From: Paraburkholderia phytofirmans PsJN
GTDB lineage: Bacteria; Pseudomonadota; Gammaproteobacteria; Burkholderiales; Burkholderiaceae
DNA: 64,000 nucleotides
Direction of reading: 5' to 3'
Assembly: GCF_000020125.1 (NCBI RefSeq)
Contig: NC_010681.1
Coordinates: forward strand, 1,736,001-1,800,000
Shown here: positions 1-64,000 of the stretch, in pieces
Position numbering within the stretch: position 1 is the stretch's first letter
Layout of the letters: each line of letters starts with the position of its first letter
The notes under the pieces: generated by a model
What the model saw: the letters and a program-made list of their open reading frames with translations, nothing else
Told to the model about the DNA's origin: nothing
Databases searched by the model: none
Made by a program: the position numbers and the translations under genes

Positions 1-1
1 G

Positions 2-847
2 GATATCAAACCGGTCAAGGCGAATGGCCGCACGGCGGTGCTGCTGCACGGCAAGAACTTCTGCGCGGCGACGTGGGACGCGACCATTCATCGGCTGAGC
101 GATGCCGGCTATCGCGTGATCGCGCCGGACCAGATCGGCTTTTGCAAGTCGAGCAAGCCTGAGCACTATCAGTACAGTTTTCAACAGCTCGCGCGCAATA
201 CGCATGCGTTGCTGCAATCGCTCGGCGTGACCGACGCGACCGTGATCGGGCATTCCACCGGCGGCATGCTGGCGATCCGCTACGCGCTGATGTATCCGCG
301 CGAGACGCAGCAACTGGTGCTGGTCAACCCGATCGGTCTGGAGGACTGGAAGGCGAAGGGTGTGCCCTCGCTGTCCGTGGACCAGTGGTATGCGCGCGAG
401 TTGAAGACGACCGCCGAAAGCATTCGCCGCTACGAGCAGTCCACCTACTACGCGGGACAATGGCGCGCGAGCTACGAACCGTGGGTGCAGATGCTGGCGG
501 GCATGTATCGCGGTCCGGGCAAACAGATCGTCGCGTGGAATTCCGCGCTGCTGTACGACATGATTTACACGCAACCGGTGGTGTACGAACTGGGGCAATT
601 GAGCATGCCGACGCTGCTGCTGATCGGCCAGAAAGACACCACGGCGATCGCCAAGGACGCTGCGCCGGCCGAAGTGCGCGCAAAACTCGGCCATTATCCG
701 GAGCTCGGCAAGGCCGCCGCAAAGGCGATCCCGCACGCGACGCTCGTCGAATTCGCGGAGTTGGGGCACGCACCGCAGATGCAGGATCCGCAGGCGTTTC
801 ATAAAGCGTTGCTGGCCGGTCTCGCGGCGGTGCCGGCCAACCATTGA
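2..847 (+). CDS. alpha/beta-hydrolase fold protein, 5' end missing
   Basis: The frame is open from the first complete codon at position 2, so the true start lies outside the window and the GTG at 38 is internal. The visible part carries the alpha/beta-hydrolase signature: an oxyanion-hole LLHGKN near the start, a nucleophile elbow GHSTGG (nucleophile Ser), a late Asp in LIGQKDTT, and the catalytic His in ELGHAPQMQ near the C-terminus. Substrate cannot be deduced; relatives include esterases, haloperoxidase-like enzymes and C-C hydrolases. No lid domain of unusual length is visible. It ends at a strong bidirectional terminator and is not in an operon with the next, oppositely oriented gene. 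Confidence 0.85.
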   Translation, partial: DIKPVKANGRTAVLLHGKNFCAATWDATIHRLSDAGYRVIAPDQIGFCKSSKPEHYQYSFQQLARNTHALLQSLGVTDATVIGHSTGGMLAIRYALMYPRETQQLVLVNPIGLEDWKAKGVPSLSVDQWYARELKTTAESIRRYEQSTYYAGQWRASYEPWVQMLAGMYRGPGKQIVAWNSALLYDMIYTQPVVYELGQLSMPTLLLIGQKDTTAIAKDAAPAEVRAKLGHYPELGKAAAKAIPHATLVEFAELGHAPQMQDPQAFHKALLAGLAAVPANH

Positions 848-880
848 ATCGACGGGCGCGACCGGGTCACCCACATCGAC

Positions 881-910
881 AAAAAAGGGCAGCCACGGGC
901 TGCCCTTTTT
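881..910. terminator. bidirectional rho-independent terminator
   Basis: A perfect 8-bp stem (887-894 with 898-905, GGGCAGCC/GGCTGCCC) with a 3-nt loop is flanked by six A on the left and five T on the right. It can therefore terminate both the hydrolase on the plus strand and the oxidoreductase on the minus strand, which converge here. Confidence 0.9.
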
Positions 911-935
911 ACATTCTCCGACGGAGTTACCTGTC

Positions 936-1931
936 TTATTTGCCGCCCGCCAACTCCTCACGCACTTGCGCGCCGATCTCGAATGAGCGCAGCCGCGCCT
1001 TGTGATCGTAGATCTGCGCGGTCAGCATCAATTCATCGGCGCCGGTTTGCTCGATGACCGACTTCAAGCCTTCGCGCACGGTATCGCGATCGCCCATCAC
1101 AGTGCACGCGAGCGAGTGCGCCACACCATTCAATTCCATCTCCGAAGCCTCGAGCCGTTCGACCGGCGGTTGCAACTGACCCGGCGTGCCGCGTCGCAGA
1201 TTGATGAACTGCTGCTGCAACGAGGTGAAAAGGCGTTTTGCTTCGTCGTTCGTATCCGCGGCGAACAGATTCACGCCGACCATCGCATGCGGTTTATCGA
1301 GCGTGGCCGACGGACGGAATTGCGACCGATACACCTGCAACGCCGTGAGCATATAGTCCGGCGCGAAATGCGATGCGAAGGCGAACGGCAGGCCGAGCGC
1401 CGCCGCGAGTTGCGCGCTGAAGAGCGAGGAGCCGAGCAGCCACAGCGGAACGTTCAGCCCCGCGCCGGGCACCGCGCGAATGCGCTGGCCCGGCACGGGG
1501 TCGGCGAAATAGCGCTGCAATTCGACCACGTCGTCAGGGAACGAGTCCGCGCTATTTTGCAGGTCGCGGCGCAACGCGCGCGCGGTGCTCTGATCGGTGC
1601 CGGGCGCGCGGCCGAGGCCCAGGTCGATACGGCCGGGATAAAGCGACGCGAGCGTGCCGAACTGTTCGGCGATGACGAGCGGCGCATGGTTCGGCAGCAT
1701 GATGCCGCCCGAGCCGACGCGGATCGTTTTCGTGCCGCCCGCGACATAGCCGATCACCACCGAAGTCGCGGCGCTGGCAATGCCCGTCATGTTGTGATGT
1801 TCCGCGAGCCAGAAGCGGCGGTAGTTCCATTTTTCCGCGTGCTGCGCGAGGTCGAGCGTATTCCTGAACGCGTCGGCCGGTGTGGCGCCCGCGGTGACCG
1901 GCGAGAGGTCGAGGACCGAGAAGGGGATCAT
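936..1931 (-). CDS. LLM-class flavin-dependent oxidoreductase (luciferase-like, YhbW type)
   Basis: A 331-residue luciferase-like monooxygenase. It starts [11 protein letters not shown], then has [10 protein letters not shown], a hallmark of the YhbW/bacterial-luciferase group, followed by [10 protein letters not shown] and [15 protein letters not shown]. Members use reduced FMN and oxygen; the substrate here is unknown. An upstream in-frame ATG at 1976 would add 15 non-conserved residues, so I start at 1931, although neither start has a strong Shine-Dalgarno. The gene is divergent from the SsuD-like gene at 2248, with about 300 bp between them that should hold both promoters. Two different LLM-family enzymes side by side suggest organosulfur or related oxidative catabolism. 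Confidence 0.85.
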
Positions 1932-2247
1932 TGTCTGTTCACTTGTTGTTTCCGGCGCTGTCGCGCGATGGGGCATTCTCGCAAAGGTTGTGCTTTTCTG
2001 CTGACGGCGCCGCGATGTCCACGTTCGCGAAAGGGGGTTTGCTCACGCAGGGCGTTGAAAAGGCAAACAGGCAAAACGCCGAGCGGGAGACGCTTAAGCG
2101 TTACATGCAAACCCGATATAGATATGGCCGATCAATATTTAACAAGCGCATGTCGCGCTGCTACCTTAACCCCTCGCACGAAAGCCATGCATCCAGCCAG
2201 TTACGTCACCGCCCCGCCGGGCAGAAACCATTCAGGGAGACACGAAC
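1932..2247. other. divergent intergenic region between two LLM genes
   Basis: About 316 bp separate the two divergent flavin-monooxygenase genes. It is more AT-rich around 2095-2150, where promoters would be expected. I see no gene, RNA or clear repeat; short frames here are not convincing. Confidence 0.5.
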
Positions 2248-3327
2248 GTGTCCATCGAATTCATCGGCATGATCCAAACCCGCAAGGTGTCCGAAACCCA
2301 CGCGGCGCAAGGTCCCGTCATCGACATCGATTACGTCGGGCAGTTTGCGCGCGCGCATGAAGAAGCGGGCTTCGACCGTATTCTCGTGCCGCATCATGCC
2401 ACCAGCCCCGATGCGCTGTTAACCGTCGCGCACGCGGCGAGTGTGACCAGCAAGGTGCACTTCATGCTCGCGCATCGGCCGGGTTTTGTCGCGCCGACGC
2501 TCGCCGCCCGTCAGCTGGCAACGCTCGATCATTATTCGGGCGGCCGCCTAGCAGTACACATCATTTCCGGCGGTGACGACACCGATCAGCGCCGCGACGG
2601 CGACTTCCTCACGCACGACGAACGCTACGCCCGCACCGACGAATACCTGCATATCCTGCGGCGCATCTGGACCGAAACCCAACCGTTCGATCACAACGGC
2701 CAGTACTACCGGTTCGAACAGGGCTTCTCGGAAGTGAAGCCCGTGCAGCAGCCGCATATTCCGGTGTATTTCGGTGGGGCGTCGGCGCCCGCGCTCGAAA
2801 TCGCCGGCCGTCATGCGGACGTGTACGCGCTATGGGGCGAGTCGAAGGCGCAGGTGCGCGGGCAGGTCGCCCGCGTGCGCGCGGAAGCCGCGAAGCACGG
2901 CCGCAGCGTGCGTTTCTCGGTGTCGTTCCGGCCGATTCTCGCGGCCACGGAAGCGGCGGCCTGGGCGCGCGCGGAGCACATTCTCGAAGAGACGAAGCGG
3001 CTGCGCGCGGCGCAAGGCATCGGCGTGGGCGGCCCGGCGCAGAGCGAAGGTGCACGACGCCTGCTCGCGGCATCGGGCGAATCGGATCGTGCGGACGAGC
3101 GTTTGTGGACCGGCGTCGCAAAGGAAATCGGCGGACGCTCGAATTCGACCGCGCTGGTCGGCACGCCGGAACAGGTGGCCGACACACTCGCCGAGTATTA
3201 CGCGCTCGGCGTCTCGACGTTCCTCATCCGCGGCTTCGACCCGCTGGAAGATGCCATCGACTACGGTCGCGAACTGATTCCCGCCACACGCGAACGCATC
3301 GCGCGCGTCGAGCGCGTGGCGGCGTGA
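2248..3327 (+). CDS. alkanesulfonate-monooxygenase-like LLM flavoprotein (SsuD family)
   Basis: A 359-residue FMNH2-dependent monooxygenase of the SsuD/alkanesulfonate type. Visible family features are the N-terminal beta-barrel start, FDRILVPHHATSPDAL, FMLAHRPGFVAPTLAARQ, the block GGRLAVHIISGGDD, and the C-terminal GVSTFLIRGFDPLEDA. SsuD enzymes cleave C-S bonds of sulfonates, releasing sulfite and an aldehyde. GTG start with AGGGAGA about 9 nt upstream. It is followed after 11 bp by the class II aldolase-like gene, so the two are probably cotranscribed. Dimethylsulfone- or methanesulfonate-type substrates are equally possible from sequence alone. Confidence 0.85.
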   Translation: MSIEFIGMIQTRKVSETHAAQGPVIDIDYVGQFARAHEEAGFDRILVPHHATSPDALLTVAHAASVTSKVHFMLAHRPGFVAPTLAARQLATLDHYSGGRLAVHIISGGDDTDQRRDGDFLTHDERYARTDEYLHILRRIWTETQPFDHNGQYYRFEQGFSEVKPVQQPHIPVYFGGASAPALEIAGRHADVYALWGESKAQVRGQVARVRAEAAKHGRSVRFSVSFRPILAATEAAAWARAEHILEETKRLRAAQGIGVGGPAQSEGARRLLAASGESDRADERLWTGVAKEIGGRSNSTALVGTPEQVADTLAEYYALGVSTFLIRGFDPLEDAIDYGRELIPATRERIARVERVAA

Positions 3328-3338
3328 ACGGAGGCGCG

Positions 3339-4163
3339 ATGACCGATCTTTCTCTCACCGCATTCGCGAAGGAACCGCCGGCGATCCAGCGTCACGCGCC
3401 GGTGCGCAAATTCTGGTTCGACGACATTGCGCCGCGCGAGAGCATCGCGGCGGAACGCCGCTACCGGCAGGAGCGGCTCGCGGTGGCGTTTCGTCTGTTC
3501 GCGCGCTACGGTTTCGATCAGGGGCTCGCCGGCCACATCACCGCGCGCGATCCGGAGTGGCCCGATCACTTCTGGGTCAATCCGTTCGGCAAGCATTTCA
3601 GCCGCATCCGCGTGTCCGATCTGTTGCTGGTGAATGCCGAGGGCGAGATCGTGGTCGGCGAGGGGCCGGTCAATCAGGCGGCCTTCGCGATTCACGCGGC
3701 GATTCACGAAGCGCGTCCCGATGTGATCGCGGCGGCGCACACGCATTCGCTGTATGGCAAGGCATGGTCGACGCTGGGCCGCACGCTCGATCCGCTCACC
3801 CAGGACTCCTGCGCGTTCTATCAGGACCACGCGTTATTCGACGATTTTCGCGGCGTCGTGCTCGATACCGGCGAAGGTGCACGCATTGCCGCGGCGCTCG
3901 GCGAGCGCCGCGCCGTGATCCTGAAGAACCACGGCATTCTCACCGCTGGCCCGAGCGTGGAAGCGGCGGCGTGGTGGTACATCGCGCTCGACAACGCATG
4001 CCACGCGCAATTGCTCGCTGAAGCCGCGGGCACGCCGCAAGCGATTCCACACGATATGGCCGCGCTCACGCATGAGCAGGTCGGCCGCGCGAGCGGCGCG
4101 CTGTTCGCGTTCCAGAGCCTGCTGGAAGGGCTGGTCGAAGCCGAGCCCGACGTCCTCACCTGA
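3339..4163 (+). CDS. class II aldolase/adducin-family protein
   Basis: A 274-residue protein of the class II aldolase/adducin fold. Metal-binding histidines are visible in AAHTHSLYGKAW and in LKNHGILTAG; GLAGHITARDP and WVNPFGKHFS are typical of the family. The start at 3339 has GGAGG with 5-nt spacing; the long open frame upstream of it overlaps the SsuD-like gene and is not coding. These enzymes do retro-aldol cleavage or decarboxylation of hydroxy-acids with a divalent metal. Its place directly after an SsuD-like monooxygenase and before a thiol-dioxygenase-like cupin suggests it handles the carbon skeleton left after sulfur removal, which is inference. Confidence 0.85.
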   Translation: MTDLSLTAFAKEPPAIQRHAPVRKFWFDDIAPRESIAAERRYRQERLAVAFRLFARYGFDQGLAGHITARDPEWPDHFWVNPFGKHFSRIRVSDLLLVNAEGEIVVGEGPVNQAAFAIHAAIHEARPDVIAAAHTHSLYGKAWSTLGRTLDPLTQDSCAFYQDHALFDDFRGVVLDTGEGARIAAALGERRAVILKNHGILTAGPSVEAAAWWYIALDNACHAQLLAEAAGTPQAIPHDMAALTHEQVGRASGALFAFQSLLEGLVEAEPDVLT

Positions 4164-4291
4164 ACGCTCCACACGACGACTCAAGATTCGAATCCTTCGC
4201 GCGTGCCGCCGTGATCGAACGGCGCCTCGCTGTCGCAACGTGCGTGAGTGCCGTCAATCAGCGCCATCCAAACCTATCTTTTGAACTATCG

Positions 4292-4900
4292 ATGACCCAA
4301 GCCCTGAGGCCGGAGCGCCTGCGCGCGTTCGCCGGCCGGATTGCGTCGCTTGTCGACGAAGCGGCGCCCGAAGCGCATCTGCTGGAACACGGCGGCGCCG
4401 CGCTGCGCGAGCTGATCGCGCATGACGACTGGCTGCCCGACGCCTTCGCGCAGCCCGATCCCGAGCGATATCAGCAATACCTGCTGTACGCGGATGCGCG
4501 GCAGCGTTTTTCAATCGTCAGTTTTGTGTGGGGACCCGGTCAGGCGACGCCGGTGCACGATCACACCGTGTGGGGTTTGATCGGCGTGCTGCGTGGCGCG
4601 GAAATTGCACAGGGTTACCGTATTGCCGACGACGGCACGCTGCAACATAACGACGCGCCCAGGCGGCTCGACGCCGGCGCAGTGGATGCGGTGTCGCCGC
4701 GCATCGGCGATGTTCATCGTGTGAGCAACGCATTTAGTGACCGTACGTCGATCAGCATTCACGTGTACGGTGCAAATATCGGTGCGGTGAAGCGGTTCGT
4801 CTATCCGGACGGCCCCACCCGCAAGCCGTTTATCTCCGGCTACGCGAACGACGTGTTGCCGAATATATGCAATGTTGCGAAGGAGTCCCCGATCTCATGA
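4292..4900 (+). CDS. cysteine-dioxygenase-like cupin
   Basis: A 202-residue cupin resembling cysteine dioxygenase type I. The 3-His iron site is visible as H89 and H91 in TPVHDHTVWGL and H142 in GDVHRVSN. Bacterial CDO-type enzymes oxidise cysteine, 3-mercaptopropionate or related thiols to sulfinates. The conserved region begins at MTQALRPERL (4292); an earlier ATG at 4211 would add 27 residues that look non-coding. Its stop overlaps the start of the rhodanese gene (ATGA), so thiol oxidation and sulfur transfer are likely translationally coupled. Exact thiol specificity cannot be read from the sequence. Confidence 0.82.
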   Translation: MTQALRPERLRAFAGRIASLVDEAAPEAHLLEHGGAALRELIAHDDWLPDAFAQPDPERYQQYLLYADARQRFSIVSFVWGPGQATPVHDHTVWGLIGVLRGAEIAQGYRIADDGTLQHNDAPRRLDAGAVDAVSPRIGDVHRVSNAFSDRTSISIHVYGANIGAVKRFVYPDGPTRKPFISGYANDVLPNICNVAKESPIS

Positions 4901-6498
4901 GTTTCGTTCAGGCATTTCGTACCCGATCATTCGAAGACGTGCGCCGCGCGCTGCTCGATCGCGAGGAAATCGCGCTCGTCGACGTGCGCGAGGAAGATCC
5001 GCATGCCCGCAGTCATCCGCTGTTCGCCGCCAATCTGCCGCTGTCGCGGCTCGAACTCGACGCGCCCGTGCGCTTGCCGCGCCAGGCGGTGCCGATTGTA
5101 GTGTTCGATTCCGGCGAAGGGCTCGCCGAACGCGCCGCGCACCGTCTCACCGAGCTGGGCTATACCGACGTCGCCTTGCTCGAAGGCGGTCTGCAAGGTT
5201 GGCGCGAGGCCGGCGGCGAACTGTTCCAGGACGTCAACGTGCCGAGCAAGGCATTCGGCGAACTGGTGGAAAGCGTGCGTCATACGCCGTCGCTGGCCGC
5301 ACCGCAAGTGCAGGCGCTGCTCGATCATGAAGCCGACGCGGTGGTGCTCGACGTGCGCCGCTTCGACGAATATCAAACCATGAACGTTCCCGGCAGCATC
5401 AGCGTGCCGGGCGCGGAGCTGGTGCTGCGCGCGCGTCAGCTTGCGCCGAATCCGGCGACGCGAATCATCGTCAATTGCGCGGGGCGCACGCGCAGCATCA
5501 TCGGCGCGCAGTCGCTGATCAATGCCGGCGTGCCGAATCCGGTCGCGGCGCTGCGCAATGGCACGATCGGCTGGACGCTGGCCGGGCAGGCGCTCGCGCA
5601 CGGCAGTTCGCGCCGCTTCGAGCCGATCACCGACGATCAGTTGCGCCTCGCCGCCGCCGACTCGGCGCGCGCCGTGGCGGATCGTGCGAGGGTGGGCCGC
5701 ACGTCACGCGACGAAGCACGCCGCTGGGCCGGCGAAGCGGTACGCACCGTCTATCGCTTCGACGTGCGCACGCCGGAAGAATACGAAGCGGGCCACGTGC
5801 CCGGGTTTCGCAGCGCGCCGGGCGGCCAGCTCGTGCAGGAAACCGACATGTTCGCGCCGGTGCGCGGCGCGCGCGTGATCCTCGCGGACAACGACGGCGT
5901 GCGCGCGAACATGACCGCGTCATGGCTCGCGCAGATGAACGTCGAGGTGTATGTCGTCGATGGTTTGATGGCGGCCGACTTCGGCGAGAAGGGCGCGGCG
6001 CCCGCGGTCCGCCACGCGCCCACGCCGCCCGACGCCGATGAAATCACGCCGGCCGGCCTGGTCACGCTGCTGCAATCGCGCGGCACCGCCGTGCTCGATT
6101 TCACCAGCAGCGCGAACTATGTGAAGCGCCATATTCCCGGCGCGTGGTTCGTGATTCGCGGCGAACTCGAAAAGGCGTTGCACAAGCTGCCGGATGCGCA
6201 GCGTTATGTGGTGACCTGCGGCAGCAGTCAACTGGCGCGCTTCGCCGCGCCCGACGTTGCGGCGCTGACTGGCAAACCGGTGCAGGTGCTGAGCGGCGGC
6301 ACGGCGGCGTGGATCGAAGCGGGCTTGCCAGTGGAGAGCGGCGAGACACGCATGGCTTCGGCGCGCATCGATCGTTACCGCCGTCCTTATGAAGGCACCG
6401 ACAACGCCCGCGAAGCAATGAACGCGTATCTGGAATGGGAGTACGGTCTCGTCGCGCAACTTGGGCGCGATGGCACGCACGGGTTTCGCGTGATCTGA
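4897..6498 (+). CDS. four-domain rhodanese-related protein
   Basis: A 533-residue protein made of four consecutive rhodanese domains (about residues 1-115, 130-240, 260-370, 385-490). Each has the fold's DVR-type strand: LVDVREEDP, LDVRRFDEYQTMNVPG, FDVRTPEEYEAGHVPG, LDFTSSANYVKRHIPG. The position of the active-site cysteine loop differs between repeats: domain 1 has DSGEGLA and domain 3 DNDGVRA, both without Cys; domains 2 and 4 have CAGRTRS and CGSSQLA. Thus two domains can form a persulfide and two look structural. AAGGAG lies 11 nt before the ATG, which overlaps the CDO-like stop. Probably a thiosulfate- or persulfide-sulfurtransferase acting with that enzyme. Confidence 0.87.
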   Translation: MSFVQAFRTRSFEDVRRALLDREEIALVDVREEDPHARSHPLFAANLPLSRLELDAPVRLPRQAVPIVVFDSGEGLAERAAHRLTELGYTDVALLEGGLQGWREAGGELFQDVNVPSKAFGELVESVRHTPSLAAPQVQALLDHEADAVVLDVRRFDEYQTMNVPGSISVPGAELVLRARQLAPNPATRIIVNCAGRTRSIIGAQSLINAGVPNPVAALRNGTIGWTLAGQALAHGSSRRFEPITDDQLRLAAADSARAVADRARVGRTSRDEARRWAGEAVRTVYRFDVRTPEEYEAGHVPGFRSAPGGQLVQETDMFAPVRGARVILADNDGVRANMTASWLAQMNVEVYVVDGLMAADFGEKGAAPAVRHAPTPPDADEITPAGLVTLLQSRGTAVLDFTSSANYVKRHIPGAWFVIRGELEKALHKLPDAQRYVVTCGSSQLARFAAPDVAALTGKPVQVLSGGTAAWIEAGLPVESGETRMASARIDRYRRPYEGTDNAREAMNAYLEWEYGLVAQLGRDGTHGFRVI

Positions 6499-6503
6499 GC
6501 GCC

Positions 6504-7415
6504 TCAGGCCGCGCGCTGCGCGCGTGCCTCCTTGAACTGCCGCTCGACAGCCGCGCCGAAGCGCTCGACCGGCTGTTGCAGTTTGCCAAGCACGCGCGGT
6601 TGCACGAGCCAGATATCGATGAGCGGCTTGAAGTCGCTGATCGGAATGATATCGAGCGCGTCCGCGTGGGTGCTCGCCTGGAGTAAAGGCAGCGGCACGA
6701 GGCCAAGACCGTTGCCATCCGCGACGAGCTGCAATTGCAATTCGGTGCCGAGCGTTTCGAGGTTCAACTTGAGGGCGAGCCCGAGCCCGGTGAGCGCGCG
6801 TTGCAGGCCGTCGCGGAAACCGCAGCCGTCCGGGTTCAACACCCAGCCGATCGACTGGCATTCCGCCAGCGTATGCGCGCGCTTTTTCAGCAGGCCTTTC
6901 TGCGCGACCACCGCCAGTTTGATGCGGCCGAGTGAACGGGCCGAGAGCGCGTCGTCGAAGGTCTTGTTGCTGGGCAGCAGGATCGCGGCGGCGTCGAGCT
7001 CGCCCTGTTCCACGCGTTGCAGCAACTGGCTGCCCCAGCCGGTCGACGCGCGCGCCTGCAGATCCGGATAGTCCGTCTTCAAACCGCGCATCGCCTCGCT
7101 CAACGCGATATCCGCGATGGTCTGCGCGACGCCGAGACGCAGCGTGCCGACCGGCGGTGTATCCGTGGCGACCATTTCGCGCAGTACGTCGAGTTCGCGC
7201 TGGATCACGCGGCATTGTTCGTAGACGATGCGTCCCGTGGCCGTCGCCTTGAGCGGACGCGTATTGCGGTCGAGCAGTTCGACGCCGAGCGCCTCTTCGA
7301 AATTCTGCAGACGGCGGGTGATCGCCGGTTGCGTGAGGCCGAGCGCGAGCGCTGCCTGCTGCAGCGATTGACAGCGAATCACGCTGACGTAGGCGTCGAT
7401 TTCGTCGATCTTCAT
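6504..7415 (-). CDS. LysR-family regulator of the sulfur genes
   Basis: A 303-residue LysR-type regulator: N-terminal winged HTH (SLQQAALALGLTQPAITRRL) and a C-terminal periplasmic-binding-like effector domain (from about residue 90). The DNA-binding part resembles CysB/Cbl-like regulators in beginning with residues that favour sulfur regulation, but that assignment is inference from context. It converges with the rhodanese gene, leaving only 5 bp, and is divergent from the SsuA-like gene at 7601, the classical arrangement for a LysR protein and its target. Dyads in the divergent spacer could be its operators. Confidence 0.85.
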   Translation of the reverse strand: MKIDEIDAYVSVIRCQSLQQAALALGLTQPAITRRLQNFEEALGVELLDRNTRPLKATATGRIVYEQCRVIQRELDVLREMVATDTPPVGTLRLGVAQTIADIALSEAMRGLKTDYPDLQARASTGWGSQLLQRVEQGELDAAAILLPSNKTFDDALSARSLGRIKLAVVAQKGLLKKRAHTLAECQSIGWVLNPDGCGFRDGLQRALTGLGLALKLNLETLGTELQLQLVADGNGLGLVPLPLLQASTHADALDIIPISDFKPLIDIWLVQPRVLGKLQQPVERFGAAVERQFKEARAQRAA

Positions 7416-7521
7416 GATGAGCGGTAACGGATGGAAGCACGAGAATCCGCCCGATGATACCCGCGCCGGCGCGTGATCGCGTCGAGTCGCGCAAGAAAAT
7501 TTCGCATATTTGCTTAGCAGA

Positions 7522-7539
7522 ATAATGCGTTTGTCTTAT
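7522..7539. promoter_or_regulatory. candidate LysR operator dyad (ATAA-N10-TTAT)
   Basis: In the spacer between the LysR gene and the SsuA-like gene there is an AT-rich dyad ATAA-N10-TTAT, of the kind LysR proteins bind, and it overlaps an outer GCAT...ATGC dyad beginning near 7504. It lies in the only AT-rich stretch of the spacer. No footprint evidence; motif reading only. Confidence 0.4.
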
Positions 7540-7600
7540 ACAAAGGCCTGCCTTATCGTCGATGGCAAATCAACTCGTTGCCACGACGTACGCGCTGCCC

Positions 7601-8587
7601 ATGACGACCTCCCGTTTTTCTTTCGCAATCCGATCTTTTGTGAAACGCGCGTTGTCCACAGCGCCTCGCGTCGCCGCGCTCGCGGCGTCGGCCGTGCTGT
7701 GCGCTGCGCCTTCATACGGAGCCGATGTGCCGGTGCTCAAGGTTGGCGACCAATCCTTGCAAACGCGCGGCATTCTCGAAGCGTCCGGCCAGTTGAAAGA
7801 CCTGCCGTACAAGATCGAATGGTTCAACTTCCCGGCGGCGCAACCGCTCGGCGAAGCATTGAATGCGGGCGCGGTCGACGTAGGCGGTCTCGGCGATGCG
7901 CCGCTCGTCTTCGCGCTGGCCGCCGGTGCGCGGGTGAGGGCGGTCGCGGCGACGCGCTCGAATCCGCTGGATCTGGCGATCGTCGTCGGCGCGCAGTCGC
8001 CGCTCCACGACGCGGCGAGTCTGAAGGGCAAACGCATTGCCACGACGCGCGGCTCGATCGGCCACTACCTCGCGCTCGCCGCATTGAAAAAGGCCAACGT
8101 GCCGCTCACCGACGTGACCTTCGTATTCCTCGCGCCCGCCGATGCAAAAGCCGCGCTCGCCTCGGGCAGCGTCGATGCATGGTCGGTCTGGGATCCGTAC
8201 ACCGCGCTTGGCGAAGCGCGCGATCACGACCGCATCATCGCTAACGGTGTCGGTCTCTCCGAAGGGCTCAGCTATCAGGTCGCGACTGAACGCGCGATCA
8301 CCGACAAGCGTGCGCAACTCGCCGACTTCCTGCGGCGCGTGGCGATCGGCCAGCGTTGGGCGCTCTCGCATCCGGACGAAGTCGCGACGATGCAGTCGCG
8401 TGTCACGGGCCTGCCGACCGATGTGCTGAAGACCGTCTATCAGCGCGGCCAGGTGCATCCGGTGGCGATCGACGACAGCGTCGTGGCCGCCCAGCAGCGC
8501 ACGGCGGATACCTACGAAGCCGCCAACGTGATCCGCGCGCACCTGGACGTGCGCACGAGCTTCGACCGCAGCTTCCCTCTGCCTTGA
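7601..8587 (+). CDS. SsuA-like (sulfonate/taurine-type) periplasmic binding protein
   Basis: A 328-residue exported solute-binding protein of the SsuA/TauA (NMT1-like) family. The start MTTSRF at 7601 gives a good signal peptide with a basic n-region, AALAASAVLCAA core and cleavage near SYGA; the ATG at 7562 would add 13 residues. The mature part shows LKVGDQS, GAVDVGGLGDAP, LKGKRIATTRGS and SVDAWSVWDPY, the ligand-cleft blocks of sulfonate-binding proteins. No permease or ATPase gene follows: the next 560 bp hold no gene. It therefore must use a transporter encoded elsewhere, or be an orphan receptor. Divergent from the LysR gene, which probably controls it. Confidence 0.87.
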   Translation: MTTSRFSFAIRSFVKRALSTAPRVAALAASAVLCAAPSYGADVPVLKVGDQSLQTRGILEASGQLKDLPYKIEWFNFPAAQPLGEALNAGAVDVGGLGDAPLVFALAAGARVRAVAATRSNPLDLAIVVGAQSPLHDAASLKGKRIATTRGSIGHYLALAALKKANVPLTDVTFVFLAPADAKAALASGSVDAWSVWDPYTALGEARDHDRIIANGVGLSEGLSYQVATERAITDKRAQLADFLRRVAIGQRWALSHPDEVATMQSRVTGLPTDVLKTVYQRGQVHPVAIDDSVVAAQQRTADTYEAANVIRAHLDVRTSFDRSFPLP

Positions 8588-9147
8588 CACGGCCGCGCCT
8601 CGACTCGCCCGAAGCGTCTCGTCGCAAGACGCTAACAACCTCGCCGCACAACGCAAATCATCTGCCGATTCGGTGTAAACGCGCTCTCGTCTAAACCCGC
8701 CAATCCGTTTAGATTAACTGCACTTGGAAGGCTTATCGAGGGACCAGGGCGGCCAATCAAGCAGCGGTTTGCCATTCCGGCGATGGCGCAAGGTGAGCAG
8801 CCAAGGTTGCTCACCGCTTCGTCCGGAACCAGACCGCTGCGCGTCGTCCGCGGTGCTTCGTTTTCAGGTGGCCCCAAGGGCCGCTTCCATTTTCCGGTTG
8901 ACCGTAATCGACCGACCCAGCGACGCTTTGCACAGCGTCGCCTTTTTGCTTGTGGCGACGGTTTTCAACGTGCCTTGCCACGCGCGCTCCCGCCATCGCC
9001 CCCGCTTGCCTGCGCCATCGTGTACGACTGCGCACACCGCCTTGCCGCGCCCGCTCGCGGTTTTCCTCGTGCGCGGTTATCCTGTAGCAGACACTACACA
9101 ACGGGATGCGGCCCTCGCGGCCTGCGTCCGTACAGGAAAAACTCGCT
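8588..9147. other. 560-bp intergenic region, no recognised gene
   Basis: The open frames here have no recognisable product, no ribosome-binding site and mutually overlapping arginine-rich translations typical of GC-rich noncoding frames. A small AT-rich patch at 8700-8722 could be promoter sequence. I see no RNA gene or repeat. Confidence 0.5.
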
Positions 9148-9699
9148 GTGAGCTTCAAACTGCTGACTGTCGCCATGCTGGCCGCGTGCGTCGCGCTGGC
9201 CGGTTGCGACGACCAATCGAGCGACCGCGCCGTGCAAAAACTCAAGGAATTCTTCAACGCCGTCAAACCGGATGCGTTGCTGCTCAAGGACATGACGCCG
9301 GGCGTCACGACCGAAGCGCAAATCCGCGACCAGTGGGGCAAGCCGGAAACCGAGCGCACCTTCACCGACGGTTCCAAACGCTTTGAATATCCGCGCGGCC
9401 CGCAAGGCCTGAATACGTACATGGTCGACATCGATCGCGACGGCAAATTGCAGGCGATCACCCAGGTGCTCACGGCGGCCAACTTCGCGAAGATCCGTAT
9501 CGGCATGAGCGAGGACGAAGTGCGCCGCCTGCTCGGCAAACCCGGTCAGGTCGCGGTGTTTCCGCTCAAACCGGAAACCGTGTGGAGCTGGAAGTGGCGC
9601 GAAGGCGGCGTGACCGAAGAGGGTATCTTCAACGTGCATTTCGACCAGTTTCAGAAGGTGTACACGACATCGCGCTCGGACGTGATCCGTGGGCGATAG
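9148..9699 (+). CDS. BamE/SmpA-like outer-membrane lipoprotein
   Basis: A 183-residue lipoprotein. The GTG start at 9148, 8 nt after AGGAAAA, gives a lipoprotein signal peptide ending in the lipobox LAGC (Cys about residue 21). Two SmpA/OmlA-type repeats follow: one around GVTTEAQIRDQWGKPE and one around IRIGMSEDEVRRLLGKPG, each with the G-M/V-T/S-x-x-x-V...GxP pattern. BamE-type proteins help outer-membrane protein assembly, but many paralogs have unknown roles, and this is longer than classical BamE. It is followed 28 bp later by the patatin-like gene in the same direction. Confidence 0.85.
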   Translation: MSFKLLTVAMLAACVALAGCDDQSSDRAVQKLKEFFNAVKPDALLLKDMTPGVTTEAQIRDQWGKPETERTFTDGSKRFEYPRGPQGLNTYMVDIDRDGKLQAITQVLTAANFAKIRIGMSEDEVRRLLGKPGQVAVFPLKPETVWSWKWREGGVTEEGIFNVHFDQFQKVYTTSRSDVIRGR

Positions 9700-9727
9700 C
9701 AGGTAGAAGACAGAAGCGGGGAAGAAG

Positions 9728-10681
9728 ATGATTCGTCGACGTCGATACAGCCGGATCGGGCTGGTGTTAGGGGGCGGCGCCGCGCGCGGCTGGGCGCATA
9801 TCGGTGCGATTCGCGCGCTGCACGATGCGGGCATCAAGCCCGATGTGATCTGCGGCACGTCGATCGGGGCGCTGGTGGGCGCGGTGTACGCGAACGGCGA
9901 TCTCGACTGGCTCGAGGAATGGGTCTCGCGGCTCACGTGGCAGACGGTGGTGCGCCTGCTGGATCTGCGGCTCTCGGGCGGCCTGCTCGGCGGGCGCAAA
10001 GTGATCCAGCTGTTCGCCGACAAATTCAACGGCCGCTCGATCGCGCAGTTGAACATGCCGTTCGCGGCCGTCGCCACCGAACTCGATTCGGGCCGCGAGA
10101 GCTGGTTGCAGGACGGCAGCGTGGTCGACGCGGTGCGCGCCTCGATTGCGATCCCCGGGATTTTCACGCCGGTGTGGCACAACGGCGTCTGGCTGGTGGA
10201 CGGCGGCCTGAGCAACCCGGTGCCGGTTTCGGTGGCGCGCGGCATGCGCGCGGACTGCGTGATCGCCGTCGATCTGAACAACGACATTCTGAATGGCCGC
10301 GATTTCGGCGGCGCGGTGGTCGACACGCCCGCCATCGATCCGACGGCGCCGCCGCCGCTCGCGCTGCGCCGCAACGGCAAGCCCTGGCCGAAGTGGCTCG
10401 CGCCCGCCGACGCACGCGTCACCGACGACGTGCGCGTGCCGCCCGCACCGAGCGCACGCGTGCCATCCATGCTGAGTTCGATTGCGCAGAGCATCGACAT
10501 CATGCAGGTGCGGATTACGCGCAGCCGCCTCGCGGGCGAGCCGGCGGATATCCTGATTCAGCCGCGCCTGGGCGGCATGGGGATTTTCGACTTTCATCGC
10601 GCGGCGCCGGCCATCGAGGAAGGGCGCGCGGCGGTGGAATATATGCTGCCGGCGATCCGCGCAAGGCTGGGGATCGATTAG
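9728..10681 (+). CDS. patatin-like phospholipase (RssA family)
   Basis: A 317-residue patatin-like acyl hydrolase. The oxyanion glycine loop GGGAARG is at residues 15-21, the nucleophile Ser45 sits in GTSIG, and the dyad Asp158 in DGGLS; these three motifs define the catalytic Ser-Asp dyad. Length and the GGRKVIQLFADKF region resemble RssA/YchK-like bacterial proteins. No signal peptide, so likely cytosolic or membrane-associated. It would cleave acyl ester bonds of phospholipids; the physiological substrate is unknown. Probably in one transcript with the upstream lipoprotein. Confidence 0.87.
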   Translation: MIRRRRYSRIGLVLGGGAARGWAHIGAIRALHDAGIKPDVICGTSIGALVGAVYANGDLDWLEEWVSRLTWQTVVRLLDLRLSGGLLGGRKVIQLFADKFNGRSIAQLNMPFAAVATELDSGRESWLQDGSVVDAVRASIAIPGIFTPVWHNGVWLVDGGLSNPVPVSVARGMRADCVIAVDLNNDILNGRDFGGAVVDTPAIDPTAPPPLALRRNGKPWPKWLAPADARVTDDVRVPPAPSARVPSMLSSIAQSIDIMQVRITRSRLAGEPADILIQPRLGGMGIFDFHRAAPAIEEGRAAVEYMLPAIRARLGID

Positions 10682-10809
10682 CGTCTATCGAAAAAGCGAC
10701 CCGAAACTTGCTAAATCGCGGCGGCGCCCCGCACGCGCTTTCCGCCTTACAAACGCCAATGCCCTGCAAAACCAAGCCCTGCAAGCCGCGCAGCGCGCCA
10801 AAGCACGTC

Positions 10810-10826
10810 TTGTTGCATCGCAACAA
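10810..10826. promoter_or_regulatory. perfect 7-bp inverted repeat upstream of hisQ
   Basis: TTGTTGC-ATC-GCAACAA is a perfect inverted repeat with a 3-nt centre, about 125 bp before the hisQ start. It has no T-tract and so is not an obvious terminator of the patatin gene. It could be an operator for the transport operon or a small hairpin; motif reading only. Confidence 0.35.
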
Positions 10827-10950
10827 AGCCTGCGCGCGCCTTTGAGAAATTAATTTTCGCTTGCGAGACTGCGCGCCATGCTGGACGAGTGGGGCAGACA
10901 CAAGCCGACACCATCCGGTACATCCTCAAACAACCTGGATGGAGACACGC

Positions 10951-11640
10951 GTGTTCCTATACGGCTTTGGTCCGGTGTTGCTGGCCGGCACGATCCAGAC
11001 GATCGAGCTGTCCGTCCTGTCGCTGGCGGCCGCCGTGCTGCTCGGTCTCGCGGGCGCAGCGGCGAAACTCTCGTTCAACCGCCCGCTGCGGGCAATCGCG
11101 ACCGGCTATACGACGCTGATCCGCTCAGTGCCCGACCTCGTGCTGATGCTGCTGCTGTTCTACAGCATCCAGATCGCGGTCAACAATCTCACCGACGCGC
11201 TGAACCTCCCGCAGTTCGATATCGACCCGTTCGTGGCCGGCGTGCTGACGCTCGGCTTCATCTACGGCGCGTACTTCACCGAGACCTTTCGCGGCGCGTT
11301 TCTGGCGGTGCCGCGCGGCCAGCTCGAAGCGGGCAGCGCGTACGGCATGAGCGGCGCGCGCGTGTTCACGCGCATCCTGTTCCCGCAGATGATGCGTTTC
11401 GCGCTGCCGGGCATCGGCAACAACTGGCAGGTGCTGGTGAAAGCGACGGCGCTGGTGTCGATCATCGGTCTCGCCGACGTGGTCAAAGCCGCGCAGGACG
11501 CCGGCAAAAGCACCTTCAACATGTTCTTCTTCATCCTGGTCGCCGCGCTGATCTATCTGGCGATCACCACCGCGTCGAATCTTGTGCTGATCTGGCTGGA
11601 AAAGCGCTATTCGATCGGCGTGCGGCACGCGGAGCTCTGA
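10951..11640 (+). CDS. hisQ: histidine/basic amino-acid ABC transporter permease HisQ
   Basis: A 229-residue polar amino-acid ABC permease. I choose the GTG at 10951, preceded by TGGAG with about 6-nt spacing, because the conserved HisQ start is FLYGFGPVLLAGTIQT; upstream in-frame codons add non-conserved sequence. About five membrane segments are visible, with the EAA loop around AGSAYGMSGARVFTRILFPQ contacting the ATPase. HisQ pairs with HisM and HisP to import histidine, lysine, arginine or ornithine. First gene of hisQ-hisM-hisP, followed by argR and the arginine-degradation genes, so arginine/ornithine is the likely main substrate. Confidence 0.92.
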   Translation: MFLYGFGPVLLAGTIQTIELSVLSLAAAVLLGLAGAAAKLSFNRPLRAIATGYTTLIRSVPDLVLMLLLFYSIQIAVNNLTDALNLPQFDIDPFVAGVLTLGFIYGAYFTETFRGAFLAVPRGQLEAGSAYGMSGARVFTRILFPQMMRFALPGIGNNWQVLVKATALVSIIGLADVVKAAQDAGKSTFNMFFFILVAALIYLAITTASNLVLIWLEKRYSIGVRHAEL

Positions 11641-11644
11641 GACC

Positions 11645-12358
11645 ATGATCGACATCCTCAATCAATTCTGGCGCGCGTTCCTGTACTGGGACGGCCAGCG
11701 CATGTCCGGACTCGCGGTCACGCTGTGGCTGCTGGTGGCATCGGTCGGGATCGGTTTTTGTGCGGCGATTCCGCTGGCGGTGGCGCGCGTGTCGAAGAAG
11801 CGCTGGCTCTCCACGCCGGTGCGTCTTTACACTTACGTGTTTCGCGGCACGCCGCTGTACGTGCAATTGCTGCTGATCTATACCGGCATGTACAGCCTCG
11901 AATTCGTGCGCTCGCATCAACTGCTGGACGCATTTTTCCGCAGCGGTTTTCACTGCGCGATTCTCGCCTTCGCACTGAACACCTGCGCGTACACCACGGA
12001 GATTTTCGCCGGCGCGATCCGCTCGACCTCGCACGGCGAAGTGGAAGCGGCGCGCGCCTACGGCATGAGCTGGTTCACGATGTACCGGCGCATTGTGATA
12101 CCGTCCGCGCTGCGCCGGGCCTTGCCGTTGTACAGTAACGAAGTGATCCTGATGTTGCACGCCACCACGGTCGCCTTTACGGCCACGGTGCCGGACATCC
12201 TGAAGGTGGCGCGCGACGCGAACTCGGCCACTTACCAATCGTTCGATGCGTTCGGCCTCGCGGCGCTGATTTACCTCGTGGTGTCGTTCGTGCTGGTGGC
12301 TTTGTTCCGTCGCGCCGAGCGTCATTGGCTGGGTTACCTGGCGGTGCGCACGCATTGA
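11645..12358 (+). CDS. hisM: histidine/basic amino-acid ABC transporter permease HisM
   Basis: A 237-residue inner-membrane permease of the HisM type, 4 bp after hisQ. The family's EAA loop is visible as EAARAYGMSWFTMYRRIVIP, preceded by the transmembrane segments and RGTPLYVQLLLIYTGMY characteristic of polar amino-acid permeases. It forms the heterodimeric channel with HisQ. The gap of about 80 bp to hisP contains a new ribosome-binding site but no terminator, consistent with a single operon. Confidence 0.92.
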   Translation: MIDILNQFWRAFLYWDGQRMSGLAVTLWLLVASVGIGFCAAIPLAVARVSKKRWLSTPVRLYTYVFRGTPLYVQLLLIYTGMYSLEFVRSHQLLDAFFRSGFHCAILAFALNTCAYTTEIFAGAIRSTSHGEVEAARAYGMSWFTMYRRIVIPSALRRALPLYSNEVILMLHATTVAFTATVPDILKVARDANSATYQSFDAFGLAALIYLVVSFVLVALFRRAERHWLGYLAVRTH

Positions 12359-12439
12359 ATCGCGCCGTGTTTGCAGTGGGCGGCGCGTTATTCTCGCGCG
12401 GTCACCTAGATTGATCCGTATTTTCAAAGGGAGAGCATC

Positions 12440-13231
12440 TTGCTCCACACGACTCAAACCGAAGCTTGCAAGCTCGCCGTACAGGACATCCACAAGCGCT
12501 ACGGCGACAACGAAGTGCTCAAGGGCGTGTCGCTCAATGCGAACAAGGGCGACGTGATCAGCATCATCGGCGCGAGCGGGTCGGGCAAGAGCACCTTCCT
12601 GCGCTGCATCAATTTCCTCGAGCGGCCGAACGCCGGGCAGATCGTCGTCGACGGCGAGATGGTGAAGACGAAAACCGATCGCGCCGGCAATCTCGAAGTC
12701 GCCGATCACAAGCAGTTGCAGCGAATCCGCACGAAGCTCGCCATGGTGTTCCAGCACTTCAACTTGTGGGCGCACATGAATGTGCTCGAGAACATCGTCG
12801 AGGCGCCGATTCACGTGCTGGGTCTGAAGCGCAAGGAAGCCGAAGACCGCGCGCGCGAATATCTGGAGAAGGTCGGTCTCGCGCCGCGCCTCGAAAAGCA
12901 GTATCCGTCGCATCTGTCGGGCGGGCAGCAGCAGCGTGTGGCGATTGCCCGCGCGCTGGCCATGAACCCCGACGTGATGCTGTTCGACGAGCCGACTTCC
13001 GCGCTCGATCCCGAACTGGTCGGTGAAGTGCTGAAGGTCATGCAGAAGCTCGCCGAAGAAGGCCGCACGATGATCGTCGTTACGCACGAAATGGGTTTCG
13101 CGCGCAACGTGTCGAACCATGTGATGTTCCTGCATCAAGGCCGCACCGAAGAAGAAGGCCTGCCCGCTGAAGTGCTCAGCGCGCCGCGTAGCGAACGGCT
13201 CAAGCAGTTCCTGTCCGGCAGCCTGAAGTAA
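12440..13231 (+). CDS. hisP: histidine/basic amino-acid ABC transporter ATPase HisP
   Basis: A 263-residue ABC ATPase. Walker [10 protein letters not shown] (residues 44-52), Q-loop VFQHFNLW, signature LSGGQQQR, Walker [13 protein letters not shown] and the switch His in VVTHEMGF are all present. The start is a TTG placed after AAAGGGAGAG. The insertion between Walker A and the Q-loop ([16 protein letters not shown]) is a HisP-type feature. It powers HisQM. No binding-protein gene lies in this operon; a matching one is 10 kb downstream at 23642. A 25-bp gap leads to argR. Confidence 0.93.
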
Positions 13232-13256
13232 CGCGCGGTTCGCGCGGATTCACTCG

Positions 13257-14306
13257 ATGGCTCGCACGTCCAACCCGGCTCGCACCACGCAGGTTGCCAT
13301 CGTCGCCTTGCCGCCCGTGTCGATGTCGGGCGTCGGGCCGATTGTCGACGCGCTCAATCTCGCCAACGAAATCGACGGCCGCGCGCTGTACCGCGTGCAG
13401 GTGTGCTCGTGGGACGGCCGCGCGGTGCCGCTCGCGGGCGGCGCGCACTGGCCCGCCGACGCCGCGTTCGGCGACGCGATTGCATGCGACTGGCTGATCA
13501 TCGTCAGCGAGCGCTTTCAGCAATTCGCCGACTATCGCCTCTTTCTCGCCAGCCTCTCACGCGTCGGGCAGCGCACGCCGCTCGTCACCGGCATTCATCA
13601 CGGCGTGTGGTGGCTTGCCATGGCAGGGCAGTTGTCCGGCTATCGTGTGAGCGTCAACTGGGAAACCTATCAGCAGTTCTCCGAGCAGTTCGAACGCTCC
13701 ATCGTCACGCAACAGATCTTCGAAATCGACCGCGATCGCGCAACCTGCGCGGGCGGCCAGGCGACTGTCGACTTCATGCTGGCGATGATCGGCCGCGAGC
13801 ACGGCCCCGAACTCGCGGACCGGATTGCCGACACGCTCGGCGTCGGCGTATTGCGCGCGGGCGAGGAACGTCAGCGCATTCCGTTCGTGACCGCGCCGGG
13901 CGAGCGTCATCCGCGCCTGAACGACGCGTTGCTGCTGATGGAAGCGAATATCGAAGACCCGCTCACCACCGACGAGATCGCCGGTCTGATCGGCGTGTCG
14001 CGGCGGCAATTGGAACGCCTGTTTCGCCAGTATCTCGGCTCGATGCCGTCCAAATACTATCTGGGGCTGCGGCTTTCGAAAGCGCGCACGCAATTGCAGC
14101 GCACCAGCAAGTCGGTGGTGCAGATCAGCCTGGCTTGCGGGTTTTCGTCGGCGGCGCACTTTTCGAATGCGTACCGTGAACGCTTTGGTGTCACACCGCG
14201 CGAGGATCGTCGTAACTGGATCGACAAGCAGACTGGCGCAAGCGGCGCCGCGGCCAGCGAGCCGCGGCCCGGCGCGCTGATCGAGCGGCCGGATCAGGCG
14301 GATTGA
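13257..14306 (+). CDS. argR: ArgR-type AraC/GlxA-family arginine regulator
   Basis: A 349-residue transcription factor with an N-terminal DJ-1/GlxA-like (glutamine-amidotransferase-like) sensor domain (about residues 10-200) and a C-terminal AraC double HTH (about 220-320; ADD: TDEIAGLIGVSRRQLERLF and the second helix VVQISLACGFSSAAHFSNAY). This is the architecture of Pseudomonas ArgR, which activates the arginine succinyltransferase operon in response to arginine. It lies between the transporter and the ast genes, as expected. The extra C-terminal 30 residues are Ala/Arg/Pro-rich. It is not related to the hexameric E. coli ArgR. Confidence 0.88.
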   Translation: MARTSNPARTTQVAIVALPPVSMSGVGPIVDALNLANEIDGRALYRVQVCSWDGRAVPLAGGAHWPADAAFGDAIACDWLIIVSERFQQFADYRLFLASLSRVGQRTPLVTGIHHGVWWLAMAGQLSGYRVSVNWETYQQFSEQFERSIVTQQIFEIDRDRATCAGGQATVDFMLAMIGREHGPELADRIADTLGVGVLRAGEERQRIPFVTAPGERHPRLNDALLLMEANIEDPLTTDEIAGLIGVSRRQLERLFRQYLGSMPSKYYLGLRLSKARTQLQRTSKSVVQISLACGFSSAAHFSNAYRERFGVTPREDRRNWIDKQTGASGAAASEPRPGALIERPDQAD

Positions 14307-14368
14307 AGCGAGCGGGTGCGCGGCCCGGGCCAAACTGTGGCGCGATTCGCGTGGAACCTCATAGAAAG

Positions 14369-14402
14369 CGTCGCGTATGCGCAAGACGTATCGCGTGCGG
14401 TT
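14369..14402. promoter_or_regulatory. tentative ArgR operator upstream of astC
   Basis: Two TCGC-centred half-sites in direct repeat about 20 bp apart: CGTCGC-N8-AA at 14369-14384 and TATCGC from 14389. Pseudomonas-type ArgR recognises TGTCGC-N8-AA half-sites arranged in tandem; the first copy here matches with one mismatch, the second is weaker. They lie 50-80 bp before the astC start, the right place for a class I/II activator site. Confidence 0.35.
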
Positions 14403-14447
14403 TCCTACACTACCTGTATTACCTCTCACCTGTAACGAGGATTTGCC

Positions 14448-15683
14448 ATGAACGACCTGACAGTGACACGCCAGACCTTCGACGAAGTCATGGTGCCGGT
14501 GTTTTCGCCCGCCGCCTTCGTACCGGATCGCGGTCTCGGCTCACGCGTCTGGGATACGCAAGGCCGCGACTATATCGACTTCGCCGGCGGCATCGCCGTC
14601 ACCGCTCTGGGCCATGCACATCCTGAGTTGCTGAACGTGCTGCACGAACAGGGCGGCAAGTTGTGGCATATCGGCAATGGTTACACCAACGAGCCGGTGT
14701 TGCGCCTCGCCAAACGCCTCGAAGACCTGACGTTCGCCGACCGCGCGTTCTTCGCCAACTCGGGCGCGGAAGCGAACGAGGCCGCGTTGAAGCTGGCGCG
14801 CCGCGTCGCGTTCGACCGCCACGGCGCGGATAAATACGAAATCATCTCGTTCACGCAGTCGTTCCATGGCCGCACGTTCTTCACGGTCAGCGTAGGCGGC
14901 CAGCCGAAGTACTCGGAAGGCTTCGGCCCGGTGCCTGCCGGCATCACACATCTGCCGTACAACGACATCGAAGCCGTGAAGAAAGCCATCGGCGCGCAAA
15001 CCTGCGCGGTGATCGTCGAGCCGATTCAGGGCGAAGGCGGCGTGATCCCGGCTGATCCGGCGTTCCTGAAGGCGTTGCGCGAAGCCTGCGATCAGCACGG
15101 CGCACTGCTGATTTTTGACGAGGTACAAACGGGTGTGGGCCGCAGCGGCTATTTCTACGCGTACCAGGAAACGGGCGTGACGCCGGACATTCTCACCACG
15201 GCGAAAGCGCTCGGCAACGGTTTCCCGATCGGCGCGATGCTGACCACCAACGAACTGGCCGCGTATTTCAAGGTCGGCGTGCATGGCACAACATACGGCG
15301 GCAATCCGTTGGGCGCGGCGATCGCTGAGAAGGTGGTCGAGTTGGTCAGCGATCCGAAGCTGCTCGAAGGCGTGCGCTCGCGCAGTGAAGCGCTGAAAGG
15401 CCACCTCGCGAAGCTGAACGAACGCTTCGGCCTGTTCACGGAAGTGCGCGGCCGGGGTCTTCTGATCGGCGCGGAATTGAACGAGGCGTTCAAGGGCCGC
15501 GCGAAAGATTTCGTCACGGCAGCAGGCCAGCACGGCGTGATCATGCTGATGGCCGGTCCCGACGTGCTGCGTTTCGTGCCGTCGCTGATCATGCCGCTCG
15601 ACGACATGAACGAAGGCTTCGAGCGACTCGCCAAGGCCATCGAAAGCATTGTCGGCGCGAAGGCCGAAGCCGCGTCGAACTGA
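14448..15683 (+). CDS. astC: succinylornithine/acetylornithine aminotransferase AstC (AruC)
   Basis: A 411-residue class III PLP aminotransferase. The PLP lysine is K253 in [10 protein letters not shown], the cofactor Asp is in [13 protein letters not shown] (D224/E225), and the phosphate loop is [10 protein letters not shown]. In the arginine succinyltransferase (AST) pathway it converts N2-succinylornithine plus 2-oxoglutarate into N2-succinylglutamate 5-semialdehyde and glutamate; the same enzyme can act on acetylornithine. It opens the ast gene block and is followed at 38 bp by aruF. The start has a GAGGA sequence about 8 nt upstream. Confidence 0.94.
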
Positions 15684-15721
15684 TCCACGGCATTGATCAT
15701 GCGTCACATTCAACAGGAACG

Positions 15722-16783
15722 ATGATGCTCTTCGTACGCCCAGGCCGCCTCGCCGATCTCGACGCGCTCGAACATATGGCGCGCACCGCGCAACCGGTGC
15801 TGCATTCCCTGCCGCACGACCGGCGTGCGCTCGAAGCGCGCGTCGCGTTATCGGAAGACTCGTTTCGCGCGGAAGTCGATTTTCCGGGCGAGGAGTTCTA
15901 TTTGTTCGTGCTCGAAGATTCGGAGAGCGGCAAGCTGATGGGCACGGCGAGCATTGTCGCCGCGGCCGGTTATTCGGACCCGTTCTACGCGTTTCGCAAT
16001 GACGCGCTGATTCATGCGTCGCGCGAACTGCATGTGAACCGCAAGATTCACGCGCTGACCATGTCGCATGAGTTGACCGGCAAGAGCCGCCTCGCGGGCT
16101 ACTACATCGATCCGTCGCTGCGTGGCGACGCCGCCGCGCATCTGATGTCGCGCGCGCGGATGATGTATATCGCCGCCAATCGCAAACGCTTCACGCCGGA
16201 GGTGTTTTCGCTGCTGCTCGGCGTCACTGACGAGAACGGCGTATCGCCGTTCTGGGAAGCAGTGGGGCGCAAGTTCTTCGGCCGCAACTTCGCCGACATC
16301 GAGATCGAATCGGGTGGCCGCAGCCGCACGTTCATCGCCGAAGTGATGCCCACGTATCCGATCTATGTGCCGCTGCTGCCCGAGGCGGCGCAGCGCGTGC
16401 TCGGCGAGCCGGATTCGAAGGCTTTGCTCGCGTATGACATCCACCTTGAAGAAGGCTTCGAGACGGATCGCTATATCGACATTTTCGACGCGGGCCCGGT
16501 GTTGACCGCGCAGGTGGATCGCAGCGCTTGCGTGACGCGCAACGAAACGCGTGTGGTGCACGAGAACAATGCGTCTGCCGACGGTTCGACGTATCTGATC
16601 GCACATAACGGCGCCGATGGCGAGTTCCGCTGCGTGCTCGGCGAATTGGCAGCGGGTAAAGAAGCCGGCGCGTCGTTGCCGCACGCGGCGGGCGCGGCGC
16701 TCGGCGTCGAAGAAGGCGATACGGTGCGCTGCGTGCGGCTGCACCAGCCGCATCGGGATGAACAATCGGGAGAGGCACAATGA
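15722..16783 (+). CDS. aruF: arginine N-succinyltransferase, alpha subunit AruF
   Basis: A 353-residue AST-pathway acyltransferase of the arginine/ornithine succinyltransferase family, GNAT-like. Family landmarks include FVRPGRLADLDALEHMA, MGTASIVAAAGYSDPFYAFR, HELTGKSRLAGYYIDPSLRG and SPFWEAVGRKFFGRNFADIE. It transfers succinyl from succinyl-CoA to the alpha-amino group of arginine (and ornithine), the first AST step. In pseudomonads AruF and AruG form a heteromer, and both are present here. ATG at 15722 is followed by a second ATG at 15725; either could be used. Its stop overlaps the aruG start (ATGA). Confidence 0.93.
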   Translation: MMLFVRPGRLADLDALEHMARTAQPVLHSLPHDRRALEARVALSEDSFRAEVDFPGEEFYLFVLEDSESGKLMGTASIVAAAGYSDPFYAFRNDALIHASRELHVNRKIHALTMSHELTGKSRLAGYYIDPSLRGDAAAHLMSRARMMYIAANRKRFTPEVFSLLLGVTDENGVSPFWEAVGRKFFGRNFADIEIESGGRSRTFIAEVMPTYPIYVPLLPEAAQRVLGEPDSKALLAYDIHLEEGFETDRYIDIFDAGPVLTAQVDRSACVTRNETRVVHENNASADGSTYLIAHNGADGEFRCVLGELAAGKEAGASLPHAAGAALGVEEGDTVRCVRLHQPHRDEQSGEAQ

Positions 16784-17820
16784 TCGTCGTTCGCGTTGTG
16801 CAACGAGGCGATGTGGACGCGCTCATGCGGCTCGCGCAGGAAACCGGTCCGGGACTGACCACCTTCAAGCCGGATCGCGACGCACTCGCGGCACGCGTGG
16901 AACGCGCGCGCCGCACGATGGAAGACAAGGCCGAGGCGCATGAAGCCGGCTACTTCTTCGTGATGGAAGACACCGACACGGGCGACGTCGCCGGTGTGTG
17001 CGGGATCGAAACCGCGGTCGGGCTGCAACAGCCGTTCTACAACTATCGCGTGAGCACGGTGGTGCACGCGAGCCAGGACCTGGGCATCTGGACGCGCATG
17101 CGCGCGCTGAACATCTCGCACGACCTGACGGGCTACGCCGAAGTGTGCTCGCTGTTCCTCAGCCCGCGTTATCGCACGAGCGGCGTGGGCGGTTTGCTCT
17201 CGCGTTCGCGCTTCATGTTTCTCGCGCAGTTTCGCGAGCGTTTTCCGCAGCGTCTGTGCGCGGAATTGCGCGGCCATTTCGACGCCGAAGGCACCTCGCC
17301 GTTCTGGCGCGCAGTCGGCTCGCATTTCTACCAGATCGATTTCAACGCGGCGGACTATCTGAGTTCGCATGGCCGCAAGGCGTTTCTCGCCGAGTTGATG
17401 CCGCGCTATCCGGTGTATGTCGAGTTGTTGCCGGAAGAGGCGCAGCAATGCGTCGGCCTCACGCATAACGACACGATTCCCGCGCGCCGCATGCTCGAAT
17501 CCGAAGGGCTGCGTTACGAGAATCACGTCGATATCTTCGATGCCGGTCCGGTGCTCGAATGCCATATCGCCGACTTGCGCACGGTGCGCGAGAGCGTGGT
17601 GGTGCCGGTTGAAATCGCGCCGTCGAGCGCCTCGGGCGCGCCGCAGGATGGACCGAAATCGATGGTGTCGAACACCTCGCTTGGCGATTTTCGGGTCGGC
17701 GTGGTGGCGGGTGTGCCGCAGGACGGCGTGTTCCGCCTGAGCGCGACCGAAGCCGCGGCACTCGACGTCAAGGCAGGCGACCTCGTGCGCGTGCTGCCGC
17801 AGAAACACAAACAGGGATGA
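16780..17820 (+). CDS. aruG: arginine N-succinyltransferase, beta subunit AruG
   Basis: A 346-residue paralog of aruF: VVRVVQRGDVDALMRLAQETG, GVCGIETAVGLQQPFYNYR, HDLTGYAEVCSLFLSPRYR and SPFWRAVGSHFYQIDFNAADY align with the same blocks. It is the second subunit of the succinyl-CoA:arginine succinyltransferase. The start overlaps the aruF stop by 4 bp and has GGGAGAGG in front, indicating translational coupling and balanced subunit synthesis. A tandem duplication origin of the pair is evident from the shared blocks. Confidence 0.93.
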   Translation: MIVVRVVQRGDVDALMRLAQETGPGLTTFKPDRDALAARVERARRTMEDKAEAHEAGYFFVMEDTDTGDVAGVCGIETAVGLQQPFYNYRVSTVVHASQDLGIWTRMRALNISHDLTGYAEVCSLFLSPRYRTSGVGGLLSRSRFMFLAQFRERFPQRLCAELRGHFDAEGTSPFWRAVGSHFYQIDFNAADYLSSHGRKAFLAELMPRYPVYVELLPEEAQQCVGLTHNDTIPARRMLESEGLRYENHVDIFDAGPVLECHIADLRTVRESVVVPVEIAPSSASGAPQDGPKSMVSNTSLGDFRVGVVAGVPQDGVFRLSATEAAALDVKAGDLVRVLPQKHKQG

Positions 17821-17822
17821 TC

Positions 17823-19286
17823 ATGAGCGAGCTTTTCATCGACGGCGAATGGGCCGCCGGCACAGGACCCGCATTCGCGTCGCACAACCCGGGCACGGGC
17901 GCGGCGGTATGGGAAGGCAACAGCGCCTCGGCGGACGACGTCGACCGTGCGGTGCGCAGCGCACGCCGCGCCTTCCCCGCGTGGTCGGCGTTGAGCCTCG
18001 ACGAGCGTTGCGGCGTGGTGCGCCGCTTCGCCGCGCTCGTGACGGAGCGCAAAGAGGCGCTGGCGGAAGCGATCGGCCGCGAAACCGGCAAGCCGTTGTG
18101 GGAAGCGCGCACCGAAGCGGCTTCGATGGCGGCCAAGGTCGAGATCTCGATCCAGGCCTATAACGAACGCACCGGCGAAAAGCGTTCGGCGATGGCGGAC
18201 GGCACAGCCGTGCTTCGGCATCGTCCGCATGGCGTGGTGGCGGTGTTTGGGCCGTACAACTTTCCGGGCCACTTGCCGAACGGGCATATCGTGCCGGCGC
18301 TGATCGCGGGCAATGCGGTCGTGTTCAAGCCGTCGGAACTCGCGCCCGGCGTGGCCGCGCTCACCGTGCAGATCTGGCGCGATGCAGGTTTGCCCACGGG
18401 CGTGCTGAACCTCGTGCAAGGCGAGAAGGATACCGGCATTGCGCTGGCGAATCATCGGCAGATCGACGGGTTGTTTTTCACGGGTAGTTCGGATACCGGA
18501 ACATTGCTGCACAAGCAATTCGGCGGCCGCCCGGAAATCGTGCTGGCGCTGGAAATGGGCGGCAACAATCCGCTCGTGATCGGACCAGTGGCTGATGTCG
18601 ATGCCGCCGTGCATCACACGATTCAGTCGGCGTTTCTCTCGGCGGGGCAGCGCTGCACGTGCGCGCGCCGTATTTTCGTGCCGAACGACGCGGGCGGCGA
18701 TCGTTTCATGGAGCGCTTCACCGAAGTCACGTCGCGCATCACAGTTGGTGAATACAACGCCGATCCGCAGCCGTTCATGGGCGCCGTGATTTCGGCGCGT
18801 GCCGCGTCGCGACTTGTCGCCGCGCAAGAACGCCTGCTGGCCGACGGCGCCAAGGCGTTGCTCAAGATGGAGCAGCGCGATCCGAAACTCGGTTTCGTCA
18901 CACCCGCAATTCTCGACGTGACGAATGTCAAGAATCTGCCGGACGAAGAACACTTCGGTCCTTTGGCGCAAATCATCCGCTACGGTAGCTTCAACGAAGC
19001 GCTGGAGCAAGCCAACGACACCGAATTCGGCCTCTCCGCCGGCCTGCTTGCCGACGACGAAGCGCTCTGGACGCACTTCCAGCGCACCATCCGCGCCGGC
19101 ATCGTCAACTGGAACCGGCCGACCAACGGCGCATCGTCGGGCGCGCCGTTCGGTGGGCCGGGCCGCTCGGGCAATCACCGGCCGAGCGCGTATTACGCTG
19201 CCGACTACTGCGCGTTCCCGATGGCGTCCGTCGAAAGCGCGCAACTGCAAATGCCCGCGAGCGTCTCGCCGGGCCTTCAATTCTAA
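17823..19286 (+). CDS. astD: succinylglutamate 5-semialdehyde dehydrogenase AstD
   Basis: A 487-residue aldehyde dehydrogenase. Visible are the catalytic Cys in SAGQRCTCARR, the Glu in LALEMGGNNPLVI, the NAD-binding GPYNFPGHLPNG (the Asn that stabilises the oxyanion), and FTGSSDTG. It oxidises N2-succinylglutamate 5-semialdehyde to N2-succinylglutamate with NAD+. Two ATGs compete: 17817 overlaps the aruG stop, but 17823 (MSELFIDGEW) has AGGGA at better spacing, and its product begins like other AstD proteins, so I use it. AstD sits before astB in this gene order. Confidence 0.94.
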   Translation: MSELFIDGEWAAGTGPAFASHNPGTGAAVWEGNSASADDVDRAVRSARRAFPAWSALSLDERCGVVRRFAALVTERKEALAEAIGRETGKPLWEARTEAASMAAKVEISIQAYNERTGEKRSAMADGTAVLRHRPHGVVAVFGPYNFPGHLPNGHIVPALIAGNAVVFKPSELAPGVAALTVQIWRDAGLPTGVLNLVQGEKDTGIALANHRQIDGLFFTGSSDTGTLLHKQFGGRPEIVLALEMGGNNPLVIGPVADVDAAVHHTIQSAFLSAGQRCTCARRIFVPNDAGGDRFMERFTEVTSRITVGEYNADPQPFMGAVISARAASRLVAAQERLLADGAKALLKMEQRDPKLGFVTPAILDVTNVKNLPDEEHFGPLAQIIRYGSFNEALEQANDTEFGLSAGLLADDEALWTHFQRTIRAGIVNWNRPTNGASSGAPFGGPGRSGNHRPSAYYAADYCAFPMASVESAQLQMPASVSPGLQF

Positions 19287-19295
19287 GGATCGACG

Positions 19296-20636
19296 ATGCA
19301 AGCCACTGAAGCCAATTTCGACGGTCTGGTCGGCCCGACCCACAACTACGCGGGGCTCTCGTTCGGCAACGTCGCCTCGCAGAACAACGAGAAGTCGATT
19401 GCGAATCCGAAGGCGGCGGCGCGTCAGGGCCTGCGCAAGATGAAGCAATTGGCCGATCTCGGCTTTCATCAGGGCGTGTTGCCGCCGCAGGAGCGTCCGT
19501 CGATGCGTCTGTTGCGCGAGCTCGGTTTCTCCGGCGACGACGCCACCGTAATCGCGCGTGTGGCCAAAGACGCGCCCGAGTTGCTGGCCGCCGCGAGTTC
19601 GGCGTCGGCGATGTGGACCGCGAATGCGGCGACCGTGAGCCCATCCGCGGATACGCACGACGGCCGCGTGCATTTCACGCCGGCCAATCTGTGCAGCAAG
19701 CTGCATCGCGCGATCGAACACGAGTCGACGCGCCGCACGCTGCGCGCGATCTTCAACGACGCCGACCGCTTCGTGGTGCACGAGGCGCTGCCCGGCACGC
19801 CCGCGCTCGGCGACGAAGGCGCGGCGAATCACACGCGCTTCTGCGCGGACTATGCGGCACGTGGCGTCGAATTCTTCGTGTATGGCCGTAGCGAGTACCG
19901 TCGCGGTCCGGAGCCGAAGCGCTTCCCGGCGCGTCAAACTTTTGAGGCGAGCCGTGCGGTCGCGCATCGTCATGGCCTCGCCGAAGCGGCGACGGTGTAC
20001 GCGCAGCAGAACCCCGACGTGATCGACGCGGGCGTGTTCCATAACGACGTGATCGCGGTGGGCAATCGCAACACGCTGTTCTGTCATCAACTGGCGTTCG
20101 TCGAACAGAACGCGGTGTACGACGAATTGCGCTCGAAGCTCACCGAGCTGAAAGCCGACTTCAATGTGATCGAAGTGCCGGACGCGCAGGTGAGCGTGGC
20201 CGACGCCGTCACCTCGTATCTGTTCAACAGCCAACTGCTGACGCGCCCCGACGGCAAGCAGGTGCTGGTGGTGCCGCAGGAATGCCGCGAGAATCCGCGC
20301 GTGGCCGCGTATCTCGACGGTCTGACGTCGCATGCGGGCCCGATCGACGACGTGCTGGTGTTCGATCTGCGTGAAAGCATGAAGAACGGCGGCGGCCCGG
20401 CGTGTCTGCGTCTGCGTGTCGTCCTCGACGACGCGGAGCGCGCGGCGGTGACTCAAGGCGTGTGGATCAACGACACGTTGTTCGGCCGACTGGATACGTG
20501 GATCGAAAAACATTATCGTGACCGCCTCGCGCCGGCCGATCTGACCGACCCGCAATTGCTCGCCGAATCGCGCACCGCGCTCGACGAACTCACGCAGATT
20601 CTCGGTTTGGGTTCGCTGTATGACTTCCAGCGCTGA
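19296..20636 (+). CDS. astB: N-succinylarginine dihydrolase AstB
   Basis: A 446-residue guanidino-modifying enzyme of the pentein fold. Recognisable AstB blocks are [17 protein letters not shown] at the start, [38 protein letters not shown]-type [12 protein letters not shown], and the catalytic C-terminal [14 protein letters not shown], whose Cys is the nucleophile. It hydrolyses N2-succinylarginine to N2-succinylornithine, CO2 and two NH3, the nitrogen-releasing step of the pathway. ATG at 19296 follows AAGGATC. Its 3' end overlaps the astE frame by 17 bp. Confidence 0.94.
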
Positions 20637-21672
20637 GCGCGGTATGCCGGTGCCGCTGCTCGACGATTTCCTCGCCTACACGCTGGCGGGCACGCGACCG
20701 GCCGCGAGTGAAACACAGGGTACGTGTGCAGGCGGCGTGCGCTGGTCGTGGCTGGACGACGGCGTGCTGTTGATGGAGCCCGCAGCGCAGGACGAGAGCG
20801 TGCGCAGCGTGCTCGTCTCCGCCGGCGTGCACGGCGACGAGACCGCGCCGATCGAACTGCTGGGTTTTCTGGTGCGTGACATCGCGCAAGGCACGGCCGC
20901 GCTGACTTGCCGCCTGCTGGTGATTCTCGGCAACGTCGACGCCATGCGCGACGCGTGCCGTTATCGTGACGACGATCTGAATCGCCTCTTCAGCGGCCGT
21001 CATCTGCAAGTACCGCAGAGTTACGAAGCACCGCGTGCCGCCGCGCTCGAACAGGCAGCGACGCAGTTCTTCGCGGCAGCGTCGAACAAGTCTGGCGCGC
21101 GTTGGCATATCGACATGCACACGGCGATCCGCGCGTCCGCCTTCGAACAATTCGCGTTGCTGCCGCATACCGGCAAGCCGTTTTCGCGCGCCATGTTCGA
21201 ATGGCTCGGCGAGGCGCGTATCAGCGCGGTGCTGTTGCACACCACGAAGGGCAATACGTATTCGCATTTCACCGCGCAGGTATGCGGCGCCGAGGCGTGC
21301 ACGCTGGAGCTCGGCAAGGTGCGTCCGTTCGGTCAGAACGATCTGACGCGTTTCGCTGGCGCCGACCACGCGGTGCGGCACCTGCTGGCGGGCATGCGTG
21401 GCCACGTTCGTGCGGACCTGCCGCGCGCTTTCACGGTGATCGATCAGATCACCAAGCAAAGCGACGCGTTCGAATTGCTGGTTGCCGCCGATGTCGCGAA
21501 TTTCACGCCGTTCGCGAAAGGCACCGTGCTTGCGCGCGACGGCGAGTACCGCTATGTCGTGCAGCACGACGAGGAACGGCTCGTGTTTCCGAACGCGACC
21601 GTCAAGCCCGGGTTGCGCGCCGGCTTGATGGTCGTCGAGACGACGCAGGACACACTCTCAAAGCTCGTGTAG
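20620..21672 (+). CDS. astE: succinylglutamate desuccinylase AstE
   Basis: A 350-residue zinc carboxypeptidase-like enzyme (aspartoacylase/AstE family). Zinc ligands H71 and E74 are in [11 protein letters not shown]; the third His is in WHIDMHTA; the catalytic Glu lies in the later [12 protein letters not shown]. It releases succinate and glutamate from N2-succinylglutamate, ending the pathway. The ATG at 20620 overlaps astB by 17 bp; the ATG at 20644 is an alternative that would remove the overlap, and neither has a strong ribosome-binding site. It ends just before a strong terminator hairpin, so it closes the operon. Confidence 0.92.
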
Positions 21673-21693
21673 TTCACTACTGTGCAAGACCCG

Positions 21694-21725
21694 AACGTTG
21701 CGCGCCGGGGCGCGCAACGTTTCTC
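21694..21725. terminator. terminator between astE and the GST gene
   Basis: A perfect 12-bp stem (21694-21705 with 21710-21721) enclosing CGGG, ending in TTTCTC. It lies between convergent astE and the minus-strand GST gene and would serve as terminator of the ast operon. Confidence 0.8.
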
Positions 21726-21739
21726 ACTCGCGTGGCTGG

Positions 21740-22360
21740 TTAAGCCGCGTTCGCGCGGATCAAACCTTCCGCCACCATCGCTTGCCGCACCTTCGGCCGT
21801 GCCGCAACGCGCTCCAGATACGCTTTCAGCTTCGGATAAGCACCGAGGTCGATCGACAGCATGCGCGCCCAGCTCAGCACGGTGAACGCATATGCATCGG
21901 CGACGGAGAACTGTCCCGTCAGATAGTCGCGTGCCGCGAGCACTTTTTCGAGTTCGCTAAAACGGGTGGCGAGTTTGGCGCGGCATTCGGCCTTCGTCGA
22001 TTCTGCCGTCTCCTGATGCCAGAGCCACGGGCTGAACGTCTTGTGCAATTCCGTGCTGATGTACGTGAGCCAGCCGAGCGCTTCGAGCCGTTGTGGCGAA
22101 CCCGCACGCGGCAGCAAATTCGACTCGGGCGCAAGATCGGCGACGTATTGCAATAAGGCAGCGCCTTCGGTGTGGCGAGAGCCGTCGGCGAATTCGAGCA
22201 GGGGCACATAGCCGCGCGGCGAGATCGCGTAATAGTCTTCGCCGTTGGCGAGCTTGTGCGTTTGCAGATTGACCTTGATGCCTTCGAAGTCGAGATCCGC
22301 TTCGCGCAGTGCAATGTGAACCGCTAACGAACAGGCGCCCGGCGAGTAATAGAGTTTCAT
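21740..22360 (-). CDS. glutathione S-transferase family protein
   Basis: A 206-residue GST. The N-terminal thioredoxin-like domain shows KLYYSPGACSLAVHIALRE (typical beta-class start with the SPGACS motif of proteobacterial GSTs), then GYVPLLEFADG with the cis-Pro, and HTEGAALLQYVAD. The C-terminal helical domain includes SVADAYAFTVL, a GST N-capping box. The long frame upstream of 22360 is antisense to the neighbouring regulator and not coding. Divergent from the LysR gene at 22487 with 126 bp between, so probably its target. Substrate unknown; detoxification of electrophiles is the usual role. Confidence 0.9.
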   Translation of the reverse strand: MKLYYSPGACSLAVHIALREADLDFEGIKVNLQTHKLANGEDYYAISPRGYVPLLEFADGSRHTEGAALLQYVADLAPESNLLPRAGSPQRLEALGWLTYISTELHKTFSPWLWHQETAESTKAECRAKLATRFSELEKVLAARDYLTGQFSVADAYAFTVLSWARMLSIDLGAYPKLKAYLERVAARPKVRQAMVAEGLIRANAA

Positions 22361-22486
22361 GTTTTCACCGCCATAGATGAGGTTGAAGTCCCGGCAGGTG
22401 CCGGTGGCAAAGCTCGTCGGCCGACAAGTCCGTGTGGTAAAAGTAGCCCGAATCGCGTTTCGAATAAACAGGCGGCTTGCCAAACC

Positions 22487-23395
22487 ATGCGTGCAAAAAC
22501 GCAATACGAACTGACTTCGGCGGATACGCAGACCATTCTCGCGCTGGTGCGCGCCGGCACGCTGGCGGAAGCCGCGCTGCGTCTGGGTATCGACGCCTCG
22601 ACCATCTTTCGCTCGGTGCAGCGGATCGAACGCGGGTTGGGACAGCGTTTGTTCGAGCGCTCGCGCAGCGGCTATCGCGCCACGCCGCTCGGCGCGCAAC
22701 TGGCGCGTCACGCCGAGCGCATTGAGAGCGAACTGGCGGCGGCGCGCTCCACGGTGCAGGCGAGCAGCGACCGCGTGTCCGGCAGCGTTCATGTGACGAC
22801 CACCGATACCGTGCTCTACGGTCTGCTGTTACCCGCGCTGCGCGATTTCGCGGCGCTGCATCCGGCGTTGTCGTTCGAGCTGACGGCGACCAACAGTCTC
22901 GCGAGCCTCACCAAACGCGACGCCGATATCGCCGTGCGCGCCACGCGCCGCGCGCCGGATCATCTGGTCGGCAAGCACGTGGGTCCGCTGCGTATCGCGG
23001 TATTCGCCGCGAAAAGCAGCGGCATTCACGCGACCGATGTCGATGCGCTGGCGCGTTGCGACTGGGCGGCCCCGGACGCCTCGCTCGGCGATCACCCTTC
23101 GGTGCTGTGGCGCAAGCGTCATTGCCCGATAGTCGAGCCGCGCTACAAGACCAACAGCGTGATGGCGGTGTTCGAACTCGTGGTGCGCGGTTTTGGCGTC
23201 GGCATCTTTCCGACCTTTCTCGCGCGCGGCCGCGACGATCTCGTGCAATTGACGCCGCCGCTCGACGAAGCCGAGTCGCAGGTGTGGGTGCTCGCGCATC
23301 CGGAGTCGCGTCATTTGCCGCATGTGGCTGCCGTCTATACGCATCTGTCGCAGCAGCTCAGCGGCGATTATGCAGCGGGCGACGGCGCACGCTAA
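22487..23395 (+). CDS. LysR-family regulator divergent from the GST gene
   Basis: A 302-residue LysR-type regulator: HTH around AEAALRLGIDASTIFRSVQR, linker helix, then an effector-binding domain containing HVTTTDTVLYGLLLPALR and FGVGIFPTFLARG. It has the divergent arrangement with the GST gene expected of a LysR regulator-target pair. Effector unknown. The 126-bp spacer is the only plausible place for its operators; I saw no perfect dyad in it. Confidence 0.85.
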   Translation: MRAKTQYELTSADTQTILALVRAGTLAEAALRLGIDASTIFRSVQRIERGLGQRLFERSRSGYRATPLGAQLARHAERIESELAAARSTVQASSDRVSGSVHVTTTDTVLYGLLLPALRDFAALHPALSFELTATNSLASLTKRDADIAVRATRRAPDHLVGKHVGPLRIAVFAAKSSGIHATDVDALARCDWAAPDASLGDHPSVLWRKRHCPIVEPRYKTNSVMAVFELVVRGFGVGIFPTFLARGRDDLVQLTPPLDEAESQVWVLAHPESRHLPHVAAVYTHLSQQLSGDYAAGDGAR

Positions 23396-23641
23396 CGCGT
23401 TCCGCTTTGCCTGAGCGCGACAGCTATTTACACCTTTACGCGTGAGCCCAAAGCGCGTGCCCACCGACGACGCCCGCGGCGCGCCCGCAGGCGCGGCAAA
23501 CGCAGCCTGTACAATCGCCGCCTCGCGGCTGTTGCGCTGCACCACACCGGCCGCACGAGTTTGAATCGCAATTTTGGCGCGGCAATCATGCTTGCGCGGA
23601 TTCGGCTCCGTCTTATTCAATACCGTAGAGGAACACCCGTA

Positions 23642-24436
23642 ATGAAGATGAATTGGCGAAACATAGCTGCGCTCGCGCTGTTCGCGGCGGCATCGGCAAC
23701 GGCCGGCACCGCTGCGGCGGCCGATATCAAGGAAGTGCATTTCGGCGTCGAGGCGTCGTATGCGCCGTTCGAATCGAAGTCGCCGTCGGGCGAGCTGCAG
23801 GGTTTCGACATCGACGTCGGCAATGCCGTATGCGCGAAGCTGAAGGCCAAATGCGTGTGGGTCGAGAATTCGTTCGACGGTCTGATCCCGGCCTTGCAGG
23901 CGCGCAAGTTCAACGCCATCAACTCGGACATGACGATCACGGATCAGCGCCGTCAGGCGGTCGACTTCACGGATCCGATCTACACCATCCCGAATCAGAT
24001 GATCGCGAAGAAGGGCAGCGGTCTGCTGCCGACGCCGGCCTCGCTCAAGGGTAAGCATGTCGGCGTGCTGCAAGGCACGATTCAGGAAACTTACGCGAAA
24101 GCGCGTTGGGCGCCGGCCGGCGTCGACGTCGTGCCGTATCAGACGCAGGATCAGATTTACGCCGACCTCGCTTCGGGGCGTCTCGACGCTGCCTTCCAGG
24201 ACGCGGAAGCCGCGTCGAAGGGCTTCCTGAAGAAGCCGCAAGGCGCGGGCTTCGAGTTCGCCGGTCCGGCCGTCACCGATGAGAAACTGCTCGGCGCGGG
24301 CGTCGGCTTCGGCGTCCGCAAGGGCGACAAGGCCTTGAAGGACGCGCTGAACCAGGCGCTCAAGGAACTGAAAGCGGACGGCACGATCGACCGTTTCGCA
24401 GCGAAGTACTTCGACGTGAAGGTGGTGTTGAAGTAA
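23642..24436 (+). CDS. basic amino-acid (lysine/arginine/ornithine type) periplasmic binding protein
   Basis: A 264-residue exported binding protein of the HisJ/ArgT type. The ATG at 23642 gives a signal peptide cleaved at TAAAAD; the open frame continues further upstream but is not conserved. Mature landmarks are VEASYAPFESKSPSGELQGFDIDVGNAVC, the family signature region, FDGLIPALQARKFNAINSDMTIT, and LKGKHVGVLQGT. Ligand-cleft residues are those of the lysine/arginine/ornithine/histidine group. It is the natural partner of HisQMP 10 kb upstream, which lacks its own receptor. Confidence 0.9.
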   Translation: MKMNWRNIAALALFAAASATAGTAAAADIKEVHFGVEASYAPFESKSPSGELQGFDIDVGNAVCAKLKAKCVWVENSFDGLIPALQARKFNAINSDMTITDQRRQAVDFTDPIYTIPNQMIAKKGSGLLPTPASLKGKHVGVLQGTIQETYAKARWAPAGVDVVPYQTQDQIYADLASGRLDAAFQDAEAASKGFLKKPQGAGFEFAGPAVTDEKLLGAGVGFGVRKGDKALKDALNQALKELKADGTIDRFAAKYFDVKVVLK

Positions 24437-24467
24437 CGCACGTCTTACGCGACTCGTTGTAGCTGAT

Positions 24468-24496
24468 GCAAACGGCCGCTGAGAGCGGCCGTTTGC
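24468..24496. terminator. hairpin terminator between the SBP and the decarboxylase
   Basis: A perfect 12-bp stem (24468-24479 with 24485-24496, GCAAACGGCCGC) with a 5-nt loop, placed between two convergent genes. It lacks a long T-tract, so termination may be partial. Confidence 0.7.
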
Positions 24497-24530
24497 ATTC
24501 GAGGCGGCGCCAGAGGCGAGCGCTATCCGG

Positions 24531-25289
24531 TCAACGCGCGTTCGCTTCCGGCTGATCGAGATAATCGAATACCACTTCGCCGAGACCGAGCGTTAGATCG
24601 GCAAGCAGATGGCGCGCCTCGACGATCTCCAGCACCGGCAATTCCGCAACCGGCGCGAGCGCGTGATGCGCCAGTTCGAGCGCGGCCGGCCCGGTCCATG
24701 CGCCTTTCAGATCGATGTCCTGCAGGTAGTAGCGCACCAGTTCGCAGATGCGCGGCGTGCCGTCCACATGCGGAATCACCTTGAGCAAAAAGTTGGGCGT
24801 TTCGAGGCGCTTTTTCTGCTGCGCCAGATCGAGCTGCCGATGCTTGTAGCCCATCGTGCCGGTGGCGATGCGCACCGGACCGTAGTCGAGCGTGCCGACG
24901 AGCGTGTCGGTATGAACCGCAAGCACCGGATTCGCGAGCTTCTTCGGAAAGCCCCACAGTTCGCGGCCGCCGGCGATGGGCGGATGGTCGTCTAGATACA
25001 TAGCCAGCGTGTAGCCGCCCGCCACGCCCTTGTACGACACCGGGATCACCTGGCCGCTTTCCGTGTAGTCGCCGAAACCCGTCGAGTCCGGCATGCGGAT
25101 GAACTCGTAGTGCACCAGCGGCTCGCCGATTTCGAGTGGTTCGGGCACCACGGCGCGCAGTTTGTCCGGATCGGTGCGGTAGGTGATGATCAGAAATTCG
25201 CGGTTGATGAACCGGTACGGGCCCATGGGGAATGCCGGGCTCGTGATCGGCATGGCGAAGGCATTTGACAGCACGCTTTTGACGTCCAT
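24531..25289 (-). CDS. acetoacetate decarboxylase (ADC) family protein
   Basis: A 252-residue ADC-family protein. The Schiff-base lysine region is intact: [13 protein letters not shown], with K116-K117, matching the Lys-Lys pair of Clostridium [20 protein letters not shown] and [18 protein letters not shown] are also family blocks. It should decarboxylate acetoacetate or a similar beta-keto acid to a ketone and CO2. AAGGA precedes the start. It is a lone gene with no acetone or CoA-transferase genes next to it, so the role here is unclear; ADC-like homologs can have other substrates. Confidence 0.9.
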
Positions 25290-25552
25290 GTTTTTCCTTG
25301 GTGGTTAAACGCGATTGGAACGCTTCTGCACTGCACAAGAGTATCGTCGATTCCGCGTTGCCTTGCGCTCAGACTGCTCTCCAATTATTTCCAGATATTG
25401 CTTCACGGACGTGTCCGTGCATGGCGGCCTGCGCTAAAATCGGCGAGCGCACCGCAGACGTCACGGCTTCACGCGAAGGCCGGGCGCTGACGGCGCAGCG
25501 AAAACCAAAATACAGCAGTAGGCGCCGGGGCGGCGCTTAGCGGGGGAGTGCA

Positions 25553-26935
25553 ATGACCACCATCGCAATCGAGAATCCGGGCCACACGGGTGCAGCGGAC
25601 GATGCGCAATTGAATGCCAGCTTCGCGCGGCAGCCTATTCTGAACCGCGACGGCATGCTGTGCGGCTACGAGATCAAGGTGCGCGCACCGGAATGTGCCG
25701 CGCAGACGGCGGACGCCGCGCATGCCGCCGTGCATGCCGCCGTGCATGAGAACAGCGACGCCGACGCGGCATCGCCCCGCGCGCCCGATCCGGCGCAACG
25801 CGTGGCGCGAGCCATCCTTCACGGCCTGCTGCAGGGCAATGTGCGCGGCGCGCTGACCGGGCATCCGGCCTACGTCGACGTCAGCCGCGAGATGCTCTTC
25901 GACGAGGCGATCCTGCGGCTGCCCGCCGAGCGCTTCATGCTCGAACTGGCGCCCACCATCGAGGTCGACGAGGCGCTGGTGGCGCGCATCGTCCAGTTGC
26001 ATGGGCGGCGCTATCGTTTCGTGCTCGACGAGGTGACCCAGCCCAACGAAGCCTTCGCCAAACTGTTGCCCTACGCCGAAGTCGTCAAGATCGATTTCAT
26101 GCACGCGCCGCGCGCGCTGCTGCCGAAACTGGCGAGCGTGCTCAAGTCGGCGGGCAAACTGCTGGTCGCCTCGGGCATCGACGCGCAGGCCGATTTCGAA
26201 ACGGCGCATGGACTCGGGTTCGATCGCTTTCAGGGTTACTTCTTCGCGCGCGCGCAGACCTCGACGACGCGCCGCGTCAGCGCGCCGCGCCATGCGTTGC
26301 TGAACCTGCTGCAACTCCTCTCGGGCGATCCGACCGTCGCACAGCTCGAAGCCGAACTCAAGCTGAACCCGGTGCTGGTGATGCACCTGATGAAGCTCGC
26401 CAATTCGAGCGGCCTCGCCGTCGGCCACAAGGTCACGACGCTGCGCGAGGCGATCAACGCGACCGGCACCAACCGCATCGCGCGCTGGACGCAGCTGCTG
26501 CTCTACGCCGACGGCCGCAAGGTCGCCCTCGAAGACGATCCCCTGCTGCAACTTGCCGCGACGCGCGCGCGCTTCATGGAACTGGCGATCGAGCGCCTGC
26601 CCGAAGCCGGTCGCGACGAAGCCGATGCGGCGTTTCTGACCGGCGTATTTTCATTCGTCGACGCGGTGTTCGGCGGCTCGCTCGAAAGCACCTTGAACCT
26701 GCTGACGTTGTCGCGTCCGATCCAGGCGGGCATCCTGCATCGGCAGGGCGTGCTGGGCTTGCTGCTGAGCGCGGTCGAAGCGCTCGAACGCGGCGCGTGG
26801 GATGAGATCGGCACGCTGTGCGAACGCCTGCAGCCGTTGACGGTGGAGGAGGTCGCGGAACTGGGTCTGGCGGCCGGCGCGTGGGCCGGCGTCGCCGACC
26901 GCAGCGCGGAAGGGCTGGAAAGAATCGAGGACTGA
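25553..26935 (+). CDS. EAL-like/HDOD signalling protein (YuxH-like), copy 1
   Basis: A 460-residue protein with an N-terminal degenerate EAL domain (residues 25-245) and a C-terminal HDOD domain (about 260-420). The usual catalytic EAL motif is YEIKVRA here, the DDFG-like region is LDEVTQ, and the AEGVET-like region is ASGIDA, so phosphodiesterase activity is not expected; it may bind c-di-GMP or act as a partner. HDOD residues such as QLEAELKLNPVLVMHLMKLAN are well kept. It is a clear paralog of the gene at 30748 (same architecture, matching FQGYFFAR and REAINATG blocks). An alanine/histidine-rich insert follows residue 45. Confidence 0.87.
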   Translation: MTTIAIENPGHTGAADDAQLNASFARQPILNRDGMLCGYEIKVRAPECAAQTADAAHAAVHAAVHENSDADAASPRAPDPAQRVARAILHGLLQGNVRGALTGHPAYVDVSREMLFDEAILRLPAERFMLELAPTIEVDEALVARIVQLHGRRYRFVLDEVTQPNEAFAKLLPYAEVVKIDFMHAPRALLPKLASVLKSAGKLLVASGIDAQADFETAHGLGFDRFQGYFFARAQTSTTRRVSAPRHALLNLLQLLSGDPTVAQLEAELKLNPVLVMHLMKLANSSGLAVGHKVTTLREAINATGTNRIARWTQLLLYADGRKVALEDDPLLQLAATRARFMELAIERLPEAGRDEADAAFLTGVFSFVDAVFGGSLESTLNLLTLSRPIQAGILHRQGVLGLLLSAVEALERGAWDEIGTLCERLQPLTVEEVAELGLAAGAWAGVADRSAEGLERIED

Positions 26936-27071
26936 GATTAGCGCTTCAGCCGGAGACCGCGGCATGCGAGGCATGGCGGTCCCGGCGCAACTGACTCAAG
27001 TGCAACCTGGCGTCGGGCAAACACAGAACAGGTGAGAGTGAAGCGGAGTGATCAACGATCACGCCAGGTCT

Positions 27072-28529
27072 TCACATCGTCTCCATTTCCCGCATCTGCC
27101 CCAGGCCGAAAAAACGGCCTAACTCCTTGGCCAGTTCATTCAACACGCTCATCTCTTTCTGTGAGATGCGCCGTGGCTCCTGACTATGCGACCAGTCGCC
27201 GTAGAGCAGCGCGACAGTTGTCTCGCTTTCATCGACGACAGGCAGCAGCACGAAGGCGCGGGCGTCGTCGAAGGAGCGGCGGAACCATTCGGGCAGCCGC
27301 GCGACCATCTTCGGATCGCGCGCATTCTCGATGAAGATGCCCACCGAGTTCGCGATCGCCAGATGAAACACGTCGGGCTCGAAAGCCGTGTTAAAGGTTA
27401 GCTTGGGCAACGCCGCGTCGATCTTCGGTCCGAGACCGAGGCGCGCCTTGAAGGTGCCGTTGCTGTGCTTGACGAACACCACCGTGCGCGCAAAGCCCAG
27501 GCCGGCGAGCAGTGTTTCCGCGGCCAGCGCCAGTGCCGGCGCCAACGGGCTGCTTTCCGGCAGGCCGCGTAGATCCTGCACGCCCACCGCGATGCGCGCT
27601 TCGGGGCTGAGCGCCTCGCGCGCGATCGCGTCCGCGTTGGCGCGCAGCTCGACGATTTCGCGCATCACGCCGTCGCCGCCTTCTTCGCGGGCGAGCGCCA
27701 CGCTCATCTGGAGCAGCACCTCGGGATCAGTGTTGAGCGCGCCGCTATATTCCTGCGCCAGTTCGGCGATGCGTTCCTCGCGCTCCCAGTCCGGCATGTT
27801 CTGCTGGGTGAGCACGTCGGCGACCGCCGTGGAGTAATTGGTGATGGCGCGCAGCCATTGCACCTGGCGCGGCTGCGTGACGTCTTGCGGATCGAACTCG
27901 CCCATGCCGGAGCGGATCATGTCGGGCAGGCGCCAGCGCACGGCGGCTTCGGCGCCGATTTCGTCGAACGTGACGCCGAGCACCAGCACGCAGGCATCGG
28001 CTTCGAGCGCGCCGTCGTCGATATGGCGGCGAATCTGATCCCATTCGGCGTCGAGATAGAACACCACCAGCAGCTTGCCGATCTGCCGCATCAGCGTGCA
28101 GACCACGGCTTCCTCGCCGGCGCGCAGATCGCCGCGCTCGGTCAGCTTGCGCGCGACGCAGCCCGACAGCAGCGTGCGGTTCAGTTCGAGTTTCGCGTCG
28201 ATGCGGCGCGGTGCGCTGTGATGGAAGTGATCGACTATTTTCAGGCCGACCACCAGATGGCCGACCGCGTCCATGCCGAGCACCATCAACGCGCGCGACA
28301 CGGTGGTGATGTTGCCGCCGAACGCCATGTACATGGCCGAGTTGGCAAGCCGCAACACTTTTTGCGTGAGCGCGAAGTCGGACAGCACCACCTGCACGAG
28401 GCCAGTGAAGTCGAGGTCGTCATTGTTCATCGCCGCCATGGTTGAGCGCAGCGACTGCGACAGCATGGGGAAATCGCCGCGCTCGCTCATTCGCGTCCAG
28501 AGCCGGTCGAGCACCGCCGCCTTTACCAT
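27072..28529 (-). CDS. HDOD-domain signalling protein with C-terminal GAF-like region
   Basis: A 485-residue HDOD protein. The HDOD domain (about residues 15-215) is recognisable by VVLSDFALTQKVLRLANSAMY, VSRALMVLGMDAV and the degenerate HD region. A later region (about 320-475, with ALALAAETLLAGLGFARTVVFV and VGIFIENARDPKMVARL) looks GAF-like. I start at 28529 (MVKAAVLDRL), preceded by GGGACTC; earlier starts at 28553 and 28601 are possible. HDOD proteins lack hydrolase activity and usually act as regulators of motility or biofilm, often through c-di-GMP partners, which fits the neighbours. Confidence 0.85.
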   Translation of the reverse strand: MVKAAVLDRLWTRMSERGDFPMLSQSLRSTMAAMNNDDLDFTGLVQVVLSDFALTQKVLRLANSAMYMAFGGNITTVSRALMVLGMDAVGHLVVGLKIVDHFHHSAPRRIDAKLELNRTLLSGCVARKLTERGDLRAGEEAVVCTLMRQIGKLLVVFYLDAEWDQIRRHIDDGALEADACVLVLGVTFDEIGAEAAVRWRLPDMIRSGMGEFDPQDVTQPRQVQWLRAITNYSTAVADVLTQQNMPDWEREERIAELAQEYSGALNTDPEVLLQMSVALAREEGGDGVMREIVELRANADAIAREALSPEARIAVGVQDLRGLPESSPLAPALALAAETLLAGLGFARTVVFVKHSNGTFKARLGLGPKIDAALPKLTFNTAFEPDVFHLAIANSVGIFIENARDPKMVARLPEWFRRSFDDARAFVLLPVVDESETTVALLYGDWSHSQEPRRISQKEMSVLNELAKELGRFFGLGQMREMETM

Positions 28530-28632
28530 GTGAGTCCCGCCAAAGCCATACATGTTCCAATGAGTGCCACGCCGGCCAGAGGCCGGCTTGTTCCGCTGCA
28601 TGATTCACGACATGAGCGCCTTGCCTGCATGG

Positions 28633-30447
28633 CTAGGCGCTGTGCAAATGAAGCGTGCGCGCTTCGAAACGCTGCGCGAGTTCGTCGGAGGGCAGCGCCT
28701 TGCAGACGAGCCACCCCTGGATATGATCGCATCCCATCTCGGTGAGCAGGGCGCGCTGCGCTTCCGTTTCGACGCCCTCGGCCACCAGTTCGAGATCCAG
28801 TGTCTGAGCGAGGCCCACGACGGCGCTAACGATTGCCTGATCGTTCCGGGAGGTTAGCAGATTCTCGACAAAACTCCTGTCGATCTTGAGCTTGGCCAGC
28901 GGGAAGCGTTGCAGGTAAGCCAGGCTCGAATAACCGGTGCCGAAGTCGTCGACCGCGAAGCGGATGCCCATGGCGGTCAGGTCTTCGAGCAGACCCTTGG
29001 CGTGCGCCGGGTCGTGCATCAGCAGGCTTTCGGTGATCTCGAACACGAGCCGGCGCGGATCGATGCCGGTCAATTCGATCGCCTCGCGCACGGAGTCCTT
29101 GAAGCGCGGGTCGCGGAACTGCTGCGGCGACACGTTCACGGCCACGTATTGCAGGGAGATGCCTTTCGCATCCCACTGGATCAACTGCATGCAGGCCACC
29201 TTCAACACCCAGTTGCCGAGGAAGTTGATCAGGCCGATCGACTCGGCAAGCGGGATGAACATGGACGGCGGCACCAGTCCGTGCACCGGATGCAACCAGC
29301 GGATCAGCGCTTCCACGCCGACCACGCCGTGCGTGCGGCTGCTCGTGATCGGCTGGAAGTGTAGCGAGAACTCGCCGTTGCGCACTCCGTCGTAGAGATC
29401 GGCCTCCAGCTTCAGGCGCTCGGCGTCGGCGGGGTTGTCGTCGGGGACGTAGAAGGCGAGCGTGTTGCCGCCGGCGGCTTTGGCCTGCAGGAGGGCGTGA
29501 TCGGCCCAGCGCAGCAGATGGGTGTCGTGGCCGGCCGTGTCGTTGGCGTGGCGCACGTCGGGATAGAGCGCGATGCCGATGCTCGCCGACAGATGCACCT
29601 GCTGGCCGTTGAACACATACGGCTGCTGGATCGCGGTCAGGAGGCGCCGCGCCAGCGTTTCGGCGGCGGCCGCCGCGTCGGTGCGGCTGGCGGCGGGCTT
29701 CACGAGGATCGCGAACTCATCGCTGGCCACGCGCGCTACGGTCTCGCTCGGGCTCGTCATGTTCAGGATGCGGCGCGAGGTGTCGCGCAGCATGTCGTCG
29801 CCGGCATCGTAGCCGAGCGCGCGGTTCACGCGCTGATAGTCGTCGAGGTCGAGCAGCAGCAGCGCGGCCGGTGTGCCGTGCGCGTCGGCCTGCTGCTGGG
29901 CGTCGAGGAGCGCGGGAATCAGCGCCGACTGGTTGGCCAGATTGGTCAGGCGGTCCAGATGCAGCGCCTGGGTCAAACGTTCCTCGGTGGCGCGCCAGGC
30001 CGACACGTCGAAGCCGGCGATCGCATAGCCCGCGGTGCCGTCGTGGCTGCTGCGCACCACGCGCAGCTCGACCGTGATCGGATAAGTCAGCGACTTGATG
30101 AGGCTCAGCGTGGCCTTCTCGACGTTGCCCGAGACGGCGGCGCGCGTCAGCAGCGTGTCGAGGCGCGGCACGTCGGCCGGCGCCACGAGGTCGTGCAGCG
30201 TGATGGTCTCGAGATACTCGCGGTGATAGCCGATGAAGCGCAGGCTGGCTTCGGACACATAGATGAAGCGCAGTTCGTCGTCGACGTGCGCCAGCAGGTC
30301 GACGGCGCCGACCACCTGTTCCAGTTGCGCAGCGCGGCTTGCGGCCGCCTGCGGTTTGCCGTCCACGCGCCGGCCGAACGCACGAAGCCGGTCCATGACC
30401 GTGCGCAAGGAGCCCCGGCGGGGCGCGGTGATCCTGTTCGCTTCCAT
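28633..30447 (-). CDS. PAS-GGDEF-EAL phosphodiesterase/regulator
   Basis: A 604-residue signalling protein. A PAS-like sensor (about residues 40-155), then a GGDEF domain (about 160-330) whose signature is ASDEF (VASDEFAIL), so diguanylate-cyclase activity is unlikely, and an EAL domain (about 340-600) with all usual catalytic residues: VEALIRW, NVSPQQF, EITESLL, DDFGTGYSS, KIDRSFV, AEGVETEAQ. Thus a probable c-di-GMP phosphodiesterase with a degenerate GGDEF that may bind GTP. The ATG at 30447 follows a weak ribosome-binding site; a TTG at 30504 is an alternative. It is transcribed toward the HDOD gene on the same strand. Confidence 0.87.
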   Translation of the reverse strand: MEANRITAPRRGSLRTVMDRLRAFGRRVDGKPQAAASRAAQLEQVVGAVDLLAHVDDELRFIYVSEASLRFIGYHREYLETITLHDLVAPADVPRLDTLLTRAAVSGNVEKATLSLIKSLTYPITVELRVVRSSHDGTAGYAIAGFDVSAWRATEERLTQALHLDRLTNLANQSALIPALLDAQQQADAHGTPAALLLLDLDDYQRVNRALGYDAGDDMLRDTSRRILNMTSPSETVARVASDEFAILVKPAASRTDAAAAAETLARRLLTAIQQPYVFNGQQVHLSASIGIALYPDVRHANDTAGHDTHLLRWADHALLQAKAAGGNTLAFYVPDDNPADAERLKLEADLYDGVRNGEFSLHFQPITSSRTHGVVGVEALIRWLHPVHGLVPPSMFIPLAESIGLINFLGNWVLKVACMQLIQWDAKGISLQYVAVNVSPQQFRDPRFKDSVREAIELTGIDPRRLVFEITESLLMHDPAHAKGLLEDLTAMGIRFAVDDFGTGYSSLAYLQRFPLAKLKIDRSFVENLLTSRNDQAIVSAVVGLAQTLDLELVAEGVETEAQRALLTEMGCDHIQGWLVCKALPSDELAQRFEARTLHLHSA

Positions 30448-30747
30448 GTTTATCGCTGGCAACCTGTATTCGTCTGCAGGCGGGGCGGCTTGCTTGCCCG
30501 CCAATCAGGGCGGCAAGAGGTATCAGGCCGCCCCATCAGAACAAGATAACGACCCTTGCGGCGAAATCTTTAGTGCCCGCGGCAAAAAACATCCGGTAAG
30601 GAAACGCTTGCGCGGCGTGGCCGCGACCGGGGAACGATTCGGTTAAAGTGCGGCTGTGCGACGTCCGTTAATAGGACAAACGTGTTGTGCAGTACCGGCC
30701 GAGACGTCGTTGCTGCGTAGCTTACCGAATACTTCCCCCGATGCTCC
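30448..30747. other. divergent intergenic region, no recognised gene
   Basis: The 300 bp between the divergent PAS-GGDEF-EAL gene and EAL-HDOD copy 2 hold no convincing gene. It should contain both promoters. A moderately AT-rich part lies near 30535-30600. Confidence 0.5.
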
Positions 30748-32085
30748 ATGTCTGAACGCCATCACGCCAAGGCCGCTGCCCGGCATAACGAGGTGCTCGA
30801 CGCAGCTGCCGACGGCGCCGAATCGTGGCGCGCCACGCAGTTCGTGTATCTGGGCCGTCAACCGATCCTCGATCGCGACGGCGCGCTCAACGCTTACGAA
30901 TTGTTGTTTCGAGCCGGCGCGCATAACTACGCCGAAGTCACCGACGACGCCCAGGCGACCGCGCAGGTGGTGGCGCGCGCGATCGGCGGAATCGGCGTGC
31001 CGACCGTGCTGGGCCAGCATCGCGGGTTCGTCAACATCGACCGCGCGCTGCTCTTTAACGACATCGTCCATCTGATGCCGCCCGAGCGCTTCGTGCTCGA
31101 GATCCTCGAGACTGTGAAATTCGACGCGCAGCTGGTGCGCCGTCTGGGCGAATTGCGCCGCGCCGGTTTTCAGGTGGCGCTCGATGACGTCAGCGAACTG
31201 TCCGACGAGCTGAACGGCGCGCTGCCGCATGCCGACATCGTCAAGATCGACTTTCTGCAAACTGACCGTGCCGTGCTGCCGAAGCTGGCGTCGCTGGTGC
31301 GCGGGCAGGGCAAGACGCTGATCGCCGAGAAGGTCGAGACGCGCGAGGATTTTGCGCTAGCGCGCGACCTCGGCTTCGATCTGTTCCAGGGGTACTTTTT
31401 CGCGCGGCCGCAGGTGCTGGCCGCGCCGCGCAACCGCTCGCCGCGGCCGGGGTTGCTGCGCCTCCTGGCGTTGCTGTCGCGCGATGCCGGCATCGTCGAA
31501 CTCGAAGCGGAGCTCAAGCTGAACCCGAGCGTGGTGGTGCAGCTGCTGCGCCTCGTCAATTCGAGTGCGTTCGGGCTGGGGCGCAATATCGCGTCGTTGC
31601 GCGAGGCGATCATTGCCACCGGCACACGGCAGATCGCGCGCTGGGCGCAACTGCTGCTGTATGCCGATAGCGGCGAGCTGCCATGGCGCGCCGATCCGCT
31701 GGTGCAACTGGCGGGCACGCGTTCGCGATTCATGGAGCTGGCGGCCGCCTGGCTGCGTCCCGCCGACGACGATTTCGCCGATGCGGCCTTCATGACCGGG
31801 ATTTTTTCGCTGATCCACGTGGTGCTCGGCAGCACGCCGGGCGCGGCGCTGGAGAAACTCGGCCTCGCGCCGCAGATTCGTGAAGCGATCGTGTCGCGGC
31901 GCGGCGAGCTCGGCACCTTGCTGCGTCTCGCCGAGGCGGCGGGCGAGGGCCTCGACGCGGCATCGATCGCGCTGGGCCCCGATGCGCCGACCGGCTTCGT
32001 AGCCTTTACGCCCGAGGTGCTGGCCGAGCTGAACCTGTCGGCCGCGGCCTGGTTCGGCGCGCATATCGAGGTAGCGATCGCCTGA
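30748..32085 (+). CDS. EAL-like/HDOD signalling protein, copy 2
   Basis: A 445-residue paralog of the 25553 gene: degenerate EAL domain (YELLFRA in place of EAL, residues 30-230) followed by HDOD (from about residue 245). This copy keeps more of the EAL architecture: LEILETV, VALDDVSEL, VKIDFLQ and the AEKVET block are present, but the first-motif Ala is Leu (ELL), so activity is doubtful. HDOD region: ELEAELKLNPSVVVQLLRLVNSSAFGLG. Starts ATG 30748 with a plausible region upstream. The two paralogs bracket two minus-strand signalling genes, suggesting a local duplication. Confidence 0.88.
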   Translation: MSERHHAKAAARHNEVLDAAADGAESWRATQFVYLGRQPILDRDGALNAYELLFRAGAHNYAEVTDDAQATAQVVARAIGGIGVPTVLGQHRGFVNIDRALLFNDIVHLMPPERFVLEILETVKFDAQLVRRLGELRRAGFQVALDDVSELSDELNGALPHADIVKIDFLQTDRAVLPKLASLVRGQGKTLIAEKVETREDFALARDLGFDLFQGYFFARPQVLAAPRNRSPRPGLLRLLALLSRDAGIVELEAELKLNPSVVVQLLRLVNSSAFGLGRNIASLREAIIATGTRQIARWAQLLLYADSGELPWRADPLVQLAGTRSRFMELAAAWLRPADDDFADAAFMTGIFSLIHVVLGSTPGAALEKLGLAPQIREAIVSRRGELGTLLRLAEAAGEGLDAASIALGPDAPTGFVAFTPEVLAELNLSAAAWFGAHIEVAIA

Positions 32086-32284
32086 TGGGCGGTCGGCGCC
32101 GTCGCGCGCTTTGGTGTGCTTGCCTTGGCGGTGTTCACGGCAACGACTTCTGCATCCTTCAGGCTGGTTCTTACGTACCTTGTGAGTACGTGGTCCAATA
32201 GCGAAGTTGGCCGGCGTTCTCCCGAACGCGGCGGCCTCGGCTTCATGGGACGAACCGCGTGCATCCACGCCTGGAGAAAAGCAG

Positions 32285-32848
32285 ATGAAGAAGAAATTCA
32301 TATCGGTTGCACTGGTTGCCGCCGTGTCGGTGGGGTTCGCCATGCATTCGCTGACGGCCTCGGCCACCCTCAAGCCGGGCGATGCCGCGCCGGACTTTAC
32401 CGCGCAAGCTTCGTTGGGCGGCAAGACTTATACATATTCGCTGGCCGACGAGCTGAAGAAAGGTCCGGTGGTGGTCTATTTCTATCCGGCGGCCTTTACC
32501 AAGGGTTGCACGATCGAAGCCCATGAGTTCGCTGAAGCTGTCGACGAATACAAGAAGTATGGCGCGACGGTGATCGGCGTGTCGCACGACAACATCGACA
32601 CGCTCACGAAGTTTTCGGTGAGCGAGTGCCGCAGCAAATTCCCGGTCGCCGCCGATGCCGATTCGAAAGTGATCGGCGCGTACGATGCGGGCTTACCGAT
32701 GCATGCGTCGATGGCCAATCGCGTGTCGTACGTGATCGCGCCGGATGGCAAGATCATTTACGAGTACACGAGCCTCTCGCCGGAGAAGCATGTCGAGAAT
32801 ACGCTGAAGGCGGTGAAGGATTGGGCAGCGGCGCATAAGCAGCCGTAA
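32285..32848 (+). CDS. exported peroxiredoxin (BCP/AhpC-TSA family)
   Basis: A 187-residue thioredoxin-fold peroxidase. The peroxidatic Cys is C75 in YPAAFTKGCTIEAHEF, the family's PxxxTxxC motif. A second cysteine, C115 in SVSECRSKFP, could resolve. An N-terminal signal peptide (KKKFISVALVAAVSVGFAMHSLTASA) predicts periplasmic location, unlike cytosolic BCP. It should reduce peroxides with a thiol donor. The ATG at 32285 follows a GGAGAAAAGC stretch. It lies alone; a small membrane protein follows in the same direction. Confidence 0.88.
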   Translation: MKKKFISVALVAAVSVGFAMHSLTASATLKPGDAAPDFTAQASLGGKTYTYSLADELKKGPVVVYFYPAAFTKGCTIEAHEFAEAVDEYKKYGATVIGVSHDNIDTLTKFSVSECRSKFPVAADADSKVIGAYDAGLPMHASMANRVSYVIAPDGKIIYEYTSLSPEKHVENTLKAVKDWAAAHKQP

Positions 32849-32966
32849 TGGTCGGGCTGGATGCCTGTGCATTTATTGCAATGGTTTTCTGGTCGTGCTT
32901 TGCGGTGCTCTTGCGGTGAGACGGGGGCATCGCTCGTGCCAGGCTGATTTTTTTTGTGAGCTCGCG

Positions 32967-33431
32967 ATGCCGATTCTCGTTGCGTTGATTGCGCTGATCG
33001 CGCTGGGGTATGGCGCCGTGCAGGCGTTTGATGCCTTGCAGGCGGCTTTTGGGCGGGGTGTTGCTGTTGGCGTTGGTGTGCTGGTGGCTTTGCTGCTGAT
33101 GGCCGCGGTGGGTTATTGGTGGCGACGCCGCAAGGAAGTGGCTTCCAACGTTCGTGATGGAGATTGGACTCACAAACTCAAGGGCAGTTGGGGGATGGTG
33201 CGGCTGGCTGCCGGCAAGCGGTTATGTGAGATCCGTCTCGGTGAAGAGCAGGGGGCTTATATTTTCGCTGATTTGCTCGGGGCGGAGGTGCAGGGCCATG
33301 ATGCTCAATGGCAGGTTGCTTTGAAGGTCAAAGATGCCAGGCATCAAACTTGGGTCTTGCCTATGCGGAATGAGCGGCAGGCTAAACAATGGGCGCGGAT
33401 TTTGGTGCTCGCTGTGGAACAGAAGCTTTAG
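32967..33431 (+). CDS. small two-segment membrane protein, function unknown
   Basis: A 154-residue protein not recognised. Two hydrophobic segments (about residues 1-22 and 30-52) precede a soluble, charged tail with DWTHKLKGSWGMVRLAAGKRLCEIRLGEE and a final VLPMRNERQAKQWARILVLAVEQ. ATG at 32967 is chosen because the protein begins directly with the first membrane helix. The flanking DNA (32.9-33.8 kb) looks more T/G-rich than its neighbours. A membrane-anchored PH-like or stress-related role is conceivable but unsupported. Confidence 0.6.
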   Translation: MPILVALIALIALGYGAVQAFDALQAAFGRGVAVGVGVLVALLLMAAVGYWWRRRKEVASNVRDGDWTHKLKGSWGMVRLAAGKRLCEIRLGEEQGAYIFADLLGAEVQGHDAQWQVALKVKDARHQTWVLPMRNERQAKQWARILVLAVEQKL

Positions 33432-33768
33432 GGGTTGGTTTTGGGAATTGGTCTTTCCGTGACTTCTTCGTGGTCTATTAGCGTTGCCGTACGGGGCCGC
33501 ATCTCCTTTCTTTGCGCGGTAACCATGCTGCAAAAAATCCTGTTGTGGTCACGCAGTCTCATCGACTGATTATCCTCGCATATCGCCTTGTGCCCATTGC
33601 ATAAGCAGAAGCTATAGAAGCGCACGCGCTGAAGTTCTTCTCCGTTGATTTTTCCGCATAACCACAAAAATGCTAATGAAGAAATGCGGATTTTGGTAAG
33701 CCCGTTTTAGGCGATTGCCGCCCGTGCGGGCGGCGCCAGGTATGGTCCGTTCATGTTGTACCACCACA
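33432..33768. other. AT-richer intergenic region before the IS256 element
   Basis: About 340 bp without a convincing gene, visibly less GC-rich than the surroundings. Its right part holds a hairpin at 33717-33734 (listed separately). Short frames here have no recognisable product. Confidence 0.5.
33717..33734. terminator. GC-rich hairpin, displaced terminator of the RND operon
   Basis: A perfect GCCGCCC-GTGC-GGGCGGC hairpin. Read on the minus strand before the IS256 insertion, it would have lain about 60 bp after the last RND gene, so it is a candidate original terminator now separated from the operon by the IS. There is no T-tract, so termination strength is uncertain. Confidence 0.45.
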
Positions 33769-33776
33769 CTAAAACC
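33769..33776. repeat. left copy of 8-bp target-site duplication
   Basis: CTAAAACC directly abuts the left inverted repeat and is repeated exactly at 35145-35152 beyond the right inverted repeat, as expected for IS256-family insertion. Confidence 0.9.
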
Positions 33777-33804
33777 GAACCTGTCCGCATTTTTGTGTGC
33801 GAGG
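33777..33804. repeat. left terminal inverted repeat of IS256-family element
   Basis: A 28-bp end that pairs with 35117-35144 at 23 of 28 positions. Directly preceded by the left target duplication. Confidence 0.88.
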
Positions 33805-33816
33805 CGGTTAGCGGAT

Positions 33817-35094
33817 TTAGCCGCGTGCGTTGGTGAAGCGCTCGCCAAACAGGATGGCAAACTGGTTCATGGCTGATTTCCAGTCGAAGGTGGTGCGTAC
33901 GGACTTTGCCAGCACGTTGCGAAGCGCCAGCCACAGCAGCTTGATGGCCGCCTCGTCATTCGGGAAGTGACCACGGGTCTTGATGATCTTGCGCAGTTGC
34001 ATGTTCAGACTCTCAATGGCATTTGTGGTGTAAATGACCCGGCGTATCTCCGGCGGAAACACAAAAAATGGCGTGACGTTTTCCCACGCCCGCCGCCAGG
34101 ATTGCACGATAGTCGGATACTTCGTTCCCCATTGTCCTTCGGCAAAGGCCTCCAGCGCCTGCCGCGCGGCCAGCTCGTTCACAGCGGTATAGATGGGCCT
34201 GAGCGCGGCAGCGACGGCCTTGCGATCCTTGTAGCTCGCGTACTCCAGGCTATTGCGCATCAGGTGCACGATGCAGGTCTGCACGGCCGTACGCGGGTAC
34301 GCCGTGCCGATCGCTTCGGCCAGTCCCTTCAGGCCGTCGACCACGGCGATCAGGATGTCCTGGCAGCCGCGCGTTTTGAGCTCGTTGAACACCTTGAGCC
34401 AGAACTTTGCGCCCTCGGTCTGTTCGATCCACAGGCCGAGCACGTCGCGCTGGCCGTCAGCCTGGATACCCAGCGCCAGATAGACGGCCTTGTTGCTGAC
34501 CACGCCCTCGTCACGGATCTTCACGCGCAGCGCATCGAAGAACACGACCGGGTACATCGGCTCGAGCGGACGGTTCTGCCAGGCGAGCGTTTCGGCCATC
34601 ACCTCGTCGGTAACCGAGCTGATGAAATCGGGCGACACCTCGGTGCCATAGGTTTCGGCCAGAAACGCCTGGATCTCGCGCACACTCATGCCGCGCGCGT
34701 ACATGGCGATGATGCGCTCATCGAAACCGGTGAAACGGCGCTCGTGTCTGGGGATCAGGATGGGCTCGAAACTGCCGTCACGATCGCGCGGCAGATCGAC
34801 CCGCAGCGGGCCATAATCGGTGAGGAGCGTCTTGCCGCTGGCACCGTTACGTTCGTTGCCCTGGCCGTCGGGTTTGGGCTGACCCGCCGGGTAGCCCAGA
34901 TGCATCTTCATCTCGGCGCCCATCGCGCGCTCGATGAGTGCCTTGTTGAATGCCAGCATCAGGTCCTGAACCTCGTTGGGCGTCATCGGGCCTTTGACCA
35001 GGTCATCAAGCAGACCTTCCGGCAGGGCAGGCAGCGGCCCTCGGGCCGCTGCCTGAGAAGCGACGGTGCGTTTCTTCTTCATCGGCATATCCAT
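33817..35094 (-). CDS. IS256-family transposase
   Basis: A 425-residue mutator-type transposase. Recognisable blocks are ALIERAMGAEMKMHLGY, NERNGASGKTLLTDYGPL, RDRDGSFEPILIPRHERR, YPVVFFDALRVKIRD (first catalytic Asp), VVDGLKGLAEAI (second Asp), and RRVIYTTNAIESLNMQLRK (catalytic Glu). The gene is uninterrupted and within intact termini, so the element may still be active. AGAGG lies about 8 nt before the ATG at 35094. Confidence 0.95.
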   Translation of the reverse strand: MDMPMKKKRTVASQAAARGPLPALPEGLLDDLVKGPMTPNEVQDLMLAFNKALIERAMGAEMKMHLGYPAGQPKPDGQGNERNGASGKTLLTDYGPLRVDLPRDRDGSFEPILIPRHERRFTGFDERIIAMYARGMSVREIQAFLAETYGTEVSPDFISSVTDEVMAETLAWQNRPLEPMYPVVFFDALRVKIRDEGVVSNKAVYLALGIQADGQRDVLGLWIEQTEGAKFWLKVFNELKTRGCQDILIAVVDGLKGLAEAIGTAYPRTAVQTCIVHLMRNSLEYASYKDRKAVAAALRPIYTAVNELAARQALEAFAEGQWGTKYPTIVQSWRRAWENVTPFFVFPPEIRRVIYTTNAIESLNMQLRKIIKTRGHFPNDEAAIKLLWLALRNVLAKSVRTTFDWKSAMNQFAILFGERFTNARG

Positions 35095-35116
35095 GACTTT
35101 TACCTCTCATGATATC

Positions 35117-35144
35117 CCTCGCCCACAAAATTACGGATAGGTCC
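35117..35144. repeat. right terminal inverted repeat of IS256-family element
   Basis: Mirror of the left end with five mismatches; lies just upstream of the transposase start and is followed directly by the second CTAAAACC. Confidence 0.88.
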
Positions 35145-35152
35145 CTAAAACC
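35145..35152. repeat. right copy of 8-bp target-site duplication
   Basis: CTAAAACC, identical to 33769-33776, 18 bp after the end of the last RND gene. Confidence 0.9.
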
Positions 35153-35170
35153 AGGCACACGGCAAAACCA

Positions 35171-38100
35171 TCAAGTAGCCGCCGCCCCAGCACGCCGCCC
35201 CTTCCTCGCCTCCCACCTGACCCGAATCCGATCCATATAAAGATACACAACCGGCGTCGTATAAAGCGTGAGCATCTGACTCACAATCAGCCCGCCCACA
35301 ATCGCAATCCCCAGCGGCGCCCGAAGCTCCGCCCCTTCACCCCGCCCGAACGCCAACGGCAAAGCCCCCAGCAACGCGGCAAAAGTCGTCATCATGATCG
35401 GCCGGAACCGCAGCAAGCAAGCCTGGTGAATTGCATCGCGCGACGACAATCCCTGCCGTGACGCTTCAATAGCAAAGTCCACCATCATGATCGCGTTCTT
35501 CTTCACAATGCCGATCAGCAAAATCACCCCAATCAGCGCGATGATGCTGAACTCCGTCTTGAACAGCAGCAATGCCAGCAACGCGCCGACACCCGCCGAA
35601 GGCAGCGTCGACAGAATCGTCAGCGGATGGATATAGCTCTCATACAGCATTCCCAGCACGATATACACGGCGGCCAGCGCGGCCAGAATCAGAATCGGCT
35701 GATCGGACATCGACTGCTGGAAGGCCTGCGCCGTCCCCTGGAAACTGCCGTGAATCGTCCCCGGCATGCCGATCTGCGCCATCGTGTCGTAGATCGCCTG
35801 GGTCGCCGTCGATAACGAAACACCCGGCGGCAAATTGAACGAAATCGTCGAGGCCACGAACTGGCTCTGGTGATTCACGGAGAGCGGCGTGCTGCCCGGC
35901 CCGAAGCTCGCGATCGCCGACAGCGGCACCATGGTTTCCTTCGCGGTCGACACCGCCGCACCCGACGAAGCGCTCGACTTGCCGCTCGCCGCAATCGAAT
36001 TGATCGCCTGATTGCGCGCGGAGTCGGCGGCAATGCTCGCCGCGCTCGAAGCAGTCGTGCCCGCGGTGCCACCGGTCGTCGCGCTGGTTGAAGTGGCGGT
36101 TGCAGTGGCCGCCGCAGCCTTCGTCACCGTGCCCGCCGGCGCATTGGTGGTCTGCGCGCCGCTCGCGCTGCCACCCGACGTGCTGATGTAAATCTGCTTC
36201 AGCATGTCGGGGCTCTGCCAGTACTTCGGCGCGACTTCCATCACGACGTGATACTGATTCAGCGGGTTATAGATCGTCGACACCTGGCGCTGGCCGAACG
36301 CGTCGTACAAGGTGTTGTCGATCTGCGCCGGCTTGATGCCGAGGCGCGCGGCGGTGGCCCGGTCGATCGTCACCATCGCTTCGAGACCGCCTTGCTGCTG
36401 GTCGGAATTCACGTCCGCGAGTTCTGGCCGTGCCTGCAGCGCCTCGGTGAGCTTCGGTCCCCACAGGTACAGGTCGGGCGTCGAATCGGCCAGCAGCGTG
36501 AACTGGTACTGCGCGTTCGACTGCCGTCCGCCGACGCGAATGTCCTGCACCGCCTGCAGGAAAGTCCGCGCGCCGGCTACGTCGCCGAGCGGCGCGCGCA
36601 GTTGCTGGATCACCTGATCGGCGGAGGCCTTGCGCTCGGACTTCGATTTCAGCGTCACGAACATGAAGCCGGAATTGGTCTGCCGCCCGCCTGTGAAACC
36701 GGCCACGCTTTCCACCGCCGGATTCTTGCCGACGATCTCCATCATCTGCGCGAACTTGCCTTTCATGGACTGGAACGAGGTGGCCTGGTCGGCCTGAATG
36801 CCGCCCACCAGCCGCCCCGTATCCTGCTGCGGAAAGAAACCCTTCGGCACGATGATGTACAGCCACACGTTCAGGCCGATGGTCAGCAGCAGGATCGTCA
36901 CGATCAGGCGCGGATGCAGCAGCGCCCAACCGAGCGTGCGTTCATAACCGCGCTGCATCGACGCGAAGCCGCGTTCCAGCCAGCGGCCGAAACGTCCTTC
37001 TTCCTTCTGTTCGTGCGGCTCGCGCAGGAGGCGCGAGCACATCATCGGCGTGAGCGTGAGCGAGACGATCAGCGACACGCCGATCGCGAGCGAGAGCGTC
37101 AGCGCGAATTCACGGAACAGGCGCCCGACGATGCCGCCCATCAGCAGAATCGGCAGGAATACGGCGACCAGCGAGATGCTGATCGACAGCACGGTGAAGC
37201 CAACTTCGCGCGCGCCGAGGAAGGCCGCCTTCATGCGCGGCACGCCGTTCTCGATATGTCTTGAGATGTTCTCCAGCACCACGATCGCGTCGTCGACCAC
37301 GAAGCCGGTCGCGATGGTCAGCGCCATCAGCGAGAGGTTGTCGATCGAAAAACCGAGCAGATACATCGCGCCGAACGTGCCGATGATCGAGATCGGCACG
37401 GCCACGCTCGGAATCAGCGTGGCGCGCCAGTTGCGCAGGAACAGGAACACCACCATCACCACCAGCGCCACCGCGACCACCAGCGTGCGCTCGGTATCTT
37501 TCAGCGAGGCGCGGATGGTGGTGGAGCGGTCGGCGGCCGGCGCGATGTCGACGTCGGCGGGCAGCGACGCGTGCAGTTGCGGCAGCATCGCCGTCACGCG
37601 GTCGATGGTGTCGATAATGTTCGCGCCCGGCTGGCGGTACAGAATCACCAGCACTGAACGCTTGCCATTGAAGAGGCCGAGGTTGCGCAGATCTTCGACC
37701 GAATCGACCACCTCGGCCACGTCGGAGAGCTTCACCGCCGAGCCGTTGCGATAGGCGATGACCAGATCCTTATATTGCGACGCCTTGCTGGCCTGGTCGT
37801 TGGTATAGATCTGCACGCGGTTCGGACCGAATTCGATCGAGCCTTTCGGGCTGTTCGCGTTGGCGGCGGCAAGCGCCGCGCGCACGTCTTCGAGACCGAT
37901 GCCGTAGTGCGAGAGCGCATTCGGTTCCAGTTCGACACGTACGGCCGGGTTGGCCGAACCGCTCACATCCACTTCGCCGACACCGTCCACCTGCGACAGC
38001 GACTGTTGCAGCACGGTGGCCGCGGAGTCGTACAACTGTCCGGCCGTGAGCGTTTTCGAGGTGAGCGCCAGAATCAGGATCGGGGCGTCGGCCGGATTGA

Positions 38101-38494
38101 CCTTGTGGTACGTCGGATTACTGCGCAAGCTCGCCGGCAGATCGGCGCGCGCCGCGTTGATGGCAGCCTGCACGTCGCGCGCGGCGCCGTCGATGTCGCG
38201 GTTCAGGCCGAACTGCATGGTGATGCGCGTCGAGCCGACCGAACTCTGCGAGGTCATTTCGGTGACGTCGGCAATCGACCCGAGATGCCGTTCGAGCGGA
38301 CTGGCGACGCTGGTCGCTACGGTATTCGGACTCGCGCCCGGCAAACTGGCCTGCACCGAAATGGTCGGGAAATCGACCTGCGGCAGCGGCGCCACCGGCA
38401 ATTTCGTGAACGCGAAAATACCGGCCAGCGCGATGCCGATCGCCAGCAGCGTGGTGGCGACCGGGCGGGAGATAAACGGACGCGACAGATTCAT
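35171..38494 (-). CDS. mdtC: RND multidrug efflux pump subunit, MdtC-like
   Basis: A 1107-residue RND inner-membrane transporter. The N-terminus [40 protein letters not shown], the TM4 proton-relay region [17 protein letters not shown], and [33 protein letters not shown] are MdtC/MdtB hallmarks. It is about 70 residues longer than typical because of an Ala/Thr/Ser-rich low-complexity insertion around residues 770-850 in the second periplasmic domain. It forms a heteromultimer with the upstream MdtB-like protein, energised by proton flow. Starts 3 bp after the mdtB-like stop. The IS256 element follows its 3' end. Confidence 0.93.
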
Positions 38495-38497
38495 CGC

Positions 38498-41400
38498 TCA
38501 GTTCCCGGCATCGGTGACGGGCGGCGTGGCGCCTTTGGACGGCCCACCGCGATTGAAGCGCTCACGCGCGCGGCGGCCGAGCGAGTCGAACGCGAGGTAG
38601 ATCACCGGCGTGGTGAAGAGCGTCAGTAACTGGCTGACGATCAACCCGCCCGCAATCGCGATGCCGAGCGGACGGCGCAATTCGGAGCCGGCGCCCGTGC
38701 CGAGCATCAGCGGCAGTGCGCCGAGCAGGGCGGCGAGCGTGGTCATCAGAATGGGCCGGAAGCGTAACAGACACGCCTGGTAGATCGCTTCGCGCGGCGG
38801 CTTGCCTTCCTCGCGTTCGGCGTAGAGCGCGAAGTCGATCATCATGATCGCGTTCTTCTTCACGATACCGATCAGCAGCACGATCCCGATGATGCCGATG
38901 ATGTCGAGATCATGCCCAGTGATCAGCAGCGCCAGCAACGCGCCGACACCGGCCGAGGGCAGCGTCGAGAGAATCGTGATCGGATGGATGAAGCTCTCGT
39001 ACAGCACGCCCAGCACGATATACATCGTGACGATCGCCGCGAGAATCAGGAACAGCTCGTTCGACAGCGACGCCTGGAACGCCAGCGCCGCACCCTGGTA
39101 GCGCGTCTGGAACGACGCGGGCAAGCCGATATCCTTCTCCGCCTGATCGATCGCCTTGACCGCCGCGCCGAGCGACGAACCCGGCGCGAGGTTGAACGAC
39201 ACCGTGGTGGCGGGGAACTGGCTCAGGTGCGTGACCAGCAGCGGCGCGGGCTTCTCGATGAACTTCGCAATCGACGACAGCGGCACCTGTCCGCCCGTGG
39301 AGGTGGAAGAGGGCAAATAGATGGACTTCAGCGATTCGGTGTAGTGCTGCATCTCCGGCTGCGCTTCCAGAATCACGCGGTACTGGTTCGACTGCGTGAA
39401 GATGGTGGAGATGATGCGTTGACCGAACGCGTCGTACAGCGCGCTATCCACAGTGGCCGGCGTGATGCCGTAACGCGACGCGGTGGCGCGGTCGATTTCG
39501 ATGTAGACCGACTGGCCGTTGTCCTGCAGGTCGGTGGCCACGTCGGCGAGCTCGGGCGACTGCTTCAGACGTTCGACCAGCTTGGGCACCCACGTCGTGA
39601 ATTCGCTGATATTCGGATCGGTCAGCATGAACTGGTACTGCGTCGGGCTCACCGTCGAGTCGATTGTCAGATCCTGCACCGGCTGCATGTACAGCGATGC
39701 GCCGGGAATATGCGCCACGTCACGCTGCAACTGACGGATCACTTCGCTCGCAGTGTTGCTGCGGTCGTCGCGCGGCTTCAGGTTGATCAGCATGCGACCG
39801 CTGTTCAGCGTGATATTGCTGCCGTCCACGCCGATGAACGAGGTCAGGCTCTCCACGTCGGGATTTTTCAGGATCTGCGCGGCGAGTTCCTGCTGGCGCT
39901 CGGCCATCGACGCATACGAAACCGACTGCGGCGCCTGCGTGATCGCCTGGATCACGCCGGTGTCCTGCACCGGGAAGAAGCCCTTTGGAATGAACACATA
40001 AAGCACGCCGGTCAGCACCAGCGTCAGCACTGCGACAACCAGTGTGGAGCGTTGCCGGTTCAGCACCCACGTGAGCGCGACCGCGTAACGCGCGATCACC
40101 CAGTCGATCGCGCGGTGCGCCTTGGCTTCGAAACGGTGGCTCTCGTGCGGCGGCGTGTGGCGCAGTAGTTTGGCGCACATCATCGGCACGAGCGTGAGCG
40201 ACACGACCGCCGAGATCACGATCGTCACGGCGAGCGTAATGGCGAATTCGTGAAACAGCCGGCCAACCACGTCGCCCATGAAGAGCAGCGGAATCAGCAC
40301 GGCGATCAGCGAGACCGTCAGCGAAATGATCGTGAAGCCGATCTGTTTCGAGCCCTTCAACGCGGCTTCGAGCGGCGCTTCACCTTCCTCCACGTAACGC
40401 GCGATGTTCTCGATCATCACGATCGCGTCGTCCACCACGAAGCCGGTCGCGATGGTCAGCGCCATCAACGACAGGTTGTCGAGCGAGAAGCCGCACAGGT
40501 ACATCACGGCGAGCGTGCCGATCAGCGAGAGCGGCACCGAGAGGCTTGGAATGATGGTCGCGTAGACGTTGGCGAGGAACAGATACATGACCAGCACGAC
40601 CAGTACGACCGACATCGCCAGTTCGAACTGCACGTCGCGCACGGAGGCGCGGATCGTGGTGGTGCGGTCGGTGACGACTTCGACGTCGAGCGCGGCGGGC
40701 AGCGCCTGCTGCAACTGCGGCAGCAGCTTCTTGATGCTGTCCACCACCTGGATCACGTTCGCACCCGGCTGGCGCTGCACGTTCAGGATGATCGCGGGCG
40801 TGCCGTCGACCCACGCGCCGAGCTTGGTGTTTTCCGCGCCCTGCACGATAGTGGCGACGTCGGTCAGCATCACCGCGCGGCCGTTCTTGTACGCGACCAC
40901 GGCGCTCTTGTAGGCGTCGGCGTCGGTCAACTGGTCGTTCGCGTTGATCGTGTAGTTGCGCGTGGGGCCGTCGAAGTTACCCTTCGGCGTGTTGACGTTC
41001 AGGTTGGAGATGGTGGTGCGCAAGTCGTCCAGATTCAGACCGTACGCGGCGAGCGCGCGCGGGTTCGCCTGAATCCGCACGGCTGGACGCTGACCGCCCG
41101 ACAGGCCCACCAGACCCACGCCTGCCACCTGCGAAATCTTCTGCGCGAGACGCGTGTCGGCCATGTCCTGCACCTGCGTGAGCGGCAGCGTCTTCGAGGT
41201 GATCGCGAGCGTGATGATCGGCGCGTCGGCCGGATTGACCTTCGCGTAGATCGGCGGCGCGGGCAGGTCGGACGGCAGCAGATTGCCGGCCGCGTTGATG
41301 GCGGCCTGGACTTCCTGCTCGGCGATATCGAGCGGCAGATCGAGACTGAACTGAAGCGTGATGATCGACGAGCCGGCCGAGCTTTGCGACGACATCTGAT

Positions 41401-41632
41401 TCAACGACGGCATCTGCCCGAACTGACGCTCGAGCGGCGCGGTGACCGACGAGGTCATCACGTCCGGGCTCGCACCCGGATAGAAGGTCTGCACCTGGAT
41501 CGTCGGGTAGTCGACCTCGGGCAGCGCCGAGAGCGGCAGGAAGCGCAGCGCGACGAGACCGACCAGCATGATCGCCGCCATCAGCAGCGCGGTGCCGACG
41601 GGACGCAGAATAAAGGCGCGAGATGGATTCAT
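38498..41632 (-). CDS. mdtB: RND multidrug efflux pump subunit, MdtB-like
   Basis: A 1044-residue RND transporter of typical length: [21 protein letters not shown] at the start, two large periplasmic domains, the TM4 pair [17 protein letters not shown] (proton-relay acidic residues), and a C-terminal half with [23 protein letters not shown]. MdtB and MdtC together form the pump in enterobacteria; here the order mdtA-mdtB-mdtC is kept. It is 18 bp after the MdtA-like gene. Substrates such as bile salts, novobiocin or plant phenolics are suggested by relatives, not by the sequence. Confidence 0.94.
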
Positions 41633-41650
41633 GCGGTAAGTGCCGTGCCT

Positions 41651-43060
41651 TTATTGCGAGGCTTGCGCCGCGTGTTTGCCATGATGCGCGTGGGCGCCAG
41701 ATGCGCCCGATGAAGCGGCCGCGCCGCTTGCCCCACGGGCACCCGATGCGCCGCGCGGCTTGTCGGCCGGAATCGTGATTTTCGCGCCTTCCTTCAGGCG
41801 GTCCGAACCGTCGATCACGACGCGCTCGCCCACCGCCAGGCCGGACTTGATGCTGGTGCGTTCGCCATCCACGGGGCCGATCTTGACCGGTCGCACGGTC
41901 ACCGTGTTATCCGCCTTCACGACGTACACGAACTGTCCCATCGAGCCGTTCAGCACGGCCGGCGTCGGCACGATCACGGCGTCCTTGATCGTATCGACCA
42001 GCAGGCGCGTATTCACGAACTGATTGGGGAACAGCAGGTTCTTGCTGTTCTGGAAGATCGCGCGCAGCTTGACCGTGCCGGTGGTGGTGTCGATCTGGTT
42101 GTCCAGCGTTTCGAGCATGCCGCCTTCGAGCGACGTGGTATTGCTGCGGTCATACGCCGTGACCGAGAGCTTCGCGCCCGACTGGGTCTGCTGGATGATC
42201 TGTTGCAGGTTGTCCTCAGAGGTCGTGAAGATCACGCTAATCGGCTGCAATTGCGTAATCACCACGATGCCGTTAGTGAGGCTCGGCGTCACGTAGTTGC
42301 CCGGGTCGACCTGGCGCAAACCGACGCGCCCCGACACTGGGGCCGTAATGCGCGCGTAGACGAGGTCGAGCTTGTAGGTGTCGACGTTGGCCTTGTCGGA
42401 CTTCACCGTGCCTTCGTATTGACGCACCAGCGAGGCCTGCGTATCCACCTGCTGGCTGGCGATGGAGTCTTGCGAGAGCAGCGTCTGGTAGCGCTTCAGG
42501 TCGAGGCGGGCGGTTTGCAGCAGGGCCTCGTCGCGGGCGAGCGTGCCTTGCGCGTTGTCGAGCGAGATCTGATACGGGCGCGGGTCGATCTGGGCCAGCA
42601 CGTCGCCCTTCTTGACCATCTGGCCTTCCTTGAAATACACCTCCTGCAACACGCCGCTCAACTGCGGCAGCACGGTGACGTTGGCCAGCGGCGTGACCGT
42701 GCCGAGGGCGGTTAGCACCACCGGCATCTCGCCCTGCGTCGCGGCAGCCACGTGAACCGGCTGCGGCATATTGCCCATCGCGCCACCTCGGCCAGCGCGC
42801 CCGGCGCGGGCGCCGCTCGCATCGCTGGCGCCGGCCGCGCCGCTCGCGCCGCCGCCGGGACCGCCCCATGGATGCCAGCGCCACAGCACCACGCCGAGGA
42901 TGACCAGTGCGGCGATGATCAACGCGATATTACGGCCGCGGTGCCGCTTCACCATGCCTGGCGGCGGAGTCGATGTGCCGGCGGGGCCGCCGTGCGAGGA
43001 CGGTTGGGAAGCCGGAGGAACAGGGCGTGTGGTTTCCGAATGCTTTTGTTGTTCGTCCAT
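41651..43060 (-). CDS. mdtA: RND periplasmic adaptor protein, MdtA-like
   Basis: A 469-residue membrane-fusion protein. It has a short cytosolic N-terminus rich in Pro/Ser, one transmembrane segment (NIALIIAALVILGVVLWRW), a Gly/Ala-rich linker, then the lipoyl/hairpin domain (VHVAAATQGEMPVVLTALGT; VYFKEGQMVKKGDVLAQID) and beta-barrel and MP domains, ending in an Ala/Ser/Gly-rich tail. The start at 43060 (DEQQKHSETTRPVP) lacks a strong ribosome-binding site, and the longer frame upstream is not conserved. It couples MdtBC to an outer-membrane channel, which is not encoded nearby. Confidence 0.92.
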   Translation of the reverse strand: MDEQQKHSETTRPVPPASQPSSHGGPAGTSTPPPGMVKRHRGRNIALIIAALVILGVVLWRWHPWGGPGGGASGAAGASDASGARAGRAGRGGAMGNMPQPVHVAAATQGEMPVVLTALGTVTPLANVTVLPQLSGVLQEVYFKEGQMVKKGDVLAQIDPRPYQISLDNAQGTLARDEALLQTARLDLKRYQTLLSQDSIASQQVDTQASLVRQYEGTVKSDKANVDTYKLDLVYARITAPVSGRVGLRQVDPGNYVTPSLTNGIVVITQLQPISVIFTTSEDNLQQIIQQTQSGAKLSVTAYDRSNTTSLEGGMLETLDNQIDTTTGTVKLRAIFQNSKNLLFPNQFVNTRLLVDTIKDAVIVPTPAVLNGSMGQFVYVVKADNTVTVRPVKIGPVDGERTSIKSGLAVGERVVIDGSDRLKEGAKITIPADKPRGASGARGASGAAASSGASGAHAHHGKHAAQASQ

Positions 43061-43427
43061 CGGTTCGGTCAGGTGACTGGCTTGGATGTGAGCCGCTCGC
43101 GCGTTCGTGCCGTTCTTTGACAGTTCGGCGGACCGGCACGCGAATGGCATGACAGGCAGTTTCGACAGCGGGTGCACCGCGCATGTTCAGCGCGATCCTA
43201 CCGGAGGCGCGGGACAGAGATGTTAACGCAATGCGGCATCGAAACAGGCGGCCGGAACGTTATCGAAGGAGAAAACGGCAAGCCGGGCGCGCGCGTCCCG
43301 CGACAGGAAGGCATGATCCTACGTCGCGGGCTCTGTAACAGTCCACCCGCGTATTTTTCTTTTGATTACGAAGGTTACAGGATTGCTTGCAAACCCTTCG
43401 CCGCACGTCGGCGAACTTGCGTTCGCT
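43061..43427. other. promoter region of the RND operon, no gene
   Basis: 367 bp between the IclR-family gene and the MdtA-like start, both on the minus strand. An AT-rich patch near 43345-43385 is the best promoter candidate. Nothing else recognised; the coding-looking frames are shadows. Confidence 0.5.
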
Positions 43428-44264
43428 TCAGGTATCGAGGCGGCGCCCCGGCGTGCCGCCGATCTCCAGCACGATTCTGGCGACGCACTCGAGCAGCGCC
43501 GGCGCCGCGCGCGAGATCAGCCAGTCGCGCGGGCACTGGTCGGCTGAGCCGCCGCAATTGACCGCGTAGCGTTCGCCCGACGGTCCCGTGAAACCGAGTG
43601 CGATTGCGTTGAGTCCGTCGTACCATTCGCCCGTGGCGATCGCGAAGCCGCGCTCGATGGTTTCCTGTAATGCGTTGTCGAGCCGGCTGCCGACATGGCC
43701 CCAGTCGTCGCCTTCAGCCGCCTGCAAGCCGATCAGCAATTTTTCCCGCTCCGGCTCTTCGAGCGCGGCAAGATAGGCGCGGCCGATGGCGGTGCGGCTC
43801 AGATTCATACGCGAGCCGATCTCGAGACGGGACACCAGCACCGCCGAACGCGGGCGGATCGCGTCGATCACCACCATGTCGAGGCGGTCGCGCACGGCGA
43901 GATGGACGGACAACGCCGTGCGTTCGGCCAGTTCGATCAGGAATGGCCGCGCGCGAGCACGGATGTCGAAGTTGCGCAGGAAGCCGTTGCTCAGCTCCAG
44001 CACCGACGAGGTCAGCACGAACCGCTCGCTGTCGGGCAGGCGAAACAGGAAACCCGCGCTGACCAGCGTGGCAGTGATTCGCGAGACGGTGGGTTTGGGA
44101 ATGCCGGTCAGCTCGGTCAGTTCGCGGTTGCTGAGCGGCGCGTCGGCGGCGGCGACCGAGCGCAGTACGGTCAGGCCGCGCGCGAGGGCGGTCACTTCGT
44201 CGCCGGAGCCGTCTTTGTCTCTTGCCGGGTCTGCCGCGGTTCGGGAGGGCATGGATCGGTTCAT
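43428..44264 (-). CDS. IclR-family transcriptional regulator
   Basis: A 278-residue IclR regulator: N-terminal winged HTH (ALARGLTVLRSVAAADAPLSNRELTELTG then PKPTVSRITATL) and C-terminal ligand-binding domain with SVHLAVRDRLDMVVIDAIRP, SRTAIGRAYLAALEE and ERGFAIATGEWYDGLNAIA. It lies directly upstream of the mdtABC-like operon on the same strand, separated by 367 bp. IclR-type regulators such as TtgV repress RND pumps in pseudomonads, so it could control this one; context inference only. Effector unknown. Confidence 0.88.
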   Translation of the reverse strand: MNRSMPSRTAADPARDKDGSGDEVTALARGLTVLRSVAAADAPLSNRELTELTGIPKPTVSRITATLVSAGFLFRLPDSERFVLTSSVLELSNGFLRNFDIRARARPFLIELAERTALSVHLAVRDRLDMVVIDAIRPRSAVLVSRLEIGSRMNLSRTAIGRAYLAALEEPEREKLLIGLQAAEGDDWGHVGSRLDNALQETIERGFAIATGEWYDGLNAIALGFTGPSGERYAVNCGGSADQCPRDWLISRAAPALLECVARIVLEIGGTPGRRLDT

Positions 44265-44464
44265 ATGTTTTTTGGAACTTTATTTCAATTTCTTTCTTCG
44301 CGGCCCCGCCGACGACCGTCTCTCAAGCGCCGGTCGCGGTCCCAAAATGGGGCATCAAAAGTGATTTTTCATCAGAAGATTCATTGTATCGGAATATTTT
44401 TCCGCCACGAATGAAGCTTCTTTAGATTTTGCTTGACTTAGTCAGCATAACCATAAAAAATGGA

Positions 44465-44703
44465 ATCTCATTTCGAAAGACGGTTTCAGGTTCCGCATTT
44501 TGAAGTTTCGAACCTGCCGTGGCCCGCACGAATGTCTGTGTCGAGTGTCTTCTCATAGTCCACCGCAACAGTCCATGTCGCGCTTCTTACAAGCGTCGCA
44601 TCGCAGGCCAAACTTTCGAATACCGTCTCTCAGGTTCTAGCACGGCCCTCGGAATGGCTAGAACTTTTTAAGGCGTCACGGCAACGTGACGCCTTTTTTT
44701 TTT
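44465..44703 (+). ncRNA. candidate structured small RNA with strong terminator
   Basis: No plus-strand gene lies upstream of a textbook terminator here, yet the preceding 240 bp form successive hairpins: CAGGTTC/GAACCTG (44487-44493 with 44510-44516) and a perfect 8-bp GTTCTAGC/GCTAGAAC (44634-44641 with 44657-44664) whose 15-nt loop is C-rich (CCCTC). A TTGACT at 44433-44438 may be the -35, with a weak A/T-rich -10 near 44453-44460, placing the start at about 44465; this is uncertain. The loop could pair with GAGGG-like ribosome-binding sites. Alternative: a 5' leader or gene remnant lost to rearrangement. Confidence 0.5.
44671..44703 (+). terminator. strong rho-independent terminator
   Basis: A perfect 10-bp stem AGGCGTCACG/CGTGACGCCT (44671-44680 with 44685-44694) with a GCAA tetraloop followed by nine T. 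The T-tract is on the right only, so it works for plus-strand transcripts, yet no plus-strand gene lies before it; see the candidate small RNA. Confidence 0.92.
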
Positions 44704-44713
44704 GCGCGTATGA

Positions 44714-44727
44714 GCGCACCACAAAGT
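44714..44727. repeat. direct repeat GCGCACCACAAAGT, copy 1
   Basis: 14 bp abutting the left end of the IS3-family element, repeated exactly at 45997-46010 beyond the right end, with further similarity (RTGCT) after it once the element is removed. The overlap with the IS boundary makes it unclear whether it is a host repeat or an end-derived repeat. Confidence 0.5.
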
Positions 44728-44789
44728 GTAGTGGTCCAATGGTCCTGGACATCTCTAAAGGGGATAATTCTCCAACTGAGGTGAGAGAC

Positions 44790-45092
44790 ATGGGCAGACG
44801 GAACCTGACAGACGAGTTCAAGGCTGAGGCAGTGCAACTGGTGGTTGCGCAGGGCTATCCAATCACCAAGGCCTGCGAGGCGTTGGGCGTGGGCGACTCG
44901 GCTTTGCGGCGCTGGGTGGCGCAGTGGCGTGCGCAGCAGGCTGAGCCGCCACGCAGCGACGTGCAGATCCAGCGCGACCAGCGACGCATCCGTGAGCTGG
45001 AAGCGCGCGTGATGGAGCTTGAGCGGGAGCGCGAGATACTAAAAAAGTCTACGGCCTTCTTCGTCAAGGAAATGGATCGCTCCTCGAAGTGA
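44790..45092 (+). CDS. IS3-family transposase OrfA
   Basis: A 100-residue HTH protein: GRRNLTDEFKAEAVQLVVAQ, ITKACEALGVGDSALRRWVAQW, and a leucine-zipper tail RIRELEARVMELEREREILKK that mediates multimerisation. GAGGTGAGAGAC precedes the ATG at 44790; the ATG at 44739 is less likely. A heptameric A6G slippery site near its end permits -1 frameshifting into orfB. The TGA overlaps the GTG of orfB. Confidence 0.93.
   Translation: MGRRNLTDEFKAEAVQLVVAQGYPITKACEALGVGDSALRRWVAQWRAQQAEPPRSDVQIQRDQRRIRELEARVMELEREREILKKSTAFFVKEMDRSSK
45041..45047 (+). other. programmed -1 frameshift slippery site (A6G)
   Basis: A_AAA_AAG in the orfA reading frame (codons AAA AAG). The -1 frame is open from here through to orfB with no stop in between, so slippage makes the OrfAB fusion transposase, as known in IS3-family elements. 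Confidence 0.8.
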
Positions 45093-45925
45093 TCCGTTCG
45101 CTGAAGAAGGCCTGGCCGGTGAGTCTGATGTGCCGTTTGCTGAAGGTGCCGCGAAGCAGCTATTACGCCTTTGCTGCGCGGCCGCCCAAACCGGGCGCAT
45201 CGCCTCCACTGCTGAAGGCCGTGCGTCAGATTCATAGCGAAAGCCGCAGCAGTTACGGCAGTCGCCGGATGGCGCAGGCACTGCAGCAGCAGGGTTATGC
45301 AATCGGACGCTACCGGGCGCGTTCACTGATGCGCGAGGCGCAACTGGCTGTGGCCAGGCGGCGAACGCACCGGTATCGCAAGGCCGAGGGTGAAGCCCTG
45401 ATTGCACCTAACCTGCTTGAGCGGCAATTCGAGCCGGGCGCGATCAACCGGGTATGGGCAGGCGATATCACGTATGTGAGAACGCGTCAGGGGTGGTCCT
45501 ATCTGGCCATCGTGATGGATCTGCACTCGCGCCGCATCGTAGGCTGGGCGTTCGCCTTGCAGGCGGATACGGAACTGGTCATCCAGGCCCTACAGCAGGC
45601 CCGGCAGAAGCGGCGCCCGGCAGCCGGGCTGATGTTCCACTCCGATCAGGGCTGCCAGTACACCAGCGAGCGCTTCGTGGGCGATCTGAAGGCGAACGGG
45701 ATCGTCCAGAGCATGAGCAGAAAGGGGAATTGTTGGGACAACGCGGTGGTCGAGCGCTTCTTCAGAAGCCTGAAGAGTGAATGGATTGGCGAACAGGAAT
45801 ACGGCAACCACGAACTCGCCCGCCGCGATATCGCGGGCTACATCGCAGACTTCTACAACTACCGGCGCATTCATTCGGCGGCAAACAATCTGCCGCCAGT
45901 GCGGTACGAAACTTCGATTTATTGA
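45089..45925 (+). CDS. IS3-family transposase OrfB (DDE integrase core)
   Basis: A 278-residue rve-type integrase. Catalytic triad: Asp in WAGDITYVR, Asp in FHSDQGCQYTS, Glu in NAVVERFFRSLKSE. N-terminal HTH-like region has SYYAFAAR and SSYGSRRMAQAL. The GTG at 45089 overlaps the orfA TGA, but in vivo the functional protein is probably the OrfAB fusion made by -1 frameshifting at the A6G site. No stop or deletion is seen. Confidence 0.94.
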   Translation: MIRSLKKAWPVSLMCRLLKVPRSSYYAFAARPPKPGASPPLLKAVRQIHSESRSSYGSRRMAQALQQQGYAIGRYRARSLMREAQLAVARRRTHRYRKAEGEALIAPNLLERQFEPGAINRVWAGDITYVRTRQGWSYLAIVMDLHSRRIVGWAFALQADTELVIQALQQARQKRRPAAGLMFHSDQGCQYTSERFVGDLKANGIVQSMSRKGNCWDNAVVERFFRSLKSEWIGEQEYGNHELARRDIAGYIADFYNYRRIHSAANNLPPVRYETSIY

Positions 45926-45996
45926 AAAAACCCTTTGTGGGTGTCCAAAGAGGCTTGACCACTACAAAGTGTGCTTCAACGGGCAACGGTCGTTTC

Positions 45997-46010
45997 GCGC
46001 ACCACAAAGT
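45997..46010. repeat. direct repeat GCGCACCACAAAGT, copy 2
   Basis: Exact second copy of 44714-44727, 31 bp beyond the right end of the IS3-family element, at the edge of the older IS3 remnant. Confidence 0.5.
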
Positions 46011-46317
46011 ATGCTCGGCTCGACCCAGAAGGTGTCGCGATGCTGATCGATGAAGCCTTCAGGACTTGAAACGGCGGTCGAGTTCCGCCTGGGTGAAAAA
46101 CGCGCTCGCGACTTTAGGAATCTCGTTGGCACGACGCAACTCCTCGACTTCGCGCTCCAGGGCCTTGAGGCGCCCCCACTCGTCTTTGGTCACGCCATCG
46201 CGCTCACTGTGGTCGCGCTTGACGCACTCGTGCAGTGTCCGCGGTGTACAGCCGATCATCGGCGCAATCGATTTGACCGCAGCCCGCGCGAAGACCCATC
46301 CGCGTGAACCATCGCGA
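46010..46317 (-). pseudogene. remnant of a second IS3-type element (orfA and start of orfB)
   Basis: Read on the minus strand: [25 protein letters not shown], then [37 protein letters not shown], the characteristic orfA of IS51/IS407-like elements. Downstream, 46010-46058 continues in another frame as FIDQHRDTFWVEPS, the N-terminal end of orfB, after which homology stops. Truncated and mutated, so inactive. It is joined to a response-regulator fragment and lies in the opposite orientation to the complete IS3 element next to it. Confidence 0.8.
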
Positions 46318-46511
46318 GGTTCGGGCATGGCAGACAGCATGACTTTCGGCACGTGGGCGAATGCAGGCTGGCATGTTATGCGCCGGCATAGCTCAGCGCC
46401 ATCCATTTCAGGCATCTGCCAATCGGTATCGATAAGCGTGGGCAATTCATGGTGAAAGGCATCGCAGCGCGATAAGGTGCCGGGGTATCTGCCCGGATGT
46501 CCAAGCCCCGC
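46317..46511 (-). pseudogene. response-regulator receiver-domain fragment
   Basis: Minus-strand frame encodes [28 protein letters not shown] and [18 protein letters not shown], i.e. the middle of a CheY-like receiver domain around the phosphoacceptor Asp (first Asp of [11 protein letters not shown] region). The C-terminal part is replaced by IS3 orfA sequence at about 46317 and the N-terminal part is missing or out of frame. It is therefore a broken response-regulator gene, apparently interrupted by the older IS. Confidence 0.72.
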
Positions 46512-46691
46512 TTACGGCATTCTGAAACGTATCAATCGCTCCGCTGCTAAAGTTTTACAGTAATCGGACGATAACTGCCTTATCGCGCAAAATCATCACG
46601 ATTGAAGGTCTCGCTCCATTTACAGGAGCTGGTGCAACAGGATGGTTGGGTAGAGTAGTTTTGTGCGGAAAAACCGGGTATAGGACAGAGC
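46512..46691. other. promoter region of the PYP-like gene
   Basis: 180 bp before the GTG start, AT-richer than most of the window, with a small GCTCC/GGAGC inverted repeat near 46613-46629. No further gene seen. It should hold the promoter for the three-gene signalling set. Confidence 0.45.
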
Positions 46692-47063
46692 GTGGACAAC
46701 GAATTCGAAAGTGTGCGGATAGCAGAACTGGCCATGCTGGACGCGGACCGGTTAGACGGGGTGCCATTTGGCGTCATCGGATTTACCTCGGATGCACTTG
46801 TCACGGTCTATAACGCTACTGAATCGAAGAACGCCGGATTGCGGCCAAAGATGGTGTTAGGGAAGCATTTCTTCGGAGAGGTCGCACCGTGCATGAACAA
46901 TTTCATGGTGGCGCAGCGCTTCGAAGATGAGGACGTACTTGACGACATCGTTCCCTACGTTTTGACCTTGCGCATGCGTCCGACGCCGGTGCGGCTCAGG
47001 CTCCTGAAAGCCACGGATTGCGCGACACGGTTTGTCCTGATTGAGCGAAGGGCGACAAATTGA
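46692..47063 (+). CDS. photoactive-yellow-protein-like PAS protein
   Basis: A 123-residue single-PAS protein whose pattern follows PYP: LDGVPFGVIGF, YNATESKNAG, GKHFFGEVAPC, and a PTPVRLRLLKATD end. Ungapped comparison to Halorhodospira PYP with an offset of 2 puts the chromophore cysteine C69 at C67 and the chromophore-bonding Y42/E46 at Y40/E44; T50 and R52 are replaced by A48 and L50. So thioester attachment of p-coumarate is plausible, with altered pocket gating. It has a GTG start after AGGA. Its stop overlaps the start of the diguanylate cyclase gene, so the two probably work together. Chromophore-free sensing cannot be excluded. Confidence 0.8.
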   Translation: MDNEFESVRIAELAMLDADRLDGVPFGVIGFTSDALVTVYNATESKNAGLRPKMVLGKHFFGEVAPCMNNFMVAQRFEDEDVLDDIVPYVLTLRMRPTPVRLRLLKATDCATRFVLIERRATN

Positions 47064-48400
47064 GCATGGTGAATCCAGATACGAGCGACCTTGAGTCCGA
47101 GTACGAGGCGTTGCTCTCTTTCATGTATCTGTCCCCCGTCGGGATTATCCGCAGCGACCTTGCGGGCTTTGTGGACATGTTGAATCCACTTGCCGCGCAG
47201 CTTCTCATGCCTCTTGTCAAAGACGGCGGTATCGAGAATATCTTCGACAGCCTCGCGTCAGTGGCGCCAGAGCTTCGCAATCTGGTGGCTAGCTTTGAGG
47301 GCGAGCGGGGGGCAGTGTGTGAAAACCACCGGGTGTTTGTGACACCAGCGAGGGATGGAGCGGTCGTCCTCGCATGTTCCATCATTAAGGTCGGTGCAAA
47401 TCTGTTGATGACAGTGCTAACAGACATTTCCCGACAGGTCGCCGCTGAGCGTCGCGCACGGCAGACAGAGTCATGGCTCGCCGGAATCTACACGAGTGTC
47501 AACGACTTTGCTTTCTTTTCGCTTGATGCTGAAGGGCGCATCGAAAGCTGGAATCCATCCGTTGAACGCTTGACCGGTTTTGACGAGACAGATGTCGTTG
47601 GGCACACGCTCTCTCGTTTTTATGCCCGCGACGAGATTGTCTTGCACCGTTCACCTGAGCATATCGCGCTAACACGTGACGAAGGTTGGCATGTGGAGGA
47701 GTTCTGGTGTGATACGAAGACCGGTCGGCGTTACTGGGGGCAAGTTCTCATCGCAGTGCTCCGCGAGGAGGGAGATGACATTTCAGGCTATTCGGTGGTC
47801 CTGAGAGACGTGACGGAGCGCAAGGTAAGCAGCGATAACCTCGCGCGTCTACTTACGACCGACCATCTGACTGGCGTATCGAGCCGAGCCCACTTTTTTG
47901 AAATTGCGGAGGCCGAGGTGGCACGTGCCGAACGGCACGGCCGTGCATTGTCGGTCGTTATGCTGGACGCGGATTACTTCAAGCGTATCAACGACACGGC
48001 CGGGCACCAAGCGGGTGACGAGGTTTTGAAACGCATCGCTGGCGAAGCAAAGGGACTGTTACGAACGTCCGACACGGTGGCGAGGCTCGGCGGCGAGGAA
48101 TTCATTCTGATGCTGCCGTCTACGACGACCAGCGAGGCGGTGGCGGTCGCCGAGCGATTGCGCGTTGCGGTCGAGCGGGCACGAATCGACACTGCGGTCG
48201 GGACATTGAAAGCGACAGTGAGTCTTGGCGTCGCAACCGTAAGCACCGCAAACCCGACGCTGCAGAGCTTGCTAGCCGCTGCTGACCGCGCACTTTATGA
48301 CGCGAAAAGAGCAGGGCGAAACTGCGTGCGCGGAGAGATGTTGAATTCAATGGACGTTTCCTGTTCTCCCTGCGAAGAAGGTAGTATGGGTCAAAACTGA
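47060..48400 (+). CDS. PAS-PAS-GGDEF diguanylate cyclase
   Basis: A 446-residue protein: N-terminal degenerate PAS (about residues 15-125), a second PAS (135-255: FAFFSLDAEGRIESWNPSVERLTG, ending VVLRDVTERK), then a GGDEF domain (270-430) with an active-type GGEEF (VARLGGEEFILML), substrate residues in FKRINDTAGHQAGDEVL, and an RxxD inhibitory site (LLRTSDTV) at the correct distance. It should make c-di-GMP and be feedback inhibited. TTG at 47060 overlaps the PYP-like TGA (TTGA) with AAGGG in front; the ATG at 47066 is an alternative. No membrane segment, so cytosolic. Confidence 0.88.
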   Translation: MSMVNPDTSDLESEYEALLSFMYLSPVGIIRSDLAGFVDMLNPLAAQLLMPLVKDGGIENIFDSLASVAPELRNLVASFEGERGAVCENHRVFVTPARDGAVVLACSIIKVGANLLMTVLTDISRQVAAERRARQTESWLAGIYTSVNDFAFFSLDAEGRIESWNPSVERLTGFDETDVVGHTLSRFYARDEIVLHRSPEHIALTRDEGWHVEEFWCDTKTGRRYWGQVLIAVLREEGDDISGYSVVLRDVTERKVSSDNLARLLTTDHLTGVSSRAHFFEIAEAEVARAERHGRALSVVMLDADYFKRINDTAGHQAGDEVLKRIAGEAKGLLRTSDTVARLGGEEFILMLPSTTTSEAVAVAERLRVAVERARIDTAVGTLKATVSLGVATVSTANPTLQSLLAAADRALYDAKRAGRNCVRGEMLNSMDVSCSPCEEGSMGQN

Positions 48401-48466
48401 CCGCTGCCCGCGACGGGGTCAATGGTCGCAATCCCAAACAGCAAACATTGGGGGCGTTAGACAGAG

Positions 48467-49258
48467 ATGGATTCAGTGAAGATTCATAGCCACGACGGAA
48501 GTAACGGACAATCGCAAAAATGTTCCGGGTGCAGCGACGCAACGCCACTGCCTGTCGAGATTGATTTTGCATTTCAGCCCATCGTCGATGTGAGCGCCAA
48601 GGCCGTGTTTGCATGCGAGGCGCTCGTGCGTGGTGCGCACGGGGAATCCGCGCATTCGGTGCTGTCGCAAATCGATGACGCGAAGAAGTATCAGTTCGAC
48701 CAGCATTGCCGGCAGGTTGCTATTGCCAGCGCCGCCGCGCTGGGTCTTGACGCGTTTCTCTCCATCAATTTCATGCCCAACGCGGTCTACAGGCCGGAGG
48801 TGTGCATAAGGAGCACCCTGGACGCTGCGCAAAAGCATGGCTTCCCGATTGAAAAAATCATATTCGAGACGGTCGAGGGAGAACATCTGGCGGACCGCTC
48901 ACATCTCGTCGAGATTTTCAGGGTATACAAGAAATTTGGTTTTCTGACAGCAATCGATGATTTCGGAGCTGGTTACTCGGGACTCGCGCTCCTCGTGGAC
49001 TTCCAGCCCGACATTATCAAGCTCGACATGGAACTCCTCCGAGGCATTGACCATGACTCGGTGCGTCAGCGCATCGTACGAGGTGTGATTTCAATATGTG
49101 ACGACCTCGGCATCCGCGTGGTCGCGGAGGGCATCGAAACCAAAGGGGAGCGTGACTTCTTCGTTGCACATGGCGTTAGCCTGATGCAAGGCTATTTCTT
49201 CGCGAAACCCGGTTTCAAATCGATTCCGCAAATCGATACGGCCGCGTATTTTCCGTAA
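48467..49258 (+). CDS. stand-alone EAL-domain c-di-GMP phosphodiesterase
   Basis: A 263-residue EAL protein, 66 bp after the cyclase on the same strand. The catalytic set is complete: ACEALVRG (E51 of EAL), NFMPN, FETVEGEH, DDFGAGYSG, IIKLDMEL and AEGIETKGE. It should degrade c-di-GMP to pGpG. An N-terminal extension carries a CSGC pair (C19, C22), a feature that could bind metal or be redox-active. Together with the PYP-like protein and the cyclase it would form a sensor/writer/eraser set. Start ATG at 48467 has only a weak ribosome-binding site. Confidence 0.88.
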   Translation: MDSVKIHSHDGSNGQSQKCSGCSDATPLPVEIDFAFQPIVDVSAKAVFACEALVRGAHGESAHSVLSQIDDAKKYQFDQHCRQVAIASAAALGLDAFLSINFMPNAVYRPEVCIRSTLDAAQKHGFPIEKIIFETVEGEHLADRSHLVEIFRVYKKFGFLTAIDDFGAGYSGLALLVDFQPDIIKLDMELLRGIDHDSVRQRIVRGVISICDDLGIRVVAEGIETKGERDFFVAHGVSLMQGYFFAKPGFKSIPQIDTAAYFP

Positions 49259-49332
49259 CGGTGAATACGGCCACGTTGCGGCGCGCGTAAGAATACTTTG
49301 ACGCGGCTTCGTGGTGAGGCAAGCACTCTTGC

Positions 49333-49470
49333 CGAGCGCGTGTCCTGCGCGGCCAGGACACGGATGTGTACGCTGACGCTGGCTATCAGGGTATCGAAAA
49401 GCGCCGCCAGGCGAACCCGGTTCGCTGGCATGTCGCGATGCGACCAGGCAGCCGTCGACAACTGGACTTG
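49333..49470 (+). pseudogene. IS5-family transposase fragment
   Basis: The plus-strand frame reads VLRGQDTDVYADAGYQGIEKR followed by RWHVAMRPGSRRQLD, the conserved catalytic-Asp region of IS5-group transposases (DAGYQG...WHVAMRPGK). Only about 45 codons remain, in a shifted frame from residues further upstream. The remainder is missing, so it is a decayed remnant and marks the right side of the accessory segment. Confidence 0.72.
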
Positions 49471-49508
49471 AACGCTAAACTGGTCCGAGCAACCAGAAGG
49501 AGACTCGG

Positions 49509-49781
49509 ATGATACGCAAGACGCTCAATGCCTCGCAGCTTCAGCAGGAAGTCAACCGGCGAATTCATCGGCTGCAGGAAATCGTCGAGGACGGCGTGAA
49601 GATTCGTGTGCCGCGGCCGCAGTTGCAAGAGCCTGACAAGACAGGCTGCAACTGGAACATGACCCACTTCGGCAACGCGGTCGGCTTCGAGCGCGACATC
49701 GAAGGCGTGCTCAAGGCCGTGCGTGCGGAATACAACCTTAATACCGAAGTGAAAGACACCGGCAACCCGTTTGGGGACTAA
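49509..49781 (+). CDS. small conserved-looking hypothetical protein
   Basis: A 90-residue soluble protein with a strong AAGGAG 8 nt before the ATG. No family recognised. Features are an N-terminal helix (LQQEVNRRIHRLQEIVEDG), RVPRPQLQEPDKTGCNWNMTHFGN in the middle, with one Cys, and an acidic C-terminal part with VKDTGNPFGD. It starts directly after the IS5-type fragment, with the transposase frame overlapping the start, which may be chance. It precedes convergent catC. Codon pattern looks coding; function unknown. Confidence 0.65.
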   Translation: MIRKTLNASQLQQEVNRRIHRLQEIVEDGVKIRVPRPQLQEPDKTGCNWNMTHFGNAVGFERDIEGVLKAVRAEYNLNTEVKDTGNPFGD

Positions 49782-49852
49782 CCGCGAAAGACATCGGTTC
49801 GTTGCTGGTTTTCGATAGCGCTGCCACTCGTGACGCTTGCCATTGCCCGCTT

Positions 49853-50155
49853 TTACTTTTCGGTGCCGGCGCACTGCCGTTCAATAGACGACGGGTGGCG
49901 CGCGAGCGCGGTCACCTTCATCGTCATATATGGAAACAGCGGCAGGCCTGCAAGGATGGTGTGCAGTTCGTCGTGCGAATCGACATCGAAAACGCTGTAG
50001 TTCGCATACTCGCCGACAACGCGATGGAGTTGCTGCCACTTGCCCTGGCGCTGAAGCTCTTGCGAGTACGCTTTTTCTCGCGCCTTGATTTCGTCAGCCT
50101 GGGCTACGGGCATGTCGTGTGGCAGGTGTACGTCCATTCTTACGAGATATAGCAT
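49853..50155 (-). CDS. catC: muconolactone delta-isomerase CatC
   Basis: A 100-residue muconolactone isomerase. LYLVRMDVHLPHDMP at the start, EKAYSQELQRQGKW in the middle, GEYANYSVFDVDSHDELHTILAGLPLFPYM towards the end are the family pattern; usual length is about 96 residues. It converts muconolactone to beta-ketoadipate enol-lactone. Together with catB, catR and catA it makes the catechol ortho-cleavage set. It lies about 93 bp downstream of catB on the same strand, in the same operon direction. Confidence 0.93.
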   Translation of the reverse strand: MLYLVRMDVHLPHDMPVAQADEIKAREKAYSQELQRQGKWQQLHRVVGEYANYSVFDVDSHDELHTILAGLPLFPYMTMKVTALARHPSSIERQCAGTEK

Positions 50156-50248
50156 GTGTTTCTCATTCGAAAAAGTAAGGATCTCTCAGGTTCGCCGGCG
50201 CACTAATTGGAATGGGTTGTCGTGTCCGGTGCTGGATTGACTCTGCGC

Positions 50249-51376
50249 TCAGCTATTTTTGTCGCGTCGATAGAAAGCGAGCTTGTCTTCGTCGATATGC
50301 AAGCCCAGACCAGGCCCTTCCGTCAGATGAAGATCGAAGTCCCGATACTGCGGGCGCGCAGTGACGATGTCGTCCTTCAACAGGAGCGGTCCAAACAGTT
50401 CGGTGCCCCAGGCAAGTTGCGGCAGAGCGCTGAATCCGTGTGCCGATGCAATCGATCCGATGCTGCCCTCGAGCATCGTGCCGCCATACAGGGACACGCC
50501 GGCTGCATCCGCAATGGCCGCCGTACGCATCATTCCGTAGATTCCGCCGGACTTCGCGATCTTCAGCGCAAACACATCCGCACAGGCACCGCGCACAAGT
50601 TCGAGGGCATCCTCCGGGCCTGTCACCGCTTCGTCGGCCATGATGGGTACGATGAAACGCGATGCCAGTCTCGCCAGCGCGCCGCGCTGCTCTCGCGGAG
50701 TAGGCTGCTCGATGAGGTCGATACCGGCAGCTTCGAGCGCTGCAATGCCTAGCGCCGCGTCAGCCTCGTTCCACGCCTGATTGACGTCGACAGTGACTTT
50801 GGCGCGCTCGCCGAGCGCCGCTTTGATTTTCGACACGTGGGCCACGTCATCACGAACGCTACGCCTGCCGATCTTCAGCTTGAACGTATTGTGGCGACGT
50901 TCGGCGAGCAGCGTTTCCGCTTCATCTATATCGCGTTGGGTATCGCCGCTTGCGAGCGTCCACAGGACCGGAAGCGTCTTGCGGACAGCGCCGCCAAGAA
51001 GCGTCGAAACGGGAACGCCCAGGCGCTTGCCCTGAGCATCCAGCAAAGCCGTCTCGATTGCGCACTTGGCAAACCGGTTCCCTCGGGCGACCTTGTTCAG
51101 CTTGAGCATTGCGTCGTTGATGTTGGTCGCGTCCAGCCCAACGATCGCCGGTGCGAGATAGGTGTCGATGGTCAGCTTGATGCCTTCGGGACTCTCGTCG
51201 CCGTACGACAGGCCGCCAATCGTAGTCGCTTCGCCAATACCCTCGACGCCATCGCTCGAGCGTAGCCGGACGATCACCAGGGTTTGTTGCTGCATCGTCG
51301 CCATGGCAAGCTGGTGCGCGCGGATGGTTGGGAGATCAACCAGAATCGCTTCGACAGAGGTGATTTGGACGTTCAT
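50249..51376 (-). CDS. catB: muconate cycloisomerase CatB
   Basis: A 375-residue enolase-superfamily enzyme. The start NVQITSVEAILVDLPTIRAHQLAMATM matches muconate cycloisomerases; the KLKIG motif carries the catalytic Lys, VDVNQAW and IEQP and MADEAV hold metal ligands. It converts cis,cis-muconate to muconolactone. A longer frame beginning at 51460 is not conserved and overlaps an operator, so I start at 51376. A perfect CatM/BenM-type operator lies 83 bp upstream, indicating control by muconate (or benzoate) via CatR. Confidence 0.94.
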   Translation of the reverse strand: MNVQITSVEAILVDLPTIRAHQLAMATMQQQTLVIVRLRSSDGVEGIGEATTIGGLSYGDESPEGIKLTIDTYLAPAIVGLDATNINDAMLKLNKVARGNRFAKCAIETALLDAQGKRLGVPVSTLLGGAVRKTLPVLWTLASGDTQRDIDEAETLLAERRHNTFKLKIGRRSVRDDVAHVSKIKAALGERAKVTVDVNQAWNEADAALGIAALEAAGIDLIEQPTPREQRGALARLASRFIVPIMADEAVTGPEDALELVRGACADVFALKIAKSGGIYGMMRTAAIADAAGVSLYGGTMLEGSIGSIASAHGFSALPQLAWGTELFGPLLLKDDIVTARPQYRDFDLHLTEGPGLGLHIDEDKLAFYRRDKNS

Positions 51377-51458
51377 ACCGGGAATGTTGGAGTGGAGAGG
51401 TTGCTGAAGTATTGCGTGTGCAATGACCGCCTGTCCAACACCGTCGACGTCTAGTGCC

Positions 51459-51473
51459 ATACCTCCGGGGTAT
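51459..51473. promoter_or_regulatory. CatR/BenM operator upstream of catB
   Basis: ATAC-N7-GTAT inside the near-perfect palindrome CCATACCTCCGGGGTATGG. This is the consensus of BenM and CatM operators. It lies between catB and the 3' end of catR, about 83 bp before catB. A TTGGAC/CAATAC promoter-like pair with 18-bp spacing follows on the minus strand. Confidence 0.7.
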
Positions 51474-51481
51474 GGCGGATA

Positions 51482-52405
51482 TCACGGCCCCGAATCGTTA
51501 CGGGGTGCAAAGCTTATTTTTTCCTCCTCGTACAGCCGATAGATGAGTTCGAGCATTTCCCGAATGTCGCGCGACTCGTCGAGCGCACGCATGCTCATGA
51601 TGATGGGCGAAACCAGAGTAGGGTCGTCCAGTTCCTTGTAGCTCACATCGTCTCGCTTCAGGCCGTACACGCTGCTCGGGACCACTGAAATTCCTTCGCC
51701 CGCCGCCACGAGGCCTAGCGCAATTTGCAATTCCCGTACTTCATAGATCCGGCGAGGCTTGAGACCGCGGTCTTCGAATGCCGACAGCACCTGGTCTGCG
51801 TAACTGGGGCGCGGCGCCTTGGGGAAAATGATCAGCGTTTCGTTGACCAGGTCGCTGAGAGCGAGGACGGGCTTGGCCAGTGAGAGTGGATGGCCCTCCG
51901 GGAACGCAACGATCATCTTCTCCTCGCGAAGAATCACCCGGCGGATGTTGGGGTCCTCGTGCCGAATGCGACCGAACCCGACATCGATCTGACCGTCCTT
52001 GAGTGCTCGAATCTGATCCATCGTCGACATCTCGTGAAGGCTGAGTTCGACGGTGGTGTTCTCGTCGCGGAAGCGCCGGATGATTTTGGGCAGCATTCCA
52101 TACAACGTCGAGCCGACAAAACCGACGGAAAGACTGCGCTCGATGTTGCCCACTCGGCGCGTCATGGATTCGAGTTCGGACGTCTGAGCCAGTAACTGGA
52201 CGGCGTGAGCATAGAAGAACTTGCCCGTCTCGGTGAGCTTCAACGGACGCGAATCACGCTGGAATAGCTGCACCTCGAGAATCTCTTCAAGCTGCTGGAT
52301 CTGACGGCTCAAAGGCGGTTGCGCCATGTTCAGCCGCTGGGCCGCGCGCGTGAAATTGCGTTCCTCGGCCACGGCGACGAAATAACGAAGATGCCGCAGT
52401 TCCAT
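51482..52405 (-). CDS. catR: LysR-type regulator of catechol/benzoate genes (CatR/BenM)
   Basis: A 307-residue LysR regulator very like CatR/CatM/BenM: ELRHLRYFVAVAEERNFTRAAQRLNMAQPPLSRQIQQLE (HTH) and SVGFVGSTLYGMLPKIIRRFR. The effector domain with VVPSSVYGL would bind muconate and possibly benzoate. It is divergent from catA, with operators overlapping its own start, so autoregulation and activation of catA-ben are likely. No AraC-type BenR is present in the window. Calling it catR rather than benM is a choice; both effectors are possible. Confidence 0.9.
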   Translation of the reverse strand: MELRHLRYFVAVAEERNFTRAAQRLNMAQPPLSRQIQQLEEILEVQLFQRDSRPLKLTETGKFFYAHAVQLLAQTSELESMTRRVGNIERSLSVGFVGSTLYGMLPKIIRRFRDENTTVELSLHEMSTMDQIRALKDGQIDVGFGRIRHEDPNIRRVILREEKMIVAFPEGHPLSLAKPVLALSDLVNETLIIFPKAPRPSYADQVLSAFEDRGLKPRRIYEVRELQIALGLVAAGEGISVVPSSVYGLKRDDVSYKELDDPTLVSPIIMSMRALDESRDIREMLELIYRLYEEEKISFAPRNDSGP

Positions 52406-52409
52406 TTCA

Positions 52410-52445
52410 ATACCTCGTGGATATAGGCCGATACTAAATCAGTGT
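52410..52445. promoter_or_regulatory. paired CatR/BenM operators between catR and catA
   Basis: ATAC-N7-ATAT at 52410-52424 and ATAC-N7-GTGT at 52431-52445, 21 bp apart. BenM sites in Acinetobacter have ATAC-N7-GTAT followed by ATAC-N7-GTGT at a similar spacing. A third, weaker ATAC-N7-GCAT lies at 52504-52518. The sites begin 4 bp from the catR start codon, so they may control both directions. Confidence 0.65.
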
Positions 52446-52579
52446 TGGACGAGGCCTTCTGACGTCCATTATTCTGCATTCACACTCTGTTTCAGCACCC
52501 ATTATACCTCTCAGGCATACTCAAACGGGCGCTAAACCAAGGGTTTACCCCATCAGAAAATAGAGATTCAGGAGCAGAC

Positions 52580-53515
52580 ATGAGCGTCAAAGTGTTCGAT
52601 ACGAAGGAAGTGCAAGACCTGCTGAAAGCTGCTGCCAACGTGGGCAGCCAGGACGGCGGGGCTCGCGCAAAGCAGATCGTCAATCGCCTGCTCGGCGACC
52701 TGTTCAAGGCCATCGACGACCTCGACATGACGCCCGACGAAATCTGGGCCGGCGTCCACTACTTCAACAAGCTCGGACAGGACGGCGAAGCTGCGCTCTT
52801 GGCTGCCGGTCTCGGTCTGGAGAAATACCTCGACATCCGCATGGACGCGGAAGACAAGGCGGCTGAAATTACCGGCGGCACGCCGCGTACCATCGAAGGT
52901 CCGCTGTATGTCGCCGGTGCGCCCGTGCGCGAAGGCGTGTCGAGAATCGATATCGATCCGGACGAGGACGCCGGCCCGCTGGTGATCCGCGGCACGGTGA
53001 CCGGCCCGGATGGCAAGCCCGTCGCGGGCGCGCTGGTCGAATGCTGGCACGCTAATTCGAAAGGCTTCTATTCGCACTTCGACCCGACCAGCAAGCAGAG
53101 CGAATTCAATCTGCGCGGCGCGGTTAGCACCGGCGCCGACGGCAAGTACGAGTTCCGCACGCTCATGCCGGTAGGCTACGGTTGCCCGCCGCATGGCGCG
53201 ACCCAGCAACTGCTGGACGTGCTCGGCCGCCATGGCAACCGTCCGGCGCACGTGCACTTTTTCGTCACGGCCGACAAGTCCCGCAAGCTGACGACGCAGA
53301 TCAATATCGAGGGCGACCCGTTGATCTGGGACGACTTTGCTTACGCCACTCGCGAGGATCTGATTCCTCACGTGGTTGAAAAGACCGGCGGCACCGCGCT
53401 GGGAATGAAGACCGATGCGTATAAGGAAATCCAGTTCGACATCGAGTTGACTCCGCTGATTCAGGGCAAGGATAACCAGCTGGTGCATCGTCCGCGTGTG
53501 TCTGTCAGCGCCTGA
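52580..53515 (+). CDS. catA: catechol 1,2-dioxygenase CatA
   Basis: A 311-residue intradiol dioxygenase. Iron ligands fall at Y164 (KGFYSHFD), Y200 (PVGYGCPP), H224 and H226 (RPAHVHFF), at the same residue numbers as in the Acinetobacter enzyme. The helical dimerisation N-terminus is present. It opens catechol to cis,cis-muconate, the inducer of CatR. An AGGAG sequence precedes the ATG at 52580. catA is first in the plus-strand run leading to benABCD, so benzoate oxidation and catechol cleavage are coexpressed. Confidence 0.95.
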   Translation: MSVKVFDTKEVQDLLKAAANVGSQDGGARAKQIVNRLLGDLFKAIDDLDMTPDEIWAGVHYFNKLGQDGEAALLAAGLGLEKYLDIRMDAEDKAAEITGGTPRTIEGPLYVAGAPVREGVSRIDIDPDEDAGPLVIRGTVTGPDGKPVAGALVECWHANSKGFYSHFDPTSKQSEFNLRGAVSTGADGKYEFRTLMPVGYGCPPHGATQQLLDVLGRHGNRPAHVHFFVTADKSRKLTTQINIEGDPLIWDDFAYATREDLIPHVVEKTGGTALGMKTDAYKEIQFDIELTPLIQGKDNQLVHRPRVSVSA

Positions 53516-53627
53516 GCGCTGAACGCGGCCGCTACGTCGTACCACCGCTGCCGCTCAATCCTTAGCAAGAATCTTTCGATACTGATGCGCATGCTCCATG
53601 ACCCGGAGCACGCGTAGGAGAGCACTC

Positions 53628-54986
53628 ATGTCCGCAACTTTCGACAAAGCCTCGCAACTCGATGAACTGCTGCACACCGCGGTTCAGGACGACAAGCAGA
53701 ACGGTGTATTCCGTTGCCGCCGCGACATCTTCACGAACGCTGAATTGTTCGAACTCGAAATGAAGCACATCTTCGAGAGCAACTGGGTCTATCTCGCACA
53801 TGAAAGCCAGATTCCCAATAACAACGACTACTACACCACCTGGATCGGCCGCCAGCCTGTCGTGGTCACTCGCGACAAAAGCGGTGAACTGCACGCGGTC
53901 ATCAATGCCTGCGCACACAAAGGCGCGATGCTGTGCCGCAAAAAGCACGGCAACAAAGGCACTTTCACGTGTCCTTTCCACGGCTGGAGCTTCGCCAACA
54001 CCGGCAAGTTGCTGAAAGTCAAAGACGTGAAGACCACCGAATATCCGATTCAATTCAATACCAATGGCTCGCATGACCTGAAAAAAGTCGCACGTTTCCA
54101 GAGCTATCGCGGCTTCCTGTTCGGCACGCTCAACGCGGATGCGATTCCACTCGAGGACTACCTCGGCGAGACGAGAGTCATCATCGACCAGATCGTCGAC
54201 CAGGCCCCGGACGGGCTGGAAGTGTTGCGCGGCAATTCATCGTATATCTACGACGGCAACTGGAAGGTGCAGATGGAGAACGGTTGCGACGGTTACCACG
54301 TCAGCACTGTGCACTGGAATTACGCCGCGACGATGGACCGGCGCAAGGTCGAGGGCACCAAGGCCGTTGACGCGAATAGCTGGAGCAAGTCGGTAGCCGG
54401 CGTGTACGGCTTCGAGCACGGCCACATCCTGCTGTGGACCAAGACGATGAACCCGGAAGTGCGACCCGTCTATCAATACCGCGACGAAATCAAGGCACGT
54501 GTGGGCGAGGTGAAGGCGGACTTCATCGTCAACCAGACCCGCAATCTTTGTCTGTATCCGAACGTGTTCCTGATGGACCAGTTCAGCACGCAGATTCGCG
54601 TCGTACGTCCGATCAGCGTGGACAAGACCGAAGTCAGCATCTTCTGTTTCGCGCCGAAGGGGGAGAGCGCATCCGACCGGGCTACGCGCATCCGCCAATA
54701 CGAAGACTTCTTCAACGTCTCCGGCATGGGCACCGCGGATGACCTCGAAGAATTCCGAGCCTGCCAGGCAGGCTATGCCGGCACTACTGCAATGTGGAAC
54801 GACCTGTCGCGCGGCGCGCCGCTGTGGGTCGAAGGCGCCGACGCGAATGCAAAAAATATGGGGCTGAAGCCGGTCATTTCAGGTGAGCGCAGTGAAGACG
54901 AGGGCCTGTTCGTCTGTCAGCACGAGTACTGGGTCCATGTGATGCGCGACGCACTCAGAAAAGAACAAGGGGAGGCCGTGGCATGA
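53628..54986 (+). CDS. benA: benzoate 1,2-dioxygenase alpha subunit BenA
   Basis: A 452-residue ring-hydroxylating dioxygenase large subunit. Rieske ligands C95, H97, C115 and H118 (CxH-x17-CxxH); mononuclear iron site D221, H224, H229 in [11 protein letters not shown]. It adds O2 to benzoate to give benzoate cis-diol. The start at 53628 follows TAGGAG; the earlier ATG at 53598 is less likely. Benzoate rather than anthranilate is favoured because a diol dehydrogenase (benD) follows. Overlaps benB by 4 bp. Confidence 0.95.
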
Positions 54987-55471
54987 GCTTCGATCACCAG
55001 ACAATTTGCGCGGTGCTGTTCCGCGAAGCGCGCCTGCTGGACGACCGTCAATGGGACGAATGGCTCGCCTGCTATACCGAGGATGTCACGTACTGGATGC
55101 CGGCGTGGGATGACGATGACCAGCTCACCGACGACCACGAGAGTCAGATTTCGCTGATGTATTACCCGGACCGTGGCGGCCTTGAAGACCGTGTGTTCCG
55201 CATCAAGACCGAGCGCAGCAGTGCCTCGATGCCTGAACCGCGAACCAGTCACAACGTCACCAATGTGGAAGTGCTGGCCGAGCGCGAGAACGAAGTGGAC
55301 GTGCGCTACAACTTCAACACACTCAGCCACCGTTACAGAACCACCGACCAGTTTTTCGGCACGATGTTCGTCACTCTGCGCAAGGTCAACGATGAGCTGT
55401 TGATTTGCTACAAGCGCATCGTGTTGAAGGACGATTACATCCGCCAGGTACTCGACGTCTATCACGTTTGA
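54983..55471 (+). CDS. benB: benzoate 1,2-dioxygenase beta subunit BenB
   Basis: A 162-residue small subunit of ring-hydroxylating dioxygenases (cone-shaped, NTF2-like fold). [24 protein letters not shown] near the start and [25 protein letters not shown] later are the family pattern. It stabilises the alpha3beta3 hexamer with BenA. The ATG overlaps the benA stop (ATGA). A 38-bp gap with GGAGG precedes benC. Confidence 0.95.
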
Positions 55472-55509
55472 GCGCAAACACCGCGGAATAGAGAAGTACA
55501 GGAGGCAAG

Positions 55510-56532
55510 ATGTCCAGCTACAACATTGCACTGAATTTTGAAGACGGCGTGACCCGCTTTGTCACATGCAAGGCGGGCGAGAAAGTACTCGATGCCGCCT
55601 TTCGCGCCAAAATCAATCTGCCGATGGATTGCTCGGATGGCGTGTGCGGCACCTGCAAGTGCCGCGCCGAGAGCGGAAGCTACGACCTGGGCGACGATTA
55701 CATCGAAGATGCGCTGAGCGAGGATGAGAAGGAAAGCGGTCTCGTTCTTACCTGCCAGATGGTGCCGGAAAGCGATTGTGTCATTGCGGTGCCGGCGTCT
55801 TCCACTGCATGCAAGACCGAGCAAAGCAAGTTCGCCGCGACCGTAACCAAGGTCGAAGCGCACAACGATGCGGCCATCGTGCTCGAACTGGACGTGGAGG
55901 CGGCCGCGCCGGTGTTCCTGCCGGGCCAGTATGTCAACATCGACGTTCCTGGCAGCGGTCAGCACCGTTCATATTCTTTTTCGTCGGCACCGGGCGAATC
56001 GAAAATCAGTTTTCTGATCAAGAAAATTTCTGGCGGCGTGATGAGCACCTGGCTCGAATCCGCGCAGGCAGGCAACAAGGTGGAACTGACCGGACCGCTC
56101 GGCAGCTTCTATCTGCGCGCGGTCGAACGGCCGTTGTTGTTCCTCGCCGGCGGCACGGGCCTGGCGCCGTTCCTGTCGATGCTTGAAGTGCTGGCTCGCA
56201 CGAATTCGCAGCAGAAAGTTCATCTGATTTACGGCGTGACGCGCGACCTCGACCTCGTGCAGGTCGATGCAATCGAAGCCTACGTGGCGAAGCTGCCGAA
56301 TTTCACATACAGCACGGTAGTGGCCGATACGGAATCGACTCACCCTCGCAAGGGTTGGGTGACGCAGCACATGCCGGCAGAGGCCGTCAACGATGGCGAC
56401 GTGGACGTGTACCTGTGCGGCCCGCCGCCGATGGTCGATGCCGTGCGCAAGCATTTCGACGACAACGGCGTGAAGCCTAACAGCTTCCACTACGAGAAGT
56501 TCACTCCCAACGCAGCGCCGAGGACCGCATGA
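55510..56532 (+). CDS. benC: benzoate dioxygenase reductase BenC
   Basis: A 340-residue iron-sulfur flavoprotein reductase. A plant-type [2Fe-2S] ferredoxin domain with C41, C46, C49 and C82 leads, followed by an FAD domain (FLPGQYVNIDVPGSGQHRSYSFSSAPG) and an NAD domain (FLAGGTGLAPFLSMLEVL, VYLCGPPPMVDAVRKHF). It transfers electrons from NADH to BenA. The GGAGG ribosome-binding site is good. Overlaps benD by 4 bp. Confidence 0.95.
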   Translation: MSSYNIALNFEDGVTRFVTCKAGEKVLDAAFRAKINLPMDCSDGVCGTCKCRAESGSYDLGDDYIEDALSEDEKESGLVLTCQMVPESDCVIAVPASSTACKTEQSKFAATVTKVEAHNDAAIVLELDVEAAAPVFLPGQYVNIDVPGSGQHRSYSFSSAPGESKISFLIKKISGGVMSTWLESAQAGNKVELTGPLGSFYLRAVERPLLFLAGGTGLAPFLSMLEVLARTNSQQKVHLIYGVTRDLDLVQVDAIEAYVAKLPNFTYSTVVADTESTHPRKGWVTQHMPAEAVNDGDVDVYLCGPPPMVDAVRKHFDDNGVKPNSFHYEKFTPNAAPRTA

Positions 56533-57305
56533 GCACGCAACGATTCGCTGGCAAGGTCATGGTGGTTACCGGCGCCGCGCAGGGCATCGGTCGTGCGGTA
56601 GCGCTTCGCGCAGCCGCCGAAGGCGGCAAGGTGCTGTTCGTGGACCGCGCCGACTTCGTGTCGGAAGTCGCCGCCGAAGCGCGCGGCGCCGAGACAGCGG
56701 GGTTTGTCGCCGACCTTGAAACTTACGAAGGCGCCGCGTCGGCGATGGCCTTCGCCGCGCGCACTTTTGGCGGCATCGACATTCTGGTCAATGGCGTGGG
56801 TGGCGCGATTCGCATGCGTCCCTTCGCCGAGTTCGAGCCTGCGCAGATCGATGCCGAAATCCGGCGCTCGCTCATGCCGACGCTGTACGCGTGCCATGCA
56901 GTCCTGCCGTATCTGCTACAGCGCGGACGCGGGACGATCGTCAACGTGTCCTCGAATGCCACGCGCGGGATCCGCCGCGTTCCGTATTCGGCGGCGAAGG
57001 GCGGCGTGAACGCGATGACGCAGTCGCTGGCGATGGAATACGCGGAGCACGACATCCGCGTGGTCGCCACCGCGCCGGGCGGCACCGATGCGCCTGCGCG
57101 ACGTGTCCCGCGCAACGCGGCCGGCGATAGCGAGCAGGAAAAAATCTGGATGGGTGAAGCGGTGAAGCAGGTCACCGAATCGACCTTCCTGAAGCGCTAC
57201 GGCAGCATCGACGAGCAGGCTGCGCCGATTCTGTTCCTCGCTTCGGACGAGGCGGGTTACATCACTGGAACGGTGTTGCCAGTGGCAGGCGGCGACACGG
57301 GCTGA
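56529..57305 (+). CDS. benD: benzoate cis-diol dehydrogenase BenD
   Basis: A 258-residue short-chain dehydrogenase. NAD motif VTGAAQGIGRA and catalytic S141/Y153/K157 (VPYSAAKGG). It oxidises and decarboxylates 1,2-dihydroxycyclohexa-3,5-diene-1-carboxylate to catechol, the substrate of CatA. The ATG overlaps the benC stop. It ends the plus-strand operon; a convergent CoA-transferase gene follows after about 96 bp, with a short GCCGG/CCGGC hairpin but no T-tract between them. Confidence 0.93.
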   Translation: MSTQRFAGKVMVVTGAAQGIGRAVALRAAAEGGKVLFVDRADFVSEVAAEARGAETAGFVADLETYEGAASAMAFAARTFGGIDILVNGVGGAIRMRPFAEFEPAQIDAEIRRSLMPTLYACHAVLPYLLQRGRGTIVNVSSNATRGIRRVPYSAAKGGVNAMTQSLAMEYAEHDIRVVATAPGGTDAPARRVPRNAAGDSEQEKIWMGEAVKQVTESTFLKRYGSIDEQAAPILFLASDEAGYITGTVLPVAGGDTG

Positions 57306-57401
57306 TTAGTCACGCTCGCCGGCCAACCGGCTCGCACGACCAGGAGGACCGGCACGCGGCCTCGGCCCCCGCAGGATCAGATGCGATGCGCGTCCCTCGG
57401 C

Positions 57402-59393
57402 CTAACGCGCCTCGTGTGACGATGCCTCCTCGGGGCTCTCATAAATATACGTAGCGACACTGCGCCGCTGCAGCGCGTCCCCCAGTTTCATGCGCAGGAA
57501 GCTGCTTGTCGTGTAACGCGTGACGTCGGAATAATATCGGGCGACGAGGCCATTCACCATTTCAGAATAAGCATCGATGACTTCGGGCGCGATCGAGAAA
57601 TTGTCGTAGTTGACGATTGCGTGGGGCCGCACATCGAGGCCGGACAGGACCCGCTCGACCTCGGCTCTGACTGCTTCAACGTCGTCGACAGTCATGACCT
57701 TGTGGCCTTCGAAATTGATGAACAACATATTTTTGTCGGCGTCGTAGCTGAACCGCTCGCTGAGCGTCAGCCTCAACAGCATGGCTCGCAAACCCATCGG
57801 CTTGTTGTCGAAAATACGAGCGTCCATCAGCCGCGGCGGCGATTTGATGACGGGCGCAAAGCCCATCTGCGAAAGAATGTCTCGCTGAAGATCGACCCCC
57901 GGTGCAATCTCGACGAGTTCGAGTCCGTCGGGCGTGAGGGTAAAGACGCATCGCTCGGTAATGTAGAGCACGGGCTGCTGCCGTTCGCTGGCGTAACGGC
58001 CGCCGAAGGTTCGGTGTTCCACCGCCTCGACGAACTTCTGGCAGACGCCATCCTGCAGAATCTGCAGGCGCCCGTCCTTGATATTGACGTCTAGCTTGCC
58101 GGCGTTGAAGGTTCCGACAAACACCACTTTCTTCGCCGCCTGCGAGATGTTGATGAAGCCACCCGCGCCCGCGAGCTTGGGCCCGAACTTGCTGACGTTG
58201 AGGTTGCCTTCCCGGTCCACTTGCGCGAGCCCGAGAAATGCAATGTCAAGGCCGCCGCCGTCGTAGAAGTCGAACTGGTAGGGCTGGTCGATGATGGCGT
58301 CGGTATTGGTTGCCGCGCCGAAATTCAAACCCCCGGCCGGAATACCGCCAATGACGCCCGGCTCGGTTGTCATCGTGAAAAGGTCGCACACCTTCTCTTC
58401 GTTCGCGACGCTGGCAATCCCTTCCGGCATGCCGATTCCAAGATTGACGACGCTATTGGCCATCAGCTCGAACGAAGCGCGCCGTGCGATGACTTTCCGC
58501 TCTGTCAGTGCCATGCCCGGAATCGAACTCGTCGCAATGCGAAGCTCGCTCGCAAAACCGGGGCTGTACGACTCAGCGAAGGTTTGCCAGTGGTTTTCCT
58601 GTTTCGCGACGACAACGCAGTCGACCAGAATCCCGGGTATTTTGACCTGTCGCGGATTCAGGGTCCCCGCTTCGGCAATGCGCTCGACCTGAACGATCAC
58701 GATGCCGCCGGAGTTGCGCGCGGCCATTGCGATGGCAAGGGACTCAAGAGTCAGCGCTTCCTTTTCCATCGTCACATTGCCGTTTGCATCGGCAGTGGTG
58801 CCCCGCACGATGGCGACGTCGACCGGAAATGTCTTGTACAGGAGGCAGTCGGCGCCGTTGACCGATATCAGGCTAACGAGGTCCTCCGTGGTGCGGGCGT
58901 TGAGCTTGCCGCCGCCGTTGCGCGGGTCGACGAAGGTATCGAGTCCGACCGTGGACAAATGACCGGGCCGATGCGCCGCGATATCGCGAAACAGCTGGGA
59001 AATGACGCCTTGAGGCAGGTTATACGCTTCGATATGGCCTTCGACGGCCAGGCGTTGAAGCCCCGGCACGAGCCCCCAATGACCACCGATAACCCGTCGA
59101 ACCAGACCTTGATGGGCAAAGTGATTCAGGCCCTTGCGAGCGCCGTCGCCCTGACCGCCCGCGTAGACCAGCGTCAGATTGCGCGGGGCGTCGCTATCGT
59201 CAGGGGCCGAGTCGAGGAACAGTTGTTCCAGTGCGACGGCGATTTCTTCCGCAAAGCCAATGCCGACGAAGCCACCCGTGGCCACCGTGTTACCCGGACG
59301 GATCAGTCTGACCGCTTGCTGGGCGCTGACGATTTTGCCTCGCCCAATGTTGTTTGCGGTGGCGAGGAACGGGTGTTGAAAGCCTGCGCTCAT
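57402..59393 (-). CDS. fused acyl-CoA:acetate/3-ketoacid-type CoA-transferase with C-terminal extension
   Basis: A 663-residue CoA-transferase of the family I fused type (alpha and beta halves on one chain, propionate CoA-transferase/YdiF-like). The active-site Glu is in [10 protein letters not shown] (E344 from the chosen start), and the first half has [15 protein letters not shown] and [16 protein letters not shown]. After about residue 520 there is a 140-residue extension ([27 protein letters not shown]) that has no CoA-transferase pattern and is unidentified. ATG at 59393 follows GGAG. Next to benzoate genes it may activate an organic acid or handle beta-ketoadipate-type products; not proven, and pcaIJ are separate proteins elsewhere. 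Confidence 0.87.
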
Positions 59394-59928
59394 TGATGTC
59401 TCCAAACCGCACCGTGGAGCCGGGCTCCGGCGCTATGTAGTTGTTCGGACCTGCCGCAGCGCGACTACGGTTTCCGTGCGTTGGCTGGTGTATTGGCATT
59501 CGTCGTCGGCGGGGAGCCGGCTTTGCGAATGAAGTCGCGGCTCACTCGTAAGAGTACACGTCTCGCGCGGTCGCTTTTCGAACATCGATGCAGTGGATTC
59601 GGGGATGAGCGGGGACTTTGGATTGCATTTCCGCGGCGCGCGGATCAGCACAGAACGGGTGCCTCGCCGTTCACTTGCGTGCATCCGACAAACGTTATTG
59701 CTCCCGAACCAGGCAGACCATAGATGCAAAACGGGCAAAAGATCGGTTATTGAGCGTTTGCTCCGGTCGGCACGCAACTTGCGTATTGGCACGCAGCGTC
59801 ATCAAAAACCTTGGTCTTTGTCGTTGACTCGGCGGGTGAATGCAAACGTCCCGGCTATGTTCGTTTTCTTCGGGAGAGCCGGTTCACGACCATTCGCTTT
59901 TAGCAGCGAGAAATTGCAGGGGGGCTTT
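59394..59928. other. 535-bp intergenic region with a possible sigma-54 promoter
   Basis: No convincing gene. The only notable signal is a GG-N10-GC element at 59769-59782 (separate entry), 136 bp before a small gene. Short frames here lack ribosome-binding sites. Confidence 0.5.
59769..59782 (+). promoter_or_regulatory. candidate sigma-54 (-24/-12) promoter
   Basis: CGGCACGCAACTTGCG matches the sigma-54 consensus TGGCACG-N4-TTGC with the correct GG-N10-GC spacing. Transcription would start near 59794 and lead to the 84-residue gene at 59929. No enhancer-binding protein gene is nearby. A second TGGCACG at 59787 lacks a TTGC partner. Confidence 0.45.
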
Positions 59929-60183
59929 ATGCTTCGGTCCACGCCAGTCATCGCCAGCAAAACCGTCGGCGGCGAAGAAATTCACGCTGAGTTCCTCAGC
60001 GATACGGGACGGCTGCGAATCATCGGCGGCGTGACAGTGCGGGCGGAATGGTTTCCGCCGTACTCCTGGTTCGCTATTGCATCTGTTGCGGGATACAGCC
60101 GATGGGGTACGCGGCCGGATGAAACGGACTTGCTGCGGCTCATTGAAAACTTCATGCGCTTGCCAGTGCAGTTGGCGATATGA
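59929..60183 (+). CDS. small hypothetical protein
   Basis: An 84-residue protein; the start at 59929 has an exceptionally purine-rich AGGGGGG 6 nt upstream. No family recognised. It has an N-terminal beta-rich stretch (EEIHAEFLSDTGRLRIIGGVTVRAEWF) and a hydrophobic YSWFAIASVAGYS segment too short for a clear transmembrane helix. It may be expressed from the sigma-54-like element upstream. Upstream in-frame extension to 59593 is unlikely. Confidence 0.5.
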   Translation: MLRSTPVIASKTVGGEEIHAEFLSDTGRLRIIGGVTVRAEWFPPYSWFAIASVAGYSRWGTRPDETDLLRLIENFMRLPVQLAI

Positions 60184-60384
60184 ACAGAAGGGTGCGCGCA
60201 ACCGGCGAGGACGCCTTCCGGTTGGCCCCAAGCAACGTTCTTCTGGCCCGGAAGTGTCACGGAATGTCGGTATACGAAGCCGACCGCGGGAAGCTGAATC
60301 CCCACCCGAGCTAGCGAGTCATCGCAAACAAGTTGCCGGGCGCGCAGACGATGAACCTTCTCGCGCCGGCACACTTGCAGGCAT

Positions 60385-60669
60385 TCATTGCATGGTTTTA
60401 TTGGGCGCAGTGTCGTAGTCGGGAGTCATGCCGGGCATATCCTTATGCGCCGTGTCCGCGCTCCTGCTCATGTCGCCGGGAACGCGGTTCCAGGGGCTCG
60501 AGACGGGCTCGCTGTGGTACGTCATGCCCGCGGTCGCGGCACCGTGCGCACCGCCGCCGCCAGACCCGCCGTTGCCGTTCCCGCCGGCCTGTGCAAGCGT
60601 CGCGGCGCACGCGCAGAGTGACACGACAGCAATACGCGCGAACAGAAGTTTCGTCGCCAACTTTTCCAT
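60385..60669 (-). CDS. small exported glycine-rich protein
   Basis: A 94-residue protein with an unmistakable signal peptide (EKLATKLLFARIAVVSLCACAATLAQA) and a mature glycine/asparagine-rich start (GGNGNGGSGGGGAHGAATAG) followed by a Pro/Asp/Met-rich tail with SADTAHKDMPGMTPDYDTAP. The AAAGGAG ribosome-binding site is 7 nt from the ATG. No family recognised; similar small secreted proteins occur widely in Burkholderia, often stress-related. Probably periplasmic. Confidence 0.65.
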   Translation of the reverse strand: MEKLATKLLFARIAVVSLCACAATLAQAGGNGNGGSGGGGAHGAATAGMTYHSEPVSSPWNRVPGDMSRSADTAHKDMPGMTPDYDTAPNKTMQ

Positions 60670-61208
60670 GGTGTTTCTCCTTTGATGCAGGCGCGTGCGT
60701 CAGCCACGCCGAAGTCTCGTATGCCGCTCAAAGATGACTGGTTGCGCAGCGGCGAATCGCAAGCAGCTACTCCAGCGCAATCAGGGCAGATTGTGTGTCC
60801 CGATGCGAGGCATGCAGGTGAGTCGTGGCCCGGCGCCGAAAATGACAGCGTTACGCCGAATTCGAACGCCTGACGCCGATTGCGTGTTCTGTTACTTCAG
60901 CATCGGCAGAGAGCGTGACAGCGTGTCAGCGATGAACACAGTCCTGTATTTCATGGCGTATTCCTCCAGAGTCGCCACGCTTCATTGTGTGGGCCTGACT
61001 GTATATACGAGGAATATTCGTGATTGGATTCGAACAGAGGTGTGCGCCTGTTCACGTCGCGTTACGGCGTGCCATTCTTCCGAACGGTTAACGCGCCGCG
61101 CGGCGCCGCTACGCTGGCGCGAGCCGCGTCGAATCGTTGGCGGGACAACGCGATGTATTGTCACATTCAGTTGCTATACAGGATGGGCAATCCGCGAAGG
61201 AGGTTGAT
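60670..61208. other. 539-bp region with one candidate micro-ORF
   Basis: Apart from the 20-codon frame at 60892-60954 nothing is recognised. The plus-strand frame 60682-60873 has no ribosome-binding site. No repeat or RNA gene seen. Confidence 0.45.
60892..60954 (-). CDS. candidate 20-residue micro-ORF with strong ribosome-binding site
   Basis: ATG at 60954 is preceded 8 nt away by a perfect GGAGG and encodes KYRTVFIADTLSRSLPMLK before TAA. The start context is as good as the real genes nearby. It could be a leader peptide, a true micro-protein, or the start of a longer gene truncated by a stop; the next frames give no continuing homology. Whether it is translated is unknown. Confidence 0.3.
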   Translation of the reverse strand: MKYRTVFIADTLSRSLPMLK

Positions 61209-61493
61209 TTGGACGTCCGAAAGTCAGCGTTAAACGTCGAGAGCATAACGAAGCATCCGTTTGAGAGTTGCTTCGTCGACCTTGGTGGGCACTCCGCAGA
61301 ACGAGCGCTCACTGTGCTTACGGCAGCGGTGCATGCCGCTCAACGTGAAATGAATGCCTGTGACTGGATTACTCACGCGCTTCCCGGTGCGACTCTCAAG
61401 CCGGCCCTGGCATTCGGCACAGTTGGCGAACTGTACCGCTCATACACGAGACCCGCTGAGCTGGGGCGCTTGAAAGGCGTATTGCGCTCCTGA
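61209..61493 (+). CDS. small hypothetical protein (TTG start)
   Basis: A 94-residue protein. The TTG at 61209 is chosen because AAGGAGG lies 5 nt upstream; an in-frame ATG at 61137 would give 118 residues. The sequence HPFESCFVDLGGHSAERALTVLTAAVHAAQREMN and the C-terminal YRSYTRPAELGRLKG are not recognised. Soluble; one Cys pair present. Codon use looks like a real gene but confidence is moderate. Confidence 0.45.
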   Translation: MDVRKSALNVESITKHPFESCFVDLGGHSAERALTVLTAAVHAAQREMNACDWITHALPGATLKPALAFGTVGELYRSYTRPAELGRLKGVLRS

Positions 61494-61581
61494 CCGCTGA
61501 CTGGGAGCGACGTCGCGATAGCTTGCACGCAGACGAGCAGTGCATGGCTGCGGCGTTCTCGCCTGTTGTACGGCTGGCGCT

Positions 61582-61800
61582 TCAATACTCGCTGGCGACC
61601 CGCTTCACATAAGCGTCGACCTGCATATCGATCAACGGAGTCGCGGTCACCGCCACGGCAACGTCATCCGACTCGGGCAGCAGTCCAACGAATGCTGCGA
61701 TGCCGGCGCCGCAGAGCACCGCAATAGAGATAGCCGCGGCGGCGACGAGTGAAGACGCACGCAGCGGAATGGAATTAACGAAACCCTGCAAAACGCACAT
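61582..61800 (-). CDS. small one-helix membrane protein
   Basis: A 72-residue protein: a short hydrophilic start, a long hydrophobic segment (SSLVAAAAISIAVLCGAGIAAFVGLL), then a periplasmic tail with DDVAVAVTATPLIDMQVDAYVKRVAS. GGAGG is 8 nt before the ATG at 61800; the start at 61827 would add 9 residues. No family recognised. Single-span small membrane proteins of this type are often stress or regulatory proteins. Confidence 0.5.
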   Translation of the reverse strand: MCVLQGFVNSIPLRASSLVAAAAISIAVLCGAGIAAFVGLLPESDDVAVAVTATPLIDMQVDAYVKRVASEY

Positions 61801-62179
61801 GATGGCAACCTCCGTTGAGGCAGCCATAATTGCAACGATCGTGCCGACCGCGAGCTAATTTGCGCGCTGCCATTCGAGCCGGGCTTCACGCCTTGTCGAT
61901 GCCGGTTTGAGCGGGCGAACGTACGACCCGATGTCGGGTTCAGACGAACATTTCAGCGTATCTGCTGCCGCCCGAGCCAACACTTGCGCGAAGCGCGGGG
62001 TTGGGGCAGGTCGCCAATCGTCAGTCCAGAGGTGAATGGATACGCTCTGGACGGACCACGAACGTATACGATGCAGCGGGCCGCGAACGCCTCGTCACGC
62101 CACCGCTGTCGGCAGCGTTGGAAAGTCTTGCGTTAAACTCTTCGAACAATCGACCACGGTGATTCATGGGGCAAGTGTC
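61801..62179. other. 379-bp intergenic region, nothing recognised
   Basis: No gene, repeat, or RNA feature could be supported between the divergent small membrane protein and the small protein at 62180. Confidence 0.45.
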
Positions 62180-62461
62180 ATGGACCGTACTGAATTCCTC
62201 CAGGCCACGCGACAACTGGTTGCAGCCGCCGAGATTCTAGCCACGGCGGGTCCAAAGGATTCGCGTTTGGATGCGTCGCAAATGCTCGAATTCTTTCGCC
62301 GATTCGACCGTCCCGGTCCCGAGCTGAATGCCGTCGCGACATCTGACGACGATCTGTTCGCGCGCACAGGTCAAGCGGCGCTGACAATGGCGGGACGCAA
62401 TGAGTTTGCAGCGTCACACGCTCTCCTTGAACAGGCGAGGTCTCTTTTGACCAGTGCATGA
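62180..62461 (+). CDS. small hypothetical protein
   Basis: A 93-residue helical protein (DRTEFLQATRQLVAAAEILATAGP, then MLEFFRRFDRPGPELNAVATSDDDLFARTGQAALTMAGRNEFAASHALLEQA), resembling no family I know, though the final part looks like a TPR-type helix pair. The ATG at 62180 is preceded by GGGGCAAG, a weak site. Soluble. It may be real because the frame ends with typical GC3-rich codons. Confidence 0.45.
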   Translation: MDRTEFLQATRQLVAAAEILATAGPKDSRLDASQMLEFFRRFDRPGPELNAVATSDDDLFARTGQAALTMAGRNEFAASHALLEQARSLLTSA

Positions 62462-62614
62462 AATCAGCGGCTGCGAGCCAGATTCGGTAAGCTGCTCCGA
62501 GCGCCGCTTCTTGCGGCGGCACTGTCGGCATCTCGCGACCCTGTCACAGGCATAGAGAATTTCGCCTATAAGCGACCGCACTTTTAGCAACGCAACGATA
62601 CTCAAGGAGAGCAG

Positions 62615-63259
62615 GTGCATCTAAAGCGATTTTGGCCAGTGCTGCTGTCAATGGCGGCTTTGGGTCCAACCGGAGCATGGGCAAGCGATATTCAATGCGC
62701 AACCACGCGACAACCGGCCGAGCGCGTCATATGCGACCACGCCATTCTGAACAATGAATACGACGATATCTCCGCGCAACAACAGGCTCTGTTGAGCAGC
62801 GGCAAGCTTTCGCCCGAACAGGTCGCTCAGTGGCGGCAATCGCGCAACGCTTGCACCGACGTTCACTGCATCGATACGGTATTCGCAAAGTGGAAGGCGC
62901 TGGCCAGGTCTGCCGAGGCGAGCTCTAACGTTGCGCGGGCTCCCGCCATGGCTTCGTCCACTGACATGGCTCCTGTCGGTCCGATTTCGGACGCCGTTGC
63001 CTCCACCGCTTCTCAGGCCTCCCCGACGTCGGAGGCCTCTCTCGTGCGCCAGGGGAGTGCCGCTGGCGTAGCGCTTCCTATGCCGGTCGAAACGCAGAGC
63101 TCCGCACCCGCCGTCGCCTCCGCCGCTTCCGGTCCGGATGACAGGCGCGGCACGACGGGCATGAGCGCGGGTCTGATAGTGGCCTTGCTGGTCGCGCTGG
63201 GATTCGGTGTGCTCTTCAGGCGCCGAGCGAAGGGTGGCGGGACACCGAAGGACCGCTAA
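62615..63259 (+). CDS. exported LprI/DUF1311-like protein with C-terminal membrane anchor
   Basis: A 214-residue protein. A signal peptide (HLKRFWPVLLSMAALGPTGAWA) is followed by a lysozyme-inhibitor LprI-like domain: CATTRQPAERVICDHAILNNEYDDISAQQQALLSSG ... WRQSRNACTDVHCIDTVFAKW, with paired cysteines. A long Ala/Ser/Thr/Pro-rich linker leads to a C-terminal transmembrane segment (GLIVALLVALGFGVLFRRR). So it looks anchored in the inner membrane with the domain in the periplasm. GTG start with AAGGAGA 4 nt upstream. LprI-like proteins inhibit lysozyme in some bacteria; that function is not shown here. Confidence 0.75.
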   Translation: MHLKRFWPVLLSMAALGPTGAWASDIQCATTRQPAERVICDHAILNNEYDDISAQQQALLSSGKLSPEQVAQWRQSRNACTDVHCIDTVFAKWKALARSAEASSNVARAPAMASSTDMAPVGPISDAVASTASQASPTSEASLVRQGSAAGVALPMPVETQSSAPAVASAASGPDDRRGTTGMSAGLIVALLVALGFGVLFRRRAKGGGTPKDR

Positions 63260-63808
63260 GGAAAATTCGCCGATATGCGAGTTCCGAGCGGCCTCGATGG
63301 TACGCAAGGAGCGCTTCGGCTCGAATATTTGATGATCGGGACCGGCGTTGCCAGGAGCATCGATGGGTCGCCGGAGCGCTTGCAATTCTCCGCGAATGGT
63401 GACTGGACCTCTGGATTCAGCCCTCCGTCCGACGATGTCGCCGCTCCTCCCAGTACACGTAACGACTTCCATTGTCGTGTGCGTCGAGTATCTTTTGCCG
63501 CTCGGCTGCTTTCTCCGGCGTCCCGATGGTAAAGACCATCGCGCGATCAAAGCCGTCGCTGTGTCGGCGCCGGTCTTGATCGCGCGTGATTGTGCGAACC
63601 CGTGCAGGGGTTCGTCCGAGGTTTGTGGTGGATCTGGAAGCGAACGGACGCTAGCGTCGGCCAGCACTTGCAACGGTCAGCGCTTGTCGGCGGGATCGCG
63701 TTTATAGCCGGTCAGCATCGCGCGGATCAGGTTGTCGCGTGTCCAGATGCTCATGGCGAGGCGGAAGCGCCAGCGCACACGTTCCGAGCGCTTCAGCTCG
63801 CCGCGACT
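63260..63808. other. 549-bp region between LprI-like gene and crcB, no clear gene
   Basis: Frames here are mutually overlapping and arginine-rich. The minus-strand frame after the crcB stop (63686-63808) stays open to a stop and includes a peptide beginning SIWTRDNLIRAML, without a ribosome-binding site; not called as a gene. No repeat seen. Confidence 0.45.
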
Positions 63809-64000
63809 TCAGCGCGATAGCAGCGACACCGTCGCGATGCCCAGCATGGTCATCAGAAGCGAGGCGCCTACGTGAATCACGATTTCGCCCGCCGCCCAGC
63901 CGAGCCGGCCGTCCTGCAGGCGCTGCACCACTTCCGCTGAAAACGTCGAGAAAGTCGACAGGCCGCCCATCAGACCGGTAATGACGAAGAGCCGCCATTC
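63809..64000 (-). CDS. crcB: fluoride ion channel CrcB, 5' part outside window
   Basis: The minus-strand frame entering from the right edge gives 63 residues: [24 protein letters not shown], with the Fluc/CrcB signature GxxGGxTTFSTF pattern, then [30 protein letters not shown] before TGA. CrcB forms a dimeric channel that expels fluoride across the inner membrane. The start lies beyond 64000. It would be missed by simple ATG-based calling because the window ends inside the gene. Confidence 0.9.

Follow-up and report, generated by a model that had tools for sequence, protein, structure and literature searches.

A clade-C photoactive yellow protein encoded with a diguanylate cyclase and an EAL protein in Paraburkholderia phytofirmans PsJN, and a candidate receiver domain that travels with it

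Introduction

Operons that combine photoactive yellow proteins (PYPs) with enzymes of c-di-GMP turnover are already in print. Clade-C PYPs of Burkholderiales often adjoin GGDEF/EAL genes (Xing, Gumerov & Zhulin 2022, PMC9664959), and predicted pyp operons include 29 with GGDEF and 22 with EAL (Dohmen 2025, PMC12826048). For the single-domain PYP of Idiomarina loihiensis, biofilm control is ascribed to a probable action in trans on the adjacent GGDEF protein (van der Horst 2009, via PMC9664959). Ppd of Thermochromatium tepidum joins blue-light PYP input to c-di-GMP output within one polypeptide, PYP-phytochrome-GGDEF-EAL (PMC9664959, PMC12826048), and in Rhodobacter capsulatus PYP is reported to have a protein partner, the PYP-binding protein (Kim 2021). 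According to Xing 2022, thorough characterisation is lacking for every clade-C protein, and the model PYP never had its partner identified.

Here we describe a gene set within a window of 64,000 nucleotides from P. phytofirmans PsJN (NC_010681.1, positions 1,736,001 to 1,800,000). A first-pass annotation had called its combination of PYP, cyclase and phosphodiesterase unusual, a view that the published operons do not support. The locus is a member of the clade-C group, sharing its branch, pocket residues and neighbour classes, and like the operons of Dohmen 2025 it appears to place pyp and GGDEF/EAL genes in one operon. It resembles the R. capsulatus pair in that its PYP would have a protein partner. 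It differs from the Idiomarina and Ppd systems, whose PYPs belong to clade A, and from Ppd also in that its components are separate proteins. What we add is an N-terminal domain of the cyclase and other downstream partners, unassigned in Pfam and NCBIfam, that accompanies clade-C PYP across different outputs. The available text of Xing 2022 does not mention a domain common to the neighbours, and that of Dohmen 2025 counts operons by output domain and reports no shared receiver domain. A review attributes the Burkholderia phytofirmans PYP to a 2008 paper.

Results

Three genes on one strand

Our reading of the open reading frames (ORFs) confirms three real genes, all on the + strand, downstream of a mobile-element flank that includes the Rfam element ALIL (RF01497; 46000-46104, strand -). 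The features are as follows.

44739..46104, no strand assigned: upstream flank of mobile elements, with IS3-type transposase genes and an ALIL frameshift element (ALIL and our ORF reading)
46692..47063, +: pyp, predicted clade-C photoactive yellow protein, 123 aa, GTG start (TIGR02373, PDB, Foldseek, tree)
46890..46892, +: Cys67 codon, predicted chromophore thioester site, equivalent to Cys69 in H. halophila PYP (alignment)
47060..48400, +: predicted diguanylate cyclase with N-terminal domain, PAS and GGEEF, 446 aa, TTG start (PF00990, PAS_9)
47096..47443, +: residues 13-128, PAS-like domain, proposed PYP receiver domain (conservation in clade-C loci)
47495..47827, +: second PAS domain, about residues 146-256 (Pfam PAS_9, PAS, PAS_4, PAS_8)
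47846..48331, +: GGDEF domain, residues 263-424, with GGEEF active site and an RTSD motif, presumably the I-site (Pfam and motifs)
48467..49258, +: stand-alone EAL protein, RimA-like, 263 aa, ATG start (PF00563, NF052265, motifs)

As first annotated, pyp and the cyclase gene share four bases and 66 bp separate the cyclase from the EAL gene; the shared bases are TTGA (47060-47063). The overlap rests on the TTG start, with an alternative in-frame ATG at 47066. An identical 4-bp overlap (GTGA, TTGA or ATGA) occurs in at least 20 of 80 related loci, a lower bound because ORF starts were assigned mechanically. No sigma-70-like promoter was found in 46400-49500, where 1.4 would be expected. The EAL gene is probably co-transcribed with pyp and the cyclase.

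A clade-C photoactive yellow protein

Judged by its sequence and predicted fold, the 123-aa protein belongs to the PYP family, within clade C of Xing 2022, and is likely a blue-light sensor. The original PYP-like call stands: the protein matches TIGR02373 photo_yellow at E 4.8e-17 and the generic Pfam PAS model at E 0.0015. Its 62.2 bits lie below the curated equivalog cut-off of 143.05, so we do not file it under that model, which covers only 20% of BLAST-found PYP homologs (PMC9664959, available text). PDB sequence matches up to E 1 were PYP, Ppr-PYP or PYP-derived FAST/nanoFAST in every case (33/33; best E 1.2e-14). With the AlphaFold model (pLDDT 91.9) as query, Foldseek returned the same types at ranks 1-40 (TM 0.64-0.86 by query length) and a generic PAS protein first at rank 41. 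Sequence and fold are both nearer to PYP than to generic PAS, which is one mark of the PYP family as defined in Xing 2022, alongside Cys69, Tyr42 and Glu46.

The chromophore cysteine and two pocket residues noted at first pass form a complete triad, Tyr42, Glu46 and Cys69, at window residues 40, 44 and 67. Across an alignment of 95 PYP ORFs, some of them duplicates and two gapped at the Cys69 column, these residues are invariant where present (92/92, 92/92 and 93/93). Other pocket positions have changed (T50A, R52L, F92V, F96L, Y98L, W119F), and these substitutions could alter photochemistry. Phe92, Phe96 and Trp119 are lost and Met100 is kept (V, L, F and M in the window protein), the pattern of clade C. 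In a tree from which L001, L002, L005, L006 and L008 were left out as duplicates or pieces, the window protein clusters with clade-C loci, while H. halophila PYP and clade-A-like copies branch separately (support 0.84). No PYP was found in viral contigs.

Cyclase and EAL protein

The second gene reads as an intact PAS-PAS-GGEEF cyclase, with a GGDEF domain (PF00990, E 1.9e-44) and a second PAS domain (PAS_9, E 3.8e-14) in a protein modelled at pLDDT 82.1 and pTM 0.51. Its active-site motif and conserved domain residues place it in the GGDEF diguanylate cyclase class: D303 and G344-F348, the latter GGEEF in the window, are invariant among 74 aligned cyclases, and in an alignment of cyclase ORFs 65 of 66 have GG(E/D)EF, the remaining one being gapped. 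The model resembles a LOV-activated diguanylate cyclase (PDB 8c05, Foldseek E 2.9e-20), which likewise joins a PAS-type light domain through a helix to GGDEF. In that enzyme the light domain, presumably with a flavin chromophore, is built in, whereas the window PYP is a separate protein.

Residues 13-128 of the cyclase, hereafter the N-domain, have a PAS-like order of predicted strands and helices. The window copy matched no Pfam family, 2 of 41 members gave one weak Pfam match each, and NCBIfam returned just weak aminotransferase matches far under cut-off. Six PDB sequence matches (E 0.15-0.93) were taken as chance. We do not claim descent of the N-domain from PYP, for which profile-profile comparison (hhalign) gave a probability of 6%. 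We propose that it may be a PYP receiver domain, on which the sensor may dock.

The third gene is, on its sequence, an intact stand-alone EAL protein and a predicted phosphodiesterase (PF00563, E 2.3e-44). The EAL, N, E, DD, K, E and Q motifs, which we take to be the catalytic motifs of EAL phosphodiesterases, are all present in its 263 residues. At 396.8 bits against a curated cut-off of 430 for RimA (NF052265), it is RimA-like and is not filed as RimA. No match to the N-domain was found in it. The first-pass idea of a photoreceptor coupled to both synthesis and breakdown of c-di-GMP is half supported, because the proposed coupling domain lies on the cyclase and is absent from the window EAL protein. 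Linkage of pyp with c-di-GMP enzymes is conserved. A stand-alone EAL gene comes after the cyclase in just 9 of 80 loci, and also on a Caballeronia plasmid.

Linkage of the N-domain with clade-C PYP

We covered 80 of 89 clade-C loci, some ending at contig ends, and neighbour counts are lower bounds. The first downstream partner carries the N-domain in all 80, directly after pyp in 79; in 79 the domain starts 18-102 bp past the pyp stop, and 46 further matches lie downstream. The partners differ in output, from GGDEF and GGDEF-EAL to HisKA-HATPase in a Myxococcota MAG. The receiver idea was formed on these 80 loci, so that a test of it comes solely from the smaller set found later.

Among 399 genomes of Burkholderiales, with up to 11 candidates per genome scored and an N-domain threshold of E 1e-5, the N-domain occurs in 11, which are the ones with clade-C PYP, and 21 of 22 matches lie within 2 kb of a PYP. 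Seven of the 11 were already among the earlier data; the four new genomes have 7/7 matches beside a PYP. In eight genomes chosen from the 80 loci, a PYP adjoins 14 of 15 matches; 11 of these were previously known, and the new matches stand at 3/4. Every new strong PYP in the two later genome sets has an N-domain directly downstream (7/7), and overall 11 of 13 copies newly found in the later searches adjoin a PYP.

Searching with the cyclase only, we found a PYP adjacent at the best place of each plasmid record (11/11; a second cyclase place on NZ_CP049319 stands outside this count) and a single match in 298 Pseudomonas genomes, with PYP directly upstream. The Pseudomonas genomes were drawn through an RNA family taken to mark the Pseudomonas family, which a 93% match to a Pseudomonas-named protein bore out; a small draw gave weak matches alone and a larger draw one clear match. 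Two of the searches are represented by 120 of 155 and 120 of 4277 matches.

The linkage is strong though imperfect. Two N-domain matches lack an adjacent PYP (G221:C41, in a genome 68% complete, and G1394:C9); both genomes carry a clade-C PYP elsewhere. No fusion of a PYP to the N-domain came to our notice. On plasmid CP099603, a PYP that scores clearly as clade C (154.6 bits) has no N-domain in the 8.3 kb examined. The neighbours of this PYP include two histidine-kinase-like genes. A search of 398 genomes from the phylum gave nine further N-domain matches of 20.7-29.3 bits, which we regard as generic PAS, and stretches of about 3 kb around them held no significant PYP match. Mirror-tree analysis of 63 pairs gave no support for N-domain-specific coevolution with PYP: the partial correlation was 0.03, a value reached by 143 of 500 permutations, against 0.27 for the second PAS and for GGDEF.

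Discussion

We consider it fairly probable that the gene set is a light-regulated c-di-GMP operon in which PYP acts in trans through the cyclase N-domain; the small later set and the plasmid exception slightly lower our confidence in this reading. The single-domain PYP, probably with p-coumarate on Cys67, would absorb blue light, shift conformation and act on the diguanylate cyclase encoded by the overlapping gene. We infer direct contact, most likely at residues 13-128; a helix (124-146) and the second PAS would then relay the change to the GGEEF dimer. The rate of the opposing breakdown would be set by the stand-alone EAL protein, which may itself be blind to light. The direction of the light effect and a biofilm or motility output are likewise inferred.

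More generally, we lean somewhat towards viewing clade-C PYPs as a modular trans-acting light system, in which a free PYP would dock on a dedicated PAS-type receiver not described before and evolution would have placed this receiver on GGDEF, GGDEF-EAL or histidine kinase proteins, often two per operon, so that one photoreceptor could drive several enzymes. The N-domain, at about 115 residues, is a defined fragment. Should its binding to PYP prove to depend on light, the pair would form a compact two-part light switch that is naturally attached to different enzymes.

PYP might instead control the cyclase through the second PAS or GGDEF, with the N-domain an inherited dimerisation or independent sensor PAS that was duplicated into a second gene. 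PAS domains often dimerise, the fold of the N-domain is PAS-like, the mirror-tree correlations are higher for the other two domains, and the CP099603 protein does without it. However, some partners that keep the N-domain lack the second PAS and GGDEF or have other domains in their place (the histidine kinase of L038, GGDEF-EAL proteins), and 388 of the 399 Burkholderiales genomes have no N-domain match at E 1e-5, including G182, which has only clade-A-like PYPs. We regard docking elsewhere as unlikely. A role for light in the third gene is a separate matter, and it is a serious, if less than even, possibility that a RimA-like phosphodiesterase was captured beside a pyp-dgc unit of two genes and takes no part in the response to light, which is compatible with docking at the N-domain. 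Its lack of an N-domain, its distance of 66 bp, its RimA score and the rarity of its position speak for capture. Against this, pyp-dgc in Pseudomonas is likewise accompanied by a 263-aa EAL gene, on its upstream side, the Caballeronia plasmid has an EAL gene after the cyclase, and a GGDEF-EAL gene comes next in 37 of 63 cyclase loci, nearly always with its own N-domain.

The operon could also sense phenolics or redox rather than light, through an apo-PYP or a protein that binds another small molecule. The several pocket changes and the want of a close pCL homologue in the genome are consistent with this, but the invariant triad, the CoA-ligase-like or TAL-like genes that relatives keep beside clade-C pyp, and the TAL-like gene of PsJN make it improbable. 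Nothing in our results favours sensing of phenolics over sensing of light. Least credible of all is a decaying mobile-element passenger that has no function here: mobile-element remnants adjoin the gene set and relatives hold damaged copies, yet the three reading frames and their active-site motifs are intact.

For a light-sensing PYP the chromophore could come from the plant, as suggested at first pass, but such a source is not required. A tyrosine-ammonia-lyase-like (TAL-like) gene lies elsewhere in the PsJN genome, in a cluster of aryl-polyene type. As a candidate for a dedicated CoA ligase, the genome offered no close homologue of pCL, the best match having 32% identity over residues 71-359. 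Among the 80 loci, a TAL-like gene adjoins clade-C pyp in at least 5 and a CoA-ligase-like gene in at least 10, and the latter speak for chromophore loading.

The probable photoreceptor and its gene set

The three open reading frames of the first-pass annotation were found as it described them, on one strand with a 4-bp overlap and a 66-bp gap:

46692-47063, + strand: pyp (123 aa)
47060-48400, + strand: cyclase (446 aa)
48467-49258, + strand: stand-alone EAL protein (263 aa)

The pyp/cyclase overlap rests on a TTG start of the cyclase, the next ATG lying two codons downstream; the same 4-bp overlap recurs in 20 of 80 related loci, as GTGA (8), TTGA (7) or ATGA (5). Both sides of the set carry mobile-element remnants:

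44739-46445: upstream flank, IS3-type genes and an ALIL element (46000-46104)
49284-49500: downstream remnant, a fragment resembling an IS5-type transposase (by eye)

Farther downstream, at 50249-53515, lies a catechol degradation set recognized by eye (muconate cycloisomerase, LysR regulator, catechol dioxygenase).

Profile searches bear out the proposal that the 123-aa protein is PYP-like: TIGR02373 gives 62.2 bits (E 4.8e-17; cut-off 143.05 not reached) and beats Pfam PAS, which is no better than E 0.0015. A phmmer search of the PDB (E up to 1) returned 33 sequences, all PYP, Ppr-PYP or PYP-derived FAST chains. The same kinds of structure occupy Foldseek ranks 1-40 (TM 0.64-0.86) when the AlphaFold model (pLDDT 91.9) is the query, and the first generic PAS domain appears at rank 41 (E 3.5e-5). 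The pocket triad (H. halophila numbering throughout) is invariant wherever a residue is present in 95 aligned PYP ORFs: Tyr42 in 92/92, Glu46 in 92/92 and Cys69 in 93/93. This alignment holds the window and fetched loci, with some duplicates, and its gaps come from the pieces of one broken copy and from one truncated ORF.

The window PYP carries the substitutions T50A, R52L, F92V, F96L, Y98L and W119F and, in the PDB alignment, retains Phe62, Tyr94 and Met100. According to the accessible text of Xing 2022 (PMC9664959), Phe92, Phe96 and Trp119 are not conserved in clade C of the PYP tree and Met100 is; judged by sequence, the residue pattern of the window protein is the clade-C pattern described there. 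In a FastTree analysis of 93 sequences it groups with the clade-C loci (support 0.84), outside which fall H. halophila PYP and seven clade-A-like copies. The accessible part of a review (PMC6627678, citing Kumauchi 2008) states that genes with a PYP domain exist in B. phytofirmans. The window PYP is probably that protein, because the genome (8,214,658 bp, of which the window's contig makes up 4,467,537 bp) has a single PYP match.

A shared N-terminal domain in PYP partners

Side-by-side reading of the partner proteins first suggested a common N-terminal segment. A profile seeded with residues 9-128 of the window cyclase matches all 80 loci that have a clade-C pyp (80 loci of 89, from a PYP-based scan of genome contigs). 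The domain begins 18-102 bp past the pyp stop in 79 of them and 2,222 bp past it in L010, which has an insertion; 46 additional matches, one a 28-bit fragment, lie farther downstream. The window copy belongs to no Pfam family, and only two of 41 members have one weak match each; NCBIfam gave nothing beyond weak aminotransferase matches. In nine partners scanned, the best Pfam stretches never start before residue 137, and the first Pfam match of the window cyclase starts at residue 146. In its model (pLDDT 82.1, pTM 0.51 overall) the strands and helices of the N-domain are ordered in PAS-like fashion, and a helix at 124-146 comes next.

What follows the domain varies. As first partner downstream, with ORF limits set mechanically, 63 of the 80 loci have a PAS-PAS-GGDEF cyclase, 10 a GGDEF-EAL protein and seven something else (N-domain plus PAS, histidine kinase, a C-terminus without identification, or a broken frame). 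Outputs in the nine scanned partners are GGDEF-EAL, EAL-PAS-GGDEF, HisKA-HATPase (L038, a Myxococcota MAG) and PAS without identified output. The gene next after the cyclase encodes a GGDEF-EAL protein in 37 of the 63 cyclase loci, and a stand-alone EAL protein follows the cyclase in nine loci (L009-L015, L018, L026). Of 66 cyclase ORFs, a number that includes the window twice, 65 show the GG(E/D)EF motif and the remaining one is gapped there; GGDEF-EAL ORFs have the EAL motif in 48/48 and exact GGDEF in 35/48. Three PYP partners (L051:2913-3986, L054:6312-7430, L088:6309-7367) combine N-domain and PAS with a C-terminal stretch of over 100 residues to which no Pfam family corresponds. Two copies share one ORF in L027 and L030, those of L030 (residues 14-128 and 280-391) standing ahead of GGDEF-EAL.

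Linkage of the domain to PYP

Among 399 Burkholderiales genomes, with at most 11 candidates scored per genome, 11 have the N-domain, and exactly these have a clade-C PYP; the twelfth PYP genome (G182) has weak clade-A-like PYPs only. All but one of 22 N-domain matches lie less than 2 kb from a PYP, the exception being G221:C41 (about 78 bits), whose 10 kb of retrieved sequence contain no PYP. The domain is directly downstream of 12/12 PYP matches of at least 120 bits and, among six weaker ones, of a fragment only. These genomes partly overlap the 80 loci, through the window's own, G086 (already known) and five coincidences of coordinates (G436=L047, G340=L063/L077, G410=L076, G449=L080, G221:C71=L084). 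In the new genomes G354, G325, G113 and G311, 7/7 N-domain matches adjoin a PYP; of two new matches in G221, one adjoins a PYP fragment and the other does not.

In eight genomes that underlie selected members of the 80 loci, 14 of 15 N-domain matches adjoin a PYP, 11 being already known; three of the four new matches adjoin one and G1394:C9 does not. The domain is directly downstream of 13/13 PYP matches of at least 140 bits (3 new) and of 0/7 weaker ones, one of which, in G1395, lies about 2.3 kb past a clade-C operon. Pooling both tests, 11 of 13 new N-domain matches adjoin a PYP, and 7/7 new strong PYPs have the domain.

A cyclase-only plasmid search (E 1e-30) found 11 records, all of them absent from the 80 loci; in every one a PYP directly adjoins the best cyclase place (Caballeronia, Rhizobium, Polymorphobacter, Sphingomonas, Methylobacterium, Indioceanicola). 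Searching plasmids for PYP gave 13 records, these 11 plus CP099603 and a Niveispirillum plasmid. The latter carries a clade-A-like PYP (70.5 bits) without N-domain. The CP099603 PYP (L120:3950-4336) matches the clade-C profile at 154.6 bits, with no N-domain copy in 8.3 kb and two histidine-kinase-like genes nearby. The genes upstream of it encode a histidine kinase, a protein that matches no Pfam family and a member of the carboxymuconolactone decarboxylase family.

A possible counter-example came from Pseudomonas, with cyclases among the best 120 of 155 matches listed in a protein search and none among the best 120 of 4277 PYP matches listed. When 298 genomes of the Pseudomonas family were searched with the cyclase alone, one match came up, with a triad-bearing PYP directly upstream and a 263-aa EAL gene preceding the pyp-cyclase pair. 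Around this set (G1365:C1; L117:1474-11630, L116:3297-3755) the translations, read by eye, show a gene for a KaiC-like ATPase and, on the opposite strand, a short LOV-type protein; the surroundings are possibly a light-sensing island. Across 398 genomes of the phylum, strong N-domain matches occur only in G000, the window's genome, and G113, and nine weak ones (29.3 bits or less) lack a neighbouring PYP. A mirror-tree test of 63 PYP/cyclase pairs counts against the link between PYP and N-domain.

Proposed signalling and precedent

Most likely, PYP would act in trans on the cyclase through the N-domain, the helix and the second PAS domain, a layout comparable to that of the LOV-activated cyclase 8c05. 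The EAL protein would probably provide the counteracting rate and may itself be blind to light; elsewhere, in many loci, an N-domain is also present on the second partner. The proposed direct coupling to both synthesis and breakdown of c-di-GMP is half supported: the candidate coupling domain belongs to the cyclase, and the EAL protein has no copy. The suggestion that the arrangement is unusual is not supported: the accessible text of Xing 2022 (PMC9664959) and Dohmen 2025 (PMC12826048) already describes this operon type. We found no mention of the shared domain in those texts, nor in literature titles and abstract openings. Priority is not proven, because subscription papers (e.g. Meyer 2012) and supplements lie outside the literature covered.

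Distribution and possible chromophore supply

The set is patchy, with matches in 5 of 98 related genomes including the window's own. Damaged copies occur in the same genus: a pyp broken across two frames (L006/L008, G014), a cyclase separated from pyp by a 2.2-kb insertion (L010, G004) and a pyp remnant overlapping an EAL ORF (L005, G006). Caballeronia plasmid pSBC2-3 is annotated with pyp, cyclase and EAL in the window's order and, beyond them, a second pyp and an AMP-binding gene.

A pCL-like CoA ligase occurs in 13 of the 80 loci, adjoining the clade-C pyp in 10 (in L086 it sits between two pyp genes) and closer to a second, clade-A-like pyp in three. Genes resembling tyrosine ammonia-lyase (TAL) occur in five. 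The window's genome has three aromatic-lyase genes, two with Ser-His at the selectivity site, presumably as in histidine lyases, and a third with Tyr-His. This third lyase shares 62% identity with the lyase linked to pyp in L086 and lies 1.67 Mb from the window (L100:1048-16028; G000:C3:3442000-3460000), amid ApeP- and ApeI-like dehydratases, ketosynthases, an MMPL protein and an AMP-ligase, a cluster that we read as aryl-polyene-type. Among NCBIfam models it matches a tyrosine ammonia-lyase (427.9 bits against a cut-off of 1000) and histidine lyases best. Because all score below cut-off, it is a TAL-like candidate with tyrosine as putative substrate. The genome's best pCL match is that cluster's ligase (32% identity). 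It is plausible that the host itself makes the chromophore. By eye, the N-terminal segment of the pyp-linked 410-aa CoA ligases resembles an acyl-carrier domain, so the genes for the PYP chromophore and those for the pigment may have a common origin. In L007, L015, L041, L059, L086 and L122 a second, clade-A-like pyp lies at most about 13 kb from the clade-C gene, with a CoA-ligase-like gene near it.
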